Assembly: GCA_013815385.1 (NCBI GenBank)
Contig: JACDGL010000004.1
Span: forward strand, 62,001 to 126,000
Direction: 5' to 3'
DNA: 64,000 nucleotides
Origin: Taibaiella sp.
GTDB taxonomy: Bacteria > Bacteroidota > Bacteroidia > Chitinophagales > Chitinophagaceae
Numbering within the stretch: position 1 is the stretch's first letter; each line of letters begins with the position of its first letter. This document shows positions 1 to 64,000 of this stretch, in pieces. Below the pieces are notes generated by a model, which was not told the origin of the DNA, searched no databases, and saw only the letters and a list, made by a program, of their open reading frames with translations. Position numbers and translations under genes: made by a program.

Positions 1-1050
1 TGGCATGCCCCGGGCACATTTGATAAGATAACAGGAAAGATCAATAAGAAAGTTTCCATAGTAGCTGAACCTCCTAAATACCAGGATGTGTTTGGCCTGT
101 CTATAATAGAATTAGCAGAGAAGAACCCGCTTATTATGGGTATTACCCCTGCTATGCCATCAGGATCCTCCCTCAAATTTATGATGGATGCCATGCCAGA
201 CCGCGCATTCGATGTAGGTATAGCAGAGCAGCACGCGGTCACGCTTAGCGCTGGCCTGGCCACACAGGGTATGAAAGTATTCTGTAACATCTACAGTTCT
301 TTTATGCAACGCGCGTATGATATGGTGATACATGATGTGGCCATACAGAAACTGCCCGTAATTTTTTGCCTGGACAGGGCCGGACTGGTTGGTGAAGACG
401 GTGCTACCCACCATGGTGCTTATGATCTAGCTTTTATGCGCTGCATACCCAATATGGTAGTAAGCGCACCTATGAATGAAGAAGAGCTGCGTAACCTTAT
501 GTACACAACACAGCTACCGGAAACCAATGTTCCTTTTACCATACGCTATCCACGCGGCCAGGGTGTAATGCCGGAATGGCGCACACCTTTCAAAAAGATA
601 GAAATAGGTACCGGCAGAAAGATCTGCGATGGTAACGATATAGCCATATTAACGATAGGCCACCCTGGTAACTTTGCTGTTAATGCATGCAAAATGCTGG
701 CTGCCGATGATATATATCCTGCTCACTTTGATATGCGGTTTGTAAAGCCACTTGATGAAAAGATGCTGCATCAGATAGCGCAACGTTATGCTAAGATACT
801 TACAGTAGAAGATGGCACTGTAGTAGGCGGTTTTGGTAGTGCTGTACTGGAATTTATGGCCTTGCATAACTATACTCCTGAGGTAAAAATGCTGGGCATA
901 CCCGATACTATCATAGAGCACGGCAAGCCTGAGCAGCTACAGCACGAATGTCATTTTGATGCACCGGCCATAGCTGATACCGTACGTAAATGGTTAGGGA
1001 AAACGGCAACATATACTCCACTGGTTAAAAACACCATTTACCCTTCATAA
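1..1050 (+). CDS. dxs: 1-deoxy-D-xylulose-5-phosphate synthase, C-terminal part (5' end outside window)
   Basis: DXS makes 1-deoxyxylulose 5-phosphate from pyruvate and glyceraldehyde 3-phosphate with thiamine diphosphate, the first step of the MEP isoprenoid pathway. The reading frame is open from base 1, so the gene is cut by the window edge; the GTG at 88 is internal. The visible 349 residues hold the pyrimidine-binding half: the VGIAEQHAVT segment with the catalytic glutamate, the conserved GEDGATHHG segment, and the C-terminal transketolase-like domain. The stop is at 1048-1050. ispG of the same pathway lies at 19619-21688, so two MEP genes are in this window but not adjacent. No terminator was seen before the next gene, which starts 65 bases on. 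Confidence 0.95.
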   Translation, partial: WHAPGTFDKITGKINKKVSIVAEPPKYQDVFGLSIIELAEKNPLIMGITPAMPSGSSLKFMMDAMPDRAFDVGIAEQHAVTLSAGLATQGMKVFCNIYSSFMQRAYDMVIHDVAIQKLPVIFCLDRAGLVGEDGATHHGAYDLAFMRCIPNMVVSAPMNEEELRNLMYTTQLPETNVPFTIRYPRGQGVMPEWRTPFKKIEIGTGRKICDGNDIAILTIGHPGNFAVNACKMLAADDIYPAHFDMRFVKPLDEKMLHQIAQRYAKILTVEDGTVVGGFGSAVLEFMALHNYTPEVKMLGIPDTIIEHGKPEQLQHECHFDAPAIADTVRKWLGKTATYTPLVKNTIYPS

Positions 1051-1115
1051 CATACTTCTTTATTTTAAACTTTTCATTAACGTAGGGAGTCCTATTTTAC
1101 ATAAAACTTACAGTT

Positions 1116-1820
1116 ATGATAAAGAGATGCCTATTGGCGCTTTCATTGTGTCTATCCGTTTCCTGCATTGCCCAGGTACAGCAAACCGAAAAGCCTTTTA
1201 TAGAAGTAAATGGCTATGCAGAACGCGAAGTTGTGCCAGATGAAATATACATAACTATTACCCTCACAGAACGTTATGATGGCCATACCAAAATAACCAT
1301 CGAAGAGCAGGAACAGCAGCTTAAGGATATTGTAAAAAAGCAGGGTATAGATTTATCTTCTCTTTCACTCAGTAGCGCAGATGCTTCCTATGTTCGTATC
1401 AACTGGCTGAACAAAGATGTAATAGCCAAGAAAGTATACAATCTGAAGGTATCTAGTGCCGATATGACCAGCCGTATTTTTCATGACCTGGAAGATATTA
1501 ATATTAAAAATGCAGTTGTCTCGAAGGTAGATTACTACGGAAAGGATGTGTTGAAAAAAGAATTACGTATTGCTGCAGTGAAAAATGCTAAAATTCAGGC
1601 TGAATATATGCTTGAGGCCATTGGACAAACTGCAGGCAAGCCCCTTTATATTAATGAGAACTCTAACAACTACATGCCTTACATGAATATGGCCATGTCT
1701 AAAAGGGCAAATGTCGATAATGCACAAACAGATAATACCTCAGCAGATAATGGTGATTATATTGAGTTCAAGAAGATAAAATTTTCTTCAACGGTAAATG
1801 CTAAGTTTGAGATAAAATGA
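1116..1820 (+). CDS. SIMPL (DUF541) domain secreted protein
   Basis: A 234-residue protein with a clear signal peptide (hydrophobic stretch about residues 4-18, then AQVQQ). The mature part begins with IEVNGYAEREVVPDEI, the usual opening of SIMPL/DUF541 domains, and the domain covers most of the rest. These proteins are periplasmic or outer-membrane associated; their biochemical role is not settled in general. Near the C-terminus (about residues 175-215) there is a polar, Asn/Met-rich insert before the last strand. The stop codon ends one base before the stop of the convergent antiporter gene, so the two genes abut with no spacer. ATG start at 1116. Confidence 0.85.
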   Translation: MIKRCLLALSLCLSVSCIAQVQQTEKPFIEVNGYAEREVVPDEIYITITLTERYDGHTKITIEEQEQQLKDIVKKQGIDLSSLSLSSADASYVRINWLNKDVIAKKVYNLKVSSADMTSRIFHDLEDINIKNAVVSKVDYYGKDVLKKELRIAAVKNAKIQAEYMLEAIGQTAGKPLYINENSNNYMPYMNMAMSKRANVDNAQTDNTSADNGDYIEFKKIKFSSTVNAKFEIK

Positions 1821-3035
1821 TTACCCTGCTTCTGCTGACTCCACATCTGCGCCAAGTGTTTTATCTTTTCTAAAGAAGAGCAGGCCCATCATCATTATAA
1901 GGCTGGTGAGCGTTACCACAAAGAAAAGTACTCCCTTATTAAATCCCTGCAATTGCCTGGAGGCAGGTATGCTATAAAACAACAGGATAGTTACCAGGCC
2001 TCTCGGCATCAGGAAAAGTTCGGGGAAGAGGTTGGCTTTCAAGATCAGTCGTAAGTATATAAAACGCACTGCCAGCAATAGCAACACAATTACGGTGCCC
2101 AACTCCCATACAGAAGGTAATATAAGCGATGGAAGATCTATTGTATAGCCAAAAAGTATAAAGAAGAATGTACGTATCAGGAATGACGTTTCGGCAGTTA
2201 TAGACCGCATCATCATGAGTATGTTATCCATATTATCATAAGCTATAAGGCGCCTGAACTTACCTATGAAAATACTCTTACTGTTATTGAGCAATAATCC
2301 AAATACCAGTACTATCAGCAAAGAAGGCAAGTGAATAGAATCTCCAAGCGCATAGATAAGAGACAGAATCGCAAACACAAGGAAAAACTTTAAGTTCACT
2401 GCTATCTTGGATAGTATATAAGTCATCAATATAGAAGCTACTGCTGAGATAATAATAGCAAGTGCTATATTCCCAATAAAATGGAAAGTAGTTTGCGCGG
2501 TCAGCACATCATTTAGCGCTATATAATTGAAGGTCATGATACCGATAACATCAGAAAAAGAGGATTCATAAACAATAAACTCTTTTTTCTGCTCAGGGAG
2601 GTGTTCAGTACTAGGGATTACAATCGCGCTGCTTATTATGCTCATTGGTATGGCATACAGCAGGCATTGCTGTATGGGTACATTCAGCCATGTATGTATC
2701 ATCCAGGAGATGCTGTACATCGAGACAAGAAAGATACAGAGTGCAGAAAAGAACGAATTGGATATCAGCTTTAATTTACTTCGGTTGATAGTCAGGTCCA
2801 GGGCAGCTTCCAATACTATCATTATCAGTCCTATCGCTCCCAGTATTTTTACCAGTTTATCTACATCCTGTTCTACATAGCCATAATACCTGCCCAGGTA
2901 TTTAATGGCAATACCCACGCCTATCAAAAGGAGCACGGAGGGTATATTAAAAGCCTTGCTCAGCATGCTGAACAGGTAGCTAAGTATCACAATTGCACTA
3001 AGCAATATGATGATAACATTTGGGTGAAATACCAT
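1821..3035 (-). CDS. Cation:proton antiporter (sodium/hydrogen exchanger family)
   Basis: An integral membrane protein of about 404 residues with roughly 11-12 hydrophobic segments. The pattern of the N-terminal half, with LLIGVGIAIKYLG and a LGAIGLIMIVLEAALDL segment, matches CPA-type Na+/H+ exchangers; the SFSDVIGIMTF segment would be the region with the ion-binding aspartate. It would swap protons for Na+ or K+ across the inner membrane. The frame can start at a GTG (3050) or at ATG 3035; ATG is chosen because it leaves a normal N-terminal helix. There is no C-terminal RCK/TrkA domain. It is convergent with the SIMPL gene, sharing the boundary 1820/1821. Confidence 0.82.
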   Translation of the reverse strand: MVFHPNVIIILLSAIVILSYLFSMLSKAFNIPSVLLLIGVGIAIKYLGRYYGYVEQDVDKLVKILGAIGLIMIVLEAALDLTINRSKLKLISNSFFSALCIFLVSMYSISWMIHTWLNVPIQQCLLYAIPMSIISSAIVIPSTEHLPEQKKEFIVYESSFSDVIGIMTFNYIALNDVLTAQTTFHFIGNIALAIIISAVASILMTYILSKIAVNLKFFLVFAILSLIYALGDSIHLPSLLIVLVFGLLLNNSKSIFIGKFRRLIAYDNMDNILMMMRSITAETSFLIRTFFFILFGYTIDLPSLILPSVWELGTVIVLLLLAVRFIYLRLILKANLFPELFLMPRGLVTILLFYSIPASRQLQGFNKGVLFFVVTLTSLIMMMGLLFFRKDKTLGADVESAEAG

Positions 3036-3105
3036 TAAATGAATTCCCACATTTAGGTAGGTACTACATAGTTACAAAAACTATGCACACTTTATATATC
3101 CCACA

Positions 3106-5034
3106 CTAATGCAATACTTCTACCTTAAAGGTTTTCCGGGCCGATTCCGCTGCTATAGTTACCAGGTATATACCTGGCAATAGCCGCTCAATAGGGATAT
3201 TTACCCTATTGGAACCGGATGGGTATAGCGCGGTTTGTGTCCACACATTCCGTCCTATAAGATCATTCATAATTATTGTCACCTTTTCCTTTTCGAAAAG
3301 ATTGAACTCGACATGTGTAAGGCTATACGCAGGGTTTGGATAAATGGTAGCATCAAGCGTAGCAGTGTTCTGCTCTATCACCGGCAAGTACCAGTTTAGC
3401 CGGCCACTGTTAAGTATAGTGCTGTCATCATTACGCAGGAATAGTACATAAGCTTTTAGCTTGCTGCCATGCCAGGCAGGATCCAGGTGTGCAGTTAGTG
3501 TATAGTTATAGGTCGTATTGCTGGTAAGTGTAGCAGGGAGTAAGCCTTTCTTACCATAGGGAGTGGGAGTAACAGACCGTGCTACAAAGTTATAGTACAT
3601 CAGCTCTGAGGGCACAGTATCCGCCTTATTTTCAAACCCGCCCATAGCACCCATGAGGCCACCCGCCCATATATTCCGTTGGCTGAATGCTGTATCCCTG
3701 CCGGTAACATTATCCTGTGTTATTACAAGCGCGAGACGCATATCTCCGGTCAGGTCTATTGCAGGTTTTATATGCATATTTACCATTACCGAATCTTTAT
3801 TAAGGTTCAGGCCACCATCTGCATCAACCTGTGCAAAGCCAAAATAATTTTTACGCACATTCATAAAGCTGAAAACGCTGTCTATCGGTATTCTTTTTCT
3901 ATCTATCAACATATAAGGCACCGAGTTATAGTGCAGATAATACAAGCTGTCACTATAGCTTGCTATTGCCATTGTATCTCCATCGTGTACGCTTATTATA
4001 TTGGCATCAGGCCCATCATTTGCCAGCCGGTTCAGATATACCCACGTCTTGGGACTATAGAAATTCAGGGTACATTCTCCTCCTTCTACAGTAAGCAATT
4101 TCTTAGGCATAAAGTAAGCGCCACGCACACTGGTGTAGGCACTATCATTTCCATGTATCGTATCGCCGGCCAACTGCACCCAGGCTGTAACCGTTGATGC
4201 ATTGAGGCTTGTTACAGTATCCGCAATGGGGTGCACAAATGTATATCGGGTAAATGGAGGGATATTTATTCCGCTTATTGTTGCCGTCTCGGTATGTCCG
4301 CTTCCCTGCCGGTAGCTAAGGGTGAAGGAATGTACCGTATCCAGCCCCGCATTATAAACAGTAGCAGTATGGGTTACAGCGCTATTCAGTGTTGCATAGC
4401 TTAGCAATGTATCATCAGGTGTGAGCGAGATAAACGCGAGGTCATTATGAGCCGGCACAAATACCTGTACGTTGTCAATAGCCCATCCCTGCTCCCCTAC
4501 CCCGCTATCTGTATATCTGAAACCCAAGCGTATATTATGGTAGTGTTTATATGCTGATAAATCAATGTAGTAAGTGGCATAAGTGCTGAATGAGCTATTG
4601 GCAGGAACATCCTGGATTACGGAAAAGGTAGTACCGCCATCAGTGGATATTTCTACAGTGGCTCTTTCAGTCCTATGGGATTCAGTATCCCTTGCAAAAT
4701 AGGAGTCATAGCGTAGCCATAAATCACTATCGCCCGTTAAGTATATCGTGGGGCTATACATAAACACATTTTTATTGCTCCCCCTGCAAAAGCCGGTACA
4801 GTCAGAAACCCCAGCTATTTTATTAATGTCAGTAAACACACTGGTAAGCGGCCCAATGCAAGGCGTTACCTGATATGCAAGCCCCGCAAACCAAGGTACG
4901 CATCCTGTAAACTGGTGCTGCCAGTGGGTAATATTGTATCCGGAATAATGGTCAAAATCTTCTGTATATATAACCTTCTGACTAAAGGCAGTATTGCATA
5001 TAAGAATGTAAATAAGGATAAAAGTTTTTTTCAT
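3106..5034 (-). CDS. T9SS-secreted protein with cleaved-adhesin-like and degenerate Omp28-like domains
   Basis: A 642-residue exported protein with a signal peptide (residues 1-18). Residues about 22-195 resemble the cleaved-adhesin/choice-of-anchor J fold (IYTEDFDHYSG, then EQGWAIDNVQVF near the end of the domain). A CARDB-like segment follows (about 200-300). Residues about 310-400 resemble the thioredoxin-like Omp28 domain (ISVHDGDTMA, VPYMLIDRKR), but the place where a CxxC motif is expected reads GGECTLN. The C-terminal 75 residues form a T9SS type A sorting domain (IYPNPAYSLTHVEFNL, then GIYLVTI). The likely location is the cell surface or medium. The function is unknown. It follows a terminator at 5077-5110 and so is probably transcribed alone. 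Confidence 0.85.
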   Translation of the reverse strand: MKKTFILIYILICNTAFSQKVIYTEDFDHYSGYNITHWQHQFTGCVPWFAGLAYQVTPCIGPLTSVFTDINKIAGVSDCTGFCRGSNKNVFMYSPTIYLTGDSDLWLRYDSYFARDTESHRTERATVEISTDGGTTFSVIQDVPANSSFSTYATYYIDLSAYKHYHNIRLGFRYTDSGVGEQGWAIDNVQVFVPAHNDLAFISLTPDDTLLSYATLNSAVTHTATVYNAGLDTVHSFTLSYRQGSGHTETATISGINIPPFTRYTFVHPIADTVTSLNASTVTAWVQLAGDTIHGNDSAYTSVRGAYFMPKKLLTVEGGECTLNFYSPKTWVYLNRLANDGPDANIISVHDGDTMAIASYSDSLYYLHYNSVPYMLIDRKRIPIDSVFSFMNVRKNYFGFAQVDADGGLNLNKDSVMVNMHIKPAIDLTGDMRLALVITQDNVTGRDTAFSQRNIWAGGLMGAMGGFENKADTVPSELMYYNFVARSVTPTPYGKKGLLPATLTSNTTYNYTLTAHLDPAWHGSKLKAYVLFLRNDDSTILNSGRLNWYLPVIEQNTATLDATIYPNPAYSLTHVEFNLFEKEKVTIIMNDLIGRNVWTQTALYPSGSNRVNIPIERLLPGIYLVTIAAESARKTFKVEVLH

Positions 5035-5076
5035 AGTATTCTTTTTAGATACATACTACTTCCTCCTCATTAATAT

Positions 5077-5110
5077 AAAAATGCGCCCCACTATGTGAGA
5101 CGCATTTTTT
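5077..5110 (-). terminator. Rho-independent terminator after the Ig-repeat gene
   Basis: Read on the minus strand, TGCGTCTCAC and GTGGGGCGCA pair over 10 bp (two G-U pairs) around an ATA loop. A-tract and T-tract flank the stem, and five T residues follow it. It lies 17 bases after the stop codon of the 1673-residue gene and before the start of the next minus-strand gene. Confidence 0.8.
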
Positions 5111-5126
5111 ATGTAAAGTGTTAGCA

Positions 5127-8100
5127 TTATTGTCTTACAAAACGAACTACGCTGATCAGCTCGTTATTGTTATCCAATACCTGGAGCAGATAAACACCCG
5201 TTGGGAGTGTAGTAATATCAACCGGTATTACCCCGTTAATAATGCCACTAACATCCTGGTGCAAAGTGCTCCATTGTCTGCCGGTTACATCTGTTATCCG
5301 GAGGTTCACATCGTGAGATGGAATGCTGGCAAATTTTACAAATACCTGCTGTCCGGTTACCGGGTTAGGATATACAGTAATCTCTTCCTTATTCTTAGCT
5401 ACATTGTTTACCGGAAGAACGCTGTTACCACTACCTATGCCAAATGGCGAGAAGGTAGATATGCCTGACATAGATACACTATATGGTCCTGAGCCGACCG
5501 CATTTGCCTTAGGGCCTGCATTCCATTTGTTAGTGAAATGAGACATGAAGCAATTGGTCCTGTCGAAGCCGGATAACTCGTCCTTAGCATTCCACTGCAG
5601 TGTCAGGGTTACATTAGAGCCTCCCTTTGTATTTTCCTCTACAATCCAGGAACGGCCTACCGCATCACTATTCAATGTAACAGTAGTAGGTATGTCATTA
5701 TAGTAATACTGGTAAACCGCAGAATATACCCATATGCTGAAAGTATCTGCTGTACCTGTATTGTTGATAGTAAGCGGAGTGTAGGAATTGCGAAGTGCAC
5801 CTACAGGTACCAGTATATCGCCTGATTTAAGACCTGTACCAACGTTCTGTTGTATCACTTTACCAAGGCCATTGGTAAGTATATAGGATGTGCCATTGCC
5901 TGCTGATAAGGCGGCAAGCGGTGACGCGATAAGATTATTATCACCAATTGCCAGGTAGCCATTGTTAAATATAGCACTATCTAGTATTATAGCATTACCA
6001 CCTGTAACTATCTTATCGCCACTCTGTGAAAGTTGGAGATCATAATACGTAGCGCCCGGCACCAGCTGCTGACCATAACCTGAGAAATTTACTTTACCCT
6101 GGCTTGCATCGAAGCTACCGCTGTTAAGAATACTGCCCTTTATTTCCAATATATTGAAAGCACCGGCAAATGCCACAGATGCACCAGTATTTATTGTCAT
6201 GCTGTCGCATATAGCAGTAGTGATATCCACTTGTGGCATATTCGGCGCTGAAGCCGGTATAGTAACATTAGTAGTTGCTGACGGTACTGTATTGCAAGCC
6301 CAGTTTGCAGGATTGCTCCAAGCAGAACTGATAATGCCCGTCCATTGTGTATTGTTCGTTACAGTGAGCACAGCAGCCAAAGAGGTAGCCGGTGGTGCGC
6401 ACGTTCCTGTCACAATTACCCGGTATTGGTTATTGTTGTAAGTAGCGTCTACACCATTAATTAATAATGTATTGCTCGTAACACCGCTATATGGTGGTGT
6501 ATTCGTAAGATTTACAAAACCTGAACCTGTATTTTCCTGCCATTGGTAAATAAGGCCGGTGCCTGTTGCTGTAACAGTAAATGATGGGCTGCCATTTACA
6601 CATACAGTAGTACCAGCGGGATTGCTGGTAATAACCGGTGCTGTGTTTACTGTCAGCGTTACGGCAGCAGATGTTGCAGACGGAGTACAAGCTCCACTTA
6701 CCACGCAACGGTATTGGCTTCCGTTATATGCTGATGTAGCACCCGTAAGTACCAATTTATTTGTACCGGTGCCGGTATATATACCACCATCCGCGAAATT
6801 CATAAAGACGCCCCCACTAAATATCTGCCATTGATAAGTAAGGCCTGTACCCGTAGCTGTTATAGTGAAAGAAGTATCATTACCCGAACATATAGTGGCG
6901 TTCTTTGCATTGCTGGTTATAACCGGCAGTGTATTTACCACAAGTGTGCCGGATGACTGCTGGCTTGGTGTACATGTGCCGGAAACGGTAACCCGGTATA
7001 TGAAGCCATTCATTGCAACAGTAACAGCAGGTACTGTAAGTACCCTTGTGTTATAACCCGGATAAGTGTTGGGTACTGCTACATAGGATGTACCATTATA
7101 ATACTCCCAATAATAAGTGAGGCCTGCTCCAGTAGCTGTTAAAAAGAATATTGCATTGCTGCCTTGACATGCTGTAACATTATTCACAGGTACAGTAATA
7201 GTTGGTGCAGAATTCACAGTTAATACTACGCCGGGCGAAGTATAGACAGGAGTACAAGTACCTGTGATAACTACCCTAAATTGTACGCCATTAAGCGCTG
7301 CGGTTGGTGCAGGAACCGTAAGATTAGCAGTATTATAACCGGGGTATGTGACCGGTACATTCACGAATATACCACCAAGGTTGTATTGCCATTGGTAGGT
7401 AATGGCAGTGCCAGTTGCAGTAACTGAGAAGAAAGCATTATTGCCCGCACATACTGCAGTAGCTACAGGAGCTACAGTTACAGCAGGGGCAATATTTACT
7501 TTGAGCGTATCCTCATTTGAAGTAGCTGCCGGTGAACATGTACCTGTTACTACAACAATGAAACGTGTATTATTCATTGCTGCGGTGACCGGGAAAACAA
7601 ACAGCGTACTGGATGTGCCCCCAAAATAAGGCGCTGTAGTTGGCACATTAACGAAAGAACCACCTGAAAAATATTTCCATTGGTAGGTAAGGCCACTGCC
7701 TGTAGCCGCACTGGTAAATGTAGCTGTACTACCAGAGCATACTGTATTGGTTGTCGGTAATGATGCATTTGCCGGAGCGGTAGTAACGGTAAGTGTTGCT
7801 GCTGCTGTGGTAGCTGATGGTGGAGAGCAAGTGCCTGTAACTATGCAACGGAACTGGATACCGTTGAGTGCCAGCGTAACCGCAGGGACAGTGAGGGTAG
7901 GGCCGTTATAACCTGGATAAGTGGTCGGTACATTTATGAACGAACCACCAAGATTATACTGCCATTGGTAAGTAAGGCCTGTACCTGAAGCAGTGCATGT
8001 AAAAGTAGCATTGCTGCCCAGGCAAGCAGAAGTATTAGAAGGTGAAGCAACTATTGCCGGTAATGTATTGACCGTTAATGTAGCAGCGCCAGTAGTAAAT

Positions 8101-10148
8101 GCGGGGCTGCAGGTGCCGCTAATTATGCACCTGAACAGATATCCATTATACCCCGCTAATACAGGTGATACGGTTAGCGTATTAGTGGTATATCCTGTAA
8201 AAGCTGCTGCAGTAAAGTAGCCAAAGCCAAAGTTATATTGCCATAAGTAAGTGACACCAACGCCAGATGCAGTAGTAGTAAATGTGGCTGTGCCGCCCGG
8301 ACATACCGCTACATTTGCAGGGGTAGTACCGGTTGGCGCTGCATTGACAGTAAGTGTTGCTGACGCAGTAGTTGCAGCCGGTGTGCACGCACCGCTTATG
8401 ATACACTGATAGATATAACCGCTCATCGCGACGGTAGCGCCTGTTATTGTCAATGTATTGGTAGTAGCACCGCTATACACACCGCCATTTACAACATCTG
8501 TAAAGCCCGAGCCGGTATTTACCTGCCATTTGTAGGTGATGCCTGAACCGGTACCTGCCGCACTAAATGTAACTGTAGCGCCCGCACATACTGTTTGATT
8601 TGCAGGTGATGAAGTAACAGCAGGCAGCGTATTTACAGTAAGTGTTGCTAAAGCTGAAGGTGTAGGAGGCAAACAGGTACCGCTTACAATAACACGATAT
8701 TTCCAGCCATTCATACCCGCGGTTACACTGCTTACGGTAAGGGTGGCAGTGGTGACGCCGCTGTAGGGAGCCGCATTTGTGAGGTTAAAATAACCTGTTC
8801 CTGTATCGGCCTGCCATTGGTAAACAAGACCCGCACCTACAGCAGACACTGTAAATGTAGCATTGTTGCCAGGGCATACTGAAGTACTGGAAGGCGAAGA
8901 TGTAATAGAAGGCGGGCTGTTTATTATTAACGTAGAAGTAGTGGTGGTATCGGGAGGAGGGCATGAGCCTGTAATTATACAACGGTAGGTATACCCATTT
9001 TCCAGCGTAGCACCTGATATATTTAATGTAGCCGTAGTACCACCTGAGTAAGGGCCTGCAGTAGTAATATCTACAAAGCCTGATCCACTATTTACCTGCC
9101 ATTTGTAGGTAAGTGTGCCACCCGAGACAACTACTGTAAAGCTGGTGCTGCCACCATAGCATATAGTTGCGCTTGAAGCAGGTTGTGTTATAATAGTGGG
9201 ACCCGGATTTACAGTAAGTGCAGCTGTAGTGGATGTAGTGCCCGGTGAACAACTGCCTGTTACTATTACCTGATATCTATTGCCGTTCATTGCCGCAATG
9301 GCGCCTGTTATGATTAGTGTGCTGGTAGTAACGCCGCTATAAATTGAAGATGCAACAACGTCTACAAATGGCCCGCCGGTGCTTACCTGCCATTTATAAG
9401 TAAGACCTCCGCCGGTAGCTGTAACACTGAAAGTAGTATTACCATTAACGCATACAGATGTATTTACAGGATTTGATGTAATAGCCGGTGCAGCATTAAC
9501 AGTAAGCGTAGCGGCCGCAGATGTTTGAGACGGACTACATGTACCGGAAACGATGACCTGATATTTGTTATTGTTCAATCCCGCGGTAGCGCCGGTGATG
9601 CTAAGGGTAGCGGTGGTATTACCACTGTATATACCTGATGCTACCACATCCACAAACGGCCCACCACTGCTTACCTGCCACTTGTAGGTGAGCCCGGTGC
9701 CGGAAGCCACTACCGTGAAACTGGTATTACCACCCGTACAAACAGCTGTATTAGTAGGATCGAGCAGAACCTGAGGTAATGTATTTACTGTTAATGTAGC
9801 AGTTGATGATGTTGCAGAACCTGATGAATTAGTAACAATACACCGGTACATGAAGTTATTCATGGAATACGGTATAGGAGATAGCGACAAAGTAGCGCCT
9901 GTACCTCCGGAATATACCGAGCCGGATACATTATTGAACCCGGTACCCGAATCTACCTGCCACTGGTAGCTAAGCCCAAGGCCAATAGCTACTACAGAGA
10001 AAGAGGTACTACCTCCTGCACATACGGTCTTATTGGCAGGACTGGTTAAAATAATAGGGGCCTGGGCATATGCTTTTTGCATACCGGTCATTGCCAGCAA
10101 TACAAAAAGACTAGTCCTGACAAAGGAGTAAAATTGACGCATAATCAT
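5127..10148 (-). CDS. Giant T9SS-secreted protein with 13 Ig-like repeats
   Basis: A 1673-residue surface protein. A signal peptide (about residues 1-28) is followed by 13 tandem Ig-like repeats of roughly 95 residues (about 30-1265). Each has the shape xxVCxGxxxxFxVxAxGxGLTYxWQ ... YxCxVxGxCxPxxTSxxATLTVN, with two cysteines placed like an Ig disulfide. A non-repeat domain then begins with a WSNPANWACNTVPS segment, a form common before beta-helix-like regions. The C-terminus (about 1590-1673) is a T9SS type A sorting domain (VYPNPVTGQQ, then GVYLLQVLD). Such repeat proteins are usually adhesins or surface-layer components; that role is inferred. The repeats are recognisable in the DNA too. 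A weak promoter (TTTG, 20 bases, TACTTTCA) can be drawn on the minus strand with its -7 box at 10178-10185. ATG at 10148; a second in-frame ATG is 6 bases downstream. Confidence 0.9.
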   Translation of the reverse strand: MIMRQFYSFVRTSLFVLLAMTGMQKAYAQAPIILTSPANKTVCAGGSTSFSVVAIGLGLSYQWQVDSGTGFNNVSGSVYSGGTGATLSLSPIPYSMNNFMYRCIVTNSSGSATSSTATLTVNTLPQVLLDPTNTAVCTGGNTSFTVVASGTGLTYKWQVSSGGPFVDVVASGIYSGNTTATLSITGATAGLNNNKYQVIVSGTCSPSQTSAAATLTVNAAPAITSNPVNTSVCVNGNTTFSVTATGGGLTYKWQVSTGGPFVDVVASSIYSGVTTSTLIITGAIAAMNGNRYQVIVTGSCSPGTTSTTAALTVNPGPTIITQPASSATICYGGSTSFTVVVSGGTLTYKWQVNSGSGFVDITTAGPYSGGTTATLNISGATLENGYTYRCIITGSCPPPDTTTTSTLIINSPPSITSSPSSTSVCPGNNATFTVSAVGAGLVYQWQADTGTGYFNLTNAAPYSGVTTATLTVSSVTAGMNGWKYRVIVSGTCLPPTPSALATLTVNTLPAVTSSPANQTVCAGATVTFSAAGTGSGITYKWQVNTGSGFTDVVNGGVYSGATTNTLTITGATVAMSGYIYQCIISGACTPAATTASATLTVNAAPTGTTPANVAVCPGGTATFTTTASGVGVTYLWQYNFGFGYFTAAAFTGYTTNTLTVSPVLAGYNGYLFRCIISGTCSPAFTTGAATLTVNTLPAIVASPSNTSACLGSNATFTCTASGTGLTYQWQYNLGGSFINVPTTYPGYNGPTLTVPAVTLALNGIQFRCIVTGTCSPPSATTAAATLTVTTAPANASLPTTNTVCSGSTATFTSAATGSGLTYQWKYFSGGSFVNVPTTAPYFGGTSSTLFVFPVTAAMNNTRFIVVVTGTCSPAATSNEDTLKVNIAPAVTVAPVATAVCAGNNAFFSVTATGTAITYQWQYNLGGIFVNVPVTYPGYNTANLTVPAPTAALNGVQFRVVITGTCTPVYTSPGVVLTVNSAPTITVPVNNVTACQGSNAIFFLTATGAGLTYYWEYYNGTSYVAVPNTYPGYNTRVLTVPAVTVAMNGFIYRVTVSGTCTPSQQSSGTLVVNTLPVITSNAKNATICSGNDTSFTITATGTGLTYQWQIFSGGVFMNFADGGIYTGTGTNKLVLTGATSAYNGSQYRCVVSGACTPSATSAAVTLTVNTAPVITSNPAGTTVCVNGSPSFTVTATGTGLIYQWQENTGSGFVNLTNTPPYSGVTSNTLLINGVDATYNNNQYRVIVTGTCAPPATSLAAVLTVTNNTQWTGIISSAWSNPANWACNTVPSATTNVTIPASAPNMPQVDITTAICDSMTINTGASVAFAGAFNILEIKGSILNSGSFDASQGKVNFSGYGQQLVPGATYYDLQLSQSGDKIVTGGNAIILDSAIFNNGYLAIGDNNLIASPLAALSAGNGTSYILTNGLGKVIQQNVGTGLKSGDILVPVGALRNSYTPLTINNTGTADTFSIWVYSAVYQYYYNDIPTTVTLNSDAVGRSWIVEENTKGGSNVTLTLQWNAKDELSGFDRTNCFMSHFTNKWNAGPKANAVGSGPYSVSMSGISTFSPFGIGSGNSVLPVNNVAKNKEEITVYPNPVTGQQVFVKFASIPSHDVNLRITDVTGRQWSTLHQDVSGIINGVIPVDITTLPTGVYLLQVLDNNNELISVVRFVRQ

Positions 10149-10861
10149 ATTTTAAACAAAAAATTAACAAATAGGCTTGAAAGTACTAAAAATAGTAATT
10201 CTGAGCAAATTTTAAGAATATATCCGTTGTGTAATAGTTGGCTATATATTTATATGTAAGGAACTTACACTAGAAGAGATATTATAAATGGGGTGTAGCT
10301 CTAAATATTAAGATCAAAGGTAAATCAGTAAGATTTTGAATATTTGTAAATAAGTGCGGAAAAGACTTTTTAGCGTTGCTTTTATACCCAAGTTTGGGGG
10401 ATGCTGCCGAAAAATGTTGCAATTCTTTACCTTTTTGTGGATAGCATACGCCGGATGCATTGACTGTGGCTTTTATTAACTTTTAAAATATGGTAATTCA
10501 TTGCCGAAAAAGGTTAATTCTCCGCCGTTTTACTTCCATTTCAGGTTAATTTTACTTCTATCAGGGTTAATTTTTCCGTCTTGATTAACCTTTTTCGGAA
10601 TGCAGTGTGTGGCATAAACGCCTACTTTCCCAACCCGGTAACAAATAATATTTCAAAGAACTGCAACCCAATATCCCGGTTCACATGTAAGATACTATTA
10701 GGGGGAATTCTGTGCAAATCTGATATTTATGGTACTACAGTTATAAGGTATGATACAGCAGTTATAGGGGTATGATGTCGAATTGTTATACCTCTAAATG
10801 CAGGCACCTTATTAACATTACATCAACATTGGAGGTAGTAACTTTACAAAAACGTGGGGAT
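10149..10861. other. Gene-poor 0.7-kb intergenic stretch with repeats
   Basis: No convincing gene is seen. The stretch contains the promoter region of the Ig-repeat gene at its left end, an inverted/tandem repeat element at 10498-10602, a diverged partial copy of that element's arm at about 10406-10430 (TGCCGAAAAATGTTGC), and two similar copies of cagttata-gg-tatgat near 10738 and 10761. The open frames that cross it (for example 10581-10775) have no family match and poor codon character. Confidence 0.6.
10498..10602. repeat. Inverted repeat enclosing a 21-22 bp tandem repeat
   Basis: The arm CCGAAAAAGGTTAAT (10504-10518) is exactly inverted at 10584-10598 (ATTAACCTTTTTCGG). The match extends outward by CATT/AATG with one extra G on the left arm. 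Between the arms are two copies of a 21-22 bp unit (10528-10549 and 10550-10570, TTTTACTTC...TCAGG-TTAA), giving three direct GGTTAATT motifs and one inverted. The total is about 105 bp. No target-site duplication was seen. It could be a repetitive extragenic element, a MITE-like remnant or a binding site array. Confidence 0.6.
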
Positions 10862-11194
10862 ATGGCAAGATTTATACCGAGTAGACATGTACAGGGGGCA
10901 CGCCATGGGTGGCATTTGTTTCGCAATCGCAGAACATTGTGGCAAATGCTGAGAGAGGCTATGCGGGGCCAGTACCGAATGTCATTAATGACCAATATAA
11001 TCCTTGTTTTTTCTATAATATATATCATATCACCAATAGACCTGATACCTGATTTTATACCGGTAATAGGATGGATAGATGATGGACTGGTACTATTCCT
11101 GTTACTAAAACGCCTGACCTTTGAAACACAGCGCTATATGCGTTTTAAGGCAATGGAAAGAAGAAACAGCCAGAACACTATTATTATAAAGTAG
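10862..11194 (+). CDS. DUF1232 (YkvA-like) small membrane protein
   Basis: A 110-residue protein with the diagnostic DUF1232 motif ISPIDLIPDFIPVIGWIDD in the middle, flanked by two hydrophobic segments (about residues 40-60 and 62-80). The N-terminus is rich in Arg and His. The frame is open further upstream (to 10772), but the upstream residues look like non-coding translation and ATG 10862 puts the family start in the usual place. DUF1232 proteins are small membrane proteins of uncertain role. The gene is convergent with coaD, with 7 bases between the stops. Confidence 0.8.
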   Translation: MARFIPSRHVQGARHGWHLFRNRRTLWQMLREAMRGQYRMSLMTNIILVFSIIYIISPIDLIPDFIPVIGWIDDGLVLFLLLKRLTFETQRYMRFKAMERRNSQNTIIIK

Positions 11195-11201
11195 GAAGAT
11201 A

Positions 11202-11660
11202 CTAGTAAGTAACCTCATCTGGAACAAACATCCTGACATTGCCGCCATTGCGAATAACATCGCGAACAAGCGTGGAAGATATAGTAGAATATAAAGGGGA
11301 GCACGTGAGGAATATAGTTTCAATACCAGGAGCAAGCATCCTATTCATATCTGCAATTGCCTTTTCGTATTCAAAATCACTTATATAGCGAATACCCCTA
11401 AGTATATAGTTTGCCCCTACCTGTTTGCAATAATCAACCGTCAATCCCTCGTATCCTGCTATTTCCACCCTTGGCTCTTTCTTAAATATTTGCTTCATCC
11501 AATCGGTACGCTGATCGACGGTGAACATGGGCTGCTTGGAAGCATTGATACCGACCCCGATTATCAATTTATCGAACAAGGGAACAGCACGCTCTATAAT
11601 ATCCACGTGGCCCTTGGTGATGGGATCAAAAGTGCCCGGGAAAAGACATATACGCTGCAT
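11202..11660 (-). CDS. coaD: Pantetheine-phosphate adenylyltransferase
   Basis: CoaD joins ATP and 4'-phosphopantetheine to dephospho-CoA, the fourth step of coenzyme A synthesis in the cytoplasm. The 152-residue length is normal. Residues 9-18 (GTFDPITKGH) carry the nucleotidyltransferase TxGH motif; LRGIRYISDFEYE and YSTISSTLVRDV are the conserved substrate and ATP-binding segments. It is the last gene of a minus-strand operon: DUF3822 gene, rsmD (11 bases... spacing is 10), coaD. ATG at 11660. Confidence 0.97.
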   Translation of the reverse strand: MQRICLFPGTFDPITKGHVDIIERAVPLFDKLIIGVGINASKQPMFTVDQRTDWMKQIFKKEPRVEIAGYEGLTVDYCKQVGANYILRGIRYISDFEYEKAIADMNRMLAPGIETIFLTCSPLYSTISSTLVRDVIRNGGNVRMFVPDEVTY

Positions 11661-11670
11661 GATATAAAAG

Positions 11671-12204
11671 TTATTGAAAAAAGGTGAATATAGTAGTACC
11701 GTAGTTTTTCATCTTAATAAATCCGGGGTGCTGCCTGTAATCATTACGGGGGGTATGCTCCAGCACAAATATCCCCTTATCGGCCAGCATTTTTTTTTCA
11801 AACACCAGCATAGGTAAATCATCTATATTTTCCAGCGCATAGGGAGGTCCGGCAAAAATAAAATCGTACGAATCGGTGCTTTGCTTCATAAAGCGAAATA
11901 CGTCACCCATTATTATGTGCATCTTATCCTGAATGCCTAATGCTTGTGCTGTTTTTTTGATAAAGGCAATGCTAGCCTTATCGCGCTCTATAATAGTAAG
12001 GTCAGCAGCCCCGCGCGAGGCGAGCTCGTAGCTGATACTACCGGTGCCACCAAAAATATCGCAGGTCCTGATCCCTTCCATATCCAGCATATTCTGCAAA
12101 GTATTGAACAGGCCCTCCTTTGCTACTTCTGTTGTGGGCCTGGCCGGTATGCCCACAGGGGGACTGAACCTTCTGCCTCCAAAGTCGCCTCCTACAATAC
12201 GCAT
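11671..12204 (-). CDS. rsmD: 16S rRNA (guanine(966)-N2)-methyltransferase RsmD-like
   Basis: A 177-residue class I SAM-dependent methyltransferase. It starts MRIVGGDFGGRRFSPP, the typical RsmD N-terminus, with ARPTTEVAKEGLFNTL after it. SAM-binding motif I is DIFGGTGSISYEL. The predicted job is N2 methylation of G966 in 16S rRNA. Oddity: motif IV, normally DPPY in this family, reads AGPPY (residues 118-122; Gly119 encoded by GGA), so the catalytic aspartate position is changed. The rest of the protein is intact. The gene overlaps the end of the upstream DUF3822 gene start region by 13 bases and precedes coaD by 10 bases, a conserved Bacteroidota arrangement. Confidence 0.9.
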   Translation of the reverse strand: MRIVGGDFGGRRFSPPVGIPARPTTEVAKEGLFNTLQNMLDMEGIRTCDIFGGTGSISYELASRGAADLTIIERDKASIAFIKKTAQALGIQDKMHIIMGDVFRFMKQSTDSYDFIFAGPPYALENIDDLPMLVFEKKMLADKGIFVLEHTPRNDYRQHPGFIKMKNYGTTIFTFFQ

Positions 12205-13028
12205 GACTGCATTAATTGCACTAACTGAACAGCATTAGACCACTCGCCCTTTACAGGGTCTTTTGCAGATTTATCAATCACATTATTAAAATATTCTGCT
12301 AGGTCGTAAAGCAGCGGATTGAGCGCTGCAGCAAGTACAGAACATTGAAACACTAACTGGTAAGAAGCTACCTTGTAATGCTTACAAAGCGATTTGATAT
12401 GATAAGAAATATCTTCTGCAGTAGTGTAGGGAAAAACCTGGTGCCACTTCAGGGTCTTATTATTATACATAGTACCATATACTTCACTATCAGTAATGCA
12501 GCATATAAGCGTATAGCCCGCCTTGAGCGGCTTGCGGAACTGATATGCAGCAAATGGCATCACTTTCGCATTTTTAAAATTATCCTGAAGCAATGTTTTT
12601 ATCTCGGCAGGCCATGCATATAAATAATTAGCCTTTTCCTCACTAAAATACTGGACGTTAATAGCATCAGTAGCTTCTATAAAGTGAATGCTCTTCAGCC
12701 AATCGACAGCGCTTTTTTCATCGTATAATTGTTCGGGCACCAACATGTATTTATCCGTACCAATAAATATATTGCTGACCAGTTCTCTTTTAGCAAGGAA
12801 TGGATCGCCGGCGAGCTGCTGCTGATAAAACGCCAAAGGCCATGGCCCCAGCTCCTTATCCGCACCATTATATCTTATTGACAGCAACTCCTTGTTGTAC
12901 CCAAATGCTGCTGACAACATGCCATTAGAAAACACACCACATATCACCTCTGATATTTGCTGGATGTTCAGGTTGCCTGCAGGACTATATACCTGCTGCG
13001 CATTGGCTGTATTATTAAGCTGTATCAT
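12192..13028 (-). CDS. DUF3822 family protein
   Basis: A 278-residue soluble protein with no signal peptide or membrane segment. The position directly before rsmD and coaD, and features such as the LSIRYNG and FIEATDAINVQYF segments, fit DUF3822, a Bacteroidota family that I know only from this neighbourhood. The family is thought to have an actin-like/ASKHA-type fold by weak resemblance, but I cannot show this from the sequence. Its stop overlaps the rsmD start by 13 bases, which points to translational coupling. The function is unknown. Confidence 0.75.
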   Translation of the reverse strand: MIQLNNTANAQQVYSPAGNLNIQQISEVICGVFSNGMLSAAFGYNKELLSIRYNGADKELGPWPLAFYQQQLAGDPFLAKRELVSNIFIGTDKYMLVPEQLYDEKSAVDWLKSIHFIEATDAINVQYFSEEKANYLYAWPAEIKTLLQDNFKNAKVMPFAAYQFRKPLKAGYTLICCITDSEVYGTMYNNKTLKWHQVFPYTTAEDISYHIKSLCKHYKVASYQLVFQCSVLAAALNPLLYDLAEYFNNVIDKSAKDPVKGEWSNAVQLVQLMQSCVL

Positions 13029-13047
13029 AGATACCGTAATTATAGAA

Positions 13048-13055
13048 TAAATTTG
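13048..13055 (+). promoter_or_regulatory. TAnnTTTG -7 box before the MATE gene
   Basis: TAAATTTG matches the Bacteroidota -7 consensus. It lies 35 bases before the GTG start of the MATE gene. No TTTG element was found at the right distance upstream, so only the -7 half is supported. Confidence 0.4.
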
Positions 13056-13090
13056 CGAATAATATTGTACAGAATGGCAAAATTACGAAT

Positions 13091-14422
13091 GTGAAGGCTT
13101 TAGTTACCAACAAAGAAATAATAAAGTTAGCAGCACCCATATCCCTGGCTTTACTAATACCTCAAATAAGTTTTCTTACCAATACGGCCTTCCTGGGCAG
13201 ACTGGGCGTAAAGGAACTAGGCGTAAATGGCATAACAGGCATTTTTTACCTGATATTAGCTATGATAGGCTACGGCCTCAGCAATGGCCTGCAAATACAA
13301 ATGGCACGACGGTCAGGAGCACATGACCGCGAAGGATTGTCTAAAATATTTACCAATGGCCTGATGCTGGCGGTTTTCCTGGCACTGTGCCTGATGATGA
13401 CGACCTTGTGGCTGGCACCATTAATATTTGGATATAGCCTCCATAACACTGAAAACATATTGCTGAGTGTAAACTTTCTATACATCAGAGTATGGGGATT
13501 GCCATTTTTATTGCTAACCCAAATATTTAATTCCTTTTTTATAGTTACCGGCCGCTCCAGATATCTTGTGCATGGATCGGTTGTGGCTACTGTAGTGAAT
13601 ATAGCCCTTGACTATGTGCTGATCTTTGGGAAGTGTGGGTTTCCACAACTAGGTATTATGGGCGCAGCCATTGCCTCTGTAATATCGGAAATAGCCTATT
13701 GCATTACCCTATTCAGCGTCTATTACTTTAAAAAGATGCAATTGCAGTACCCGTTGCGATTTTATGCTGATTTCAGCTTGTCTCTTTGCCAACACACACT
13801 AAAAGTTGCTACTCCACTTATTATCCAGTTTATGTTCAGCATAGGCGGGTGGCAGGTATTCTTTATTTTCATAGAACACCTGGGCCAACGGGAACTAGCA
13901 GCATCGCAGATACTGAGAAGCATATTTGGAATAGTGGGCATAGTAACCTGGGCATTCGCAGCCACCTGCAATACGATGGTAAGCAATATAATAGGCCAGG
14001 GAAGACAAGGAGAAGTTATAAACCTGGTAGGAAAAATAGCACGCCTCAGCATACTGTTTACTGCTGTTTTATGTGTGACCCTATTCGCTTTCTCAAGCGA
14101 GTTCCTTACGCTGTACCGTGATGATGCAGAGCTTATCCGGTTTGCGCTACCCAGCCTGCGTGTGATAACGCTTGCTACCCTTATCATGTCCCTCTCTACT
14201 GTTGTATTCAATGGGGTAGTGGGTACAGGGAATACGCTTGTGAACCTAAGCATAGAAATAGCGTGCGTATCCAGCTATCTTATTTACTGCTACATAGTAA
14301 TATACCGCATGCACAGCGCGCTATATATATGCTGGCTGGCGGAGTTTGTGTACTGGTCTACCCTGTTGCTGACCAGCTTCGTATATCTGAGAAGCGGAAG
14401 GTGGAAGGGGAAAAAGATATAA
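13091..14422 (+). CDS. MATE family efflux transporter
   Basis: A 443-residue inner-membrane protein with about 12 hydrophobic helices in two similar halves, as in MATE (MatE) exporters of the DinF/NorM type. Typical segments are APISLALLIPQISFLTNTAFLGRLG at the start and the second-half LKVATPLIIQFMFSIGGWQVFF. It would export cationic or other small molecules using a Na+ or H+ gradient; the substrate cannot be read from the sequence. The start is GTG 13091: the nearby upstream ATG is in another frame and meets a stop at once. It converges with the alanine dehydrogenase-like gene 10 bases later. Confidence 0.88.
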   Translation: MKALVTNKEIIKLAAPISLALLIPQISFLTNTAFLGRLGVKELGVNGITGIFYLILAMIGYGLSNGLQIQMARRSGAHDREGLSKIFTNGLMLAVFLALCLMMTTLWLAPLIFGYSLHNTENILLSVNFLYIRVWGLPFLLLTQIFNSFFIVTGRSRYLVHGSVVATVVNIALDYVLIFGKCGFPQLGIMGAAIASVISEIAYCITLFSVYYFKKMQLQYPLRFYADFSLSLCQHTLKVATPLIIQFMFSIGGWQVFFIFIEHLGQRELAASQILRSIFGIVGIVTWAFAATCNTMVSNIIGQGRQGEVINLVGKIARLSILFTAVLCVTLFAFSSEFLTLYRDDAELIRFALPSLRVITLATLIMSLSTVVFNGVVGTGNTLVNLSIEIACVSSYLIYCYIVIYRMHSALYICWLAEFVYWSTLLLTSFVYLRSGRWKGKKI

Positions 14423-14432
14423 TCCTATAATA

Positions 14433-15653
14433 TTAGGTCTGGGTTGCTAACAACAGATCCAGATCAGTATATTTCATATTGAAGCGCTTGGCAATATGCG
14501 CATTTGTCGCAAATCCTTTGTACATATACACCCCATTGCGAATACCACTCTTAGTCTGGATAAGCCCCTCAATACCACCAGTGACCGCACATTGCTGCAT
14601 GATGGGCATAAGTACATTGCTGATAGCACGGGAAGCGGTACGAGCAACGCTGGATGCAATATTGGGTACGCAATAGTGGATCACATCATACTTCTTGAAA
14701 ACAGGATTTTCGTGAGTAGTCATACGGGAAGTTTCAAAACAACCGCCGCGATCTATGCTTACATCTATTATCACTGACCCTGCCTTCATATCTTTTACCA
14801 TACTCTCGGGTACTACAACCGGTGTTATTCCTTTTACGGGTTTGAGAGCACCGACTGCCACATCTGCATTAGCCAGTTCCTCAGCCAATGTTACGGGTTC
14901 CATAACGGAGGTAAAGCAGCGCCTGCCAATATTATTCTGCAAGCGCATGAGGCGGTATATAGAGTTGTCAAAAATCTTTACTGAAGCACCGAGACCAAAG
15001 GCAGTACGGGCCGCGAACTCACCAACCACACCTGCACCAATAATCAACACCTTTACGGGAGGTACACCCGATATGCCACCAAGAAGTATACCCTTACCAT
15101 TGTGTATGTTGCTGAGATATTTGGCAGCAGTAAGGATAGCGCAACTTCCGGCTATCTCGCTCATAGAACGAACGATAGGATAGGTTCCCGCATCATCCTT
15201 TATTGATTCAAATGCTATGGCAATTATTTTTTTCTGGACCAGCTGCTCGAGTATCTGCGCTTTGAGGAGTGGGAGATGTATGGGCGATATCACAACCTGC
15301 CCATGCTGTAACAGTATAGCCTCATCATCTGAGATGGGCGCTGACTTTATCAGTATGCTTGCCTTGTATAGCTCGGCCCGGTCGTACACTATCCTTGCGC
15401 CGGCTTCGCTATAATCATTATCATAATAAAAAGAGCCTTCGCCCGCGCAATGTTCTACTGCCACTTCATGACCATCATTAACCAATACCGACACGGCTTC
15501 TGGAGTAAGCGCAATGCGATTTTCCTGAAAGGATGTTTCTTTCGGTATACCTATAAAAAGTTGTTTTTTCCTAGGTAATATTTCCAGCGCCTCTTCAAGT
15601 GGTACGTAAGAAAATGAAGGTGAAATGTATGGTTTCTTAGTCATGCCCTGCAT
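14433..15653 (-). CDS. Alanine dehydrogenase / PNT-family NAD(P)-dependent oxidoreductase
   Basis: A protein of about 406 residues. The N-terminal AlaDh_PNT domain is clear (IGIPKETSFQENRIALTPEAV, with the conserved Lys and Arg), and the central Rossmann domain has GAGVVGEFAARTAFGLGA. The end of the domain, CVPNIASSVARTAS, matches the CVPNxPxxVxRT-type motif of alanine dehydrogenases. The likely reaction is L-alanine to pyruvate and ammonia with NAD+. The N-terminus is about 30 residues longer than in the classic enzyme, as in Bacteroidota homologues. The frame opens at a TTG (15698); ATG 15653 or 15644 is more likely. It could instead be a related PNT-type enzyme with another substrate. Confidence 0.82.
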   Translation of the reverse strand: MQGMTKKPYISPSFSYVPLEEALEILPRKKQLFIGIPKETSFQENRIALTPEAVSVLVNDGHEVAVEHCAGEGSFYYDNDYSEAGARIVYDRAELYKASILIKSAPISDDEAILLQHGQVVISPIHLPLLKAQILEQLVQKKIIAIAFESIKDDAGTYPIVRSMSEIAGSCAILTAAKYLSNIHNGKGILLGGISGVPPVKVLIIGAGVVGEFAARTAFGLGASVKIFDNSIYRLMRLQNNIGRRCFTSVMEPVTLAEELANADVAVGALKPVKGITPVVVPESMVKDMKAGSVIIDVSIDRGGCFETSRMTTHENPVFKKYDVIHYCVPNIASSVARTASRAISNVLMPIMQQCAVTGGIEGLIQTKSGIRNGVYMYKGFATNAHIAKRFNMKYTDLDLLLATQT

Positions 15654-15779
15654 GCCTCTATTTTTGAGAAATGTACGAAAATAGTTTCTATCTGACAAGC
15701 AGTTTTAAATAATAATGCAACCGGGCTTCTTGCCAACAACGCTCAATTTTATACAACATCAGCATGAATATTAAAAATG

Positions 15780-15807
15780 AGGGTTTATAGGAGAAACCCT
15801 ATTTTTG
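15780..15807 (+). promoter_or_regulatory. rpoN promoter region with a 7-bp palindrome
   Basis: TATTTTTG (15800-15807) is a full TAnnTTTG match. AGGGTTT (15780-15786) and AAACCCT (15794-15800) form a perfect inverted repeat that ends on the first base of the -7 box. No TTTG is seen upstream. The palindrome could be an operator; as RNA it also resembles a weak terminator with its T-run. Confidence 0.5.
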
Positions 15808-15823
15808 TGAGTAGCTAACAGGT

Positions 15824-17320
15824 ATGCTAAAACAAAGCCAGCAACAACGATTATTACAGAAGTTGTCTCCGCAACAGATTCAGTTAATGAAGCTGCTGCA
15901 GGTACCGACTGCAAACCTGGAAGAACGGATAAAAGAAGAGCTGGAAGAAAATCCTGCATTGGAAACCGGCAATGAGCAGGACGAAATGGCGCAGGATGAG
16001 TATAACCTGGACGACAGGACGGAAAGTGAAGGTGAATCGGAGGTGGACGATGTAGAGCTGAGCAACGACACGGCAGACAAGGTGGACCTGGATGATTTTT
16101 TAAGAAACGAAGACGAAGGCGGTGGATATGACTATAGTGATGACTACTATGGCGATGGGGGAAGCGATACTGACCGGCGTAGTATACCAGTAAGTGTAGA
16201 AACCAGCTTTCATGAACACCTGCTGGACCAACTGGGCCTGCTGGAACTTGATGAAAAGAAACACAGAATAGCAGAACAAATAATAGGTAGCCTGGATGAA
16301 GATGGGTACCTGCGCCGCGAGGTACATGCCATGGTAGATGACCTGGCTTTTGGGCAAAGCATACAAACCACAGCAGAAGAAATAGGCGAACTGATAGCAC
16401 AGATACAAAAATTTGACCCACCGGGTATAGCTGCCTGGACACTGCAGGAATGCCTGACACAACAGCTAAAACGCCTTACCCCTACCCTACCAGTAAAAAA
16501 CGCGATAGAGGTACTGGATAAATACTTTAATGAATTCATCAAGAAGCACTACGATAAGATACAGCGCCAACTGGGGCTAAATAATGAAGATTTTAAAGAA
16601 GTTATCAATATCATCATTAAGCTGAACCCTAAACCAGGGTCTGCATTTGCGGTGCTTAATAAGGCTGAGAGCTATATAATACCTGATTTCTTCATTTTTA
16701 ATAATAACGGGGTGTTAGAATTGTCGCTCAATTCGAAAAACGCGCCTGAACTGCGTGTATCAGAGGGATACCGGGAAATGATGCGGGCCTATGACCGAAG
16801 CGAGAAAAAGGATAAACGCCAAAAGGAAGCCGTGCTATTTATAAAGCAAAAACTGGATTCCGCAAAGTGGTTCATAGACGCCATAAAGCAACGGCAACAC
16901 ACATTGTTGCATAGCATGCAGGCCATAATGGATATACAGCATGAATTTTTCCTGACAGGCGATGAGATGATGCTGAAACCTATGATACTGAAGGATGTAG
17001 CACAGATAACCATGCTGGATGTATCTACGGTATCGCGTGTAGCTAACAGCAAGTATGTGCAAACCGAATTTGGTACCTATAAGCTCAAGTATTTCTTTTC
17101 AGAAGCCTTACAGACCGACAGTGGCGAAGAGGTATCTACCCGGGAAGTAAAAAAAATACTCTCTGATATAATAGGCGGCGAAAGCAAGCGTAAACCATTC
17201 TCTGATGAACGCCTTACTGAAATGCTACAGGAGAAAGGCTATAATATAGCCCGCAGGACGGTTGCCAAATACCGTGAGCAACTGAATATACCTGTAGCCA
17301 GACTTAGAAAGGAACTATAA
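15824..17320 (+). CDS. rpoN: RNA polymerase sigma-54 factor
   Basis: Sigma-54 directs RNA polymerase to -24/-12 promoters that need AAA+ activators. The 498-residue protein has all regions: a Gln/Leu-rich region I (residues 1-45, LKQSQQQRLLQKLSPQQIQ), an acidic region II (about 50-115, many Asp/Glu), a core-binding domain, the helix-turn-helix segment (MLDVSTVSRVANSKYVQT), and the RpoN box ARRTVAKYRE near the C-terminus. ATG 15824 is preceded by a TAnnTTTG box. Its 3' end overlaps the convergent DUF3109 gene by 6 bases. No partner enhancer-binding protein is in the window. Confidence 0.97.
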   Translation: MLKQSQQQRLLQKLSPQQIQLMKLLQVPTANLEERIKEELEENPALETGNEQDEMAQDEYNLDDRTESEGESEVDDVELSNDTADKVDLDDFLRNEDEGGGYDYSDDYYGDGGSDTDRRSIPVSVETSFHEHLLDQLGLLELDEKKHRIAEQIIGSLDEDGYLRREVHAMVDDLAFGQSIQTTAEEIGELIAQIQKFDPPGIAAWTLQECLTQQLKRLTPTLPVKNAIEVLDKYFNEFIKKHYDKIQRQLGLNNEDFKEVINIIIKLNPKPGSAFAVLNKAESYIIPDFFIFNNNGVLELSLNSKNAPELRVSEGYREMMRAYDRSEKKDKRQKEAVLFIKQKLDSAKWFIDAIKQRQHTLLHSMQAIMDIQHEFFLTGDEMMLKPMILKDVAQITMLDVSTVSRVANSKYVQTEFGTYKLKYFFSEALQTDSGEEVSTREVKKILSDIIGGESKRKPFSDERLTEMLQEKGYNIARRTVAKYREQLNIPVARLRKEL

Positions 17321-17893
17321 CCTGTCTTTATATTTTTTAGCTACGGCATCCAGCGTATCATAAAACTCCTGGCCATATTTTCTTACCAAAGGACCTTCCA
17401 GAAATTTATACACCGGCACTTTCAACCTGTTGCCCAAGGTGCAGGCAGGGCGGCAAAGAACAGGCCGTGGCTCGTAATTCACCGTGTCATAGCCATCATT
17501 TTCCTTAATACGCAGGGGATATAAATTACAGGATATTGGTTTCTTAAAAGTGATAGCTCCCTCATTATAGGCCTTTTCTATGCCGCACTTTACTATGCCC
17601 AAGTCATCAGTATAGCCATAAGCACATATACCCCCGTTAATAGTAGGTGTTACATATCCATACTCATCGTCCATTGTATGGGTACCCTGCCTGTCTATCT
17701 CCGCGGCATACTGAGCAGGTAAGTAAGGCCTCACTGCGGGATATATCTCTTTAAGAATAAGTACTTCTTCTTCATTGAGCGGAGCACCACAATCGCCATC
17801 CACACAGCAGCCACCTTTGCATTTTCTGAGATCGCAGACAAAATTTTCCTGTATCACTTCATCGCTCAGCAGCACATTATCAATCGCTATCAT
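17315..17893 (-). CDS. DUF3109 family cysteine-rich protein
   Basis: A 192-residue soluble protein with ten cysteines, five of them in the first 35 residues (C20, C25, C29, C30, C35 in VCDLRKCKGGCCVDGDC). Later ones lie in GGICAYG, VKCGIEKA, ISCNLYP, and VLCRPACTLG. This is the DUF3109 pattern, related to YkgJ-type proteins that are suspected to bind Zn or an iron-sulfur cluster. No enzymatic role is established. It lies 29 bases after the CBS-domain gene and is probably cotranscribed with it. It overlaps the rpoN stop by 6 bases. Confidence 0.85.
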   Translation of the reverse strand: MIAIDNVLLSDEVIQENFVCDLRKCKGGCCVDGDCGAPLNEEEVLILKEIYPAVRPYLPAQYAAEIDRQGTHTMDDEYGYVTPTINGGICAYGYTDDLGIVKCGIEKAYNEGAITFKKPISCNLYPLRIKENDGYDTVNYEPRPVLCRPACTLGNRLKVPVYKFLEGPLVRKYGQEFYDTLDAVAKKYKDRL

Positions 17894-17922
17894 TTATCGG
17901 TATTGGGGGGAGAAACGCGAAG

Positions 17923-18585
17923 TTACATATTTATGTAATTCATTAACAGATTGTACCTGCTTTGTACATCTTCTTCATGTGCAACTTCACCATACACCTG
18001 CTTCACGCGGTATTCGTGCCTTTCCAGCGAGGAGATAACTGCCTGAAGGTCTGTTCTATTGGTTTTAATAGTTACTTCCAGATTACCATTTACAGGATTA
18101 GTATAAAGCTGAGTACCGAGGACTACTACATCCTCGTTTTCGAACACCCTCGCAATTTCATAGAGTGTATAGTTGCGGGGATCCATCTCCAATACCACAA
18201 TAGCTCCTGGGGTATCCAGACTACTGTTTTCGGCTATATACTTCAGCAGATCGTCCCTTGTTATAGAACCCAGATAATGGTTGCCATTATCCACTACCGG
18301 CAAAACAGTCAGATTGTGCTGGTGGGTAGTACGCAACGCATCATATGGATGCGCCACTGCCATCACAACCGGCTTATAATTAAGAAAACCGGCATCTTTA
18401 AGGGGCAGGTCGGGCGTTTCCCAGTCGAGCAGGCTACTCTCTGCTACCAGCGCTAAATATTGTTCGTCTGCGACCAATGGCAGATGTGCCAGGCCTGTTT
18501 CTTCCATCAGTTGCAATGCCTTGGTGCCTGTATCCTCAAGCGATAAAACAGGTACTACAGGCGAAATCAATTGTTCTATGTTCAT
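17923..18585 (-). CDS. CBS-domain protein with C-terminal ACT-like region
   Basis: A 220-residue soluble protein. Residues 1-60 and about 70-125 form a CBS pair (LISPVVPVLSLEDTGTKALQLM; second copy VMAVAHPYDALRTTHQHNLTVLPVVD, ending GSITRDDLL). Residues about 135-215 look ACT-like (VVLEMDPRNYTLYEIARVFE). The layout is that of AcuB-like proteins: CBS pairs bind adenosine nucleotides and ACT domains bind small ligands. What it controls is unknown. It heads a short operon with the DUF3109 gene. Confidence 0.82.
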   Translation of the reverse strand: MNIEQLISPVVPVLSLEDTGTKALQLMEETGLAHLPLVADEQYLALVAESSLLDWETPDLPLKDAGFLNYKPVVMAVAHPYDALRTTHQHNLTVLPVVDNGNHYLGSITRDDLLKYIAENSSLDTPGAIVVLEMDPRNYTLYEIARVFENEDVVVLGTQLYTNPVNGNLEVTIKTNRTDLQAVISSLERHEYRVKQVYGEVAHEEDVQSRYNLLMNYINM

Positions 18586-18680
18586 CTTTCAGCAAGATCC
18601 GTATAACCAGTAAGTACAAAAGATGCGCCAGCTTTTATCAGCGAATCGTTTTATAACATATAAATCACATTTCTATTGTA

Positions 18681-19442
18681 TCAGCCTTTGTGCTTTGCAA
18701 GGAATTTTTCGAGAATAATATTAAACTCTCCCGGCACTTCCATCATAGGTGCATGCCCACTTTTGTCTATCCAGTGAAGTTCTGAATTGGATAACAGCTT
18801 TTTAAATTCTTCCGCCACCATGGGTGGTGTTATAGTATCATTCTTACCCCAGATAAGACAAGTAGGGGTTTTTATTTCCTGCAACTCATTACCAAGATTA
18901 TGGCGTATTGCAGATTTGGCAAGCGTAATCACCTTCAATGCCTTTAGCCTGTTATTTACTATACCAAACACCTCATCCACCAGCTCTTTTGTAGCTATAG
19001 TAGGATCATAAAAGGTTAATTCAGTCTTTCTTTTTATAAATTCATAGTCGCCACGCTTAGGATATGTTTCTCCCATGCCATTTTCAAACAATCCTGAACT
19101 TCCTGTTAATGTGAGTGTTTTAACATGCTCCGGATGCTTCAGAACATATACCAGCCCTACATGGCCACCCAGGCTATTGCCCAGCAGATGTACATTACCA
19201 TAATTCCTCGCATCCAGAAACTTCTGCACGAACCTGGCAAGGCCTGAAACCGAGGTCTCGAGCAAGGTCAGATCAAAAAGCGGCAACATTGGTATGACCA
19301 CTTTATGTGTTTGCTTAAAATGCTCAACCAGCTCCTTAAAATTACTTAATGCGCCAAATAGTCCATGAAGCAGCACCAGCGGTTCGCCTGCGCCTTCCTC
19401 TACATACTTAAATTTACCCGATTGCTTTATTTCGTATTCCAT
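18681..19442 (-). CDS. Alpha/beta hydrolase
   Basis: A 253-residue alpha/beta-hydrolase fold protein. The oxyanion segment is LLHGLFGALSNF (about 24-35). The nucleophile elbow GNSLGG has Ser90; the acid Asp is in WGKNDTITPP (about 201) and the base His is in KSGHAPMMEVP (about 229). No signal peptide is present, so it is cytoplasmic. The substrate is unknown; the C-C hydrolase/esterase type is closest. A plausible promoter on the minus strand is TTG (19490-19492), 21 bases, TATTTTAG (19461-19468). Confidence 0.85.
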   Translation of the reverse strand: MEYEIKQSGKFKYVEEGAGEPLVLLHGLFGALSNFKELVEHFKQTHKVVIPMLPLFDLTLLETSVSGLARFVQKFLDARNYGNVHLLGNSLGGHVGLVYVLKHPEHVKTLTLTGSSGLFENGMGETYPKRGDYEFIKRKTELTFYDPTIATKELVDEVFGIVNNRLKALKVITLAKSAIRHNLGNELQEIKTPTCLIWGKNDTITPPMVAEEFKKLLSNSELHWIDKSGHAPMMEVPGEFNIILEKFLAKHKG

Positions 19443-19601
19443 CCGGTGCTTTATGCTTCGCTAAAATACTATTGTTTCAGGTAAAAATACAACACTGCTA
19501 TTTCTTCACCGAAATTATACCCGGAAATAGCACAAATACAACATTGGCTTATCAGTACCCTTATCATTCTTTATATCCAAAGACCTAATGACTTATTACT
19601 T

Positions 19602-19609
19602 TAACTTTG
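19602..19609 (+). promoter_or_regulatory. TAnnTTTG -7 box before ispG
   Basis: TAACTTTG matches the Bacteroidota -7 consensus exactly and lies 9 bases before ATG 19619, so the transcript would have almost no leader. This box supports the ATG over the TTG at 19607, which is inside the promoter. Confidence 0.55.
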
Positions 19610-19618
19610 CACTCTGTT

Positions 19619-21688
19619 ATGTTACAGTATTATTGCCCTTCGCTAACGCAGTATACCAGGCTGCGGACCAAAGAAGTAAATATAGGTGGCCTGATGCTGG
19701 GTGGGACTAATCCCATACGCATACAGACGATGACGACCACAGACACTATGGACACTGCCGCCACTGTAGCCCAAAGCATACGGTGCATAGAAGCTGGCGC
19801 TGAACTGGTGCGCATAACTGCCCCCAGCAAGCGGGAGGCGGAAAATCTTTTAAATATAAAAAATGCCATAAGGGCAGCAGGATATACCACCCCACTGGTT
19901 GCGGATATACACTTTACCCCTAATGCAGCAGAGATAGCAGCCCGTATAGTAGAGAAGGTGAGAGTGAACCCCGGTAACTATGTAGATAAAAAGAAATTTG
20001 ACATAATTGAGTATACAGATGCTGAATATGAAGACGAGGTAGCGCGTATACGCGACCGCTTTACCCCACTTGTGAGGATATGCAAGGAATATGGTACTGC
20101 TATGCGCATAGGCACCAACCATGGCTCGCTGAGCGACCGTATTATGAGCCGCTACGGGGATAGCGCCATAGGAATGGTGGAAAGCGCAATGGAATTTCTG
20201 CGTATAGCGCGCTATGAGTATTACCACCAGGTAGTACTGAGCATGAAATCGAGCAATCCGCTGGTGATGGTACAGGCATACAGACTGCTGATACAAAAGA
20301 TGGATGAAGAGTTTGGCGAATGCTATCCATTGCATCTGGGAGTAACGGAAGCTGGAGATGGAGAAGATGGCCGTATAAAAAGCGCGATTGGTATAGGCAC
20401 ACTACTGGAAGATGGCATTGGGGATACGATACGCGTATCACTTACCGAAGACCCTGAACTGGAGATACCTGTATGCCGGGATATAGTAGCCAGATACCAG
20501 GCCAAAAAGTCAACACCCAAAAGTGAAAACCCAAAAGAGAATGGAGATAATGAGGCGGGGATAACATTGACGCCAGACGGGTACGAAGATCAAAAATCAA
20601 AAGAGGAAAGTGCTACCGTAGCGGCATTACCCTATGATCCTTTAAATTATAAGAGACGAGAAAGCATAGTACTGGACAATATGGGTGGCCACCATGTGCC
20701 CGTAGTAATAGCAGACTACTCCACTAGTGACAACATACAACCTGAAGACCTGACCGCTGTAGGGTATAAATATGACGCTATAACGGACAAGTGGCATATA
20801 GGTGATGGCGCAACAGACTACATTTATACAAGCAGTAAAACAATAAATTTTCCATTACCAGGCACACTGAAAGTAATATGCGACCATACCGCATGGCAAG
20901 AAGTGGCAGATAAAGAAAAGTATTATCCACTGCTGAATGTAGCGGAATACCTGGCTGGCGAAATATTAGCCAAACCGCATTTTGTGCTAGTGAACGCAGA
21001 TGCCAATAATGACATAGTACTGAATAAGCTAAAAATTGATCTACAGGCGATAGTATGTGCCTACTGTGACGGTGAGCATGCAATGCAGAAAGTAAGATGC
21101 CTGCTTACCGAAATGCAAAGGCGGCAGCTACCTAATATAGTGATACTGAAAAAGGACAGTGTAAAGAAGACCGTGGATGAACAACTAATAGACCTGGCTA
21201 CAGAAACCGGAGGACTGCTGCTGGATGGATTTGGCGATGGGATATGGCTATCGAACAGCATACAGCAAACAGAAAATATAAAAACAAGCGGGCGTACCTA
21301 TCTGGAGGTGAAGAATAATCATCAGTTCCTGAACAATACTGCATTCTCCATACTGCAAGCTACCCGCACACGCATCAGCAAGACAGAATATATCAGCTGC
21401 CCCAGCTGCGGACGTACACTTTTTGACCTACAGGAAACTACCGCATTGATACGCGCCGCCACCAACCACCTGAAAGGAGTGAAAATAGCCATAATGGGCT
21501 GCATCGTGAACGGACCAGGAGAAATGGCTGATGCTGATTTTGGCTACGTAGGCAGCGGACCAGGAAAGATAACACTGTACCGTGGCAAGGATGTGATGAA
21601 GCGAAATGTACCCAGCGAAATAGCGGTAGATGAACTGATACAACTACTTAAGGATAACGATGCGTGGGTGGAAACCCCTATAATGTAG
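19619..21688 (+). CDS. ispG: 4-hydroxy-3-methylbut-2-enyl diphosphate synthase, long Bacteroidota type
   Basis: IspG reduces MEcPP to HMBPP, the sixth step of the MEP isoprenoid pathway, using a [4Fe-4S] cluster. The 689-residue protein is the long three-domain form: a TIM barrel (about 1-295, with GGTNPIRIQTMTTTDT), an inserted domain (about 340-575), and the iron-sulfur domain with cysteines in SCPSCGRTL (about 594 and 597) and MGCIVNGPGE (about 628). A hydrophilic linker of about 45 residues (296-338, Lys/Glu/Asn/Ser-rich) sits before the insert and makes the protein longer than usual. Its end overlaps the convergent O-antigen ligase gene by 11 bases. Confidence 0.96.
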   Translation: MLQYYCPSLTQYTRLRTKEVNIGGLMLGGTNPIRIQTMTTTDTMDTAATVAQSIRCIEAGAELVRITAPSKREAENLLNIKNAIRAAGYTTPLVADIHFTPNAAEIAARIVEKVRVNPGNYVDKKKFDIIEYTDAEYEDEVARIRDRFTPLVRICKEYGTAMRIGTNHGSLSDRIMSRYGDSAIGMVESAMEFLRIARYEYYHQVVLSMKSSNPLVMVQAYRLLIQKMDEEFGECYPLHLGVTEAGDGEDGRIKSAIGIGTLLEDGIGDTIRVSLTEDPELEIPVCRDIVARYQAKKSTPKSENPKENGDNEAGITLTPDGYEDQKSKEESATVAALPYDPLNYKRRESIVLDNMGGHHVPVVIADYSTSDNIQPEDLTAVGYKYDAITDKWHIGDGATDYIYTSSKTINFPLPGTLKVICDHTAWQEVADKEKYYPLLNVAEYLAGEILAKPHFVLVNADANNDIVLNKLKIDLQAIVCAYCDGEHAMQKVRCLLTEMQRRQLPNIVILKKDSVKKTVDEQLIDLATETGGLLLDGFGDGIWLSNSIQQTENIKTSGRTYLEVKNNHQFLNNTAFSILQATRTRISKTEYISCPSCGRTLFDLQETTALIRAATNHLKGVKIAIMGCIVNGPGEMADADFGYVGSGPGKITLYRGKDVMKRNVPSEIAVDELIQLLKDNDAWVETPIM

Positions 21689-23150
21689 GTTGCTGTACGG
21701 GGATATTTTCTTTACGCAGATCTTCTTCATCCTTACTTTTCTTATCAAGCACTACTAATAGTGCGAGACCGAGGTAGAACATAGAGCCTACTTTGTGATT
21801 CTCCAACAAATCGGAAAAGAAATTATTCACGAAACCTGCGGCCAGCAGCATAGCTACCCCAAGTGTGACCTTCTTATAAAACCGATCGTGAAACCGGTAA
21901 TAAATGGTTTGCGATCTGGCAAATATCAATACCATCAGTATTGCATATAATATCATAGCAGGCCACCCCTGCTCTATGAGCATAAAAAGAAAATAATTAT
22001 GGGCTGTGGAATGCTCATTATTACGGCTTACATATGTACGAAATGATGTAACACCAAATGGCTTATAATGCGTTACAAACCCATTTGGGCCATAACCAGT
22101 TACCGGCTTTTCCCCACTCATACGTACCCCAGCCACCCACCGGTACACCCGCTCCATAGAAGACATATCAGTGCCCCGTAAGGTAGCGATCATGTGCTCG
22201 GTAAAGGTCTTGTGCATGTATGTCTGGTTGTAATTTGGCCGGTATTTCAGGTATTCCTTATCCCTTGCCATAAATATTACCAGCATTGCCATCAGTACAT
22301 ATATGCCGGGCATTATCCACTTTACCAACTTCAAGCGTATACCGGCATATACCAGCAATGAAAAGAAAACCGCCAACATAGCTGCCCTTGCATAGGTAAG
22401 GTATATAGCTACCAGGAAAAAAATAATAAGGACAATAATGATGTTCCATAACAGCCACTTGCCCCTGCACAATGAATACGCTATAAGCAGTAATGGAAAG
22501 AACATGGACATCACCGTGGAGTAATCCACGTGATTATAGTAAATAATACCGATAGCCCGCTTTAGCATTAAAAAGCTGAAACCAATAGCCGCATGCCTTA
22601 TAAGTATTACTACCATAGTAGCCAGCAACGGAATGAGGAAGAGAATAAATGCTTTTTTATAATCTTTTTTCTCTTTGAATACCAGGATAGGAAAAACAAA
22701 AAAAGCAGTTACCAACCATATTTTGGAAAGAAGAAACTTCAATGAGAGAAACAATTCAGTGGAAAATGCTACTGACACTATTGTCCATAATAGCTGTAGT
22801 ACCACTACCAATACAATTGTATTTCTCCACCACCACTGTGGCAATATACTTGGCTTATGCGCCCATAATAAAACAGTAAGTATGAGGAAGAGCCACATGA
22901 TGGGCTCATCGGGCAACGAAGTAGAGAGTGAGCCCGGTAGCAACTCTATCTCCATAGATATAGGTATAGTAAATATAAGTATCCAATAAGCGACTTTCCA
23001 GTTGAGCCCGGCAAGCAGCAAGAATAAAAAAACAAACGGCGCCAGCAGCAAGATATATTTACCTGTATAGGCAAACAAAGCGACCACAACAAAAAGGAAG
23101 GCGAAGCTAAGCGCCCTGAACCATTTATTTTCTGTAAGCAGGAGCTGCAT
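21678..23150 (-). CDS. O-antigen ligase/polymerase-like membrane protein
   Basis: A 490-residue inner-membrane protein with about 11-12 hydrophobic helices and one large periplasmic loop (about 290-375, containing MERVYRWVAGVRM and TGYGPNGFVTHY), the layout of the Wzy_C/O-antigen ligase family. Such proteins either join O-antigen to lipid A-core or polymerise repeat units. The downstream-overlapping Wzz-like gene (1-base overlap) argues for polymerisation of a surface polysaccharide, but ligase function cannot be excluded. A charged cytoplasmic tail (KKSKDEEDLRKE) ends the protein. Confidence 0.8.
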   Translation of the reverse strand: MQLLLTENKWFRALSFAFLFVVVALFAYTGKYILLLAPFVFLFLLLAGLNWKVAYWILIFTIPISMEIELLPGSLSTSLPDEPIMWLFLILTVLLWAHKPSILPQWWWRNTIVLVVVLQLLWTIVSVAFSTELFLSLKFLLSKIWLVTAFFVFPILVFKEKKDYKKAFILFLIPLLATMVVILIRHAAIGFSFLMLKRAIGIIYYNHVDYSTVMSMFFPLLLIAYSLCRGKWLLWNIIIVLIIFFLVAIYLTYARAAMLAVFFSLLVYAGIRLKLVKWIMPGIYVLMAMLVIFMARDKEYLKYRPNYNQTYMHKTFTEHMIATLRGTDMSSMERVYRWVAGVRMSGEKPVTGYGPNGFVTHYKPFGVTSFRTYVSRNNEHSTAHNYFLFMLIEQGWPAMILYAILMVLIFARSQTIYYRFHDRFYKKVTLGVAMLLAAGFVNNFFSDLLENHKVGSMFYLGLALLVVLDKKSKDEEDLRKENIPVQQPTL

Positions 23151-24121
23151 TACCGTACTACTGAATTTAGCATCTTATAATATGCCATGAGCAGTATATA
23201 CATAACACTGAAGAACAGACCAAGCAATGCTGCTATAATCACGGTCATAAGCAAGCCAGGGCCACTAGGGCTTACCGGAGCTTCAGCGGTAGTAATTACT
23301 TTCAGGTAACGCATGTTATCATTAGACGAGGCAGAGAACTCATTAAGCACCGATATATAGTGTGCCCTGTCGCTTACCATCTGATCCTTTACCGCTTCTA
23401 CATTCTGCACCTGCTCCATTGCTTTGCCAAAGCCTGCACTGCCGCTGTTCTTTATTTCTCCGGACATTGCATTTGGACGGGAAGGATTTACTATGTTATA
23501 TATCTTGTACTGGTCGCGTATGCCTGCAAGCGTATCCGTAAGCGCATTGACCGCACTATCAATATCTTTTAATTTATCCTTTACTGATTGGTATATCCCT
23601 TGTTTAATATTGGTATAGATATCGCGATAGCTTTGTTCCAATACCTTTATACTCATGTTTACCACATTGGCAGATGTCTGAGGATCATATGCCGTATACG
23701 ACACCTGCATATCTTTATACTCCGTCCTTTTTATAGTAAAGTTCTTTTTGAAAATACCCATCAGAAAGGCGTGGCCTTTAGGCGTATTAATGTCTGCATG
23801 GTATACATCCTGAAACTGGCAATTACGAATGATACGATCCATTACCGTATCGGACTGTGCGAGGGCAGTGACTTTATCCAGGTCATCATCCCCACCAAAG
23901 TAATCTACAAAGCGGGTTTCGTATGAACGGAACAGGTTGTTACGATCGCCATATATAGGATTGGTCACAAAAAACTGGCCTTCCGCCTTATATTTTTTCT
24001 TCCTGATGCCAAAAGCAATAGCACCCAATATTGCCGCTATAACTGTAATGATGATGACAAACCGTATACGGCGCTGTATAGCACGAGTAATATCTACAAG
24101 GTCAAAGTGAGGAGTATCCAT
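23150..24121 (-). CDS. Wzz-like chain-length determinant / polysaccharide co-polymerase
   Basis: A 323-residue protein with two membrane helices (about 16-37 and 293-315) that bracket a periplasmic domain rich in helix-forming sequence. The start resembles Wzz (DLVDITRAIQRRIRFVIIIT) and the second helix is preceded by a Pro-rich stretch (APVSPSGPGLL), as in Wzz proteins. These proteins set the length of O-antigen or exopolysaccharide chains together with a Wzy polymerase. There is no C-terminal tyrosine kinase. Its last base overlaps the start of the polymerase-like gene, so the two are translationally coupled. Confidence 0.8.
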   Translation of the reverse strand: MDTPHFDLVDITRAIQRRIRFVIIITVIAAILGAIAFGIRKKKYKAEGQFFVTNPIYGDRNNLFRSYETRFVDYFGGDDDLDKVTALAQSDTVMDRIIRNCQFQDVYHADINTPKGHAFLMGIFKKNFTIKRTEYKDMQVSYTAYDPQTSANVVNMSIKVLEQSYRDIYTNIKQGIYQSVKDKLKDIDSAVNALTDTLAGIRDQYKIYNIVNPSRPNAMSGEIKNSGSAGFGKAMEQVQNVEAVKDQMVSDRAHYISVLNEFSASSNDNMRYLKVITTAEAPVSPSGPGLLMTVIIAALLGLFFSVMYILLMAYYKMLNSVVR

Positions 24122-24169
24122 TTGTATATTGCTATTATTTAAAAAACATAGAAAATTTACCCTGCTAAA

Positions 24170-25255
24170 TTATATTATCGTTTCACCTGCCTGCATTTTT
24201 TCTGCATTTTCAGCAAATTGCAATGCGTCTATCATTTCCTGTATATTCCCATTCATAAAATCATCCAGGTTGTAACTAGTCATGTTGATACGGTGATCGG
24301 TGATCCTGCCCTGAGGAAAATTATAAGTACGAATCTTCGCAGAACGGTCACCTGAGCTAACCAGACTTTTTCGCCTGCGCGATATCTCGTCTTCCTGTTT
24401 GCGCACCTGCTCTTCATACAGTTTACTCCGCATCATATTCATCGCCTTCTCCCTGTTGCCCAGCTGGGTACGTTCGGTCTGGCAGGTAATTACAGTGCCG
24501 CTGGCTATATGTGTCAGTATTACCTTAGTTTCCACCTTATTTACATTCTGCCCCCCTGCACCGCCACTACGGGCAGTTTCCATCTTCACATCACTATCTT
24601 TTAGCTCAAAATCTATTTCCTCTGCCTCTGGCAATACCGCTACGGTAGCTGCCGACGTATGCACCCTGCCACTTGCCTCAGTGGCCGGCACGCGCTGTAC
24701 ACGGTGTACGCCGCTTTCAAATTTAAGCGTTCCATATACATCTTCTCCTATGACTTCAAGCTGCACTTCCTTATATCCTCCTACTGTGCCTTCTGTTTCT
24801 GAAATTACCGATACTTTCCAGTTTCTTCGCTCACAGTACCGCAGGTACATGCGCATTAATTCCCCCGCAAATAAACTTGCTTCATCCCCCCCGGTACCTG
24901 CACGTATTTCCAAGATCCCGTTTTTTTCGTCCTGCGGGTCTTTTGGTATCAACAACTGGCCCATATACCGCTCCAGATCTTCTTTCTGTACGTCCTGCAC
25001 TTCCAGATCATCCTTCGCAAGCTGCCTTAACTCTTCATCGCTTTCATTCTCTATCACCTCACGTGCAAATGCAAGATTATCCAGGCATGCCCTATATTGC
25101 TTGTAGACATCTACTATCTTTTCCAACTTGCGGTATTCGCGGCTCAGCTGCGAGAATTTCTTGTTATCGCTCACTATCTGCGGATTGGTCAGCGCTACGC
25201 CCAAATCCTCAAATCTTGCCTTTATTGCTTCCAGTTTATCTATAATAGAACTCAT
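24170..25255 (-). CDS. prfA: Peptide chain release factor 1
   Basis: RF1 releases the finished peptide at UAA and UAG stop codons. The 361-residue length is standard. The stop-codon recognition tripeptide PAT is in [14 protein letters not shown] (about 189-191), which separates RF1 from RF2 (SPF). The peptidyl-tRNA hydrolysis motif GGQ is in [13 protein letters not shown] (about 233-235). No frameshift signal is present, as expected for RF1. It lies upstream of the Wzz-like gene on the same strand with a 48-base gap; cotranscription is possible but functionally unrelated. Confidence 0.97.
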
Positions 25256-25403
25256 TCAGTCCCCCGAAAATTTAATAATTTTAGTGTGCGAAGTTATTAA
25301 ATAATCGAGGCATAAACTAAAGACTTCTTTAATGTGCCGCTCCTACTGCCTAATTTATCCAGCATTCTAATATTATCTCTATTTTAGCCCTATATCTTAT
25401 AAG

Positions 25404-26687
25404 ATGGAATTAAGTAAACAACGTTACAATCTCCTTTTCATTGCATTAATAGTACTTGAAAATTTATTTTTATTAGTATTTCACCAGAATGATATCCTGG
25501 GACAGTCAGCTAACTCTATTGGATTATTTGCTACTTCGCTACTTTTTGGCATACTGATACTGGTTAAATTTTATAAGACCCCAGTTGAGATTTCTCCTTC
25601 AACATCCTCTAAACACATAAAATTGATCTTAATTCTCCTTTTTACAGGAGGTATCATCTGGACTAGCCTTGTTACCATTAAAATACTCAAAACCACAGCT
25701 ATTGACCAAAGGATCTCAGACATTATACCCACTATACAAATATTATGTAAAAGGCTATTATCCGGGCAATATCCATATAGCTATGATGCGCTGACCAGCC
25801 TGTACTATCATACCCCATCGGGGTATCTGCCAATGCATTGGCTACCATATACCGCAGCTGAGTACTTCAAATTTGATTACCGCAGCATTACTTTTTGTAT
25901 CTGGTGCATAGGCGCCCTGGTTGTAATGTTCCGCAGTATGCGGCTATCGAAGCTTTGGCTGCAAGTGGCTGTGCCGGTATTGCTGGCCTGTAGTTATTAT
26001 GCTATTTCGCAGCTGGAACCTAACATCATTGGCTGGACGGTTGAAATAATGGTTGCGGGGTATTATATGCTATTTATTGCGGGCATCAACCAGAAAAATC
26101 CCTGGATCACCGCATTTGTGATCACGTGCTGCCTTCTTTCCCGCTATAGCCTGGTGCTTTGGCTGCCTTTATGGGCGTTTGTGATGTATGTATCAGGGCA
26201 TCGCAAAGATCTTATTAAGGCAATTATAGGTATAGTGGTATTAGTGGGCATCATTTATGTGATACCCTTCTTAAGCAAGGACTGGTCGACCTTTTACGTG
26301 GCTCATACAACAAATTACGAGACCATACCAATAGTGGAATGGCGGCACCAAAATAAAGATGGATTACCCGTACATCTCTACAATGGCTTTGGTTTGGCGC
26401 ATCTTTTTTACCAGAAATACCACGGCCCTGACCTACAGCATGGCTACGACCTACTAAAAAGAACGCTTACTATAGCTACTTCCGGATCTTTATTTATAAT
26501 GGGGATATGGTACTGGCGCAACAGAAAAAACATTGACTATCGATTGTTCCTACTTGGATCCTTTAAAATATACCTCAGTATATTCTTTGCGTTTATTATG
26601 ATACCCTATATGTACCTAATAATGGTAGGTAATTTTGTAAGTATTGCCCTATTTGCAGAGCAAGGACGATACAAGCGATCTGAATAA
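25404..26687 (+). CDS. Multi-membrane GT-C-like glycosyltransferase (GT87/DUF2029-like)
   Basis: A 427-residue protein with about 10-11 hydrophobic helices. After the second or third helix comes a periplasmic segment, SGQYPYSYDALTSLYYHTPSGYLPMHW, of the type seen in GT87 and other polyprenol-phosphate sugar transferases of the GT-C class; an acidic residue in the first loop is expected to be catalytic. I infer transfer of a sugar from a lipid carrier on the periplasmic side. The assignment rests on topology and short motifs only. It is the first of four same-strand genes (to 30601) that look like one surface glycan unit. Confidence 0.55.
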   Translation: MELSKQRYNLLFIALIVLENLFLLVFHQNDILGQSANSIGLFATSLLFGILILVKFYKTPVEISPSTSSKHIKLILILLFTGGIIWTSLVTIKILKTTAIDQRISDIIPTIQILCKRLLSGQYPYSYDALTSLYYHTPSGYLPMHWLPYTAAEYFKFDYRSITFCIWCIGALVVMFRSMRLSKLWLQVAVPVLLACSYYAISQLEPNIIGWTVEIMVAGYYMLFIAGINQKNPWITAFVITCCLLSRYSLVLWLPLWAFVMYVSGHRKDLIKAIIGIVVLVGIIYVIPFLSKDWSTFYVAHTTNYETIPIVEWRHQNKDGLPVHLYNGFGLAHLFYQKYHGPDLQHGYDLLKRTLTIATSGSLFIMGIWYWRNRKNIDYRLFLLGSFKIYLSIFFAFIMIPYMYLIMVGNFVSIALFAEQGRYKRSE

Positions 26688-26809
26688 ATCCAATACAAAC
26701 TTACTGTTATGAATTAGCAATTTTCACCTATTAATTTATTGTGATTAAACAAAAAATATGATTATTCTATACCTGTAACTCCTATATTTACAATCTTATA
26801 GAATTTCAT

Positions 26810-27961
26810 ATGCGTATTTTCTTGTTGTCTTTACTGTTATGCCTTAATTGCTTTCTGATACAGGCTAGTACTTATGACAGTGTAGCTTTTTATGTAGTAG
26901 CGCATCCTGATGACTGGCAACTTTTTATGGGTAGCACGGCAACGCACGATCTTCTTAGCACACATACCAAGGTAGTGGTGATACATACAACAGCGGGCGA
27001 TGCAAGCTGCAACAACCGACCGCTCAGCAAATCATATTATATGGCAAGAGAATCTGGCGCAATCAATTCTCTCGAATACGGGTCGGATTACCGCTCTATT
27101 CATGACTTAAAGCAATTTAAAATTGAGGAGGTAAACGGACATAAAATCAGGGTGTTCCGTTATAAGGATGTGGTCAATTATTTTCTTCGATTACCAGATG
27201 GATGTTTTAAATGCGGACTAAATGGCGAAAGCATACAATACCTAAAAGAAAATAAGATATCCGGTATCAGGGCTGTAGATAGCACTGCTTCTTATACAAA
27301 CTGGGAAGACCTGGTAAATACGGTTAAAAATATTATAGTGAAGGAAAGTGCAGCAGTCCCTTCTGTGTGGCTGAACATACCTGACACTGATGAGGCCATT
27401 AATCCAAAAGACCACCCTGACCATATACACACTGCATACTTAGGACTTGAAGCGACAAAAGACCTGGATTATGTGAATAAAAATCTGTATGTAGATTACC
27501 ACATTGCCAATCTTGCTGTAAACCTTAGTGCCGATGAGATCGCTATGAAATCAGCATTGTATGCTGTAGCGGATTTTGGAATTACGCAAAACAATAATTA
27601 TTCTACTTATACACCAGGACATATTAATTTCCTTTCGCGCAGCTACTTCAGGACAGAAATTTCGAAAGCAGATTCGTTAGTTAAAGTAAACGGGAATGTG
27701 TCTACGTGTAATTTATCTGCAATATTCCCTAACCCTGCAACTACTACAATAAATGTAAGCTATCGGGTAATTTCAAAGGGAACAGTTACAATAAATGTTG
27801 TAGATATGAGCGGCGTGCATGCAATGTCTCTGTACGATAAGGTTAATGATGCCGGGGCTTACAGCAGTCAACATAATATATCATTACTGGCACCTGGCAA
27901 TTATCTGATAGTAATAAATACTCCCTCATTTACAAATGTGCTTCGCCTGGTAAAACAATAG
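26810..27961 (+). CDS. T9SS-secreted PIG-L family deacetylase
   Basis: A 383-residue exported protein with signal peptide (1-20). Residues about 25-270 are a PIG-L/LmbE-type N-acetylglucosaminyl deacetylase: the metal motif AHPDD is at 31-35 and HPDH at about 202-205. The usual AHPDDE ends in Trp here (AHPDDWQLFMG). It would remove acetyl groups from N-acetyl sugars outside the cell with a Zn ion. The C-terminal 80 residues are a T9SS type A sorting domain (IFPNPATTTINVSYRV, then PGNYLIVINTPS). The export signal plus flanking membrane glycosyltransferase-like genes suggests it edits a surface glycan. Confidence 0.85.
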   Translation: MRIFLLSLLLCLNCFLIQASTYDSVAFYVVAHPDDWQLFMGSTATHDLLSTHTKVVVIHTTAGDASCNNRPLSKSYYMARESGAINSLEYGSDYRSIHDLKQFKIEEVNGHKIRVFRYKDVVNYFLRLPDGCFKCGLNGESIQYLKENKISGIRAVDSTASYTNWEDLVNTVKNIIVKESAAVPSVWLNIPDTDEAINPKDHPDHIHTAYLGLEATKDLDYVNKNLYVDYHIANLAVNLSADEIAMKSALYAVADFGITQNNNYSTYTPGHINFLSRSYFRTEISKADSLVKVNGNVSTCNLSAIFPNPATTTINVSYRVISKGTVTINVVDMSGVHAMSLYDKVNDAGAYSSQHNISLLAPGNYLIVINTPSFTNVLRLVKQ

Positions 27962-28029
27962 CCTTCTGGTTGATACAGGCAATTTTATGTATCCTTGTAT
28001 TAGTAATCTGGATCCCAAACAGTCCTAAT

Positions 28030-29889
28030 ATGAAGGCAAAAAAGTTTCTTTATTTTTTTTCATTTGGTTGTATACAGATCTTCATTGCATGTATTGCTTT
28101 TCTTGATTTTCGTTTACACCCAGCAAATATTATTTTCTTTTCATCCGGAGATGGCCTCAAAAATTATTTTACTCTACTTTCCTATATAAAAGAACCACTA
28201 ACAGCAGATGGCCTGCTGAAGTACAATTCATTTTCGTACCCATTTGGGGATTATGTATACTACACCGATAATACCCCATTATTCTCCATTCCCTTCAGGT
28301 GGTATTGCCATCATATTTCTGATGTTTCTGCCTATACCCTTCCGGTATATAATACTATAGTAATCCTGAATGTAATATTATGCGGCTTCCTACTCTTATA
28401 TGTGCTTAGATATTTACTGAAAGAAAATTTTCTATCTTTTATTATGGCCATAATATTATCATGGGCTAATATTATGCTTCTGCGTATTACAAATGGCAAC
28501 TACAGTTTGTCGCTCTCATCACTCATCATAGTACCCATGTGCCTGATGATAATGTGGGATATGCACAAAAACAACTCATTAAGACTGGCTTCAATTTTTT
28601 TTACAATAATTATTTTCACGTTCCTTGCTTTTCTGGCTCATGGATATTATCTGGCAATTATTATGGTATTTGCAGGAGCGATGTTTTTTTTCTATGGGAT
28701 ACAATACAGAAAAGATAGGATAGGCAAAATAAGCATTGCTGTAGCGGTTATATATCCAATATTATCGCTTGGATTCACACTATGGATATTAAAACATACT
28801 GACCAATATCTGCATCTACGCAAGGCTACAGCAAATGGATACTACTACAATCAAAAAATTTACCTGAATGCGCTTATCACGCATTCCTCAGTTGAAAAAA
28901 TATTTTTTCCTGTCAGTGCTACAAACCCTATCAATGATATGGAAAAACAAGGTTACCTGGGTAATATTGCTTTATATGCACTACCAATTATATTGATCGT
29001 AGCGATGTGTTATCGTGCATATCGGCCCTATATCTTATCGAAGCTAAAAACGGTTCTTCAGCATAAACTAATATTAACATTGCTCGCCGGCGCTACTATT
29101 ACTTTATTCGTTGCTATGGGAGAACATGCCCAACTTAGTGTAAATGATTCAGAAGGCATGGTTTTCATCAATCCTTTAAATCCTTTCTTATACCTGCATT
29201 ACATTACCAATAGAGTGGAGCAGTTCCGATCACTTGCGAGATTTGTATGGCCATTTATATTTTGTTTTAATATAGCAATTGTATACCTTATCAATCTATT
29301 TTTCCAAGATGCGAATAGGAAGAGGAAAACATTAATCCTGGTATTGATTTTGTTTTTCGGCGGCACTGAGCTGGTGGACTATGTGGGCTACAACCAGGAC
29401 TGTGCCGGCCGTGATAACGATCTGGATACAGCCCATATTAATACTTTTATTCCCTTGCATATTAATTTCAGCAACTACCAGGCGATTCTCCCTATACCGT
29501 TTTATCTTGTTGGTTCAGAAGATTATGATTATACTTTGAACGATAATGACCCATGGAGTAATTATACTTTTCGGCTGTCATTATATTCAAAATTACCGTT
29601 AATGAGCTGCAAAATGAGCCGCACTCCTCCTTTGTACAGCAGAATGCTTATGAATATAGTAGCAAAAGATAGTATGGCCCCCCTCCTATATAATAAACTT
29701 TCTGCAAAGCCAATACTGGTAGCCGTGAATAAAAAAGATATCAGGGACAGCAGTATTTCTAATATACCTGTAGCAAACCCGCAAAAAGATCTTTACTGGA
29801 AGTCAACCACATTTGCATCGCGAAGGCATTTAATACCAGTAGACAGTATGGGCGACGTAGTGTTCTATAACTGGTATCCCAAATCGTAG
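28030..29889 (+). CDS. Large multi-membrane protein, GT-C/YfhO-like
   Basis: A 619-residue membrane protein with about 12 helices followed by a periplasmic C-terminal region of about 150 residues (from about 470). The early loop SSGDGLKNYFTLLSYIKE, with a DGLKN-type acidic motif, and the layout are those of GT-C transferases such as the YfhO group. The donor and acceptor are unknown. The frame opens at TTG 27970, only 8 bases after the PIG-L stop, but ATG 28030 gives a standard N-terminal helix. It precedes the GT2 gene by 1 base, so these two are an operon. Confidence 0.6.
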   Translation: MKAKKFLYFFSFGCIQIFIACIAFLDFRLHPANIIFFSSGDGLKNYFTLLSYIKEPLTADGLLKYNSFSYPFGDYVYYTDNTPLFSIPFRWYCHHISDVSAYTLPVYNTIVILNVILCGFLLLYVLRYLLKENFLSFIMAIILSWANIMLLRITNGNYSLSLSSLIIVPMCLMIMWDMHKNNSLRLASIFFTIIIFTFLAFLAHGYYLAIIMVFAGAMFFFYGIQYRKDRIGKISIAVAVIYPILSLGFTLWILKHTDQYLHLRKATANGYYYNQKIYLNALITHSSVEKIFFPVSATNPINDMEKQGYLGNIALYALPIILIVAMCYRAYRPYILSKLKTVLQHKLILTLLAGATITLFVAMGEHAQLSVNDSEGMVFINPLNPFLYLHYITNRVEQFRSLARFVWPFIFCFNIAIVYLINLFFQDANRKRKTLILVLILFFGGTELVDYVGYNQDCAGRDNDLDTAHINTFIPLHINFSNYQAILPIPFYLVGSEDYDYTLNDNDPWSNYTFRLSLYSKLPLMSCKMSRTPPLYSRMLMNIVAKDSMAPLLYNKLSAKPILVAVNKKDIRDSSISNIPVANPQKDLYWKSTTFASRRHLIPVDSMGDVVFYNWYPKS

Positions 29890-29890
29890 T

Positions 29891-30601
29891 ATGCCACAGA
29901 TCAGCGTCATATTGCCATGCTACAATCCGCCAATGCACTGGGAAAAAAGGGTTACCAACAGTATTGAGCTATTACAGCAAAATGCAGAAAGCATAGAGCT
30001 GATAATAGTTAATGACGGGTCTTCTGCCGACCTGTCTTTGTCCTTTGTTACAATAAAAAACAAAATCAAGAATAGTATCATAATTTCTTACAACCAGAAT
30101 CGTGGAAAGGGTTATGCCATAAGGGAAGGAATAGCGGCAGCTACAGGCGACTATATTGTATATACTGATATTGATCTTCCCTACACAAACAACAGTGTGC
30201 AAAAGATAATTGATAGCCTGGTTAATGATAAATATGATATAGCAATAGGCGTGAAAGACCAAAACTATTATAGAGGTGTTCCTCTTTTCAGAACTGGGAT
30301 CTCTAAAATATTAAGGGGCCTGAGCACACTGCTATTAGGGTTGAAAAATACCGATACACAGTGCGGGCTAAAGGGTATGACAAAACAGGCAAGCAGTGTG
30401 TGGGCAGAGGGAGTTATAGATCACTACCTTTTTGACCTTGAAGCTATTTACAAAGCAGAAAAGAAAGGATATAAAATAATAGGTGTGCCTGTAACATTAC
30501 GCGAAGGCGTAAAATTCTCAACAATAAAAGGTAAAGTTATCGTTACTGAGTTACGAAATTTTATACGGCTTACTATAAAACAGAAGAGGGATCATAAATA
30601 A
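29891..30601 (+). CDS. GT2 glycosyltransferase, dolichyl-phosphate mannosyltransferase-like
   Basis: A 236-residue cytoplasmic GT-A enzyme. It has the GT2 start ISVILPCYNPP, the nucleotide motif IVNDGSS, GKGYAIREGIAAATGDYIVYTDIDLPY with a TDID metal motif, and DTQCGLKG near the end, as in polyprenyl-phosphate glycosyltransferases (DPM1/GtrB-like). It has no membrane helix. It probably charges a lipid carrier with a sugar for the two membrane GT-C-like proteins encoded just upstream. The stop codon lies inside a 12-bp perfect hairpin shared with infB. Confidence 0.85.
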   Translation: MPQISVILPCYNPPMHWEKRVTNSIELLQQNAESIELIIVNDGSSADLSLSFVTIKNKIKNSIIISYNQNRGKGYAIREGIAAATGDYIVYTDIDLPYTNNSVQKIIDSLVNDKYDIAIGVKDQNYYRGVPLFRTGISKILRGLSTLLLGLKNTDTQCGLKGMTKQASSVWAEGVIDHYLFDLEAIYKAEKKGYKIIGVPVTLREGVKFSTIKGKVIVTELRNFIRLTIKQKRDHK

Positions 30602-30612
30602 TCCCTCTTCTG
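30581..30612. terminator. Shared hairpin between the GT2 gene and infB
   Basis: CAGAAGAGGGAT (30581-30592) pairs perfectly over 12 bp with ATCCCTCTTCTG (30601-30612) around an 8-base loop. On the minus strand it follows infB and is followed by TTTTATAG. On the plus strand it overlaps the GT2 stop codon and is followed by an A-rich stretch, so it fits best as the infB terminator that also serves as a 3' hairpin for the GT2 transcript. Confidence 0.7.
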
Positions 30613-30634
30613 AAAATATTAGCAACGCTTAACC

Positions 30635-33600
30635 TTATAAAGTGCGTTTCACTTCTACCTCTTCATAGCCTTCTATAATATCGCCAACACGCATATCATT
30701 GTAGTTTTTGATCATAAGGCCACATTCATATCCTGCGTTCACTTCTTTCACATCATCTTTGAAACGCTTGAGTGAAGAAAGCTCACCGTTATAGATAACA
30801 ATGCCATCGCGTACCAGATTTAGTTTGGTGCTACGTGCCATCTTACCATCGAGCACATAACAACCTGCTATGGTACCGATGCCGCCAATCTTGAATATTT
30901 CGCGTACTTCTATATTGCTCACCGTCTTCTTTTCTACCTTCGGCTCCAGCAAACCTTCCATAGCGCTCTTTATCTCTTCTATAGCGTCGTAGATAATTGA
31001 GTAGGTGCGTATTTCTATATTTTCCTGTTCTGCGAGACGTGCCGCCTGCAATGACGGACGTACCTGGAACCCAAGTATAATAGCATCTGATGCTGTAGCG
31101 AGCAATACATCGCTTTCTGTTATCTGCCCTACACCCTTGTGCACAACATTCACCGCAACTTCTTCAGTAGATAATTTCTGTAATGAATCACTAAGCGCTT
31201 CGACAGAACCATCAAAGTCGCCTTTGATAATGATACCCAATTCTTTAAAGCTACCCAGTGCAAGTCTACGGCCTATTTCGTCCAGTGTTATATGTTTGCG
31301 TGCACGTATACCCTGCTCGCGCATGATCTGTGCGCGGTGGGTTGCCACTTCCTTAGCTTCATCCTCATCCTCAAACATCCTGAACTTTTCACCGGCCTGC
31401 GGAGCGCCATTAAGACCCAATACCTGTACCGGCATAGATGGACCTGCCACAGTAGCACGCTGACCACGCTCATTGAACATAGCCTTTATCTTACCATAGT
31501 ATTGTCCGCATACAATCATATCGCCTTGTTCCAGCGTGCCCGACTGTACTAAAATGGTAGCCTGATAGCCACGGCCTTTATCAAGAGAGGCTTCTATTAC
31601 AGAACCTGTAGCATACCTATCAGGATTTGCTTTCAGTTCGAGCAATTCAGATTCGAGTACAATTTTTTCGAGCAGGAGATCTATATTCAATCCCTTCTTA
31701 GCAGAAATTTCCTGGCTCTGGTATTTACCACCCCAGTCTTCTACCAGCAGGTTCATATTAGCCAGCTGCTCTTTTATCTTTTCAGAGTTTGCCCCTTCCT
31801 TATCTATTTTGTTGATGGCAAATATCATAGGCAGGTTAGCTGCCTGCGCATGCGATATAGCTTCTTTAGTTTGCGGCATTATGGCATCATCTGCTGCAAT
31901 TACAATAACGGCAAGATCCGCCACCTTGGCACCACGCGCACGCATAGCGGTAAACGCTTCGTGACCCGGGGTATCAAGGAAAGTGATCTTTTTATCATGA
32001 GCGGTAGTTACCTGGTAAGCCCCAATATGCTGGGTGATACCACCTGACTCACCAGCCACAACATTTGCGCTACGTATGTAATCAAGCAATGATGTTTTAC
32101 CATGATCCACGTGACCCATTATAGTAACTATCGGCGCTCGTGGTATCAAATCTTCCGGTGCATCGTCATCTTCCTCATCTTCCTCCGTTGTCTGTTCCAG
32201 GTTGATAAACTCCACCACATAATTAAACTCTCCGGCCACCAATTCTATTACCTCGGCATCGAGGCGTTGATTGATAGAAACCATGATGCCGAGACTCATA
32301 CATTTGCTAATAACATCTGCAAAACTTACGTTCAGCAGGTTTGCCAACTCACTAACTGAGATAAACTCAGTTACCTGAATTATATTTCCCTGATCTACTT
32401 CCTCTGCAGCACGCTTTTCAGCCATTTCCTCGCGCTTGTTACGGCGATATTTCGACTTCAAGCTCTTGCCACGTGTAGATCCGGTAAGTTTCGCCTGTGT
32501 TTCGCGAATCTTTTCCTGTATTGCCTTAGTATCAATCTCTGTTTGCTGAGGAGAGGCTACGGGACGCTGGAAACGGCCTGCGCCGCCACCTTGTGATCTA
32601 CCCTGACCACCGCCCTGAGGCCTTCCCTGTCCATTGCCGGTAGGCCTGCCGGTACCACCGCCACCTGCTTGCGGGCGCCCAGTGCCGCCGCCGCCAAATG
32701 GCCTTCCGGTACCACTGCCTTGACCCGGCCCACGATTATCCCGTCCTGCTGCTGGCCTAACTTCCCTGGGTTGCCCAGGTTGGTCGGGTTTAAAAGTTTC
32801 TGGGCGTTTTTCGAGAGGGATCCGCTTACGTTTTCGTTTTTCTCCGCGATCCTGCCTGTTATTACTTGCACCGCCATTATCAACCGGCAGGTCAATTTTT
32901 CCAATGATCTTTGGGCCCTCTAAACGCGGGGCCTTCATTTCTATATGTTCCGGCTTGCTATCTTCAACCGGAACTTCTGGTTCTTTTTGTGGGGCAGTCG
33001 GAATTTCTACTTGGGTTTTCTTTGGCGCTGGCTTTGCTTCGGTTTTAGATGCCTTAGCAGTAGCCTGCTTCTTAGGCTTGTCTGTTTCCTTTTTTTCAGC
33101 ACTCTTTTTTACTGCCGCGCCTTTTTTAGGTCTGCTGGCCAGATTCATATCATCCAGGTTTATCTTACCCAGTATGTTAGGACCTTCCAGCTTAGGAGCT
33201 TTAATATTATTACCTTCCTGGGTTGCCGGAGCAGATATTTCAGATAAACTATCTTCCTGCTCAGGTGCCTTGGTTGTTTGTTTTATTTCGGGTTCTGGCT
33301 TTAGCTGTTCGGGTGCTTTTACCGGCTCAGCCACCTTCATTTCCGGCACTTTAACAGGTGCAGGTTCGGGGGCTTTAGGGACTTCAGCAACAGGTGCCTT
33401 TTCTTCCTTTTTCTCTTCTTTTTTCTTTTCCTGTACCGGGGCCGCAACAGTATCTTCCTTCTTATCGCGTACGTTCAGGTCTAAATCTTCCTTAGTCTTC
33501 TTCAGATTATCCAGCATTGAGCCTTTGGGCAAAGCGATCTCATCGCTTTTGCGCTTGGCAAGCTTATCCTGGGCAAATTCTGCCTGCAAAGCATCGTACA

Positions 33601-33742
33601 TTGGCTCTGTCAGTTTGGTATTTGGATTACTTGCGTTTATCTCAAAACCTTTTCCTGTCAGATACTCCAGCAGTGTGTCTTTGCCTATGTTAAACTCTTT
33701 GGCTGCCGCCAGTAATCTTGGTGTCTTTATTGCTGTTGCCAT
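30635..33742 (-). CDS. infB: Translation initiation factor IF-2
   Basis: IF-2 is the GTPase that places initiator tRNA on the 30S subunit and drives subunit joining. The 1035-residue protein has an IF2_N motif at the start ([20 protein letters not shown]), a long Lys/Glu/Pro-rich linker, then a Gly/Arg-rich low-complexity tract (about 330-390). The GTPase domain has [12 protein letters not shown] (G1), DTPGHE (G3), NKID (G4) and SAKKG (G5). IF-2 domains C1 and C2 end the protein. It is the last gene of the rimP-nusA-infB operon, 141 bases after nusA. Long frames on the opposite strand (e.g. 32904-33848) are shadows of its repetitive linker. Confidence 0.98.
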
Positions 33743-33883
33743 TCGGTTCCTTAAAAATCAATTATGCGCTTTTTACCCGTCAAGCAGGCGCATAGCCTAC
33801 AAACCTACGCCAAATTTGCTGAAAGTAGCGGGTTTTCACGGGTATTAATGGGTATTTCGATAGGGTTTAATATTTATTTAAAA

Positions 33884-35134
33884 TCAACTATTGTCATTCT
33901 GAAATTCGGCCTCCAGTATACGGCGTACATCACGTACAGTTTCCTCTTCCAAATCGGTACGGCGCACCAGTTCTTCAATAGAAAGGCTCATAATGCTTAA
34001 TGCAGTATCGCAACCTACACGTTTGAATTCATCTATAACCCACCCTTCTATCTCATCAGAGAATTCATCCATATCTATATCGTATTCAAGGTCTTCCTTA
34101 ACATCACGATACACATCTATTGTAAAACCCGTAAGCTCCTGGGCCAGCTTTATATTTACACCCTTCTTACCTATTGCCAGTGATACCTGATCGGGTTCCA
34201 GATAAACATCCACATGATTATCTGTAGTGTTCAACTCCATCCTATTGATCTTGGCTGGCGTGAGCGAACGCTGTATAATAAGCTGCTGATTATTAGTATA
34301 ATTGATAATATCAATATTCTCGTTACGCAGTTCCCTTACTATACCATGTATGCGGCTACCCTTCATGCCCACACAAGCGCCTACCGGATCTATACGGTCA
34401 TCGTAGCTTTCTACAGCTACTTTGGCGCGTTCGCCAGGCTCGCGTACTATTTTCTTTATTACTATCAGGCCGTCCATGATCTCCGGAACTTCAATTTCCA
34501 GCAGTTTTTCAAGGAATGAAGAATGAGTACGGCTAAGGATAATAACCGGCGAGTTGTTGCGCATCTCTACTTTCTTTACCACGGCACGTATATTCTCGCC
34601 TTTTTTGAAAAAGTCAGTAGGTATCTGTTCTGATTTTGGAAGTATCAGCTCGTTACCTTCATCATCTAGCAGTAATATTTCCTTTTTCCATATCTGGTAT
34701 ACTTCACCACCTATTATATCGCCTACACGATCGGCATATTTTTTAACCAGATTATTCTTTTTCAAGTCACCTATACGAGCTGCCAGCGTTTGCTTTGCAG
34801 CCAATATAGCACGGCGGCCAAAATCGCGTACATCTACTTCTTCATATACTTCTTCCCCTACATTGTAGTCTGGGTCTATCTTTAGTGCTGCTGAGTAAGG
34901 GATGTGTACATTCTCATCCTCCACCATATCGTCCTCTACTATTTCGCGCCTGCGAAATATTTCCAGGTCACCCGTCTGGTCATTCACTATCACGTCAAAA
35001 TTCTCGTCCGTGATATATTTTTTTCGCAGAAGGGTTTTAAATACATCTTCAATAACCTTCATGAGGGTAGGCCGATCTATATTTTCGGCGTCTTTAAACT
35101 CCTGAAACGAATCAATCAGATTGATACTTGCCAT
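33884..35134 (-). CDS. nusA: Transcription termination/antitermination factor NusA
   Basis: NusA binds RNA polymerase and nascent RNA and controls pausing, termination and antitermination. The 416-residue form has the N-terminal polymerase-binding domain, an S1 domain (about 135-200), and two KH domains (VGACVGMKGSRIHGIVREL; VSLAIGKKGVNIKLAQELTG). It ends in a short acidic tail and lacks the long C-terminal acidic repeats of gamma-proteobacteria, which is normal for this phylum. It lies 39 bases after rimP in the same operon. Confidence 0.97.
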   Translation of the reverse strand: MASINLIDSFQEFKDAENIDRPTLMKVIEDVFKTLLRKKYITDENFDVIVNDQTGDLEIFRRREIVEDDMVEDENVHIPYSAALKIDPDYNVGEEVYEEVDVRDFGRRAILAAKQTLAARIGDLKKNNLVKKYADRVGDIIGGEVYQIWKKEILLLDDEGNELILPKSEQIPTDFFKKGENIRAVVKKVEMRNNSPVIILSRTHSSFLEKLLEIEVPEIMDGLIVIKKIVREPGERAKVAVESYDDRIDPVGACVGMKGSRIHGIVRELRNENIDIINYTNNQQLIIQRSLTPAKINRMELNTTDNHVDVYLEPDQVSLAIGKKGVNIKLAQELTGFTIDVYRDVKEDLEYDIDMDEFSDEIEGWVIDEFKRVGCDTALSIMSLSIEELVRRTDLEEETVRDVRRILEAEFQNDNS

Positions 35135-35173
35135 GTTGTCACTTTTAAAAGTCCCACGGGGGACAGTATTTAA

Positions 35174-35635
35174 TTAAAAAATTATTTGTACTACTGTTTT
35201 CTTTATATCTGCCAAAGGTATTTCCGTCACTATTGTTTCTTTTTCTTTCTTTTTAGGCACTTTCAACTCCAGCACCATATTCACCTCGTTTATCTCTTTT
35301 AACACACCCAGCTTTTCGGTGTCATCCGCAAGCGTAATAAGCACTGTGCGGCCAATGTTTTTGGCATACTGGCGAGGTGTAAGCAGCGGCTCATCTACTC
35401 CTGGGCTTGATACCTCCAACGAATAATTCCCGTCCGGGAACATCTGGTGCTCTTCTATAAGTGTACGCAACTGGCGGTTAACTCTGGCACTCTTTTCTAT
35501 AGAAAGCCCGTTATCTGCATCCAGATACACCTTTACATTGTTTACCGGCTTCACCTTTGCATTGACAAGAAAAATATCTGTGCCTTCCAGCAAGGGATCC
35601 AGGAATTTTATTATTGTTTCGAGTATGTCAGCCAT
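35174..35635 (-). CDS. rimP: Ribosome maturation factor RimP
   Basis: RimP helps assemble the 30S ribosomal subunit. The 153-residue protein has the N-terminal domain with the conserved IEKSARVNRQL and the LEVSSPGVDEPLL motif, followed by an SH3-like domain (RTVLITLADDTEKLGVLKEI). The frame is open upstream to 35692, but ATG 35635 (MADILETII) is right: the upstream residues run through the promoter leader and its hairpin. It heads rimP-nusA-infB and has the best promoter seen on this strand (35690-35720). Confidence 0.95.
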   Translation of the reverse strand: MADILETIIKFLDPLLEGTDIFLVNAKVKPVNNVKVYLDADNGLSIEKSARVNRQLRTLIEEHQMFPDGNYSLEVSSPGVDEPLLTPRQYAKNIGRTVLITLADDTEKLGVLKEINEVNMVLELKVPKKKEKETIVTEIPLADIKKTVVQIIF

Positions 35636-35646
35636 AGGTAAAAAAC

Positions 35647-35669
35647 AAGGGGACAACCAGTGTCCCCTT
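35647..35669 (-). promoter_or_regulatory. Terminator-like hairpin in the rimP-nusA-infB leader
   Basis: On the minus strand AAGGGGACA and TGTCCCCTT form a perfect 9-bp stem around a 5-base loop, followed by GTTTTTT. It begins about 14 bases after the predicted transcription start and ends about 11 bases before the rimP ATG. This is the shape of an intrinsic terminator placed as an attenuator, or of a 5' stabilising hairpin that also blocks the ribosome site. Confidence 0.6.
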
Positions 35670-35689
35670 TCTTTTAGCTTTATCCAAGG

Positions 35690-35720
35690 CAAAAGTACAT
35701 AATATTTATTTTATAGCCAA
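35690..35720 (-). promoter_or_regulatory. Promoter of rimP-nusA-infB
   Basis: Read on the minus strand: TTG (35718-35720), 20 bases, then TACTTTTG (35690-35697), a full TAnnTTTG match with the spacing usual for the Bacteroidota primary sigma factor. The start would be near 35683. Confidence 0.7.
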
Positions 35721-35776
35721 GATGGGGTAAGGATTAATTATATTTCCATTAACGCTTAACACATATATAACCTTAG

Positions 35777-35784
35777 TACCTTTG
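35777..35784 (+). promoter_or_regulatory. TAnnTTTG -7 box before the DUF4834 gene
   Basis: TACCTTTG matches the -7 consensus and ends 4 bases before ATG 35789, so transcription would begin at about the start codon (a leaderless message). Confidence 0.5.
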
Positions 35785-35788
35785 CGCC

Positions 35789-36007
35789 ATGTTGTGGCGT
35801 ATTATAACCTGGGCATTTATTATCACATTTCTGTACCGATTGTTTGTTCGGTTCATCCTGCCTGTTTTTCATGTAACGAGGGCTACCAGCCATAAGCTAC
35901 GCGAGATGCAGGACCAGATGAATAATATGCAGCAAAAGATGCCCCAGAGACCAAAACCCACCAAACGAAAGGACGACGATTATATAGAATACGAGGAAGT
36001 AAAATAG
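35789..36007 (+). CDS. DUF4834 family small membrane protein
   Basis: A 72-residue protein with one N-terminal membrane helix (about residues 6-26, WAFIITFLYRLFVRFILPVF) and a charged tail that ends in KDDDYIEYEEVK. Length, helix and the acidic Tyr-rich end fit DUF4834, a small Bacteroidota family of unknown function that I know to sit in housekeeping regions. It is transcribed from its own promoter, divergent from rimP, and ends in a hairpin shared with the HAD gene. Confidence 0.75.
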   Translation: MLWRIITWAFIITFLYRLFVRFILPVFHVTRATSHKLREMQDQMNNMQQKMPQRPKPTKRKDDDYIEYEEVK

Positions 36008-36024
36008 CCTATCGGCTATTTTTT
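36002..36024. terminator. Bidirectional terminator between DUF4834 and HAD genes
   Basis: AAATAGCC (36002-36009), loop TATC, GGCTATTT (36014-36021), followed by further T residues on the plus strand and, in mirror image, on the minus strand. The stem overlaps the last codons of both convergent genes. Confidence 0.75.
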
Positions 36025-36645
36025 AGGCTTAAAAACATCTTGCTCTATTGTCATCCCTTTTTGCAGGTAAATAGTTTGTATCCCCAGTGCTGCTGCACCT
36101 TGTATATTTTTCGGGCTATCATCAATAAACAATGTATGTGCAGGCTGCAGATCATGCTGAGCCAGCACTAACTCATATATTTCCGCATCAGGCTTACGCA
36201 TGCCTATATTGTGAGAATAATATACCTTATCAAAAAACACCCCAATATTACGTATCCCATTGTTTTGCATCAATATTTTATTAAATGCTTCTTCATGTAT
36301 AGCATTTGTATTACTGAGAAGAAAGAGATCGTAATGCAGCCGAAGCTGCTGCAATATTTGCAATCTTCTTAAAGGAAAATCGAGGAGCATTGCATTCCAT
36401 GCATTTGTGATATCGCCTGCCGAAATTTGTATACCTGCTAAATCTACTATACGTGCTGCAAAATCGTCACGCGTTATTTTTCCTTTTTCCCACTCATCGA
36501 AAAAAGATGTTTGCCTGGCTTGTGAGTAAAGTTCTGGGAAATTTTGGATGCCCAGGTTAATAAAGGCCTGTTCTGTGAGGTCATAATTTATATTGAGTAA
36601 TACACCGCCGAGATCAAATATTATGTGACGTATACCTTCTATCAT
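36016..36645 (-). CDS. HAD-superfamily phosphatase (HAD-IA)
   Basis: A 209-residue soluble hydrolase. Motif I is FDLGGVLLNI with the nucleophile Asp11 (the second Asp of DxD is Gly, as in YihX-type enzymes). Motif II is LLSNTN (about 93-98), motif III the Lys in GMRKPDAEIY, and motif IV is FIDDSPKNI. The cap is the small helical C1 type between residues about 20 and 85. It probably dephosphorylates a small sugar phosphate or flavin nucleotide; the substrate is not readable. It converges with the DUF4834 gene. Confidence 0.85.
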   Translation of the reverse strand: MIEGIRHIIFDLGGVLLNINYDLTEQAFINLGIQNFPELYSQARQTSFFDEWEKGKITRDDFAARIVDLAGIQISAGDITNAWNAMLLDFPLRRLQILQQLRLHYDLFLLSNTNAIHEEAFNKILMQNNGIRNIGVFFDKVYYSHNIGMRKPDAEIYELVLAQHDLQPAHTLFIDDSPKNIQGAAALGIQTIYLQKGMTIEQDVFKPKK

Positions 36646-36696
36646 ACTGTAAACATAAAATGTAAAATTGATTTTTCATTTTTCAGAAAAACCTTT

Positions 36697-36704
36697 TACA
36701 TTTG
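36697..36704 (+). promoter_or_regulatory. TAnnTTTG -7 box before the tRNA gene
   Basis: TACATTTG matches the -7 consensus and lies 27 bases before the mature tRNA 5' end. A TTG lies upstream but at 26 bases, longer than the normal spacing. Confidence 0.45.
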
Positions 36705-36731
36705 CAATCCATTTTTGGCTGCAAAGCCAAG

Positions 36732-36805
36732 GGTCCTATAGCTCAGTTGGTTAGAGCACCTGACTCATAATCAGGTGGTCCCAGGTTCAAGTCCTGGTGG
36801 GACCA
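36732..36805 (+). tRNA. tRNA with CAT anticodon (elongator Met or Ile2)
   Basis: A full cloverleaf of 74 bases: acceptor GGTCCTA paired with TGGGACC (one G-U), D-arm GCTC-AGTTGGTTA-GAGC, anticodon stem CCTGA/TCAGG around CTCATAA (anticodon CAT), T-arm CCAGG-TTCAAGT-CCTGG, discriminator A. CCA is not encoded. It is not an initiator tRNA, since the acceptor ends in a normal G1-C72 pair. CAT is read as Met unless the C is changed to lysidine, giving Ile2. The variable loop and T-arm (TGGTC, GGTTCAAGTCC) look more like Ile2, but this is not decisive. Confidence 0.95.
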
Positions 36806-36810
36806 CATCA

Positions 36811-36837
36811 AAAGCCTTCTTTTTGAAGGCTTTTTTT
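36811..36837 (+). terminator. Terminator of the tRNA gene
   Basis: AAAGCCTTC, five-base T loop, GAAGGCTTT, then T residues to 36837. A perfect 9-bp stem with a T-run, starting 5 bases after the tRNA. Confidence 0.9.
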
Positions 36838-36913
36838 ATTACCCTAAAGGATGGCAGTCGTAACCAGGTGCCCATTATGGGATGAGGCTTCACCAATATT
36901 AATTCCAAATTCT

Positions 36914-37735
36914 TTATCGTTTCTCCAGCACCATAGCAGGATACCGGAATGCGCCGCTCTTAAATCCTGCACGCATAGCTTTGAACGACTGCAAGAACCC
37001 GGTAAGTTCTTTACTATGTTTGCTTGCCAGCCCCCATATTACCTTGGGCTTAATGGATTCGGAAGTGATATCCCAGGTGCGTGATACAGCGCTACTTATG
37101 TCCTCATAATATAGCAGCCGGAATCCATGATTTTGTATATGGGACTCATATTCCGAAAAGGAAGGTAGCTGCACCAGCATTCCTTTTTCTATGGGGTCTA
37201 TATACTTCTGTACCTCCTCTTTGCTAAGCCCATCATCCTTCAGCCAGTCCGTAATGCACATCTTCCCGCCCGGCCTCAGCAGTTCGCTGGCTCTCCTGAA
37301 AAGATTATCCCGGTTATTCAAATGAGAGATCATCTCGACCGACCATACTATATCAAAAGTTCCCTTTACAGATATATGATTAGCATCGTCGACCATAAAA
37401 CGGGGGGGATTCTTAACCTTTAAAGCCGCGGCAGATGCAGTGGCCATAGCTACCTGCACCGGACTAATGGTAATACCTGTTACATCGCATCTGTATTTAG
37501 TTGCCAGGTATATGGAAGTGCCTCCAATACCACAGCCCACATCCAGTACTTTACTACCCTTCTTCAGTGATGACTTCTGAATCAGTAACTGAATTAGATT
37601 TTCAGCAGCCTCTTCTTTACTTTCCTTTCCTGTTATCCAATACCCGTGATGAATGTGATTTCCCCATAACTGCTCGTAATAAGGAGAAGCAAAATCGTAA
37701 TGCTGCTGAATCTTTGAAGTGACATTATAGCTCAT
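36914..37735 (-). CDS. SAM-dependent class I methyltransferase (tocopherol/sterol methyltransferase-like)
   Basis: A 273-residue soluble enzyme with motif I VLDVGCGIGGTSIYLA (about 64-79), post-I DVTGITISPVQVAMA, and motif II FDIVWSVEMISHL. The N-terminal QQHYDFASPYYEQLWGNHIHHGYW is the signature of the gamma-tocopherol/sterol/cyclopropane type group that methylates lipids and small aromatics. The substrate is unknown. It is a single gene on the minus strand between the tRNA and the copper island; no promoter was recognised. Confidence 0.82.
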   Translation of the reverse strand: MSYNVTSKIQQHYDFASPYYEQLWGNHIHHGYWITGKESKEEAAENLIQLLIQKSSLKKGSKVLDVGCGIGGTSIYLATKYRCDVTGITISPVQVAMATASAAALKVKNPPRFMVDDANHISVKGTFDIVWSVEMISHLNNRDNLFRRASELLRPGGKMCITDWLKDDGLSKEEVQKYIDPIEKGMLVQLPSFSEYESHIQNHGFRLLYYEDISSAVSRTWDITSESIKPKVIWGLASKHSKELTGFLQSFKAMRAGFKSGAFRYPAMVLEKR

Positions 37736-37926
37736 GGTAAATAAATTTTATAGCAAACAACTCCTTAGCAAATTTATCAGCTCTCTTCAAAAGTAAAAAT
37801 TAAGGATTCCCCTATTAATCAGCAAATAGTAATTCTAGCAACCGTCGTACTGATATGTTTTCCAAAATGTAGTTCTCTGGCAGATCTTGACAACCTGATA
37901 TTAATTAAAATAAATATTCCTACCTC

Positions 37927-37956
37927 TTGCTATATAGTTTTTTATAAGTATTTTTG
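37927..37956 (+). promoter_or_regulatory. Promoter of the first HYC_CC_PP gene
   Basis: TTG (37927-37929), 19 bases, TATTTTTG (37949-37956): both elements and spacing match the Bacteroidota primary promoter. The start would be near 37963, 5 bases before the ATG at 37968. Confidence 0.7.
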
Positions 37957-37967
37957 AAATATCTATA

Positions 37968-38354
37968 ATGAAAAAGGGATTAGCCATACTTCTTATTTTT
38001 AGTTATGCTTTGGTAGCTACCGGAGCTGCTATTTCATTTCATTATTGTGGTGGCAATCTAAAATACATTGGATTTTCTCCTGATAAAGAGGATAAGGGAT
38101 GCTGCGGAACAAAAAAGAAAGATAAATGCTGTAAAGACAAACTGGTAAAGGTTGCAAAACAAGATCACCGAAAAGCGGTGTCTAAAATTTCTATTGCACC
38201 TCTTAGTTTTATCGGTATTATTTATTTTCCCGAATATATTTGTAGGACCCATAATAATTTCATAGTACCTAATGGGTCTTTTCATCTACGTCCCCCACCC
38301 TTAGGTACGGGAACAGCACCACTATACATTTTGCACTCCTCGTTCCTGATCTGA
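37968..38354 (+). CDS. HYC_CC_PP family exported protein (copy 1)
   Basis: A 128-residue protein with an N-terminal hydrophobic segment (about 4-22) that acts as signal peptide or anchor. It has the three motifs that name the family: FHYCGG (HYC at 25-27), GCCGTKK and KCCKDK (CC pairs at 45-46 and 54-55), and a PPP run near residue 109. The Cys/Lys-rich loop looks able to bind a soft metal. The family is small, Bacteroidota-specific and not functionally defined; its place at the edge of a copper island, with a paralogue at 45790-46191, suggests a periplasmic or outer-membrane role in copper handling. It is likely monocistronic: a weak hairpin (TCGTTCC/GGAACGA) follows it. Confidence 0.82.
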   Translation: MKKGLAILLIFSYALVATGAAISFHYCGGNLKYIGFSPDKEDKGCCGTKKKDKCCKDKLVKVAKQDHRKAVSKISIAPLSFIGIIYFPEYICRTHNNFIVPNGSFHLRPPPLGTGTAPLYILHSSFLI

Positions 38355-38564
38355 CCTCTTAAATGCTATTAGAGGGAACGATCTATTATATATATAGATA
38401 GATCAAAACGTAGTAAGCCTAAATCGGTTTATTCCTATTTATTGCATAATCACCTATATAAGGGGGGAAGTGATTTAGACCGAATCCATTCAATAAATTT
38501 TCAAATTAATACCCTATACAAGAAGGGGTTTAAAAAAATAAATAATCATCTAAATTAAAAAAAA

Positions 38565-39347
38565 ATGAAAAAGATTATTCTACTTAATGTAATTCTATTT
38601 TCTGCTCTATTTTCCAAAGCACAGACCACTGCTATGGATTTTAATACTGTAAGCTGTTCCGGAACCCCGGTCCATCTTTTCTCTGATCTGGACGGCGGTA
38701 AGGCTGTAATATTATTTTATTATATGGCAAGTTGCAGTTCGTGCCCACCACAAGCTCAAAAGATACAGGTGATGATCAATAATATTAACGCCATACATCC
38801 TGGAAAAGTAAAAGCTTATGCCTTTCCATTTAATAATACAACCGGCTGTACTTATTCACAATCATGGGTAGCATCTAATTCAGTTCCAATATACGTTTCT
38901 ATGGATAGCGGTGCAGCGTCAGTTGCACACTATGGTGGCTTCGGGATGCCTACTGTAGTACTGGTAGGCGGCAGCAACCATAGAGTAATGTTTTCATCGC
39001 AGAGCTTTAGCACCAGCGATACCACGACTATGAAGGATAGTATCCTGGCATTGATAGCCCCAACAGGGATCAATGAAACACACAACTATGTAAGCAACAT
39101 AAATGTATACCCAAACCCTGCTGTAAATACTGTAACAATATCAATGGATCTGAAAATGCAAAGTAATTTGCTGATAGATATGGTAGATGTAGCAGGTAAG
39201 CAAGTAGCCGTGATCAGCAATAATAAATCTGCCACTGGTACTGTATTGCAACATTTTAATACAGCGGCATTAGCAAGTGGTATATATACCATCCGCGTAA
39301 ATGTAAATGGTGAAATACTAAACAAACAAATTAATGTTGTACACTAA
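38565..39347 (+). CDS. T9SS-secreted thioredoxin-fold protein
   Basis: A 260-residue exported protein: signal peptide (1-20), a thioredoxin/AhpC-like domain (about 25-165) with SCSSCPP (CxxC at 57 and 60) and the cis-Pro segment GGFGMPTVVLVGG, then a T9SS type A sorting domain (VYPNPAVNTVTISM, then SGIYTIRVNVNG). The CSSC pair could reduce or form disulfides at the cell surface or bind a metal. It begins the run of copper genes and overlaps the next gene by 14 bases. The 210-base gap before it has no recognisable promoter, though it is AT-rich. Confidence 0.85.
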   Translation: MKKIILLNVILFSALFSKAQTTAMDFNTVSCSGTPVHLFSDLDGGKAVILFYYMASCSSCPPQAQKIQVMINNINAIHPGKVKAYAFPFNNTTGCTYSQSWVASNSVPIYVSMDSGAASVAHYGGFGMPTVVLVGGSNHRVMFSSQSFSTSDTTTMKDSILALIAPTGINETHNYVSNINVYPNPAVNTVTISMDLKMQSNLLIDMVDVAGKQVAVISNNKSATGTVLQHFNTAALASGIYTIRVNVNGEILNKQINVVH

Positions 39348-40023
39348 GCATATTAAAACAAGTATGATATTGATAGCCGTTTTTATTACGGCTATCAATA
39401 TTTCTTTTGGCCAAAGCTATTATAACTCACCTAATGACACTATTACCAGTAATGTTACATCCAACCACGTAAGTGTATTTAACATTACACAGGTACACCC
39501 AACCACCGATACAATACATTTAAAATGGTATAAACTAAGCGTTATTATGCCTGCTACCTGGGAAGCAAGCATTTGTGATAACGGCGATTGCTTTACTTCA
39601 CTGCTGGATAGTGGTATGATGATACCAATAGTACCTGGTGATGATGGGCTAATGAGCTTACATATAAATCCCAAATTTGAAACAGGTATCGGTATTATAC
39701 GATATACCATTTTTGCGACAAATACACCCACGCATATTGATACCCTTACATGGATCATTAATGCAACAGGGACCACCAGTACTATAGAAGTGAATACTGC
39801 CCAACCAATTATCAGCAACTCCTATAAAAATATTATTTGTAAAAACCTGAATGGTAATTTTTCAACTGCGCTTTTATATGACGGAAACGGGAAATTATTA
39901 CTTCAAAAAAATATTCACGGTGAGGAAATAAATATCTCTACGGTGGAATACAGCTCACAAATACTTATTCTTCAACTCACAGGAAAGAAACGTTTCACTA
40001 CAAGGTTTTTAAACCATCAATAG
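39334..40023 (+). CDS. Exported protein with T9SS-like C-terminus
   Basis: A 229-residue protein with a signal peptide (about 10-26 if the first ATG is used; ATG 39364 would remove the extra N-terminal residues and avoid the overlap). The middle (about 40-150) is beta-rich with no recognised family; it contains ATWEASICDNGDCFT and IPIVPGDDGLMSLHI. The last 70 residues (ALLYDGNGKLLLQKNIHGEEINIS...) resemble the second half of a T9SS type A domain, but the YPNP start motif is missing. It is 2 bases before the multicopper oxidase gene and so is cotranscribed. The function is unknown. Confidence 0.65.
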   Translation: MLYTKHIKTSMILIAVFITAINISFGQSYYNSPNDTITSNVTSNHVSVFNITQVHPTTDTIHLKWYKLSVIMPATWEASICDNGDCFTSLLDSGMMIPIVPGDDGLMSLHINPKFETGIGIIRYTIFATNTPTHIDTLTWIINATGTTSTIEVNTAQPIISNSYKNIICKNLNGNFSTALLYDGNGKLLLQKNIHGEEINISTVEYSSQILILQLTGKKRFTTRFLNHQ

Positions 40024-40025
40024 TA

Positions 40026-41744
40026 ATGACAAATATTTTCAGGCTTGCTGTATTTGTGTCATTCATATCGATAAATAGTTTCGCCCAAAATGTTTTGAAC
40101 ATACCCCCAGCGCTTACGGGTACCAGCTTTAATTTAAACATACAAAGCGGTTCACAAGTCTTTTATACAGGCACTACCACCCCTACCTATGGCATTAATG
40201 GGCCCTGGATGTCGCCCACCATTATAGTAAATAGGGGCGATAGTGTAACCCTGAATGTAATAAACCACCTTCCGGTAAAAACTACCATGCATTGGCATGG
40301 GCTACATGTAGCCCCACAAAATGACGGGGGGCCTAACCAGATCATTAACCCGGGTACTACCTGGAGTCCTACATTCAAAATAAGAAATAATGCCAGCACC
40401 TATTGGTACCATCCTCATGGAGCAGGACAAACAGACCCGCAGGTATCTAAAGGACTAGCAGGCATTCTGATAGTACATGACAGCGCTGAACTAGCATTAA
40501 ATATTCCACACACTTATGGTATAGATGATGTACCACTGATAATACAAACCAAAGCATTTGATGTACTGCAGCAGATAGCTATTGCTACCGATATGGATAC
40601 AGCTATTTTCGTGAATGGTACATTAAATCCTTATTATAACACCCCAGCGCAAGTAATACGTTTCCGGCTATTGAACGGCAGCAGCATGCGTAGCTATGAT
40701 CTGGGACTATCAAATGGACAGATAATATACCAGATAGGCACTGATGGTGGCTTATTAGATACCCCAATTGCCCTAACGCGGTTATTATTATCTCCTGGTG
40801 AACGTGCAGAAATTCTCATTAACTTTTCTGCTATGACAGGACAAACTGTTTATCTTAAAAGTTTTGCTTCCGAATTGCCGACCGGTATATATGGGGCACA
40901 TACAATAGGAAGCGGTAGAGACACTATCCCCGAATACACCACTAACCTATTGAATGGCACTGATTTTAATTTGCTAAAGTTAAAAATAGTGGCAGCAACA
41001 TCAAGCCCTGTTACCAGTATCCCTCCTTACCTGGTTCCTCTAATCCCTTACCTACCTTCGGCAGCAACTAATACCAGGACCATTGTATTGGATACAATAC
41101 GCTTATTGCCAGGCGAGATACCTAACCGTGCTGAGGGGCCATTTGGAATGAATAATAGAAGTTTCGACATGGACACTATCAATGAAACAGTGTATCTGAA
41201 TACAACTGAAATATGGACAATTAAGAATAATACTTTAATAGCTCATCCCTTTCATATCCACAATGTGCAATTCAATATAATTGAAGAACATGGCATAGCC
41301 CTACCCGCAAAGAAAAGAGGATGGAAAGATGTACTACTGGTTATGCCAATGGATAGTATAAAGTTTTTGACAAGGTTTGAAACTTTTGCCAATCCGGCTA
41401 TTCCGTATATGTACCATTGTCATTTGCTCCATCATGAAGACGATGGTATGATGGGCCAATTTGTAGTTATGGACGGCAGTACTAGTACTCAGGAAATAAA
41501 TAATAAGCCGGATGACCTGATAATATATCCAAACCCTACCAGTGGGTTATTAAACATTCAAACAAAAAAAGTTCTGGCAAATAACAACATAATTAACATT
41601 TACAATACGACTGGTCAGCTTATTTATACAGCTAAATTGACAAATACTTGTACAGTAAATACGAGTGGATGGAATAAGGGCATATACAACGTGGTATACA
41701 TGGGTAGCGGCGAATGTAACCACAAAACATTTATTGTAGAGTAG
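40026..41744 (+). CDS. T9SS-secreted multicopper oxidase
   Basis: A 572-residue exported laccase/CueO-like enzyme: signal peptide (1-20), three cupredoxin domains, and all four copper-ligand motifs: HWHGLH (89-94), WYHPHG (127-132), HPFHIH (about 405-410) and HCHLLHHEDDGMM (about 463-475, the T1 Cys with an axial Met). It would oxidise Cu(I) or organic substrates with O2 and give water. The C-terminal 75 residues are a T9SS type A sorting domain (IYPNPTSGLLNIQ, then KGIYNVVYM), so it works outside the outer membrane, unlike periplasmic CueO. It is 27 bases before the His-rich lipoprotein gene. Confidence 0.93.
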   Translation: MTNIFRLAVFVSFISINSFAQNVLNIPPALTGTSFNLNIQSGSQVFYTGTTTPTYGINGPWMSPTIIVNRGDSVTLNVINHLPVKTTMHWHGLHVAPQNDGGPNQIINPGTTWSPTFKIRNNASTYWYHPHGAGQTDPQVSKGLAGILIVHDSAELALNIPHTYGIDDVPLIIQTKAFDVLQQIAIATDMDTAIFVNGTLNPYYNTPAQVIRFRLLNGSSMRSYDLGLSNGQIIYQIGTDGGLLDTPIALTRLLLSPGERAEILINFSAMTGQTVYLKSFASELPTGIYGAHTIGSGRDTIPEYTTNLLNGTDFNLLKLKIVAATSSPVTSIPPYLVPLIPYLPSAATNTRTIVLDTIRLLPGEIPNRAEGPFGMNNRSFDMDTINETVYLNTTEIWTIKNNTLIAHPFHIHNVQFNIIEEHGIALPAKKRGWKDVLLVMPMDSIKFLTRFETFANPAIPYMYHCHLLHHEDDGMMGQFVVMDGSTSTQEINNKPDDLIIYPNPTSGLLNIQTKKVLANNNIINIYNTTGQLIYTAKLTNTCTVNTSGWNKGIYNVVYMGSGECNHKTFIVE

Positions 41745-41771
41745 GCATAGTTATAATTAAAAACACAAACC

Positions 41772-42275
41772 ATGAAAAGCAACCTAACATTATTTATTGC
41801 GTTTGTACTCCTGATATCCTGCAATAAAAAGGATACAACAACCAATAATGGCACAGCGACGGTATTGCTTGCAACGCAAGATTCAGTTGCTGCAGTAAAT
41901 ATGCAACAGGAAGAAATATCAATGAGCCAAATGCTGGACAGCATGTTGGGTACACCACATCATACACTACAGGTACACTGGGACAGTCTTTATCATTACC
42001 ACGATTCGCTGTTTTGGCACCACCACGATTTTTACCATCACCATACTGCTTCTGATGATGACCATCATCACGAGTGGATGCATGAGGATTCAACATCTTT
42101 CTACCATCATCATCATTACCATCATCATTATCCAGGCCATGAGATGGATTCCCTGATCATTATTACCGATCATCCCGGACATGATAATAGTGACCATCAT
42201 TTTCATGGCCACACCCTAACTGATCATCATATTGCAGACTCACTCTATGAGGTAGATGAACATCATCATCCATAA
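41772..42275 (+). CDS. Histidine-rich lipoprotein, predicted metal binder
   Basis: A 167-residue lipoprotein. The lipobox is LLISC (Cys17 lipidated). From residue 63 on it holds 34 histidines in about 105 residues, in runs such as FYHHHHYHHHY, interleaved with Asp/Glu. This composition fits Cu(II), Zn or Ni binding, on the membrane or cell surface. No other domain is seen. It lies between the multicopper oxidase and the AraC regulator in the same transcript unit. The His run codons are cat/cac mixed, so it is not a simple DNA microsatellite. It has no named family that I recognise. Confidence 0.8.
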   Translation: MKSNLTLFIAFVLLISCNKKDTTTNNGTATVLLATQDSVAAVNMQQEEISMSQMLDSMLGTPHHTLQVHWDSLYHYHDSLFWHHHDFYHHHTASDDDHHHEWMHEDSTSFYHHHHYHHHYPGHEMDSLIIITDHPGHDNSDHHFHGHTLTDHHIADSLYEVDEHHHP

Positions 42276-42289
42276 GGCTGATAATTATT

Positions 42290-42853
42290 ATGAAATTATT
42301 CATTAAAAATATGGTCTGTGACCGTTGCATAATGGTTGTAAGGTCTGAATTGGAAAAACTTGGTTTGCATCCGGGTACGGTAACATTAGGTGAAGCGGAG
42401 ATAACTGAAACAGAACTTTCGCCTAATAAAATTGAAGGAGTAAGCAGGGCGCTGACATTGCTCGGTTTTGAGATAATGGATGACCGCAAAAGCCGGATTA
42501 TAGAGAAAATTAAAAATATTATCATCCAGCTAGTGCATCATTCTATAAATGGAACTTTAAAGGTCAACTTATCTGACCATATAGCAGCTGAACTACATTA
42601 TGATTACAACTACTTAAGTACCCTGTTCTCAGAAGTAGAAGGCATCCCAATTGAAAAGTATCTTATTCGACAAAAGATAGAGAAAGCAAAAGAACTGCTG
42701 GTATACGACGAGCTGAATATATCTGAAATAGCATATAATCTTGGTTACAGCAGCGTATCGCACTTAAGCAGCCAATTTAAACAGGTAACCGGATTTACGC
42801 CTTCCCATTTTAAAAACATAAAGGAAAGGCGCAAACCACTGGATAAACTGTAA
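42290..42853 (+). CDS. AraC-type regulator with N-terminal HMA-like metal domain
   Basis: A 187-residue protein. Residues 1-75 look like a heavy-metal-associated (HMA) ferredoxin-like fold: KNMVCDRCIMVVRSEL with CxxC at 10 and 13, ending FEIMDD before a linker. Residues about 85-185 are an AraC DNA-binding domain with two helix-turn-helix units (LSTLFSEVEG; ISEIAYNLGYSSVSHLSSQF). I infer a one-component sensor in which Cu(I) binding to CxxC changes DNA binding. It lies 14 bases after the His-rich lipoprotein and 79 before copA; the operator-like repeats sit between it and copA. Not to be confused with the second AraC gene at 49570. Confidence 0.85.
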   Translation: MKLFIKNMVCDRCIMVVRSELEKLGLHPGTVTLGEAEITETELSPNKIEGVSRALTLLGFEIMDDRKSRIIEKIKNIIIQLVHHSINGTLKVNLSDHIAAELHYDYNYLSTLFSEVEGIPIEKYLIRQKIEKAKELLVYDELNISEIAYNLGYSSVSHLSSQFKQVTGFTPSHFKNIKERRKPLDKL

Positions 42854-42883
42854 ATTCTGTAAATCATTCAGGTAATTCTGTAA
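42853..42883 (+). promoter_or_regulatory. Direct-repeat operator candidate before copA
   Basis: AATTCTGTAA occurs twice, at 42853-42862 and 42874-42883, exactly 21 bp apart (two helical turns). A -7-like box GACCTTTG lies 21 bases further on (42905-42912), so the second half-site would overlap the -33 position. The layout is that of AraC-family activator sites. Confidence 0.6.
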
Positions 42884-42932
42884 CAACCGGCAGATAACCT
42901 TACAGACCTTTGCCTTATCAAAATGTATAGAT

Positions 42933-45356
42933 ATGGCAGCTACAAATAACACCTTCTACATACCGCTTGAGGGGGTTGAAAGTGAGCATTGTGCCCTTAT
43001 AGTAGACAAGGGATTAAGCAATATAAAAGGAATTTCAACACATAAAGTAGAGCTAAACAATAGACGGGCAGTTATAGAAACAAATGACGCATTGGCAATA
43101 GTACCGCTTACTGTAAAAACGATAAGGGACCTTGGATATGATGTAGATACTGTAACTAAAACATACCCGGTGCTGAACATGACCTGTGCGTCCTGTGCCG
43201 TTAGCAGCGAAAGCATGCTTAAAAACCAGCCAGGTGTACTATCGGCAAGTGTCAACTATGCAAATGCTACAGCCAAAATAGAATATGTACCTACCATAAC
43301 TGATGCTCATCAACTTAAAGCTTCTTTACAGTCTATAGGCTATGACCTGATGATTGATGAAACGGAAGATGCCAAAGAATCTCTGGAAGAACTACATGCG
43401 GAAAAGTTCCAAACGCTAAAGCGTAAAACCATGTGGGCAATTGCATTATCAATACCATTAGTAGTGATAGCAATGTTCTTTATGAATATTCCTTATGCTA
43501 ATTATATAATGTGGGGCCTGGCAACACCTGTATTGCTTGTATTGGGCAACCAGTTCTTTATAGGGGCCTGGCAACAGATTAAGCACAGGTCTGCAAATAT
43601 GGATACGCTTGTAGCACTCAGCACAGGGATTGCCTACCTATTTAGTGTATTCAATACGCTATTCCCAGCCTATTGGCATCGCAGAGGCTTACATGCGCAC
43701 GTGTACTTTGAAGCTGCTGCCGTTGTTATAACATTTATATTGTCAGGTAAGCTTCTTGAAGAAAAAGCGAAGGGTAATACCTCATCGGCTATAAAAAAAC
43801 TAATGGGGCTACAGCCTAAAACTGTAACTGTCATACATAATGGCGGCCACCAGATGGAAATGCCAATAGCCCAGGTAAAACCGGGGGATACCTTACTTAT
43901 GAAGCCCGGAGAAAAAATAGCAGTAGATGGCACTGTAAGCTACGGCAACTCTTTTGTTGACGAAAGTATGATAAGCGGTGAGCCTGTACCTATAGAGAAA
44001 AAAATACAGGATAAAGTGCTGGCCGGGACAATTAATCAAAAAGGCAGCTTTCAGTTCACCGCAGAAAAGGTGGGTGATGATACGCTGCTGGCACAAATCA
44101 TAAAAATGGTGCAGGATGCACAAGGCAGCAAAGCTCCCGTACAAAAGTTAGTAGATAAGATAGCAGGTATTTTTGTACCGATAGTTATCGGTATTGCCGT
44201 ATTAACGCTTTTTATATGGATACTCGCAGGTGGACATAATGGCTTTACCCAAGGACTATTAGCTATGGTAACTGTGCTGGTAATAGCCTGCCCCTGTGCT
44301 TTAGGGCTGGCTACGCCTACCGCAATTATGGTAGGTATAGGAAAAGGAGCGGAGCACGGAATACTAATAAAAGATGCACAAAGCCTGGAGCTTGCTAAAA
44401 AAATAAATGCTGTTGTATTAGATAAGACAGGAACTATTACTGAGGGAAAACCAATAGTAACAAATATATTATGGCTGAATGGTAACGAGGATAATGCATC
44501 TGTATTAGCTTCTATAGAAAAACAATCGGAGCACCCACTGGCTGAAGCGGTAGTGAAACATCTAAACATTTCCAATTATCTACCTGTACAAAACTTTGAA
44601 AGTATTACCGGCGCAGGTGCGAAGGCTGAAGTGAATAGCCGAACGTATTATGTAGGTACTACTAAACTACTGGGAGTGAATGATATAAAGGTAAGCGACT
44701 CCCTAATACAGGCCTCCCAAAAGTGGCTAAGCGAGGCTAAGACAGTGATCTATTTTAGCGACAGCATAGAGGCAATTGCAGTAATAGCTATTGCTGATAA
44801 AATAAAGGAATCATCTATTGCCGCAATTAAACAGCTACAGGGCGCAGGAATAGAAGTATATATGCTGACAGGTGATAACCAAGCTACTGCCAAAGCTATT
44901 GCAGCGCAGGCAGGCATCAGTGAATATAAAGCCGACGTATTACCTGCTGATAAAGCAACCTTTATAAAGACCTTGCAAAAGCAAGGCAAAATTGTTGCTA
45001 TGGTTGGTGATGGCATTAATGACAGTAACGCGCTGGCGCAGGCTGATGTAAGCATAGCCATGGGTAAGGGCAGTGACATAGCAATGGATGTAGCCCATAT
45101 GACCATTATCTCATCGGACCTTACAAGGATACCGGAGGCTATTAAGCTCTCTGGCTATACTGTTGCCGCTATCAGGCAAAATCTATTCTGGGCATTTATC
45201 TATAACCTAATTGGTATTCCCCTGGCAGCGGGAATTCTTTACCCAATAAATGGATTCCTGATCAATCCGATGATAGCCGGCGCCGCAATGGCGTTAAGCT
45301 CCGTAAGTGTTGTGAGCAATAGCCTGAGACTTAAATGGAAAAAGATCAGTGCCTGA
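42933..45356 (+). CDS. copA: Copper-translocating P1B-type ATPase
   Basis: An 807-residue inner-membrane pump that exports Cu(I) from the cytoplasm using ATP. It has two N-terminal HMA domains: the second is intact (MTCASCAV, CxxC at 85 and 88), the first is degenerate (VESEHCALIV, only one Cys). Then come the P1B motifs: ISGEP (about 347), membrane motif CPC at 453-455 (IACPCALGLATPTA), DKTGT at 497-501, SEHPLAEAV (the HP motif, 534-535), GDGIND at 692-697, and YN plus MALSSVSVVSNS in the last helices, which mark Cu(I) selectivity. It is the core gene of the island and has its own promoter region with a direct repeat. Confidence 0.97.
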   Translation: MAATNNTFYIPLEGVESEHCALIVDKGLSNIKGISTHKVELNNRRAVIETNDALAIVPLTVKTIRDLGYDVDTVTKTYPVLNMTCASCAVSSESMLKNQPGVLSASVNYANATAKIEYVPTITDAHQLKASLQSIGYDLMIDETEDAKESLEELHAEKFQTLKRKTMWAIALSIPLVVIAMFFMNIPYANYIMWGLATPVLLVLGNQFFIGAWQQIKHRSANMDTLVALSTGIAYLFSVFNTLFPAYWHRRGLHAHVYFEAAAVVITFILSGKLLEEKAKGNTSSAIKKLMGLQPKTVTVIHNGGHQMEMPIAQVKPGDTLLMKPGEKIAVDGTVSYGNSFVDESMISGEPVPIEKKIQDKVLAGTINQKGSFQFTAEKVGDDTLLAQIIKMVQDAQGSKAPVQKLVDKIAGIFVPIVIGIAVLTLFIWILAGGHNGFTQGLLAMVTVLVIACPCALGLATPTAIMVGIGKGAEHGILIKDAQSLELAKKINAVVLDKTGTITEGKPIVTNILWLNGNEDNASVLASIEKQSEHPLAEAVVKHLNISNYLPVQNFESITGAGAKAEVNSRTYYVGTTKLLGVNDIKVSDSLIQASQKWLSEAKTVIYFSDSIEAIAVIAIADKIKESSIAAIKQLQGAGIEVYMLTGDNQATAKAIAAQAGISEYKADVLPADKATFIKTLQKQGKIVAMVGDGINDSNALAQADVSIAMGKGSDIAMDVAHMTIISSDLTRIPEAIKLSGYTVAAIRQNLFWAFIYNLIGIPLAAGILYPINGFLINPMIAGAAMALSSVSVVSNSLRLKWKKISA

Positions 45357-45365
45357 TGCCCTGAA

Positions 45366-45396
45366 AATTATGAAAACAATACAGGGAATCCTGTAA
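45366..45396 (+). promoter_or_regulatory. Related operator candidate before the CopZ-like gene
   Basis: AATCCTGTAA (45387-45396) matches the copA half-site in 9 of 10 bases, and AATTATGAAA (45366-45375), exactly 21 bp before it, matches in 8 of 10. GAACTTTG (45419-45426) follows 22 bases on, close to the copA spacing of 21. Confidence 0.5.
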
Positions 45397-45450
45397 CAAC
45401 TAATAGAAGGATCTCAGTGAACTTTGTAATTCAATATAAAACATCCCGAA

Positions 45451-45666
45451 ATGAACACTTTAAAATTTAAGACAAATATTAATTGCGCAGGTTGCGAAAC
45501 CAAAGTAACCCCAGCCCTTGACAATACGGTGGGAGCAAGTAACTGGCAGGTAAACACACAAACAACTGACAAAATATTGACCATTGTTTCAGATAAGATG
45601 GGGGCTGATGATGTAATTGAAGTACTACAGAAAGCGGGATTTAAAGCCGAACAATTAAACAACTAA
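45451..45666 (+). CDS. copZ: CopZ-like cytoplasmic HMA copper chaperone
   Basis: A 71-residue single HMA domain with no signal peptide. The metal motif is NCAGCETKV (CxxC at about 13 and 16). Such chaperones carry Cu(I) to the CopA pump or to the copper sensor. Its own operator-like site upstream links it to copA. A very short ORF (45669-45725) begins 2 bases after its stop. Confidence 0.9.
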   Translation: MNTLKFKTNINCAGCETKVTPALDNTVGASNWQVNTQTTDKILTIVSDKMGADDVIEVLQKAGFKAEQLNN

Positions 45667-45668
45667 TC

Positions 45669-45725
45669 ATGAAAAAGTTTCTGCGATGGTGGCGTTCATT
45701 TTTCACAAAGAGTTGTTGTAAATAG
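45669..45725 (+). CDS. Candidate 18-residue Cys-Cys microprotein
   Basis: Directly after the CopZ-like gene (2 bases between stop and ATG) is an open frame of 18 codons: MKKFLRWWRSFFTKSCCK. It is Lys/Arg-rich, aromatic, and ends with two adjacent Cys. The close spacing suggests translational coupling. The size gives no statistical support for coding, and I know no family for it; chance is possible. Confidence 0.3.
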   Translation: MKKFLRWWRSFFTKSCCK

Positions 45726-45789
45726 CTGTTGTAACTAATAATGTTAAAGTCGACCAAATAACTATAATATAAACTATTTTTACATCGAA

Positions 45790-46191
45790 ATGAAGCGTTT
45801 CCTAGTATCCATATTAGCTATCCTTTACCTCGCAACTGCGTCAGGCGCTACAGTGCACCTGCACTATTGCATGGATAAGTTGATAGGTGTGAGCCTTGGT
45901 GAGAACGGGGAAGAAAACCATCAATGCAATAAATGCGGTATGACAAAAAAGTCAAACGGCGGATGTTGCAAGGATATTTACAAAGTAGTAAAAACTGATC
46001 TGGCACAGCAAGCTGCCAAGGTTATATTGCAGTCTTCACAAATAGCTGCTGTTGGCCCTAACCCAACAGGATATAATTTCAATACAATACTGTTTGCCCA
46101 AAATGGCAGTGTGTTGCCTTTAAGCAATGCGCCACCCAGTGTCTGGCAAAGCTGTCCCATATATATCCGGGTAGGAAATTTCCGTATTTAG
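45790..46191 (+). CDS. HYC_CC_PP family exported protein (copy 2)
   Basis: A 133-residue paralogue of the protein at 37968. It has the N-terminal hydrophobic segment (4-21), HLHYCMDK (HYC at 25-27), a Cys-rich loop (CNKCG at 46-49 and GGCCKD, CC at 59-60), and NAPPS (PP at about 114-115). Compared with copy 1 the loop has a CxxC in place of a Lys-rich stretch. Its place between the CopZ-like and the exported HMA genes supports a copper-related role. A strong hairpin follows (46205-46249). Confidence 0.82.
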   Translation: MKRFLVSILAILYLATASGATVHLHYCMDKLIGVSLGENGEENHQCNKCGMTKKSNGGCCKDIYKVVKTDLAQQAAKVILQSSQIAAVGPNPTGYNFNTILFAQNGSVLPLSNAPPSVWQSCPIYIRVGNFRI

Positions 46192-46204
46192 TACACTTAC
46201 TTGA

Positions 46205-46249
46205 TGCAATACTTCTGATACAGCTTAATAGCTTATCAGGAGCATTGCA
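46205..46249 (+). terminator. Strong 45-base hairpin between copper genes
   Basis: TGCAATACTTCTGATA (46205-46220) and TATCAGGAGCATTGCA (46234-46249) pair over 16 positions with one mismatch and one G-U. Inside, AGCT/AGCT adds 4 bp around a TAAT loop with one bulged C. The following ATTTCTATTTG is T-rich, so a terminator or a processing/stability hairpin is likely. Confidence 0.6.
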
Positions 46250-46296
46250 ATTTCTATTTGTATGATCTCTATTCTTCAACTCAAAAAACATTTAAA

Positions 46297-46638
46297 ATGA
46301 AATTCGTAAAATTCCTTGCAGCATTAATAGTATTATTTACCGCTAATGATACCATACATGCTCAAACACGGGCCGAAACAATAAAAGTATCCGGCAATTG
46401 TGGTAGCTGTAAAAAACACATTGAAAAAGCAGCAAAGCAAGCTGGCGCTACCATTGCTGAATGGAACCAGGATACTAAAGTGCTGAAAGTAAGCTATGAT
46501 GAAAAGAAAACCAGTAATGATAATATCCAAAAGAAAATAGCATCTGTAGGCTATGATACAGAAAAATATACCGGAGACGACAAGGCCTACAACGCGCTTG
46601 ATGAATGTTGCCAGTATGATAGAAAGAACAAAAAATAA
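46297..46638 (+). CDS. Exported HMA-domain protein, CC tail
   Basis: A 113-residue protein: signal peptide (1-22, ends HAQ), an HMA-type domain with GNCGSCKKHIEKAA (CxxC), and a C-terminal tail DECCQYDRKNKK with adjacent cysteines. The frame is open to 46258, but ATG 46297 gives a normal signal peptide. It would be a periplasmic or surface Cu(I)-binding chaperone. It is 29 bases before the next HMA gene and probably cotranscribed with it. Confidence 0.82.
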   Translation: MKFVKFLAALIVLFTANDTIHAQTRAETIKVSGNCGSCKKHIEKAAKQAGATIAEWNQDTKVLKVSYDEKKTSNDNIQKKIASVGYDTEKYTGDDKAYNALDECCQYDRKNKK

Positions 46639-46667
46639 TTCCACTAACGATATAAATATCTTACAAA

Positions 46668-47174
46668 ATGAAAAAGCTTCTCGTTATAGCCACCCTGTTA
46701 CTATCAGTACCAGCTATGGCCCAGATCAAATCGGCATCACTTACCGCCAGCGGCCTTACCTGCAGTATGTGTAGCAAGGCCATATATAAAGCACTATTAA
46801 AAGTGCCATCTATCAGAAATGTAGATGTGGATATTGAAAAATCTACCTATGGCATTCACTTTAAAGAAAATGCAAGTGTAGATATTGACGCTGTTAAAAA
46901 AGCAGTGCTTGATGCAGGTTTTTCTGTAGCATCAATGAAGGTAACGGCAAACTTCAATAATGTAGCCGTTGCGAATGATGCTCCTATCACATTTGCAGGC
47001 AGTAATTTCTATTTTCTCGGGATCAGTAAACAAACCCTTAACGGAGATAGAACGCTTACTGTATTGGATAAAGATTACCTATCTGCCAGAGACTATAAAA
47101 AGTACAGTAATAATCCGGAAATGAAAAAGGTAGCAACAGCTTCTGGCAGTAAAACGTACCATGTTACCTTTTAA
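46668..47174 (+). CDS. Exported HMA-domain protein with extra C-terminal domain
   Basis: A 168-residue exported protein: signal peptide (1-18, ends AMAQ), an HMA domain (about 22-92) with the metal motif GLTCSMCSKAI (CxxC), and a C-terminal region (about 93-168) rich in beta and Asn/Tyr (ITFAGSNFYFLGISKQTLNGDRTL) that I do not recognise. It would bind Cu(I) in the periplasm; the second domain could be a docking or membrane-contact module. It is 9 bases before the barrel-like protein gene. Confidence 0.8.
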   Translation: MKKLLVIATLLLSVPAMAQIKSASLTASGLTCSMCSKAIYKALLKVPSIRNVDVDIEKSTYGIHFKENASVDIDAVKKAVLDAGFSVASMKVTANFNNVAVANDAPITFAGSNFYFLGISKQTLNGDRTLTVLDKDYLSARDYKKYSNNPEMKKVATASGSKTYHVTF

Positions 47175-47183
47175 AAAGTAATT

Positions 47184-47999
47184 ATGAACCTGACAATTAA
47201 GATAACTGTATTGATCCTGCTTTGTACTATCAGTTCACAAGCCCAGGAATTGTTTGTTTATACAGAGCCTGCCAGTAATATGCCTGCCCGCTCTATTGGT
47301 ATCAGGTTAAATAACTGGCTTATGGATGAACCAGGCACCGCAAGGATCAATTATCACTTTATACCAGAAGTAATGTGGGGGGTGAATAAGCGCCTGATGA
47401 TACACATGGAAGGTTTTTTCAGCAATAGAAAAGGTGAATTATCAGCAGAAGGCATAGGCTTGTATGCCAAATATAGGATACTGAGTAATGATAGGGTGTA
47501 TTACCATTTTCGCATGGCTGTATTTGGGCGTTTTACCACTAACAACGCAGATATTCACCAGGAGGAGATAGAAACATTCGGACACAATACGGGATACCAA
47601 GCAGGGCTAATTGCCACTCAGCTATTGCACAAGACCGCATTGTCGTCAACAATATATTATGAACAGGCTTTAAATAACCAGGGCGCGGGGCATGAATTCC
47701 CAAATATATTATCCAATAAAGCAATCAACTATTCGCTATCAGGCGGTAGGTTATTATGGCCTAAACAATATACAGGCTTCAAGCAAACCAATATAAATAT
47801 CATGGCTGAACTGCTGGGCCAGCACCTCCTCGACAATAATAAACAGTACCTGGATATAGGCGTCGCGGTACAGTTTATTTTCAATAGCCAGACACGGGTA
47901 GATATTGGTTACAAAAGGGAACTATATAGCAATATGCAGCGTACTTCACCGAATGGGCTACTTATAAGGGTGGAACATTTACTTTTCAACGTTTTGTAA
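47184..47999 (+). CDS. Outer-membrane beta-barrel-like protein
   Basis: A 271-residue exported protein with signal peptide (about 1-21, ends SQAQ) and many amphipathic beta strands of 8-12 residues with alternating aromatic residues (RMAVFGRFTTN, SLSGGRLLW, VDIGYKRELY). The last strand ends in hydrophobic residues (HLLFNVL), as outer-membrane barrels often do. No family was recognised. It comes directly after the exported HMA genes and 19 bases before the Met-rich barrel gene, so it may be a copper-linked outer-membrane porin or partner. Confidence 0.65.
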   Translation: MNLTIKITVLILLCTISSQAQELFVYTEPASNMPARSIGIRLNNWLMDEPGTARINYHFIPEVMWGVNKRLMIHMEGFFSNRKGELSAEGIGLYAKYRILSNDRVYYHFRMAVFGRFTTNNADIHQEEIETFGHNTGYQAGLIATQLLHKTALSSTIYYEQALNNQGAGHEFPNILSNKAINYSLSGGRLLWPKQYTGFKQTNINIMAELLGQHLLDNNKQYLDIGVAVQFIFNSQTRVDIGYKRELYSNMQRTSPNGLLIRVEHLLFNVL

Positions 48000-48018
48000 T
48001 GATAAAATTTAAAATTTC

Positions 48019-49500
48019 TTGAAACAACTCTATATAACCGTAACATTATTGGTATGCAGCCTGAATGTTTTAGCACAACATGATATGGGAAACATGAATA
48101 TGGGTGGCATGCATAAAAAGATGACCAAAACACCATCCCATAATCACAAAGCAGATACCACTTTTCATAAAAAAATGAAAGGCATGGATATGGGCAACCA
48201 GGATACAATGGCAAAACCCATGACTATGGATAATAAAATGGATATGGAGGCCGGTAAACCCATGGATATGGGCATGTCTATGAAGATGGGGAGTATGAAT
48301 AATGCCTATTCGCTTAACCTCCCCATGACACGAGATGGCTCCGGTACCAGTTGGGTGCCTGATGCAACTCCTATGTATGGCATTATGGTACATTCAGGTA
48401 AATGGATGTTCATGTTTCATGGAGATATCTTTCCGCGCTATAATAAACAAGACCTAACCAATAAAGGCAGCAGAGGCAACAAGCTATTTGATGCACCAGA
48501 TATGCTAATGGCTATGGGGCAGCGCAAGGTGGGGAAAAGCGGGTTATTTCATTTTAATGTGATGCTTTCTACAGATGCCTTTATTACCGGTGGCAATGGG
48601 TATCCCTTATTATTTCAGACAGGAGAATCATGGCAAGGTAAACCCCTGGTTGACAGGCAACACCCTCATGACTTGTTCTCAGAACTCTCTATCAGCTATG
48701 CCTACTCATTCTCAAAGAAAGCAGATTTATTCGTTTATGTTGGCTATCCCGGTGAACCTGCATTAGGGCCTGTTACATTTATGCATAGACCATCTGGTAT
48801 GTTTATACCAGATGCGCCTATCAGCCATCACTGGGCGGACGCTACGCATATTACATTTGGCGTAGCTACTGTGGGTGTGAGATATGGAAAATTCAAACTG
48901 GAAGGTTCATCATTTACGGGCAGGGAACCGGATGAGAACCGGTATAATTTTGACAAGCCACGATTTGATTCCTGGAGTACCAGATTATCCTACAATCCTG
49001 ATAGCCATTGGGCATTACAGGTTTCTCATGGATTAGTGAAAAGCCCTGAAGCGCTAAACCCGAATGAAGACATAAACCGCACTACTGCGTCTGCAACCTA
49101 TGTGCACCCATGGAACGCCAATAATTACATTTCAGCAACAGCACTCTGGGGGCAAAATCAAATATCCGGTCAAAACACCTCTAATGCATTACTGTTAGAA
49201 GCAACTCTTAAATTAAAACGGCTTGCATTATATACCCGGTACGAATGGGTACAGAAATCTGTAGAAGAATTGCACCTGGATCCAACTATATTCGGAGATA
49301 CCCATTTTCAATTTTCTATTAATGCTCTTACCGTAGGCGCGGGATATGACCTATTCAATATAGGAATGATCAGAGTAGCAGGCGGTGGCCAGATGTCTCT
49401 TTATCATAGCGACGAAAAATTAGATCAGCTATATGGAACAAATCCTTTGGCGGCAGAGATATACCTGCACCTATATCCTCAATTAATGCATAATCATTAG
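48019..49500 (+). CDS. Met/His-rich outer-membrane protein, predicted copper-binding
   Basis: A 493-residue exported protein. A signal peptide (1-20) is followed by a Met-rich region (about 20-95) with 19 methionines and five histidines, in runs such as MDMGMSMKMG and MGNMNMGGMH; this composition is typical of Cu(I)-binding segments. The rest is a beta-rich barrel (alternating aromatic strands, e.g. HFQFSINALTVGAGYDLFNIG). The start is TTG 48019: no in-frame ATG precedes it before a stop, and TTG gives a perfect signal peptide. It is the last gene of the copper run. The barrel family is not named here. Confidence 0.75.
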   Translation: MKQLYITVTLLVCSLNVLAQHDMGNMNMGGMHKKMTKTPSHNHKADTTFHKKMKGMDMGNQDTMAKPMTMDNKMDMEAGKPMDMGMSMKMGSMNNAYSLNLPMTRDGSGTSWVPDATPMYGIMVHSGKWMFMFHGDIFPRYNKQDLTNKGSRGNKLFDAPDMLMAMGQRKVGKSGLFHFNVMLSTDAFITGGNGYPLLFQTGESWQGKPLVDRQHPHDLFSELSISYAYSFSKKADLFVYVGYPGEPALGPVTFMHRPSGMFIPDAPISHHWADATHITFGVATVGVRYGKFKLEGSSFTGREPDENRYNFDKPRFDSWSTRLSYNPDSHWALQVSHGLVKSPEALNPNEDINRTTASATYVHPWNANNYISATALWGQNQISGQNTSNALLLEATLKLKRLALYTRYEWVQKSVEELHLDPTIFGDTHFQFSINALTVGAGYDLFNIGMIRVAGGGQMSLYHSDEKLDQLYGTNPLAAEIYLHLYPQLMHNH

Positions 49501-49523
49501 AAAAAGAAAGGCAACACACTAAA

Positions 49524-49533
49524 GGTTCTGTAA
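49524..49533 (+). promoter_or_regulatory. Single operator-like half-site before the second AraC gene
   Basis: GGTTCTGTAA matches the copA half-site in 8 of 10 bases. TAACTTGG (49555-49562), one mismatch from TAnnTTTG, lies 21 bases on, the same spacing as at copA. A second half-site 21 bp upstream is not present. Confidence 0.3.
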
Positions 49534-49569
49534 TTGCATTACCTACATTTTTCTTAACTTGGGGATATC

Positions 49570-50421
49570 ATGTCCTCTATCATCCCTATACACGATTTTA
49601 CAAAAGATGACAGTACAAGCATCCCATTCAGATACATTCCATTAAACGCAAGGTCAGCGTATGATACCACCTTACCTCACAGGCATAACTATTACGAAAT
49701 AATTTTTTTTACTAACGGCGGTGGCCGTCATGTAATAGACTTTAAAGAGCATCCTATTAAGGATCACAGTATACATTTTGTTTCGCCTGGCCAGGTGCAT
49801 CAACTCGTCCGGGACGAAACATCATTTGGAACAATAATTATTTTTTCCCGCGAATTATTTTACCAGAACGCCAAACCCGATAATTCATTATTTAGCTACC
49901 CCTTTCTAAACAATAATTATTTCCCCGTTATTGAACTCACTGGAACAGAAGAAGCGGATCTGGAGATCATACTCAATCAAATTGCCGGGGAATTTGAGGA
50001 TCAAAAATGTTCATTAGCAATAATACAGGCATACTTACAGGTTATTCTTCTAAAATGCATGCGCGTATTTGAACGTCAATATACAGAGTGGGAGCACACC
50101 TCACGCTCTCAGTTTTATGACTTCCGATTACTTGTTGAAAAGGGGTTCAGGTCGCATAAACTACCCTCTTATTATTCTAATGAGCTAAACATCACAGAAA
50201 GGAAACTCAATGAAGTATGTAAAGATGCCACTGGCCATAATGTAGGGGTTTATATAAAAGAACGTATACTGCTGGAGGCAAAAAGACTATTGTATAATTC
50301 TGACAGCCGAATGAAAGAAATTGCAGATTTTCTTGGCTTTGAGGATCCTTCCTATTTTAACCGGTTTTTCAAATCAAATGTTGGCATTACAGCCGGTGAT
50401 TTTAGAAAAAAAGACAAATAG
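49570..50421 (+). CDS. AraC-family transcriptional regulator with cupin domain
   Basis: A 283-residue regulator. Residues about 15-160 are an AraC-type cupin sensor domain (LPHRHNYYEIIFFTNGGGRHVIDF; FVSPGQVHQL). Residues about 180-280 are the AraC DNA-binding domain with two helix-turn-helix units; the second is MKEIADFLGFEDPSYFNRFFK. The ligand is unknown; the histidine-rich cupin motif PHRH could hold a metal. It lies right after the copper genes on the same strand, with a single half-site in front, so it may belong to the island, or be the first gene of another unit. Confidence 0.85.
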   Translation: MSSIIPIHDFTKDDSTSIPFRYIPLNARSAYDTTLPHRHNYYEIIFFTNGGGRHVIDFKEHPIKDHSIHFVSPGQVHQLVRDETSFGTIIIFSRELFYQNAKPDNSLFSYPFLNNNYFPVIELTGTEEADLEIILNQIAGEFEDQKCSLAIIQAYLQVILLKCMRVFERQYTEWEHTSRSQFYDFRLLVEKGFRSHKLPSYYSNELNITERKLNEVCKDATGHNVGVYIKERILLEAKRLLYNSDSRMKEIADFLGFEDPSYFNRFFKSNVGITAGDFRKKDK

Positions 50422-50446
50422 TGCTATAAAACATCCATTTTGTCCC

Positions 50447-50477
50447 TTGCCTGCATCTGAATATCAGAGGATCTTTG
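50447..50477 (+). promoter_or_regulatory. Promoter of the YCF48-like repeat gene
   Basis: TTG (50447-50449), 20 bases, GATCTTTG (50470-50477), one mismatch from TAnnTTTG with correct spacing, 21 bases before ATG 50499. Confidence 0.45.
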
Positions 50478-50498
50478 TATTAATAAAACCTCAGCCCT

Positions 50499-51737
50499 AT
50501 GAAGTATCTATTTCATTTCTTTATCGCAGCAATGATATTAAGTTTTCCGGTGAACGCACAATGGAAAATAATTGATACAATTGATCATGCTAATTATATC
50601 AACATCCACTTTTGGGACGCAAACAATGGTATAATATCAGGACAAATTCAAGGCAGTTTCCTTAAAACCAATAATGGAGGCCTGTCATGGGATACAGTAA
50701 AAGTGCCATTTATTAAAAGCAGCACGGATAACTTAACTGCTATGCATTTTGTAAACAATAAGATAGGATTTGTTTGTGGTGGGTCTGGCTTTACATCTGC
50801 TTCCGCTATGTTGATCCGCACAACTGATGGGGGCTTAAGCTGGGATTCGTTAGCATTCAATGTGCCGGGAGCGCTGGAATTTATAGGCCTATATTTTAAT
50901 CAAACTGGCTTGCAGATAAGGGGAATTGTATTTGATTATTCATCAGTGTTTCTTACACTCGACAGCGGCAAATCATTATCACGAGTTACTATGCCCGTTC
51001 CGAATCTTTCTATTCACGATGCAGTATTGCGAAATAACACAATAATATTAGCGGGGAGCACTGCTGGCTCAGGCACCAATCAGATATATACCAGTTCTAA
51101 CTGGGGGTTTACATGGTCTGTCGTGTTTTCGGATACTATAGCTATTGCTTCATTAGGTATTTCAGGCAGTGTTGTTATTGCTGGCTGTGGGTATGGCAGA
51201 ATATTAAGATCAATTGATGGCGGCAATAGCTGGACAAGAACAACTGTAATTAGCAGTAATGAAATCTTCAGTAAGGTAAAGTTTGGCATCAATGGCTTTG
51301 CTTACCTTTTAGGCAATACTCACGTATATGGTTCTGATAATAATGGCCTTACCTGGCATAACATGCAGGTGGACACCCCATATAATGCATTGAAGGACAT
51401 ATCAATGCCAAGTAAAGACACGGGCTATATCATATCAAACAGGAGGTTGTACAAAACAATAAATGGGGGTGGACTGGCACTTGAAATCTCTAACCCTTAC
51501 ACTTCAAAAGATGAAATAGCGATCTACCCCAACCCTGCAAATAAACAGTTGTATCTTAAAATACCTGATTACATAAAGGTGAATACCGTTATACTATATG
51601 ATGGAGCGGGACGAGTGGTAAAGGAGCTAAAAGCTAACTGGCAAGAAATAGATGTATCAGCATTTGCGAGAGGAGTCTATATCCTGGAGATCAACACAGA
51701 CAAATATATTTCAAAAAAGAAATTGCTCATCCAATAA
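50499..51737 (+). CDS. T9SS-secreted YCF48/BNR-like repeat protein (copy 1)
   Basis: A 412-residue exported protein with signal peptide (1-21). It has repeats of a beta-propeller type with the turn TNNGGLSWDT, TTDGGLSWDS, SIDGGNSWTR and SDNNGLTWHN (about every 45-50 residues), typical of YCF48/BNR propellers. The C-terminal 80 residues are a T9SS type A sorting domain (IYPNPANKQLYL, then RGVYILEINTD). The role is unknown, probably surface attachment. It is followed 12 bases later by a related gene. Confidence 0.85.
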   Translation: MKYLFHFFIAAMILSFPVNAQWKIIDTIDHANYINIHFWDANNGIISGQIQGSFLKTNNGGLSWDTVKVPFIKSSTDNLTAMHFVNNKIGFVCGGSGFTSASAMLIRTTDGGLSWDSLAFNVPGALEFIGLYFNQTGLQIRGIVFDYSSVFLTLDSGKSLSRVTMPVPNLSIHDAVLRNNTIILAGSTAGSGTNQIYTSSNWGFTWSVVFSDTIAIASLGISGSVVIAGCGYGRILRSIDGGNSWTRTTVISSNEIFSKVKFGINGFAYLLGNTHVYGSDNNGLTWHNMQVDTPYNALKDISMPSKDTGYIISNRRLYKTINGGGLALEISNPYTSKDEIAIYPNPANKQLYLKIPDYIKVNTVILYDGAGRVVKELKANWQEIDVSAFARGVYILEINTDKYISKKKLLIQ

Positions 51738-51749
51738 ACCGCATCCGTT

Positions 51750-52976
51750 ATGTATAAATACATCTATTCCTGTCTGATTTTACTTTTCTGTTGTAATACA
51801 TACAATGCAAATGCACAATGGATATCTATTAACTCAGGAACAAAGAATGCCTTATTGCAAGTAGTTTTTCCAACTCCACTAACCGGGTATATCATTACCG
51901 CGAAACCAGTTGATACTATTACCAATGCGCTGGTATTAAAAACTATAGACGGGGGTTACCATTGGTACCCTATACTCTTTAAAAGAAATCGAGATCTTAC
52001 CGGTATTGATTTTATTAGCCGGGATACAGGCGTTATTATTAGCTCAGGAGGTTATGATACCTGCTACAAAACATTTGATGGCGGTAGTAATTGGATAAAA
52101 TCAAAAATGCAATATGACATTGGGAACTTTTTTCACATGGCCTCTGCAACGAAATGGGTCTATCTTAGAGGACAGCATTGGGGACATACAGATGATGGAG
52201 GGGCTACATGGGTTGATTCAACTTTTGGCAACAGTGGTTTACTGCCAATCATAACAAGTGACTGGCAGTTTATTGATAATAAAACAGTTATTGGTTTTGG
52301 CGATTACGCCCCGGAAGTTTTTAAATCCATTGATGGCGGATTGAGCTGGCCTATTCTTTTAAATAATGCGCCGAGTACAATTAATACCGGTTGTTTCCCG
52401 GCGTTTCCTGTAGGATATTATGCAAGTAATTATTCAGGCTATTATAAAATCCTTAAAACAATAGATGGTGGACAACACTGGACAAAAATTGACAGTAGCA
52501 ACGGCAGTATAAGCTGTATAAGATACATAGATGCAAATAACCTGTATGCTATTGGGAGTAACGGTATAGCGAAAAGCATAGATGCCGGAAATACTTGGAC
52601 ACAGGAAACAACCGGCACAACGCAAAGACTAAGTAAAATTATTTTTTTGCCTAATAAAGCGATTGTTATAGGTGACAGTGGTACGATCCTGATGAATACG
52701 TCAATACCTTCTGAAATTGATCAATCTGTAAAAAACAATGTTCCTATACAGGCCTTCCCAAATCCCTGCCCCGGGAAAGTACACATCAGTACAAATATGC
52801 CTTTTAAAAGAATGGTCATATATAATGCAATAGGAAAAGAAGTCTTTATAATAAACGACATCAACACTAATCAGTATACACTCGACTTGTCAAATTTTAT
52901 AGCTGGCGTATACTTTATCGAGGTTTTTTATCCCAATCTTACAAGGTCATATGTGCGTATTGTTAAGACAGATTAA
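51750..52976 (+). CDS. T9SS-secreted YCF48/BNR-like repeat protein (copy 2)
   Basis: A 408-residue exported protein, similar to its upstream neighbour. It has signal peptide (1-22), repeats with TIDGGYHWY, TFDGGSNWI, HTDDGGATWV, SIDGGLSWP, TIDGGQHWTK and SIDAGNTWTQ, and a T9SS type A sorting domain at the C-terminus (AFPNPCPGKVHI, then AGVYFIEVFYP). The two genes are an adjacent pair with 12 bases between them and probably one transcript. It converges with the LytTR response regulator gene 9 bases later. The function is unknown. Confidence 0.83.
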   Translation: MYKYIYSCLILLFCCNTYNANAQWISINSGTKNALLQVVFPTPLTGYIITAKPVDTITNALVLKTIDGGYHWYPILFKRNRDLTGIDFISRDTGVIISSGGYDTCYKTFDGGSNWIKSKMQYDIGNFFHMASATKWVYLRGQHWGHTDDGGATWVDSTFGNSGLLPIITSDWQFIDNKTVIGFGDYAPEVFKSIDGGLSWPILLNNAPSTINTGCFPAFPVGYYASNYSGYYKILKTIDGGQHWTKIDSSNGSISCIRYIDANNLYAIGSNGIAKSIDAGNTWTQETTGTTQRLSKIIFLPNKAIVIGDSGTILMNTSIPSEIDQSVKNNVPIQAFPNPCPGKVHISTNMPFKRMVIYNAIGKEVFIINDINTNQYTLDLSNFIAGVYFIEVFYPNLTRSYVRIVKTD

Positions 52977-52985
52977 GAAATGCTC

Positions 52986-53735
52986 CTATAATTCACCTGA
53001 TAGCCATAACTTAAAATCTGCAGCGCGCTCATAGCTAACTACAGGCTGGTCCTCAACCGATGGATCAAGCTTTACAAGTACCCGTGCCTTGCTGTATATT
53101 TTCATACTGGCTATGGACTTTAAGCTAATAATATACTTTCGGTTGATTCTGAAAAAATCAGCCGGGCTTATTATCTTTTCCAGTGCATCCAGCGTATTAT
53201 CCATGGGGTATTTTTTTCCATCATAGGTGATAGCGTATGTAGCCCTGCTCTCGCTGCTAAAGTAAGCTATGTCGTCTACCGATATTGTTTTTAAGTTCTC
53301 CCCATATCTGACAACGAACCTTTTTTTGTACGTAACTATCTGAGGTTCAGAAAGAGCATCTTTATTTGGCCTGAAGATATTTTTAAACGTACTCAATTTT
53401 GAAAGAGCACCCTCTAAATCTGCTTTCTTCAACGGCTTCAGAAGATAGTCTATACTATTCTCTTTAAAAGCCTCTACAGCATACTTATTATATGCAGTAG
53501 TAAAGATAATAGGACAGTCAATACGCACAAGTCGCATCAGATCGAAGGCGGTGCCATCTGCAAGATGTACATCCATCATAACAAGATCAGGCATTGTATT
53601 GTGCGAAAACCACTTCCAGGCGGCCTGCACGGTATCGTGGCAAGCTATTATTTGCACACCAGGAAGTATAGCGCCCAGCAATTCAGTAAGGCGTTCTCTG
53701 GCTGGTATTTCGTCTTCAATTATTACTACATTCAT
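52986..53735 (-). CDS. LytTR-type response regulator
   Basis: A 249-residue two-component response regulator. The receiver domain (1-120) has the acidic pair in IIEDE, the phospho-acceptor Asp55 (LVMMDVHLADG) and the Lys in LLKPL. The DNA-binding LytTR domain is about 145-245 (RFVVRYGENLKTISVDDIAYFSSES, RINRKYIISL). It is the partner of the LytS-type kinase, whose stop overlaps its start by 4 bases (53732-53735). Targets are unknown; the neighbouring T9SS repeat genes are converging, not downstream. Confidence 0.93.
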   Translation of the reverse strand: MNVVIIEDEIPARERLTELLGAILPGVQIIACHDTVQAAWKWFSHNTMPDLVMMDVHLADGTAFDLMRLVRIDCPIIFTTAYNKYAVEAFKENSIDYLLKPLKKADLEGALSKLSTFKNIFRPNKDALSEPQIVTYKKRFVVRYGENLKTISVDDIAYFSSESRATYAITYDGKKYPMDNTLDALEKIISPADFFRINRKYIISLKSIASMKIYSKARVLVKLDPSVEDQPVVSYERAADFKLWLSGEL

Positions 53736-55189
53736 AGCAAAGGCATTGTTACAATATATTCATTGTCATATATGCCATAGGTTATTTGTTTCTTTGTTAG
53801 CAGACTATAGCGCCTGTTAATATTCAACAATCCAAGTCCGGCACTTTTTTCCTTACTTATCTTAGGGCTTATCGTATTCTTCACTACAATTTCATTTTCA
53901 TTAGCGCTAATGCTTATTACTAAAGGTTGTGTTATAGACACCACGTTATGTTTTATTGCATTTTCTATAAGCAGCTGCAGCGCCAATGGTATTATACGTT
54001 TTGTATTCTTCAGTTGTTCGTCTATATATACATTTACTATCAGTGCATTGCCAAATCTTCCTTTTTGTATAGATATGTAGTTATCCAGGATACTCAATTC
54101 TTCTGCCAGTGCTACAAAATCATTATCATGGTGAGCAATAATGTTATGGTATAACTCGGATAACTGCTCTGTATATGCCATTGCTTTCTCCTGGTCATTA
54201 GCTATAAGATGCGTTAGTGTATTCAGGCTATTGAAAAGAAAGTGAGGATCGACCTGGCTTTTCAAATGCTCGAATTCAAATCGCATGCGTTCTTTCTGTA
54301 GTATTGCTACATTGCGCAGGTTGTTTTCACGTTGCTTGAAAAACAGATAAATAAGAATAAATACGCCTCCAATAACTAGAATAATGAACCATGGCTTCTG
54401 CCATATAGGGGCGGCTACAAAAAAATAATAATCGCGCTCTACAGGATGTACAAAATCTTTGCCAGATGCCTGTATCCTGAATTTATAGCCTCCAGGCGAT
54501 AATCTGGGAAATGCAATTGATTCTCCTGTTGTCTTAATCCATTGATCATAGTAGCCTTCGAGCATATATCTGTATTGAATACCGCGCGGATCTATCAGAT
54601 CAATGATAAAAAATTTAAAGTTGAAATAATTTTCATCGTGTTTGTAGATATGTTTATTATATGGCGCATCGAGAAATAAAAATGTATGTTGCCCTGAACT
54701 GCTATCAAATAATTTTGTAAGGTTGCCGCTATTTGCTATCTGCAACAGGCTATCCATATATTCGCTACGTGCCACGCCATTCCCTGTTTTATAATATTGC
54801 AGCATATCTTTCAGTCCTGCTATGCTGCCATTTATTTCAGTATTGTTATTTGTAACCAATATATACTTTATCCAGCCCTCCATAAACTGATATAGGAGTT
54901 CTCCAGTCATGCCATGAAATTTCAATGAATACTCCGGCATATTCATTACTATATCCGGGTTGCGCTCCAGCCAGCGCAGTACAAATTTGTGTATCCTGCT
55001 ACGTTCTGTAGGATCTGTATTGATAGAAGTCTGTTGCAGCCAGTTAATGCAGGGGATAACATACTTTGTAAATTCCTTTATATCAGAATGATTTTCAAAA
55101 ACCACATCCTTAGGTAAGGGTGGTTCACCCGCATACATTCTTGCATGTGTTATTACTGTCAGCAATATCCACACGGCAAACTTTCTCAT
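53732..55189 (-). CDS. LytS-type sensor histidine kinase with Y_Y_Y domain
   Basis: A 485-residue membrane kinase. A signal peptide (1-20) leads to a periplasmic domain with an alpha-helical part (about 30-180) and a Y_Y_Y-type beta domain (about 195-260, GYYDQWIKTTGESIAFPRLSPGGYKFRIQA). One membrane helix follows (about 268-290), then a His_kinase domain with DPHFLFNSLNTL (His about 316), and an HATPase region with N-box LLIENAIKHN. The ligand of the periplasmic part is unknown. It overlaps the LytTR regulator gene by 4 bases. Confidence 0.9.
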   Translation of the reverse strand: MRKFAVWILLTVITHARMYAGEPPLPKDVVFENHSDIKEFTKYVIPCINWLQQTSINTDPTERSRIHKFVLRWLERNPDIVMNMPEYSLKFHGMTGELLYQFMEGWIKYILVTNNNTEINGSIAGLKDMLQYYKTGNGVARSEYMDSLLQIANSGNLTKLFDSSSGQHTFLFLDAPYNKHIYKHDENYFNFKFFIIDLIDPRGIQYRYMLEGYYDQWIKTTGESIAFPRLSPGGYKFRIQASGKDFVHPVERDYYFFVAAPIWQKPWFIILVIGGVFILIYLFFKQRENNLRNVAILQKERMRFEFEHLKSQVDPHFLFNSLNTLTHLIANDQEKAMAYTEQLSELYHNIIAHHDNDFVALAEELSILDNYISIQKGRFGNALIVNVYIDEQLKNTKRIIPLALQLLIENAIKHNVVSITQPLVISISANENEIVVKNTISPKISKEKSAGLGLLNINRRYSLLTKKQITYGIYDNEYIVTMPLL

Positions 55190-55273
55190 TCAGTAGAAAT
55201 TATTCGATAGTGAAGTATACGCAATATTGAATAATGTAAATTACAAATAATATAATTTATCAAACAGCGCTAT

Positions 55274-56443
55274 TTATGCACTTTTGCGCTTGGCCTTTTC
55301 CCACACAGCACTTTGCTCTTTAAATAGGTACCTGTATATACCTGCCACTACCGCATAGTTCATTACGCAGAAATAATAGGGTATAAAAAAGATCTTCACC
55401 TTTATTTTACGCTGATCCATTATCCACCCTAATAATGCCATACCATAAAACAGAATCTGGGAAACAAGAAATACACTGTATACCATACTTTGGAATTGTA
55501 TGGCAAGAACTATATTAAGCAGGAAAGCTAATATCATCAGGAAAGGCGTGACGGTCCACCTAAGTACGCGATGACTTATATATTGGAATGAAACAACAGG
55601 ATATGCAAACGGATTTAGTAATTTTTTAAGCCTCAATATTGATTGTATACCGCCTGCTGCTATCCTTACTTTCCGTTTCAGCTCTTCCTTCACATTGGCT
55701 GATGAACTTTCAGTAGCATATGCATCCGGCTCATAAACTATCCTATACCCCTTTTGTACTATCAGCATGGATATCATGAAGTCATCAAGTATAGTATCTG
55801 CTGGCACTGCTTCGTATAGCTCTCTTCGTACACTAAACAATTCACCCGCAGCACCCATTACCGAATATAATTCCGAGTCCCACTTTTTCAATGCTGACTC
55901 GTACTTCCAATAAAATCCCTCTCCTGCCGTAGCATCTGATACATCGCTTACCAATACTCTTTTTTCACCAGATACCGCACCTACCTTCTTATCGCTATAG
56001 TGCCGTGCTATATTTATAATAGCCTCATTATTAAGAAAGGTGTTAGCATCCGTAAATACAACAACCTCTGTATGCACCTGGCTCATAGCACGATGCATGG
56101 CATGCATCTTTCCCCTGCGTTCAGGACTGTGCAACATTTTTATTTGAGGATACTTTGCTATTATCTCGGGCGAATTGTCATTTGATCCATCTGTTGTAAA
56201 AAGAAAGTGCAACTTATTTGCCGGATATTGGAGGGCTAGTGTATTCTGAATCTTAGCCTCCATGATATCAGCTTCATTATATGCGGCAATGACAAGAGTA
56301 ACCGGAGGCAAGTTTTCCATGCCGGGTAGTTTTGGCCTACCTTGTACTGCTCTGCGTACTTTAATAATAATGTAAAGCAAAAGTCCATAGCCGGCAAAAG
56401 CGTAGAACACGATCAGCAGGCTTAACCAATAAATTATCTGCAT
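55274..56443 (-). CDS. GT2 family glycosyltransferase with membrane helices
   Basis: A 389-residue membrane-bound GT2 enzyme of the processive/cellulose-synthase-like type. One N-terminal helix (about 3-25) is followed by the catalytic domain: TLVIAAYNEADIME, TTDGSNDNS, VVFTDANTF (DxD-type metal motif DAN), and the later DDFMIS and the base region QRG-less; C-terminal helices (about 290-360) follow. It would transfer an NDP-sugar to a growing exopolysaccharide at the inner membrane. It lies 4 bases after the upstream GT2 gene, so both are one operon. Confidence 0.8.
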   Translation of the reverse strand: MQIIYWLSLLIVFYAFAGYGLLLYIIIKVRRAVQGRPKLPGMENLPPVTLVIAAYNEADIMEAKIQNTLALQYPANKLHFLFTTDGSNDNSPEIIAKYPQIKMLHSPERRGKMHAMHRAMSQVHTEVVVFTDANTFLNNEAIINIARHYSDKKVGAVSGEKRVLVSDVSDATAGEGFYWKYESALKKWDSELYSVMGAAGELFSVRRELYEAVPADTILDDFMISMLIVQKGYRIVYEPDAYATESSSANVKEELKRKVRIAAGGIQSILRLKKLLNPFAYPVVSFQYISHRVLRWTVTPFLMILAFLLNIVLAIQFQSMVYSVFLVSQILFYGMALLGWIMDQRKIKVKIFFIPYYFCVMNYAVVAGIYRYLFKEQSAVWEKAKRKSA

Positions 56444-56447
56444 GAAT

Positions 56448-57368
56448 TTATTTGTTTAATGGATAGCCCAAGTTACTGCTTCCTGTGCGGTGTGTTAGAT
56501 TCCAGGAAATAGCCCTGAAATATACCATTACAAAATTCCATTGTTTGTTCTTTATATATACTAACAGGTTTCTCGGTGTCACGATAGCAGCAAAGTAGCA
56601 GTAAAAAATAAACTTTGCGACAGGAGGTGCATTTTTTCTTGTAAAAAGTATACGGTTCCTATTCATAAAATATTCCTTCAACGCGGTCTTCTTACCTACT
56701 GATACTGATTCTTTATGGTATATCAGCGCCTGCATATTCACATGTATTTCAAAACCAGCCCTTTTTATACGCTCGCACCAATCCAATTCTTCATAATAGA
56801 GAAAATAATTCTCCGCCATCAGGCCAGCTTTCTCAATAGCCTCGCGCCTTACCATCATTGCTGCGCCGTGCGCATAGCCAGTACTACCGGTAACATGGTC
56901 ATACTGCCCCTTATCCTGTTCATATTGCCCTATACATGCATTGCGTGCTGTATAGTAATTTATTTGTGTGTAGCCTGCGTATTGCAGCATATCCGGCTGA
57001 TCGTAGTACCTTATTTTAGGAGATACTATACCTATCGCGGGATTCTCTTCCAGAGTAGCTACCAGTCTTTCTATCAGTGTATCGGTAAATTCGGTATCGT
57101 TATTGGCAAAGAATAAATAATCGCCTGTAGCTTGATGTATTCCCAGGTTATTACCTCCTGCAAAACCCAGGTTTACCTCCGTTCGTATAAACAGTATTTC
57201 CGGGTATTTCTCTTTCCATTCAGGTACTGGATTATCCCTGCTGCCATTATCCACTACAATGATTTGTAGAAAAGGATAAGTATTTTTATTGGCTATAGAG
57301 TCAAGCATAGCATCAGTGACATGAGAGTGATTATAGTTAACCGTCACCACCGATACCTGTTTTATCAT
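56448..57368 (-). CDS. GT2 family glycosyltransferase, rhamnosyltransferase-like
   Basis: A 306-residue cytoplasmic GT-A glycosyltransferase of GT2. It starts VSVVTVNYNHSHVTDAML, with IVVDNGSRDN (nucleotide-binding), FANNDTEF (a DxD-like metal site) and GAAMMVRREAIEKAGL in the acceptor region, typical of WbbL-type rhamnosyltransferases. A hydrophobic C-terminal stretch may contact the membrane. It is the first gene of the minus-strand GT2 pair, divergent from the regulatory module at 57418. Confidence 0.83.
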   Translation of the reverse strand: MIKQVSVVTVNYNHSHVTDAMLDSIANKNTYPFLQIIVVDNGSRDNPVPEWKEKYPEILFIRTEVNLGFAGGNNLGIHQATGDYLFFANNDTEFTDTLIERLVATLEENPAIGIVSPKIRYYDQPDMLQYAGYTQINYYTARNACIGQYEQDKGQYDHVTGSTGYAHGAAMMVRREAIEKAGLMAENYFLYYEELDWCERIKRAGFEIHVNMQALIYHKESVSVGKKTALKEYFMNRNRILFTRKNAPPVAKFIFYCYFAAIVTPRNLLVYIKNKQWNFVMVYFRAISWNLTHRTGSSNLGYPLNK

Positions 57369-57417
57369 TGCAGTTTGTATAAAAGATAATTATATTGAGG
57401 GTGAAAATATTCAAAAC

Positions 57418-57972
57418 TTGAGTATTAAGAAAAGAAATATCGGGCAAATTCTTAAGTTTCATAAAATTGATGAGAATAATAATTCTATTGATAAAAAACT
57501 CAACGAGCTTATTGATCTTCTTTCGCAGAGCAATTTAGATAGCGAAACAGCTACGGCTTATAAACATAAAATCAATCAGGCATTTGATCATTCCGCTTCT
57601 GTACGCCAACGTATAGACCCATTTAGGGAGCTTGATGAAGAAACGGATCTTTCCCGGTTTGAGCTCCTCGATAGAATGGGGCATTTACTGTCTGAAAATA
57701 AACTGGATAGCAAAAGCGTTAAAAAATATAACAGAAAGGAATTCCTGCAAAAAGGTATCTTGTGCATAATAGCCATTGTACTTATCGTCCTGGGTTTTGC
57801 CATGATCATTATGCCGGCACCGCCTAGCTTCGAGATCTACACTGTTTTTTATTTTACCCCGGATGATGGCGTTACAATTATGGACTTAGTATCTTTGCTC
57901 GTAATATTATGTGGTATATTTTTATTTATTATATCACTGAATAAATTAAGTGCTATTAAAAATGGCAAGTGA
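57418..57972 (+). CDS. Two-helix membrane protein with an internal repeat
   Basis: A 184-residue protein, not recognised. The N-terminal cytoplasmic part (about 1-115) contains a motif twice: DLLSQSNLDSETATAYKHK (about 33-51) and HLLSENKLDSKSVKKYNRK (about 88-106). Two membrane helices follow (about 110-132 and 155-178) with a short Pro-rich external loop. The start is TTG 57418, as no ATG lies nearby in frame. It overlaps the PP2C regulator by 11 bases and so is the first gene of the partner-switching module; a receptor role or membrane target of the module is my inference. Confidence 0.7.
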   Translation: MSIKKRNIGQILKFHKIDENNNSIDKKLNELIDLLSQSNLDSETATAYKHKINQAFDHSASVRQRIDPFRELDEETDLSRFELLDRMGHLLSENKLDSKSVKKYNRKEFLQKGILCIIAIVLIVLGFAMIIMPAPPSFEIYTVFYFTPDDGVTIMDLVSLLVILCGIFLFIISLNKLSAIKNGK

Positions 57973-59113
57973 CATCCAAAAGAAAATATTAGTTGTAGAG
58001 GATAACCCTGCTATGATGAAAGCGTTGCAGATAGCTCTGGAACGCAATAATTATGTGTGCATGCAGGCGGCATCTGCAACTGAAGCGATAGAAATGATGA
58101 AGACCGAAATACCGGGAATCATCCTGTCTGACTATGAGATGCCAATTATCAATGGCTTCGAATTTCGCCAGATACTATTAAAAAATACCCTTTGGCGCGA
58201 TATTCCCTTTGTCTTTCTTACATCGCATTCTAACGACTATCTAGTACTTCAGGGACTAAACCTGAATGCACTGGACTATATCGTAAAGGGCACTGCTATA
58301 CCGGTTATCATATCCAAGCTTGATAATATTCTCCATTCCCTACGTACAGAACAAAAAAAGTCGGTTCGTGAATTACGCAGTGCTGCCGAGGCATTAAATG
58401 CTAAGTTCATTCCTAATAAGGCAGTGGAACTGGAAGATTTCCACCTTGCTTTCTGGCACAAGCCATTCCAGGATTATCCAGGGGGAGATTTTATTGATTT
58501 TATTAAAATAGACGACCGTTATTGTTTTGTGGTACTGGGCGATATAATGGGGAAGAAATGGAAAGCATGGTTTTTCAACTTCGGATTTCTGAGTTATATA
58601 CGGGCTACTATACGGTTTAATGAAATTGGCAGCACTCCTGATGTTAAGACGATCATCCAGACTATCAACCGCCTGGTACAGCTAGATGATAACCTGCAAA
58701 ATATTCTATGCAGTGTGTCGTTATTGTTATTAGATAGCCAAACAGGACGGGTTTATTATACCGGAGCAGGCGACCTGCCGATCATTAACTATAATGCAGA
58801 ACGTAAAACTGTAACTATTATTGAATCTGCTGGCTTACTATTGGGACTACAGGAAAAAAGCAGTTACGATGAACAGCTATTGACCCTGGACCCTGGGGAC
58901 CAGCTTATTCTGTTTACTGATGGTGCCACTGATGTAAAGCTTAATGGTGTTAAAAAAAGTGATTACTCTTCATTCGTAGATTGGCTGCAGGCCTACCTTG
59001 GGACTGAAAATACCTTTGATAACATCCGCTGTCAAATGATAGAACGACTGAATGAGAATGACCAGATAGATGATGCAAGTATTGTTTTCATAGAAAAAAA
59101 GAATAATCCATGA
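57962..59113 (+). CDS. Response regulator fused to a PP2C-type (SpoIIE/RsbU) phosphatase
   Basis: A 383-residue cytoplasmic protein. The receiver domain (1-125) has phospho-acceptor Asp57 (IILSDYEMP) and FLTSHS plus the Lys in IVKGTA. The C-terminal PP2C-SpoIIE domain (about 165-380) has PGGDFIDF, VVLGDIMGKKWKAWF (in place of the usual GDVSGHG), and ILFTDGATD, the metal-binding acid motifs of the family. It would dephosphorylate the STAS protein encoded next. The frame opens at GTG 57950, but ATG 57962 is the better start. It overlaps the STAS gene by 4 bases. Confidence 0.87.
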   Translation: MASDIQKKILVVEDNPAMMKALQIALERNNYVCMQAASATEAIEMMKTEIPGIILSDYEMPIINGFEFRQILLKNTLWRDIPFVFLTSHSNDYLVLQGLNLNALDYIVKGTAIPVIISKLDNILHSLRTEQKKSVRELRSAAEALNAKFIPNKAVELEDFHLAFWHKPFQDYPGGDFIDFIKIDDRYCFVVLGDIMGKKWKAWFFNFGFLSYIRATIRFNEIGSTPDVKTIIQTINRLVQLDDNLQNILCSVSLLLLDSQTGRVYYTGAGDLPIINYNAERKTVTIIESAGLLLGLQEKSSYDEQLLTLDPGDQLILFTDGATDVKLNGVKKSDYSSFVDWLQAYLGTENTFDNIRCQMIERLNENDQIDDASIVFIEKKNNP

Positions 59114-59451
59114 TACTCAACCATCAGGAAGAACCAAACGGCCTGGTACAAGCCACTATAGTACCAAATGAGGCAAACGCCGATAATGCGGAACTTTTTA
59201 AAGAAGAATTGACCGCGCTTGTAGATAATGGCGCGAAAAACATTATTCTCAGCTTTAAAAATGTAACGTATATAGACAGCTCTTTCCTGGGTAGTCTGGT
59301 AGTAGGGTTAAAATATGCAATGCCCCGCAAGGCAGATATATACCTTGTAGATCTTGAAGAAGATATTCATGATCTTTTCCGTCTTATACGGATGGACAGG
59401 GTTTTTAAAATATACAAGAACTATAACGAAGCAGTAAAAGCCATCCAGTAG
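59110..59451 (+). CDS. STAS-domain anti-sigma factor antagonist
   Basis: A 113-residue single STAS domain, like SpoIIAA/RsbV. The key segment is VTYIDSSFLGSLVVGLKYA, where the second Ser of DSS is the usual phosphorylation site. Unphosphorylated antagonists bind the anti-sigma kinase and free its target. It lies between the PP2C gene (4-base overlap) and the RsbW-like gene (2-base gap), so all three are one unit. No sigma factor gene is nearby. Confidence 0.88.
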   Translation: MILNHQEEPNGLVQATIVPNEANADNAELFKEELTALVDNGAKNIILSFKNVTYIDSSFLGSLVVGLKYAMPRKADIYLVDLEEDIHDLFRLIRMDRVFKIYKNYNEAVKAIQ

Positions 59452-59453
59452 CT

Positions 59454-60026
59454 ATGGGTAACGTTTTGAGTAAAAAGATATTCACCTTTACCAATGATTC
59501 CCAGACACTAACTGATTCGCTGGAGCATGCACTGGCTTACATACGTGAGCAAATGACCGACTATACAAAAGCGCAGCCTTTCATTTCGCGACTGCGCTGG
59601 ATTATTATTGAATTGCTTACTAATGGTGTAAAACACTCCGGTGTGCCCCAAATACAGCTAAATATAATTTTCGAAGACAATGAACTTATCCTGGAAAAAA
59701 TGGATAACGGACGCCCGCTACTTATTGCTGAATATGAAGACAGGCCAAAAGTGAAGTGGCCGGTAGGCCTTAATTATAAAGGGAAGGATATAGTAGTATG
59801 TGGCGATCCTCTGCACCTGCTACATGCACGTATCGATCAGCAGGGCGATGCCTCGTTCTTTGTAGAAGCGATAGACAATGATGGCCCACTGGCACTTGAT
59901 TGTGTTTCTGAACACTTTGGTTTTATTATTATTGCGAAGGCTTCGGGGTCATTTACTTATCATTATGACGAAGCAGATAAAGTAAATATTTTCCGTTGCA
60001 CTTTCGATCTGCAGAAGGTGGCTTAG
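59454..60026 (+). CDS. RsbW-like HATPase (anti-sigma kinase candidate)
   Basis: A 190-residue protein with a GHKL/HATPase N-box WIIIELLTNGVKHSG (Glu and Asn ligands) at about 50-64 and a G1-like DNGRP (about 83-87); the G2 and lid regions are diverged. It would phosphorylate the STAS protein or bind a target. The 3' end overlaps the convergent flippase gene by 4 bases. The degeneration after the N-box means that kinase activity is not certain. Confidence 0.7.
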   Translation: MGNVLSKKIFTFTNDSQTLTDSLEHALAYIREQMTDYTKAQPFISRLRWIIIELLTNGVKHSGVPQIQLNIIFEDNELILEKMDNGRPLLIAEYEDRPKVKWPVGLNYKGKDIVVCGDPLHLLHARIDQQGDASFFVEAIDNDGPLALDCVSEHFGFIIIAKASGSFTYHYDEADKVNIFRCTFDLQKVA

Positions 60027-61366
60027 GCAGTCTTCCGAAGCTTCATTTTCAATGAAGACAGCAATAGCATAAATTCCCTGTAGCCTACTTTGTATATATC
60101 CAACAGTTTAAAAGGATAATACTTATTCATTCCCCAGTATCCTATTGCTATCGCTATTATTGTAGGTACAATAGTAGCTAGGGCTACGCCATACACATTG
60201 CCAAATGCATAGATGCCCACAAAGTCAAAAATGATATTAGCCGCAAGCATCAGGAGCAGTTTTATAAAGTTCAACTTTGGCTTATGTATCACATTCAGTG
60301 TCAGGGCAAGGAACCTATCTACTGGAAAAAGCAATGCAAAGGTCATGAAGACCCGCAGTACGTTTGCAGCTTCTGTATGTACATACTTACTGCCCCCTAT
60401 GATATTTATAGCTACATCTGCAAATACCACCGCCAACAGGCATATTGGTAATAGTGCCCACGTAATCATCCCCGTGTATTTCTTCATTATCTGAATAACC
60501 CCGGATTTATCATTATTATTATAAGCAGCAGCTAATTCAGGCATACCTGTAGCAGCAAAACTATTCAATGGTATCTCTATGAGAATCATAAGGCGTGTAC
60601 CTAGATTATATATGGCCAAGGCAGCCGGGCCAAGCATAAAGTTGATAATATAGGTATCGGAGTTACGAAATAAAATAGAACTGAGATCCGTACCTACACT
60701 ATACTTACCAAAGTGAAACATCTCTGCAAGACCCGTAGAAGTTTTGTATCTGACCGTCCGTATCATTGACCATCCTTTTATCATAGTATATGCGCTGGTT
60801 ACAGCTGCAGATAATATGTTGGCGTAAATAACATTCTGTATTGTCGCTTTCTTAGTAATGATCATTAGTATAACCATTATGATAAACATTCCCTGGTTGA
60901 TAAAGCGTATGTATAGTAATCGGTCAAACCTTTGTTCTGCTTGTACAACACATGATGCCATAAAATACGGTAACGATGCTACACAGGTAAGCCCAAACCA
61001 TTTCATAAAGAATGCAAGCCCCGGGTCATTTACTTTATTAGCAAAAAGAAGACCAATACCGTTAAGCACCACTACAGCACCTGTTATCAAATATGCAAGC
61101 ATCCAGGTAGAACCTACCACTTCATTGCTTCGTGCTTTTTCGGTACCGGAATAAAATTTTATGAATGGTGCTATTATAAAGCCTGCACGCGCAGTATCTA
61201 CCAGCATCAGCGTAGAAGTGAAAAACACCCACACCCCCAGCTCTTTTATAGGTAACGCGCGATATAGCAATATAGCACTTGCCATACCCAATACAGCCAT
61301 TATACCATTACCGGCCAGAGAGAGAAAATATTTGTTCTTAAGCTTAGTAAGTATATTCAAAGCCAT
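60023..61366 (-). CDS. Wzx-type polysaccharide flippase
   Basis: A 447-residue inner-membrane protein with 12-14 hydrophobic helices. The start, KYFLSLAGNGIMAVLGMASAILLYRALPIKELG, is that of polysaccharide biosynthesis/Wzx flippases of the MOP superfamily. It would move lipid-linked repeat units across the inner membrane. It lies within the exopolysaccharide locus (GT2 genes on both sides) and converges with the RsbW-like gene with a 4-base overlap. Confidence 0.85.
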   Translation of the reverse strand: MALNILTKLKNKYFLSLAGNGIMAVLGMASAILLYRALPIKELGVWVFFTSTLMLVDTARAGFIIAPFIKFYSGTEKARSNEVVGSTWMLAYLITGAVVVLNGIGLLFANKVNDPGLAFFMKWFGLTCVASLPYFMASCVVQAEQRFDRLLYIRFINQGMFIIMVILMIITKKATIQNVIYANILSAAVTSAYTMIKGWSMIRTVRYKTSTGLAEMFHFGKYSVGTDLSSILFRNSDTYIINFMLGPAALAIYNLGTRLMILIEIPLNSFAATGMPELAAAYNNNDKSGVIQIMKKYTGMITWALLPICLLAVVFADVAINIIGGSKYVHTEAANVLRVFMTFALLFPVDRFLALTLNVIHKPKLNFIKLLLMLAANIIFDFVGIYAFGNVYGVALATIVPTIIAIAIGYWGMNKYYPFKLLDIYKVGYREFMLLLSSLKMKLRKTA

Positions 61367-61463
61367 ATTATACCAACAAAGTAATACAAAAATGAGATAT
61401 TGAAACCGTTATCAAAGGATAACATAAAAGATTGTAATTTACCTTTAGGAAAGTGATAAATTA

Positions 61464-62390
61464 ATGAACTTAAAAGAATATTTTTATGGGAAGAATTTCT
61501 CCCAGATGAATATGCTCAGCTTACCTGCATGGATCAGGCCACATCTTTTCAGAAATAAAAAATTTGATGACCTGACACCGGCTGAACTTGACGAACTTAA
61601 AGAAAGGATCAGCCACTTTAAAGAAGAGCAACCAGAAGTATCTGTGGTAATACCTGCCTGGAACGAAGAGAATAATATATACAGGGCATTATCTTCCATA
61701 TCAGCCAATAAAACAAAATATAAAGTTGAAATAGTAGTTATAAACAATAACTCAACTGACCGTACACAAGAGGTACTGGATACAATTGGCGTACGGAATT
61801 ACCTGCAACCTATACAAGGCACACCGCATGCACGCCAGTTAGGACTTGAAAAGGCCCGTGGCAAATATCACCTATGTGCTGATTCAGATACTTTTTATCC
61901 TCCTACATGGATAGATACCATGGTAGCACCGATGAAGAATGATGAAACAATAAAAGGGGTGTATGGCAGGTATTCTTTTATACCCCCCGAAGGGCAGGGA
62001 AGATTTGGATTATGGTTTTATGAAAAGATATCGGGCATTCTTATTCGCATACGTAAGCGCAAACGGGAATTTATGAATTTCCTGGGGTTTAATATGGGCT
62101 TTGTTACCGAAACCGGACGTACAACAGGAGGGTTTAAGGTAAGCCAGGTACGTAAGTTTGATAATGCAGCAGGAAGTGAGTATTTTGTAGATGAGGCTGA
62201 GGATGGCACTATGGCAGTAAACCTGCAAAAAAAAGGCAGGCTAAAGTTAGTAACAAACAATGGGGCGCGTGTTTTTACATCGCCGCGCCGGCTAATGTAT
62301 GATGGAGGGATATGGAAAGCTTTTAAGAACCGAATTAAAGGCCAGGGATCTTTTCTTCCTGAATATATTTCGGGCAAATCAAAAAAATAA
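61464..62390 (+). CDS. GT2 family glycosyltransferase
   Basis: A 308-residue GT-A enzyme. The N-terminal 55 residues are an extra segment with Lys/Phe-rich sequence. The catalytic core begins VSVVIPAWNEENNIYRAL, with VINNNSTDRT, and HLCADSDTF (metal motif DSD), ending with an FVDEAEDGTMAV segment (acid-rich acceptor site). It is probably cytoplasmic or membrane-peripheral; no helix is clear. It heads a same-strand run of three GT2 genes. The sugar is unknown. Confidence 0.82.
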   Translation: MNLKEYFYGKNFSQMNMLSLPAWIRPHLFRNKKFDDLTPAELDELKERISHFKEEQPEVSVVIPAWNEENNIYRALSSISANKTKYKVEIVVINNNSTDRTQEVLDTIGVRNYLQPIQGTPHARQLGLEKARGKYHLCADSDTFYPPTWIDTMVAPMKNDETIKGVYGRYSFIPPEGQGRFGLWFYEKISGILIRIRKRKREFMNFLGFNMGFVTETGRTTGGFKVSQVRKFDNAAGSEYFVDEAEDGTMAVNLQKKGRLKLVTNNGARVFTSPRRLMYDGGIWKAFKNRIKGQGSFLPEYISGKSKK

Positions 62391-62408
62391 AATTTATTAT
62401 TCAGTAAG

Positions 62409-63194
62409 ATGCCGGAAGCATATTCTTTTCCAGATGTTACCTTACTTATAACGCATTATAATCGAAGCGCATCGCTACAGCGTTTATTAGAAAGGTTTCA
62501 TTCGCTTGGATGCATTTTTGGAGATATTGTGGTTTCTGACGATGGCAGCAAGCCTGAGCATGTTGCCTTGCTCCAAAAACTGCAACCAGAATATAAGTAC
62601 AGGCTTATCACCACACCAGTAAATAAAGGATTAGGGAATAATATTAATAAAGGCCAGGACGCCGTAACTACCCCCCTTACATTGTATGTACAGGAGGATT
62701 TTGAACCATCTGAAATATTTCCGACACATTTTAAAGATGCATTGCAATTCATGAACGAGCAGGCAAACCTGGACATTGTCAGGTTCTACGCTTATTTTCT
62801 TTATCCCAAGCTAAGACCCTACGCAAAGGGCTTTTCTGAGATGGTCTACAGTCCTTGGACACAAAATCACCTGAAATTCTACTATTATAGTGATCACCCG
62901 CATCTGCGCCGCAGTAATTTCCTTCAGAAATTTGGCAGGTATGCAGAAGGGATGAAAGGGGATATTACTGAATATAGAATGGCTATTGCCTTTTTGCAGA
63001 AAAAAGGCAAGGGACTTTTCTATAACGATTTCAGGGCCTTATTCTACCAAAAAAACTCATTAGATGAACCAAGCACTATGAATAGGGCAAACTGGAGAGA
63101 AAGTAAAAGCCCTATGATGATGCTTGTACGCGCTGTATATCTACGCTATAAGTGGCTGAAGTGCATGTGGGATCTAAAAAGCATGCATTTGTAA
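62409..63194 (+). CDS. GT2-like glycosyltransferase (tandem paralogue A)
   Basis: A 261-residue GT-A-fold protein. It has LLITHYNRSASLQRLL, VVSDDGSKPEH (the nucleotide site), TTPVNKGLGNNINKGQ, and YVQEDFEPS where the metal motif would be (QED rather than DxD). The C-terminal half (about 140-261) is less typical. It is strongly similar over its length to the next gene (for example SDHPHLRRS and SLDEPSTMNR). It would be a glycosyltransferase, but the changed metal motif may mean a different substrate. Confidence 0.78.
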   Translation: MPEAYSFPDVTLLITHYNRSASLQRLLERFHSLGCIFGDIVVSDDGSKPEHVALLQKLQPEYKYRLITTPVNKGLGNNINKGQDAVTTPLTLYVQEDFEPSEIFPTHFKDALQFMNEQANLDIVRFYAYFLYPKLRPYAKGFSEMVYSPWTQNHLKFYYYSDHPHLRRSNFLQKFGRYAEGMKGDITEYRMAIAFLQKKGKGLFYNDFRALFYQKNSLDEPSTMNRANWRESKSPMMMLVRAVYLRYKWLKCMWDLKSMHL

Positions 63195-63203
63195 CCTATC
63201 AAT

Positions 63204-63995
63204 ATGCAACAAGCAACAACTCAAAACGAATATAAGTATCCCGATACCACACTGCTGGTAACACATTATAATCGCAGCAGTTCATTAGAGCGTTTATTAA
63301 GATCATTTAGTGACCTGCATTGCCATTTTGGAAATATTATAGTATCTGATGATGGAAGCAAGCCGGAACATATTGAAAAGATAAGATCGCTACAATCCAA
63401 CTATACATTCCAGTTAATAACTACCCCGATAAATAAGGGACTAGGAAACAACATGAATAAAGGGCAGGAAGCTGTATCTACACCCTACACACTTTATGTA
63501 CAGGAGGATTTTGTCCCGTACCCTATCTTCCCTTCCAAATTGAATGATGCGCTGCATTTTATGCAAACCAGCCCCGAAATGGATATAGTACGTTTCTACG
63601 CTTATTTCCGTTACCCATACCTTACACCTGTCAGCAACGGTTTTTCTAAAATGAATTTCAGGTTATTATCGAGTGGGTACTACAAGTTTTACATGTATAG
63701 TGATCACCCCCACCTTAGACGCACCAGCTTTCCTGCTAAATTCGGGCGCTATACTGAGGGCACTAAGGGCGATGTTACCGAATACAATATGATGATGTCT
63801 TTTTTGCAAAAAAAAGGTACAGGCCTATTTTATGAAGATTACAAGGGGTTGTTCGATCAAGCCAATTCATCAGATGAACCAAGCACCATGAAACGCAACT
63901 ACTGGAGACAGAGTGAAAATTTTATGGTTACATTTACCCGTCATTTATACCGTCATTTAAAGTTAAACTACAATTATTTCTTCTCTAAATATTAG
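63204..63995 (+). CDS. GT2-like glycosyltransferase (tandem paralogue B)
   Basis: A 263-residue paralogue of the previous gene with the same blocks in the same order: LLVTHYNRSSSLERLL, IVSDDGSKPEH, TTPINKGLGNNMNKGQ, YVQEDFVPY, SDHPHLRRT and SSDEPSTMKR. The two genes are separated by 9 bases. They look like a tandem duplication followed by divergence, perhaps to add two related sugars. The gene ends 5 bases before the window end. Confidence 0.8.
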   Translation: MQQATTQNEYKYPDTTLLVTHYNRSSSLERLLRSFSDLHCHFGNIIVSDDGSKPEHIEKIRSLQSNYTFQLITTPINKGLGNNMNKGQEAVSTPYTLYVQEDFVPYPIFPSKLNDALHFMQTSPEMDIVRFYAYFRYPYLTPVSNGFSKMNFRLLSSGYYKFYMYSDHPHLRRTSFPAKFGRYTEGTKGDVTEYNMMMSFLQKKGTGLFYEDYKGLFDQANSSDEPSTMKRNYWRQSENFMVTFTRHLYRHLKLNYNYFFSKY

Positions 63996-64000
63996 TACAT

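Follow-up and report, generated by a model that had tools for sequence, protein, structure and literature searches.

A conserved 21-bp tandem operator upstream of copA and a CopZ-like gene is linked to an HMA-AraC protein, a candidate copper regulator in Bacteroidota

An operator made up of two half-sites in tandem at a 21-bp spacing is present in the 64-kb window of Taibaiella sp. DNA analyzed here (the window being this whole stretch), where it precedes both copA and a gene for a CopZ-like protein. This operator is conserved, stands at a fixed distance from a promoter-like box, and is linked to the gene for an HMA-AraC regulator and to copper genes. Because the two copper genes share the operator, and because it recurs in relatives beside a regulator headed by a metal-chaperone-like domain, its probable role in these bacteria is that of the copper switch. 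We infer, with a probability of about 0.72, that at high levels of Cu(I) the HMA-AraC protein occupies both half-sites and turns on transcription of copA and the CopZ-like gene.

RESULTS

All features of the system were located on the plus strand. The regulator gene (positions 42290 to 42853) is an open reading frame for a protein of 187 amino acids (HTH_18, E value of 1.2e-18), and its 3' end supplies the first 6 bases of a 40-bp element, the copA operator (42848 to 42887). An exact pair of repeats before copA, claimed in a preliminary description of this DNA, was found within this element as two perfect copies of AATTCTGTAA at 42853 to 42862 and 42874 to 42883, the second starting 21 bp after the first. 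A -7-like box, GACCTTTG (42905 to 42912), begins 21 bases past the second repeat and is followed by copA (42933 to 45356), which encodes a Cu-translocating P-type ATPase of 807 amino acids (TIGR01511, 603 bits against a cut-off of 397). The same 21-bp layout, described earlier as a weaker pair, was detected in a second 40-bp element (45361 to 45400), in which half-sites AATTATGAAA (45366 to 45375) and AATCCTGTAA (45387 to 45396) match AATTCTGTAA at 8/10 and 9/10 positions, respectively. Here the box, GAACTTTG (45419 to 45426), begins 22 bases past the second repeat, so that both boxes lie, as had been proposed for GAnCTTTG sequences, at 21 to 22 bases. The gene behind this weaker copy (45451 to 45666) encodes a CopZ-like small HMA protein of 71 amino acids, whose score of 23.6 bits with PF00403 (HMA) is just below the cut-off of 24.8.

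The frequency with which such pairs arise by chance was estimated by resampling of the two intergenic regions. An exact 10-bp repeat at offset 21 was obtained in 2 of 4,000 first-order Markov resamples of the copA intergenic region and one at any offset from 11 to 40 in 17 of 4,000, while none of 20,000 resamples of the CopZ-like intergenic region attained the observed 17/20 matches at offset 21. The earlier view that the pairing exceeds chance was therefore upheld for both regions. A scan of the whole window gave two positions with exact repetition of a 10-mer at offset 21, namely, 42853 and an unrelated one, 10544. Single half-sites are commonplace, with 18 occurrences of AATTCTGTAA with one mismatch or none in the window against 8 expected; they consequently carry little weight, and it is the paired layout that counts.

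Conservation of the element was examined in relatives of the regulator. Of 39 related genomes, 37 had a match to the HMA-AraC protein at an E value of ≤0.001, with many of the weaker matches restricted to the AraC domain. From these matches and the best 80 loci of 299 confirmed encoded relatives in the genome collection, together with the protein of the window and its two own-genome paralogues, 109 regulator proteins were obtained, of which 63 were distinct at <85% identity. Within a stretch of 142 bases, from 12 before to 130 past the end of the regulator gene, a self-match at offset 21 (10-base window, at least 8/10) was detected in 27 of the 63 distinct flanks, compared to 0 to 7 flanks at any other offset between 11 and 60. 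A motif finder was then supplied with 62 flanks, those of the two own-genome paralogues among them, with the window excluded and with no information on repeats. It converged on a 40-base element with a log-likelihood of 792, compared to 165 to 178 for five shuffled sets (12 restarts each, against 60 for the real flanks). The consensus of 35 sites was nTGTAAATnnTATAAATCATTTCCAAAATTGTGTAACA, and the self-similarity of the profile reached an r of 0.72 at offset 21 but did not exceed 0.27 at the other direct offsets from 4 to 29 or 0.47 in any inverted alignment. Scores of at least 14 were observed for 40 of the 63 flanks, including that of the window, with the next-best flank scoring 0.7; the remaining 23 had no site within 170 bp past the regulator gene, which counts against the favored explanation.

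When the motif learned without the window was used to search both strands of the window, the copA site (score of 36.7) and the CopZ-like site (24.9) were the two best matches. The third-best match scored 10.3, and the highest score in 20 resampled windows was 16.5. A profile built from 35 of the 39 nonwindow sites, one of them an own-genome training site (C39:182126), was then used to rank sites in the 3.25-Mb genome, for which 150 of 2,387 first-look candidates were scored. The copA site ranked first (E value of 9.1e-6) and the CopZ-like site fourth (E value of 0.0137), with matches 2, 3, and 5 surrounding a paralogous HMA-AraC gene on contig C39 and match 3 being the training site itself. 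Further targets in the copper cluster of the window were considered and rejected, as the next matches (≤10.3) fell within the range obtained by resampling of the window and the match at 37933 overlaps a start codon. Two weak pattern matches elsewhere in the genome (C23:284666 and C28:90893) were also discarded; the motif was absent there, and only scores below 6 occurred in their loci.

The distribution of the motif was compared with that of the regulator across 79 genomes of the order, a set with which the 80 homologue loci may overlap, presence of the regulator being defined by an E value of ≤1e-20. Among the 43 genomes with the regulator, 24 had a motif match at an E value of ≤0.01, compared to 1 of the 36 genomes lacking it (P = 1.3e-7), this single exception being a genome (G068) that is 87% complete. 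Removal of nine training-linked genomes left 18 of 34 against 1 of 36, and relaxation of the threshold to an E value of ≤0.1 gave 37 of 43 against 11 of 36. The other 6 of the 43 regulator-bearing genomes had no motif match up to this threshold; these 6, and the 11 regulator-less genomes with a match, count against the favored explanation.

Phylogenetic footprinting was also carried out on copA promoters. The element (score of at least 15) was present within 700 bp upstream of 33 of 37 regulator-linked copA genes, a count that includes the gene of the window and in which most loci had also trained the motif, although the sites of L007, L008, L011, L016, L026, and L034 lie outside the trained stretch. 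None of 16 copA-like genes from genomes without the regulator had the element in the same interval (top score of 11.3), only 2 of these 16 controls being >50% identical to the copA gene of the window. Conservation of the repeat in orthologous copA promoters, on which the preliminary description had staked its proposal, was thus observed. In many relatives, the HMA-AraC gene also lies directly before copA.

Target genes and promoter layout were assessed with 139 distinct sites scoring at least 15 in the fetched loci; as these include training sites and clusters fetched for known sites, the following counts are not a census. P-type ATPase genes follow 50 of the sites, genes for CopZ-like proteins 23, and genes for other HMA proteins 6. 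The remaining 60 of the 139 sites precede genes outside the P-type ATPase and HMA groups, a further observation that counts against the favored explanation. In a Pfam scan of 49 of the 67 "other" downstream proteins plus one HMA protein, DUF3347 was detected in 7 of 50. The CopZ-like genes, that of the window included, begin 45 to 71 bases past the site in 21 of 23 cases. Autoregulation through the same site was considered and rejected, since no match above 10.3 precedes the regulator gene in the window and an HMA-AraC gene is the assigned downstream open reading frame for only 2 of the 139 sites. In 125 of 139 sites, the sequence TTTG, TTTA, or TTCG starts 25 or 26 bases past the second repeat, while a TTTG-type box was found in only 0 to 4 of them at any other index from 5 to 36. 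Promoters of Bacteroidota have a -33 box and a TAnnTTTG -7 box. Given this promoter layout and the box distance, the -33 place would be covered by half-site 2, an arrangement like that of class II activation. The spacing of 21 bp amounts to two helical turns, which would put the half-sites on one face of the DNA.

The regulator protein exceeded the cut-offs for AraC-type DNA-binding domains, with 67.6 bits for PF12833 (cut-off of 33.6) and 50.8 bits for PF00165 (cut-off of 26.6). At an E value of ≤0.001, these were the only domains called, with no match to the Pfam HMA model (PF00403) or the PF02311 sensor domain, and none of the listed NCBIfam matches reached its cut-off. An AlphaFold2 model based on 34 sequences had a mean pLDDT of 88.7. 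In this model, the N-terminal order of strands and helices (E2-6, H11-23, E28-32, E35-38, H45-57, and E61-63) is that of the HMA-type beta-alpha-beta-beta-alpha-beta fold, and a CxxC motif (Cys10 and Cys13) falls at the start of helix 1. Cys13 is invariant in the 34 homologues, and Cys10 is present in at least 90% of them. The top PDB matches of the model were AraC-type proteins, and the N-terminal half gave one weak match, to the CsoZ chaperone (6ff1; rank 46, E value of 0.35). The missing Pfam HMA call and the weakness of this fold match count against the favored explanation. On the basis of the model, the N-terminal half of the regulator is predicted to be an HMA-like domain with a CxxC motif.

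The genome encodes three HMA-AraC proteins, that of the window and one paralogue each on contigs C39 and C32. All three genes are followed by similar operators, and the existence of the two paralogues counts against the favored explanation. A comparison of 74 distinct homologous proteins of at least 150 amino acids divided them into 62 with CxxC and 12 with SxxC at the predicted metal site. Within the fetched flanks, which for loci from the search of related genomes extended to about 1.5 kb, 47 of 62 CxxC proteins but 0 of 12 SxxC proteins were encoded near copA or HMA genes (P = 7.9e-7). The tree, for which the bootstrap had not fully settled, contained a clade of 16 rows (support of 100/99) comprising both own-genome paralogues together with 11 SxxC proteins out of 12, the latter forming an inner group (99/86). 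The twelfth SxxC protein (L106) is on a long branch outside this clade. The regulator of the window also falls outside the clade, which adjoins noncopper genes. Sites at the clade loci precede genes for BON-domain, CsbD-like, fatty-acid-desaturase, and Ice_binding proteins, all at curated cut-offs, as well as cupin-like genes just below the Cupin_2 cut-off. These 41 sites retain the tandem layout but differ from the 50 copper-gene sites in several columns (GTGTGAAT compared to nTGTAAAT); in motif column 4, for example, A is present in 44 of 50 copper-gene sites and G in 32 of 41 clade-locus sites. As judged from sequence, the SxxC group is a derived branch of the HMA-AraC family that stands beside noncopper genes and has the same operator layout.

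DISCUSSION

In operators of the AraC family, direct half-sites are typically separated by about two helical turns, and AraC at araI1-I2 and XylS at Pm occupy tandem half-sites with a 21-bp spacing. The AraC/XylS activators thus share with the present system an AraC-type DNA-binding domain and direct half-sites 21 bp apart upstream of the promoter. They differ in having a sugar-type AraC_binding N-terminal domain, whereas the protein described here has 187 amino acids, a predicted HMA-like domain with CxxC, and copper genes as its apparent targets. The earlier assignment of the repeats to an AraC-type operator was supported by the 21-bp direct repeat, the AraC-type domain, and the co-occurrence of regulator and motif, and this co-occurrence also favors the HMA-AraC protein as the likely reader of the operator. 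In the proposed mechanism, two AraC-type DNA-binding domains would sit head-to-tail on half-sites of the form (A)AATnnTGTAA; the downstream domain would lie over the -33 box position, with the TTTG of the -7-like box following 25 or 26 bases later. Binding of Cu(I) at the CxxC of the N-terminal domain would switch the protein, which would then recruit RNA polymerase to copA and so promote copper export, and the weaker operator copy would bring the CopZ-like gene under the same control.

The least certain step of this mechanism is activation rather than repression. The same protein could instead repress from the same site, with Cu(I) releasing it from the DNA or reshaping it; half-site 2 is placed where RNA polymerase at -33 could be blocked, and the cytosolic copper sensors CsoR and CopY are repressors. 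We consider repression unlikely, however, because a -7-like box at a strict distance, as seen in 125 of 139 sites, and a tandem layout upstream of it are more typical of AraC-family activators.

The presence of three HMA-AraC genes with similar operators raises a second alternative, that the operator is read mainly by the paralogue from C39 or C32 or by another AraC protein, so that copA would not be controlled by the product of the adjacent gene. Both paralogues fall within the well-supported clade beside noncopper genes and the protein of the window does not; the columns that separate copper-gene from clade-locus sites, and the retention of the regulator gene directly before copA in many relatives, also speak against another reader, which we regard as quite improbable.

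It is very improbable that the repeats are instead a promoter box for an alternative sigma factor or an inverted-repeat site recognized by a protein of the CopY/BlaI or response-regulator type. The window does contain short inverted repeats, CTGTAA...TTACAG before copA and ACAGG....CCTGT before the CopZ-like gene, and the genome has one below-cut-off match to the CopY profile on contig C32. These inverted repeats were rejected, as they occur in the window only and are absent from the consensus of the 35 sites of relatives; the learned motif is a direct repeat and accompanies an AraC gene. A sigma factor reading of TGTAAC is likewise disfavored, given that the 21-bp layout is doubled and that the motif is linked to the AraC gene. 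A functionless chance resemblance, for which the abundance of single half-sites might be cited, is hardly credible in view of the resampling, the window and genome ranks obtained with an outside motif, and the conservation in relatives.

CueR, CsoR, and CopY are cytosolic copper sensors that control copA and copZ. Their presumed task, copper-dependent control of these genes, is that of the HMA-AraC protein, but their DNA-binding folds and operators differ from it. Profiles for CueR and CsoR had no match in the Taibaiella genome at an E value of ≤0.001, and that for CopY had only the C32 match; among the 39 related genomes, matches above the cut-off were present in 0 for CueR, 2 for CsoR, and 0 for CopY. 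The HMA metallochaperones CopZ and CsoZ have the same predicted order of strands and helices as the regulator N terminus and the same position of CxxC at the start of helix 1, the difference being that the HMA-like part of the regulator is fused to an AraC DNA-binding domain and is missed by the Pfam HMA model at an E value of ≤0.001. In a 2024 study of the flavobacterium Bizionia argentinensis (PMC11213822), MerR- and CopY-like proteins without known copper-binding sites were described, two ArsR-family proteins were proposed as possible cytosolic regulators, and the term "AraC" does not occur. On this evidence, the identity of the cytosolic copper sensor of Bacteroidota looks unsettled. A search of one open-access library by title and start of abstract returned no paper on an HMA-AraC copper regulator. 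The HMA-AraC protein is a specific candidate for this sensor with a defined operator, and the 40-bp profile should allow copper regulons to be predicted in other Bacteroidota.

A broader proposal, to which we give roughly even odds, is that HMA-AraC proteins are a principal cytosolic copper sensor of Bacteroidota that has so far gone undescribed, acting on a widely shared 21-bp tandem operator before copA and copZ. One branch of the family would have changed its targets, with later loss of the first metal cysteine (CxxC to SxxC), and would now use a slightly altered operator to run many-promoter regulons that include BON-domain, CsbD-like, cupin-like, and fatty-acid-desaturase genes. Such a cysteine-losing branch would clearly exemplify the reuse of a metal sensor with its operator layout kept. 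As a separate observation, one copA-linked locus (L092) encodes a YxxC protein of 101 amino acids with an in-frame stop, which is below the length limit of the homologue comparison.

Genes flanking the regulator and copA

Two genes were located directly 5' of the HMA-AraC regulator gene at 40026-42275 of the window. The product of the first resembled multicopper oxidases and carried a T9SS tail domain, as detected by an NCBIfam search; the second was an ORF for a small, very histidine-rich protein (41772-42275) for which no NCBIfam match was obtained. The close spacing of these upstream genes suggested that they form one transcription unit with the regulator gene. Downstream of the CopZ-like gene, the NCBIfam search identified an HYC_CC_PP family protein (45790-46191), whose gene was placed between the CopZ-like gene and genes for two further proteins with HMA matches in Pfam (46297 and 46668).

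Distribution of HMA-AraC homologues and tandem sites

The regulator-copA junction was identical over 140 bases in six loci (L040, L042, L044, L053, L062, and L068) from Sediminibacterium, Sphingobacterium, Chryseobacterium, and Kaistella. This identity across four genera points to recent horizontal transfer of a regulator-copA cassette. A further copA-linked HMA-AraC gene (L092, G013:C37) is probably a decayed copy, as judged from the replacement of CxxC by YxxC and an in-frame stop.

Two HMA-AraC paralogues were present in the Taibaiella genome itself, on contigs C39 (locus L117, region 7734-9165) and C32 (locus L119, region 6957-7551), one having CxxC and the other SxxC. Each was followed 3' by a similar tandem site and then a cupin-like gene; the C39 locus had additional sites in the opposite orientation, one of which preceded a Big_5/Ice_binding gene. 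Around an SxxC HMA-AraC gene of genome G065, 15 sites scoring at least 15 were detected within 40 kb (L169 and L170, G065:C18:1-40000). This looks like a clustered regulon of a non-copper HMA-AraC branch, and the genes behind these sites encoded BON-domain, cupin-like, secreted, and other proteins.
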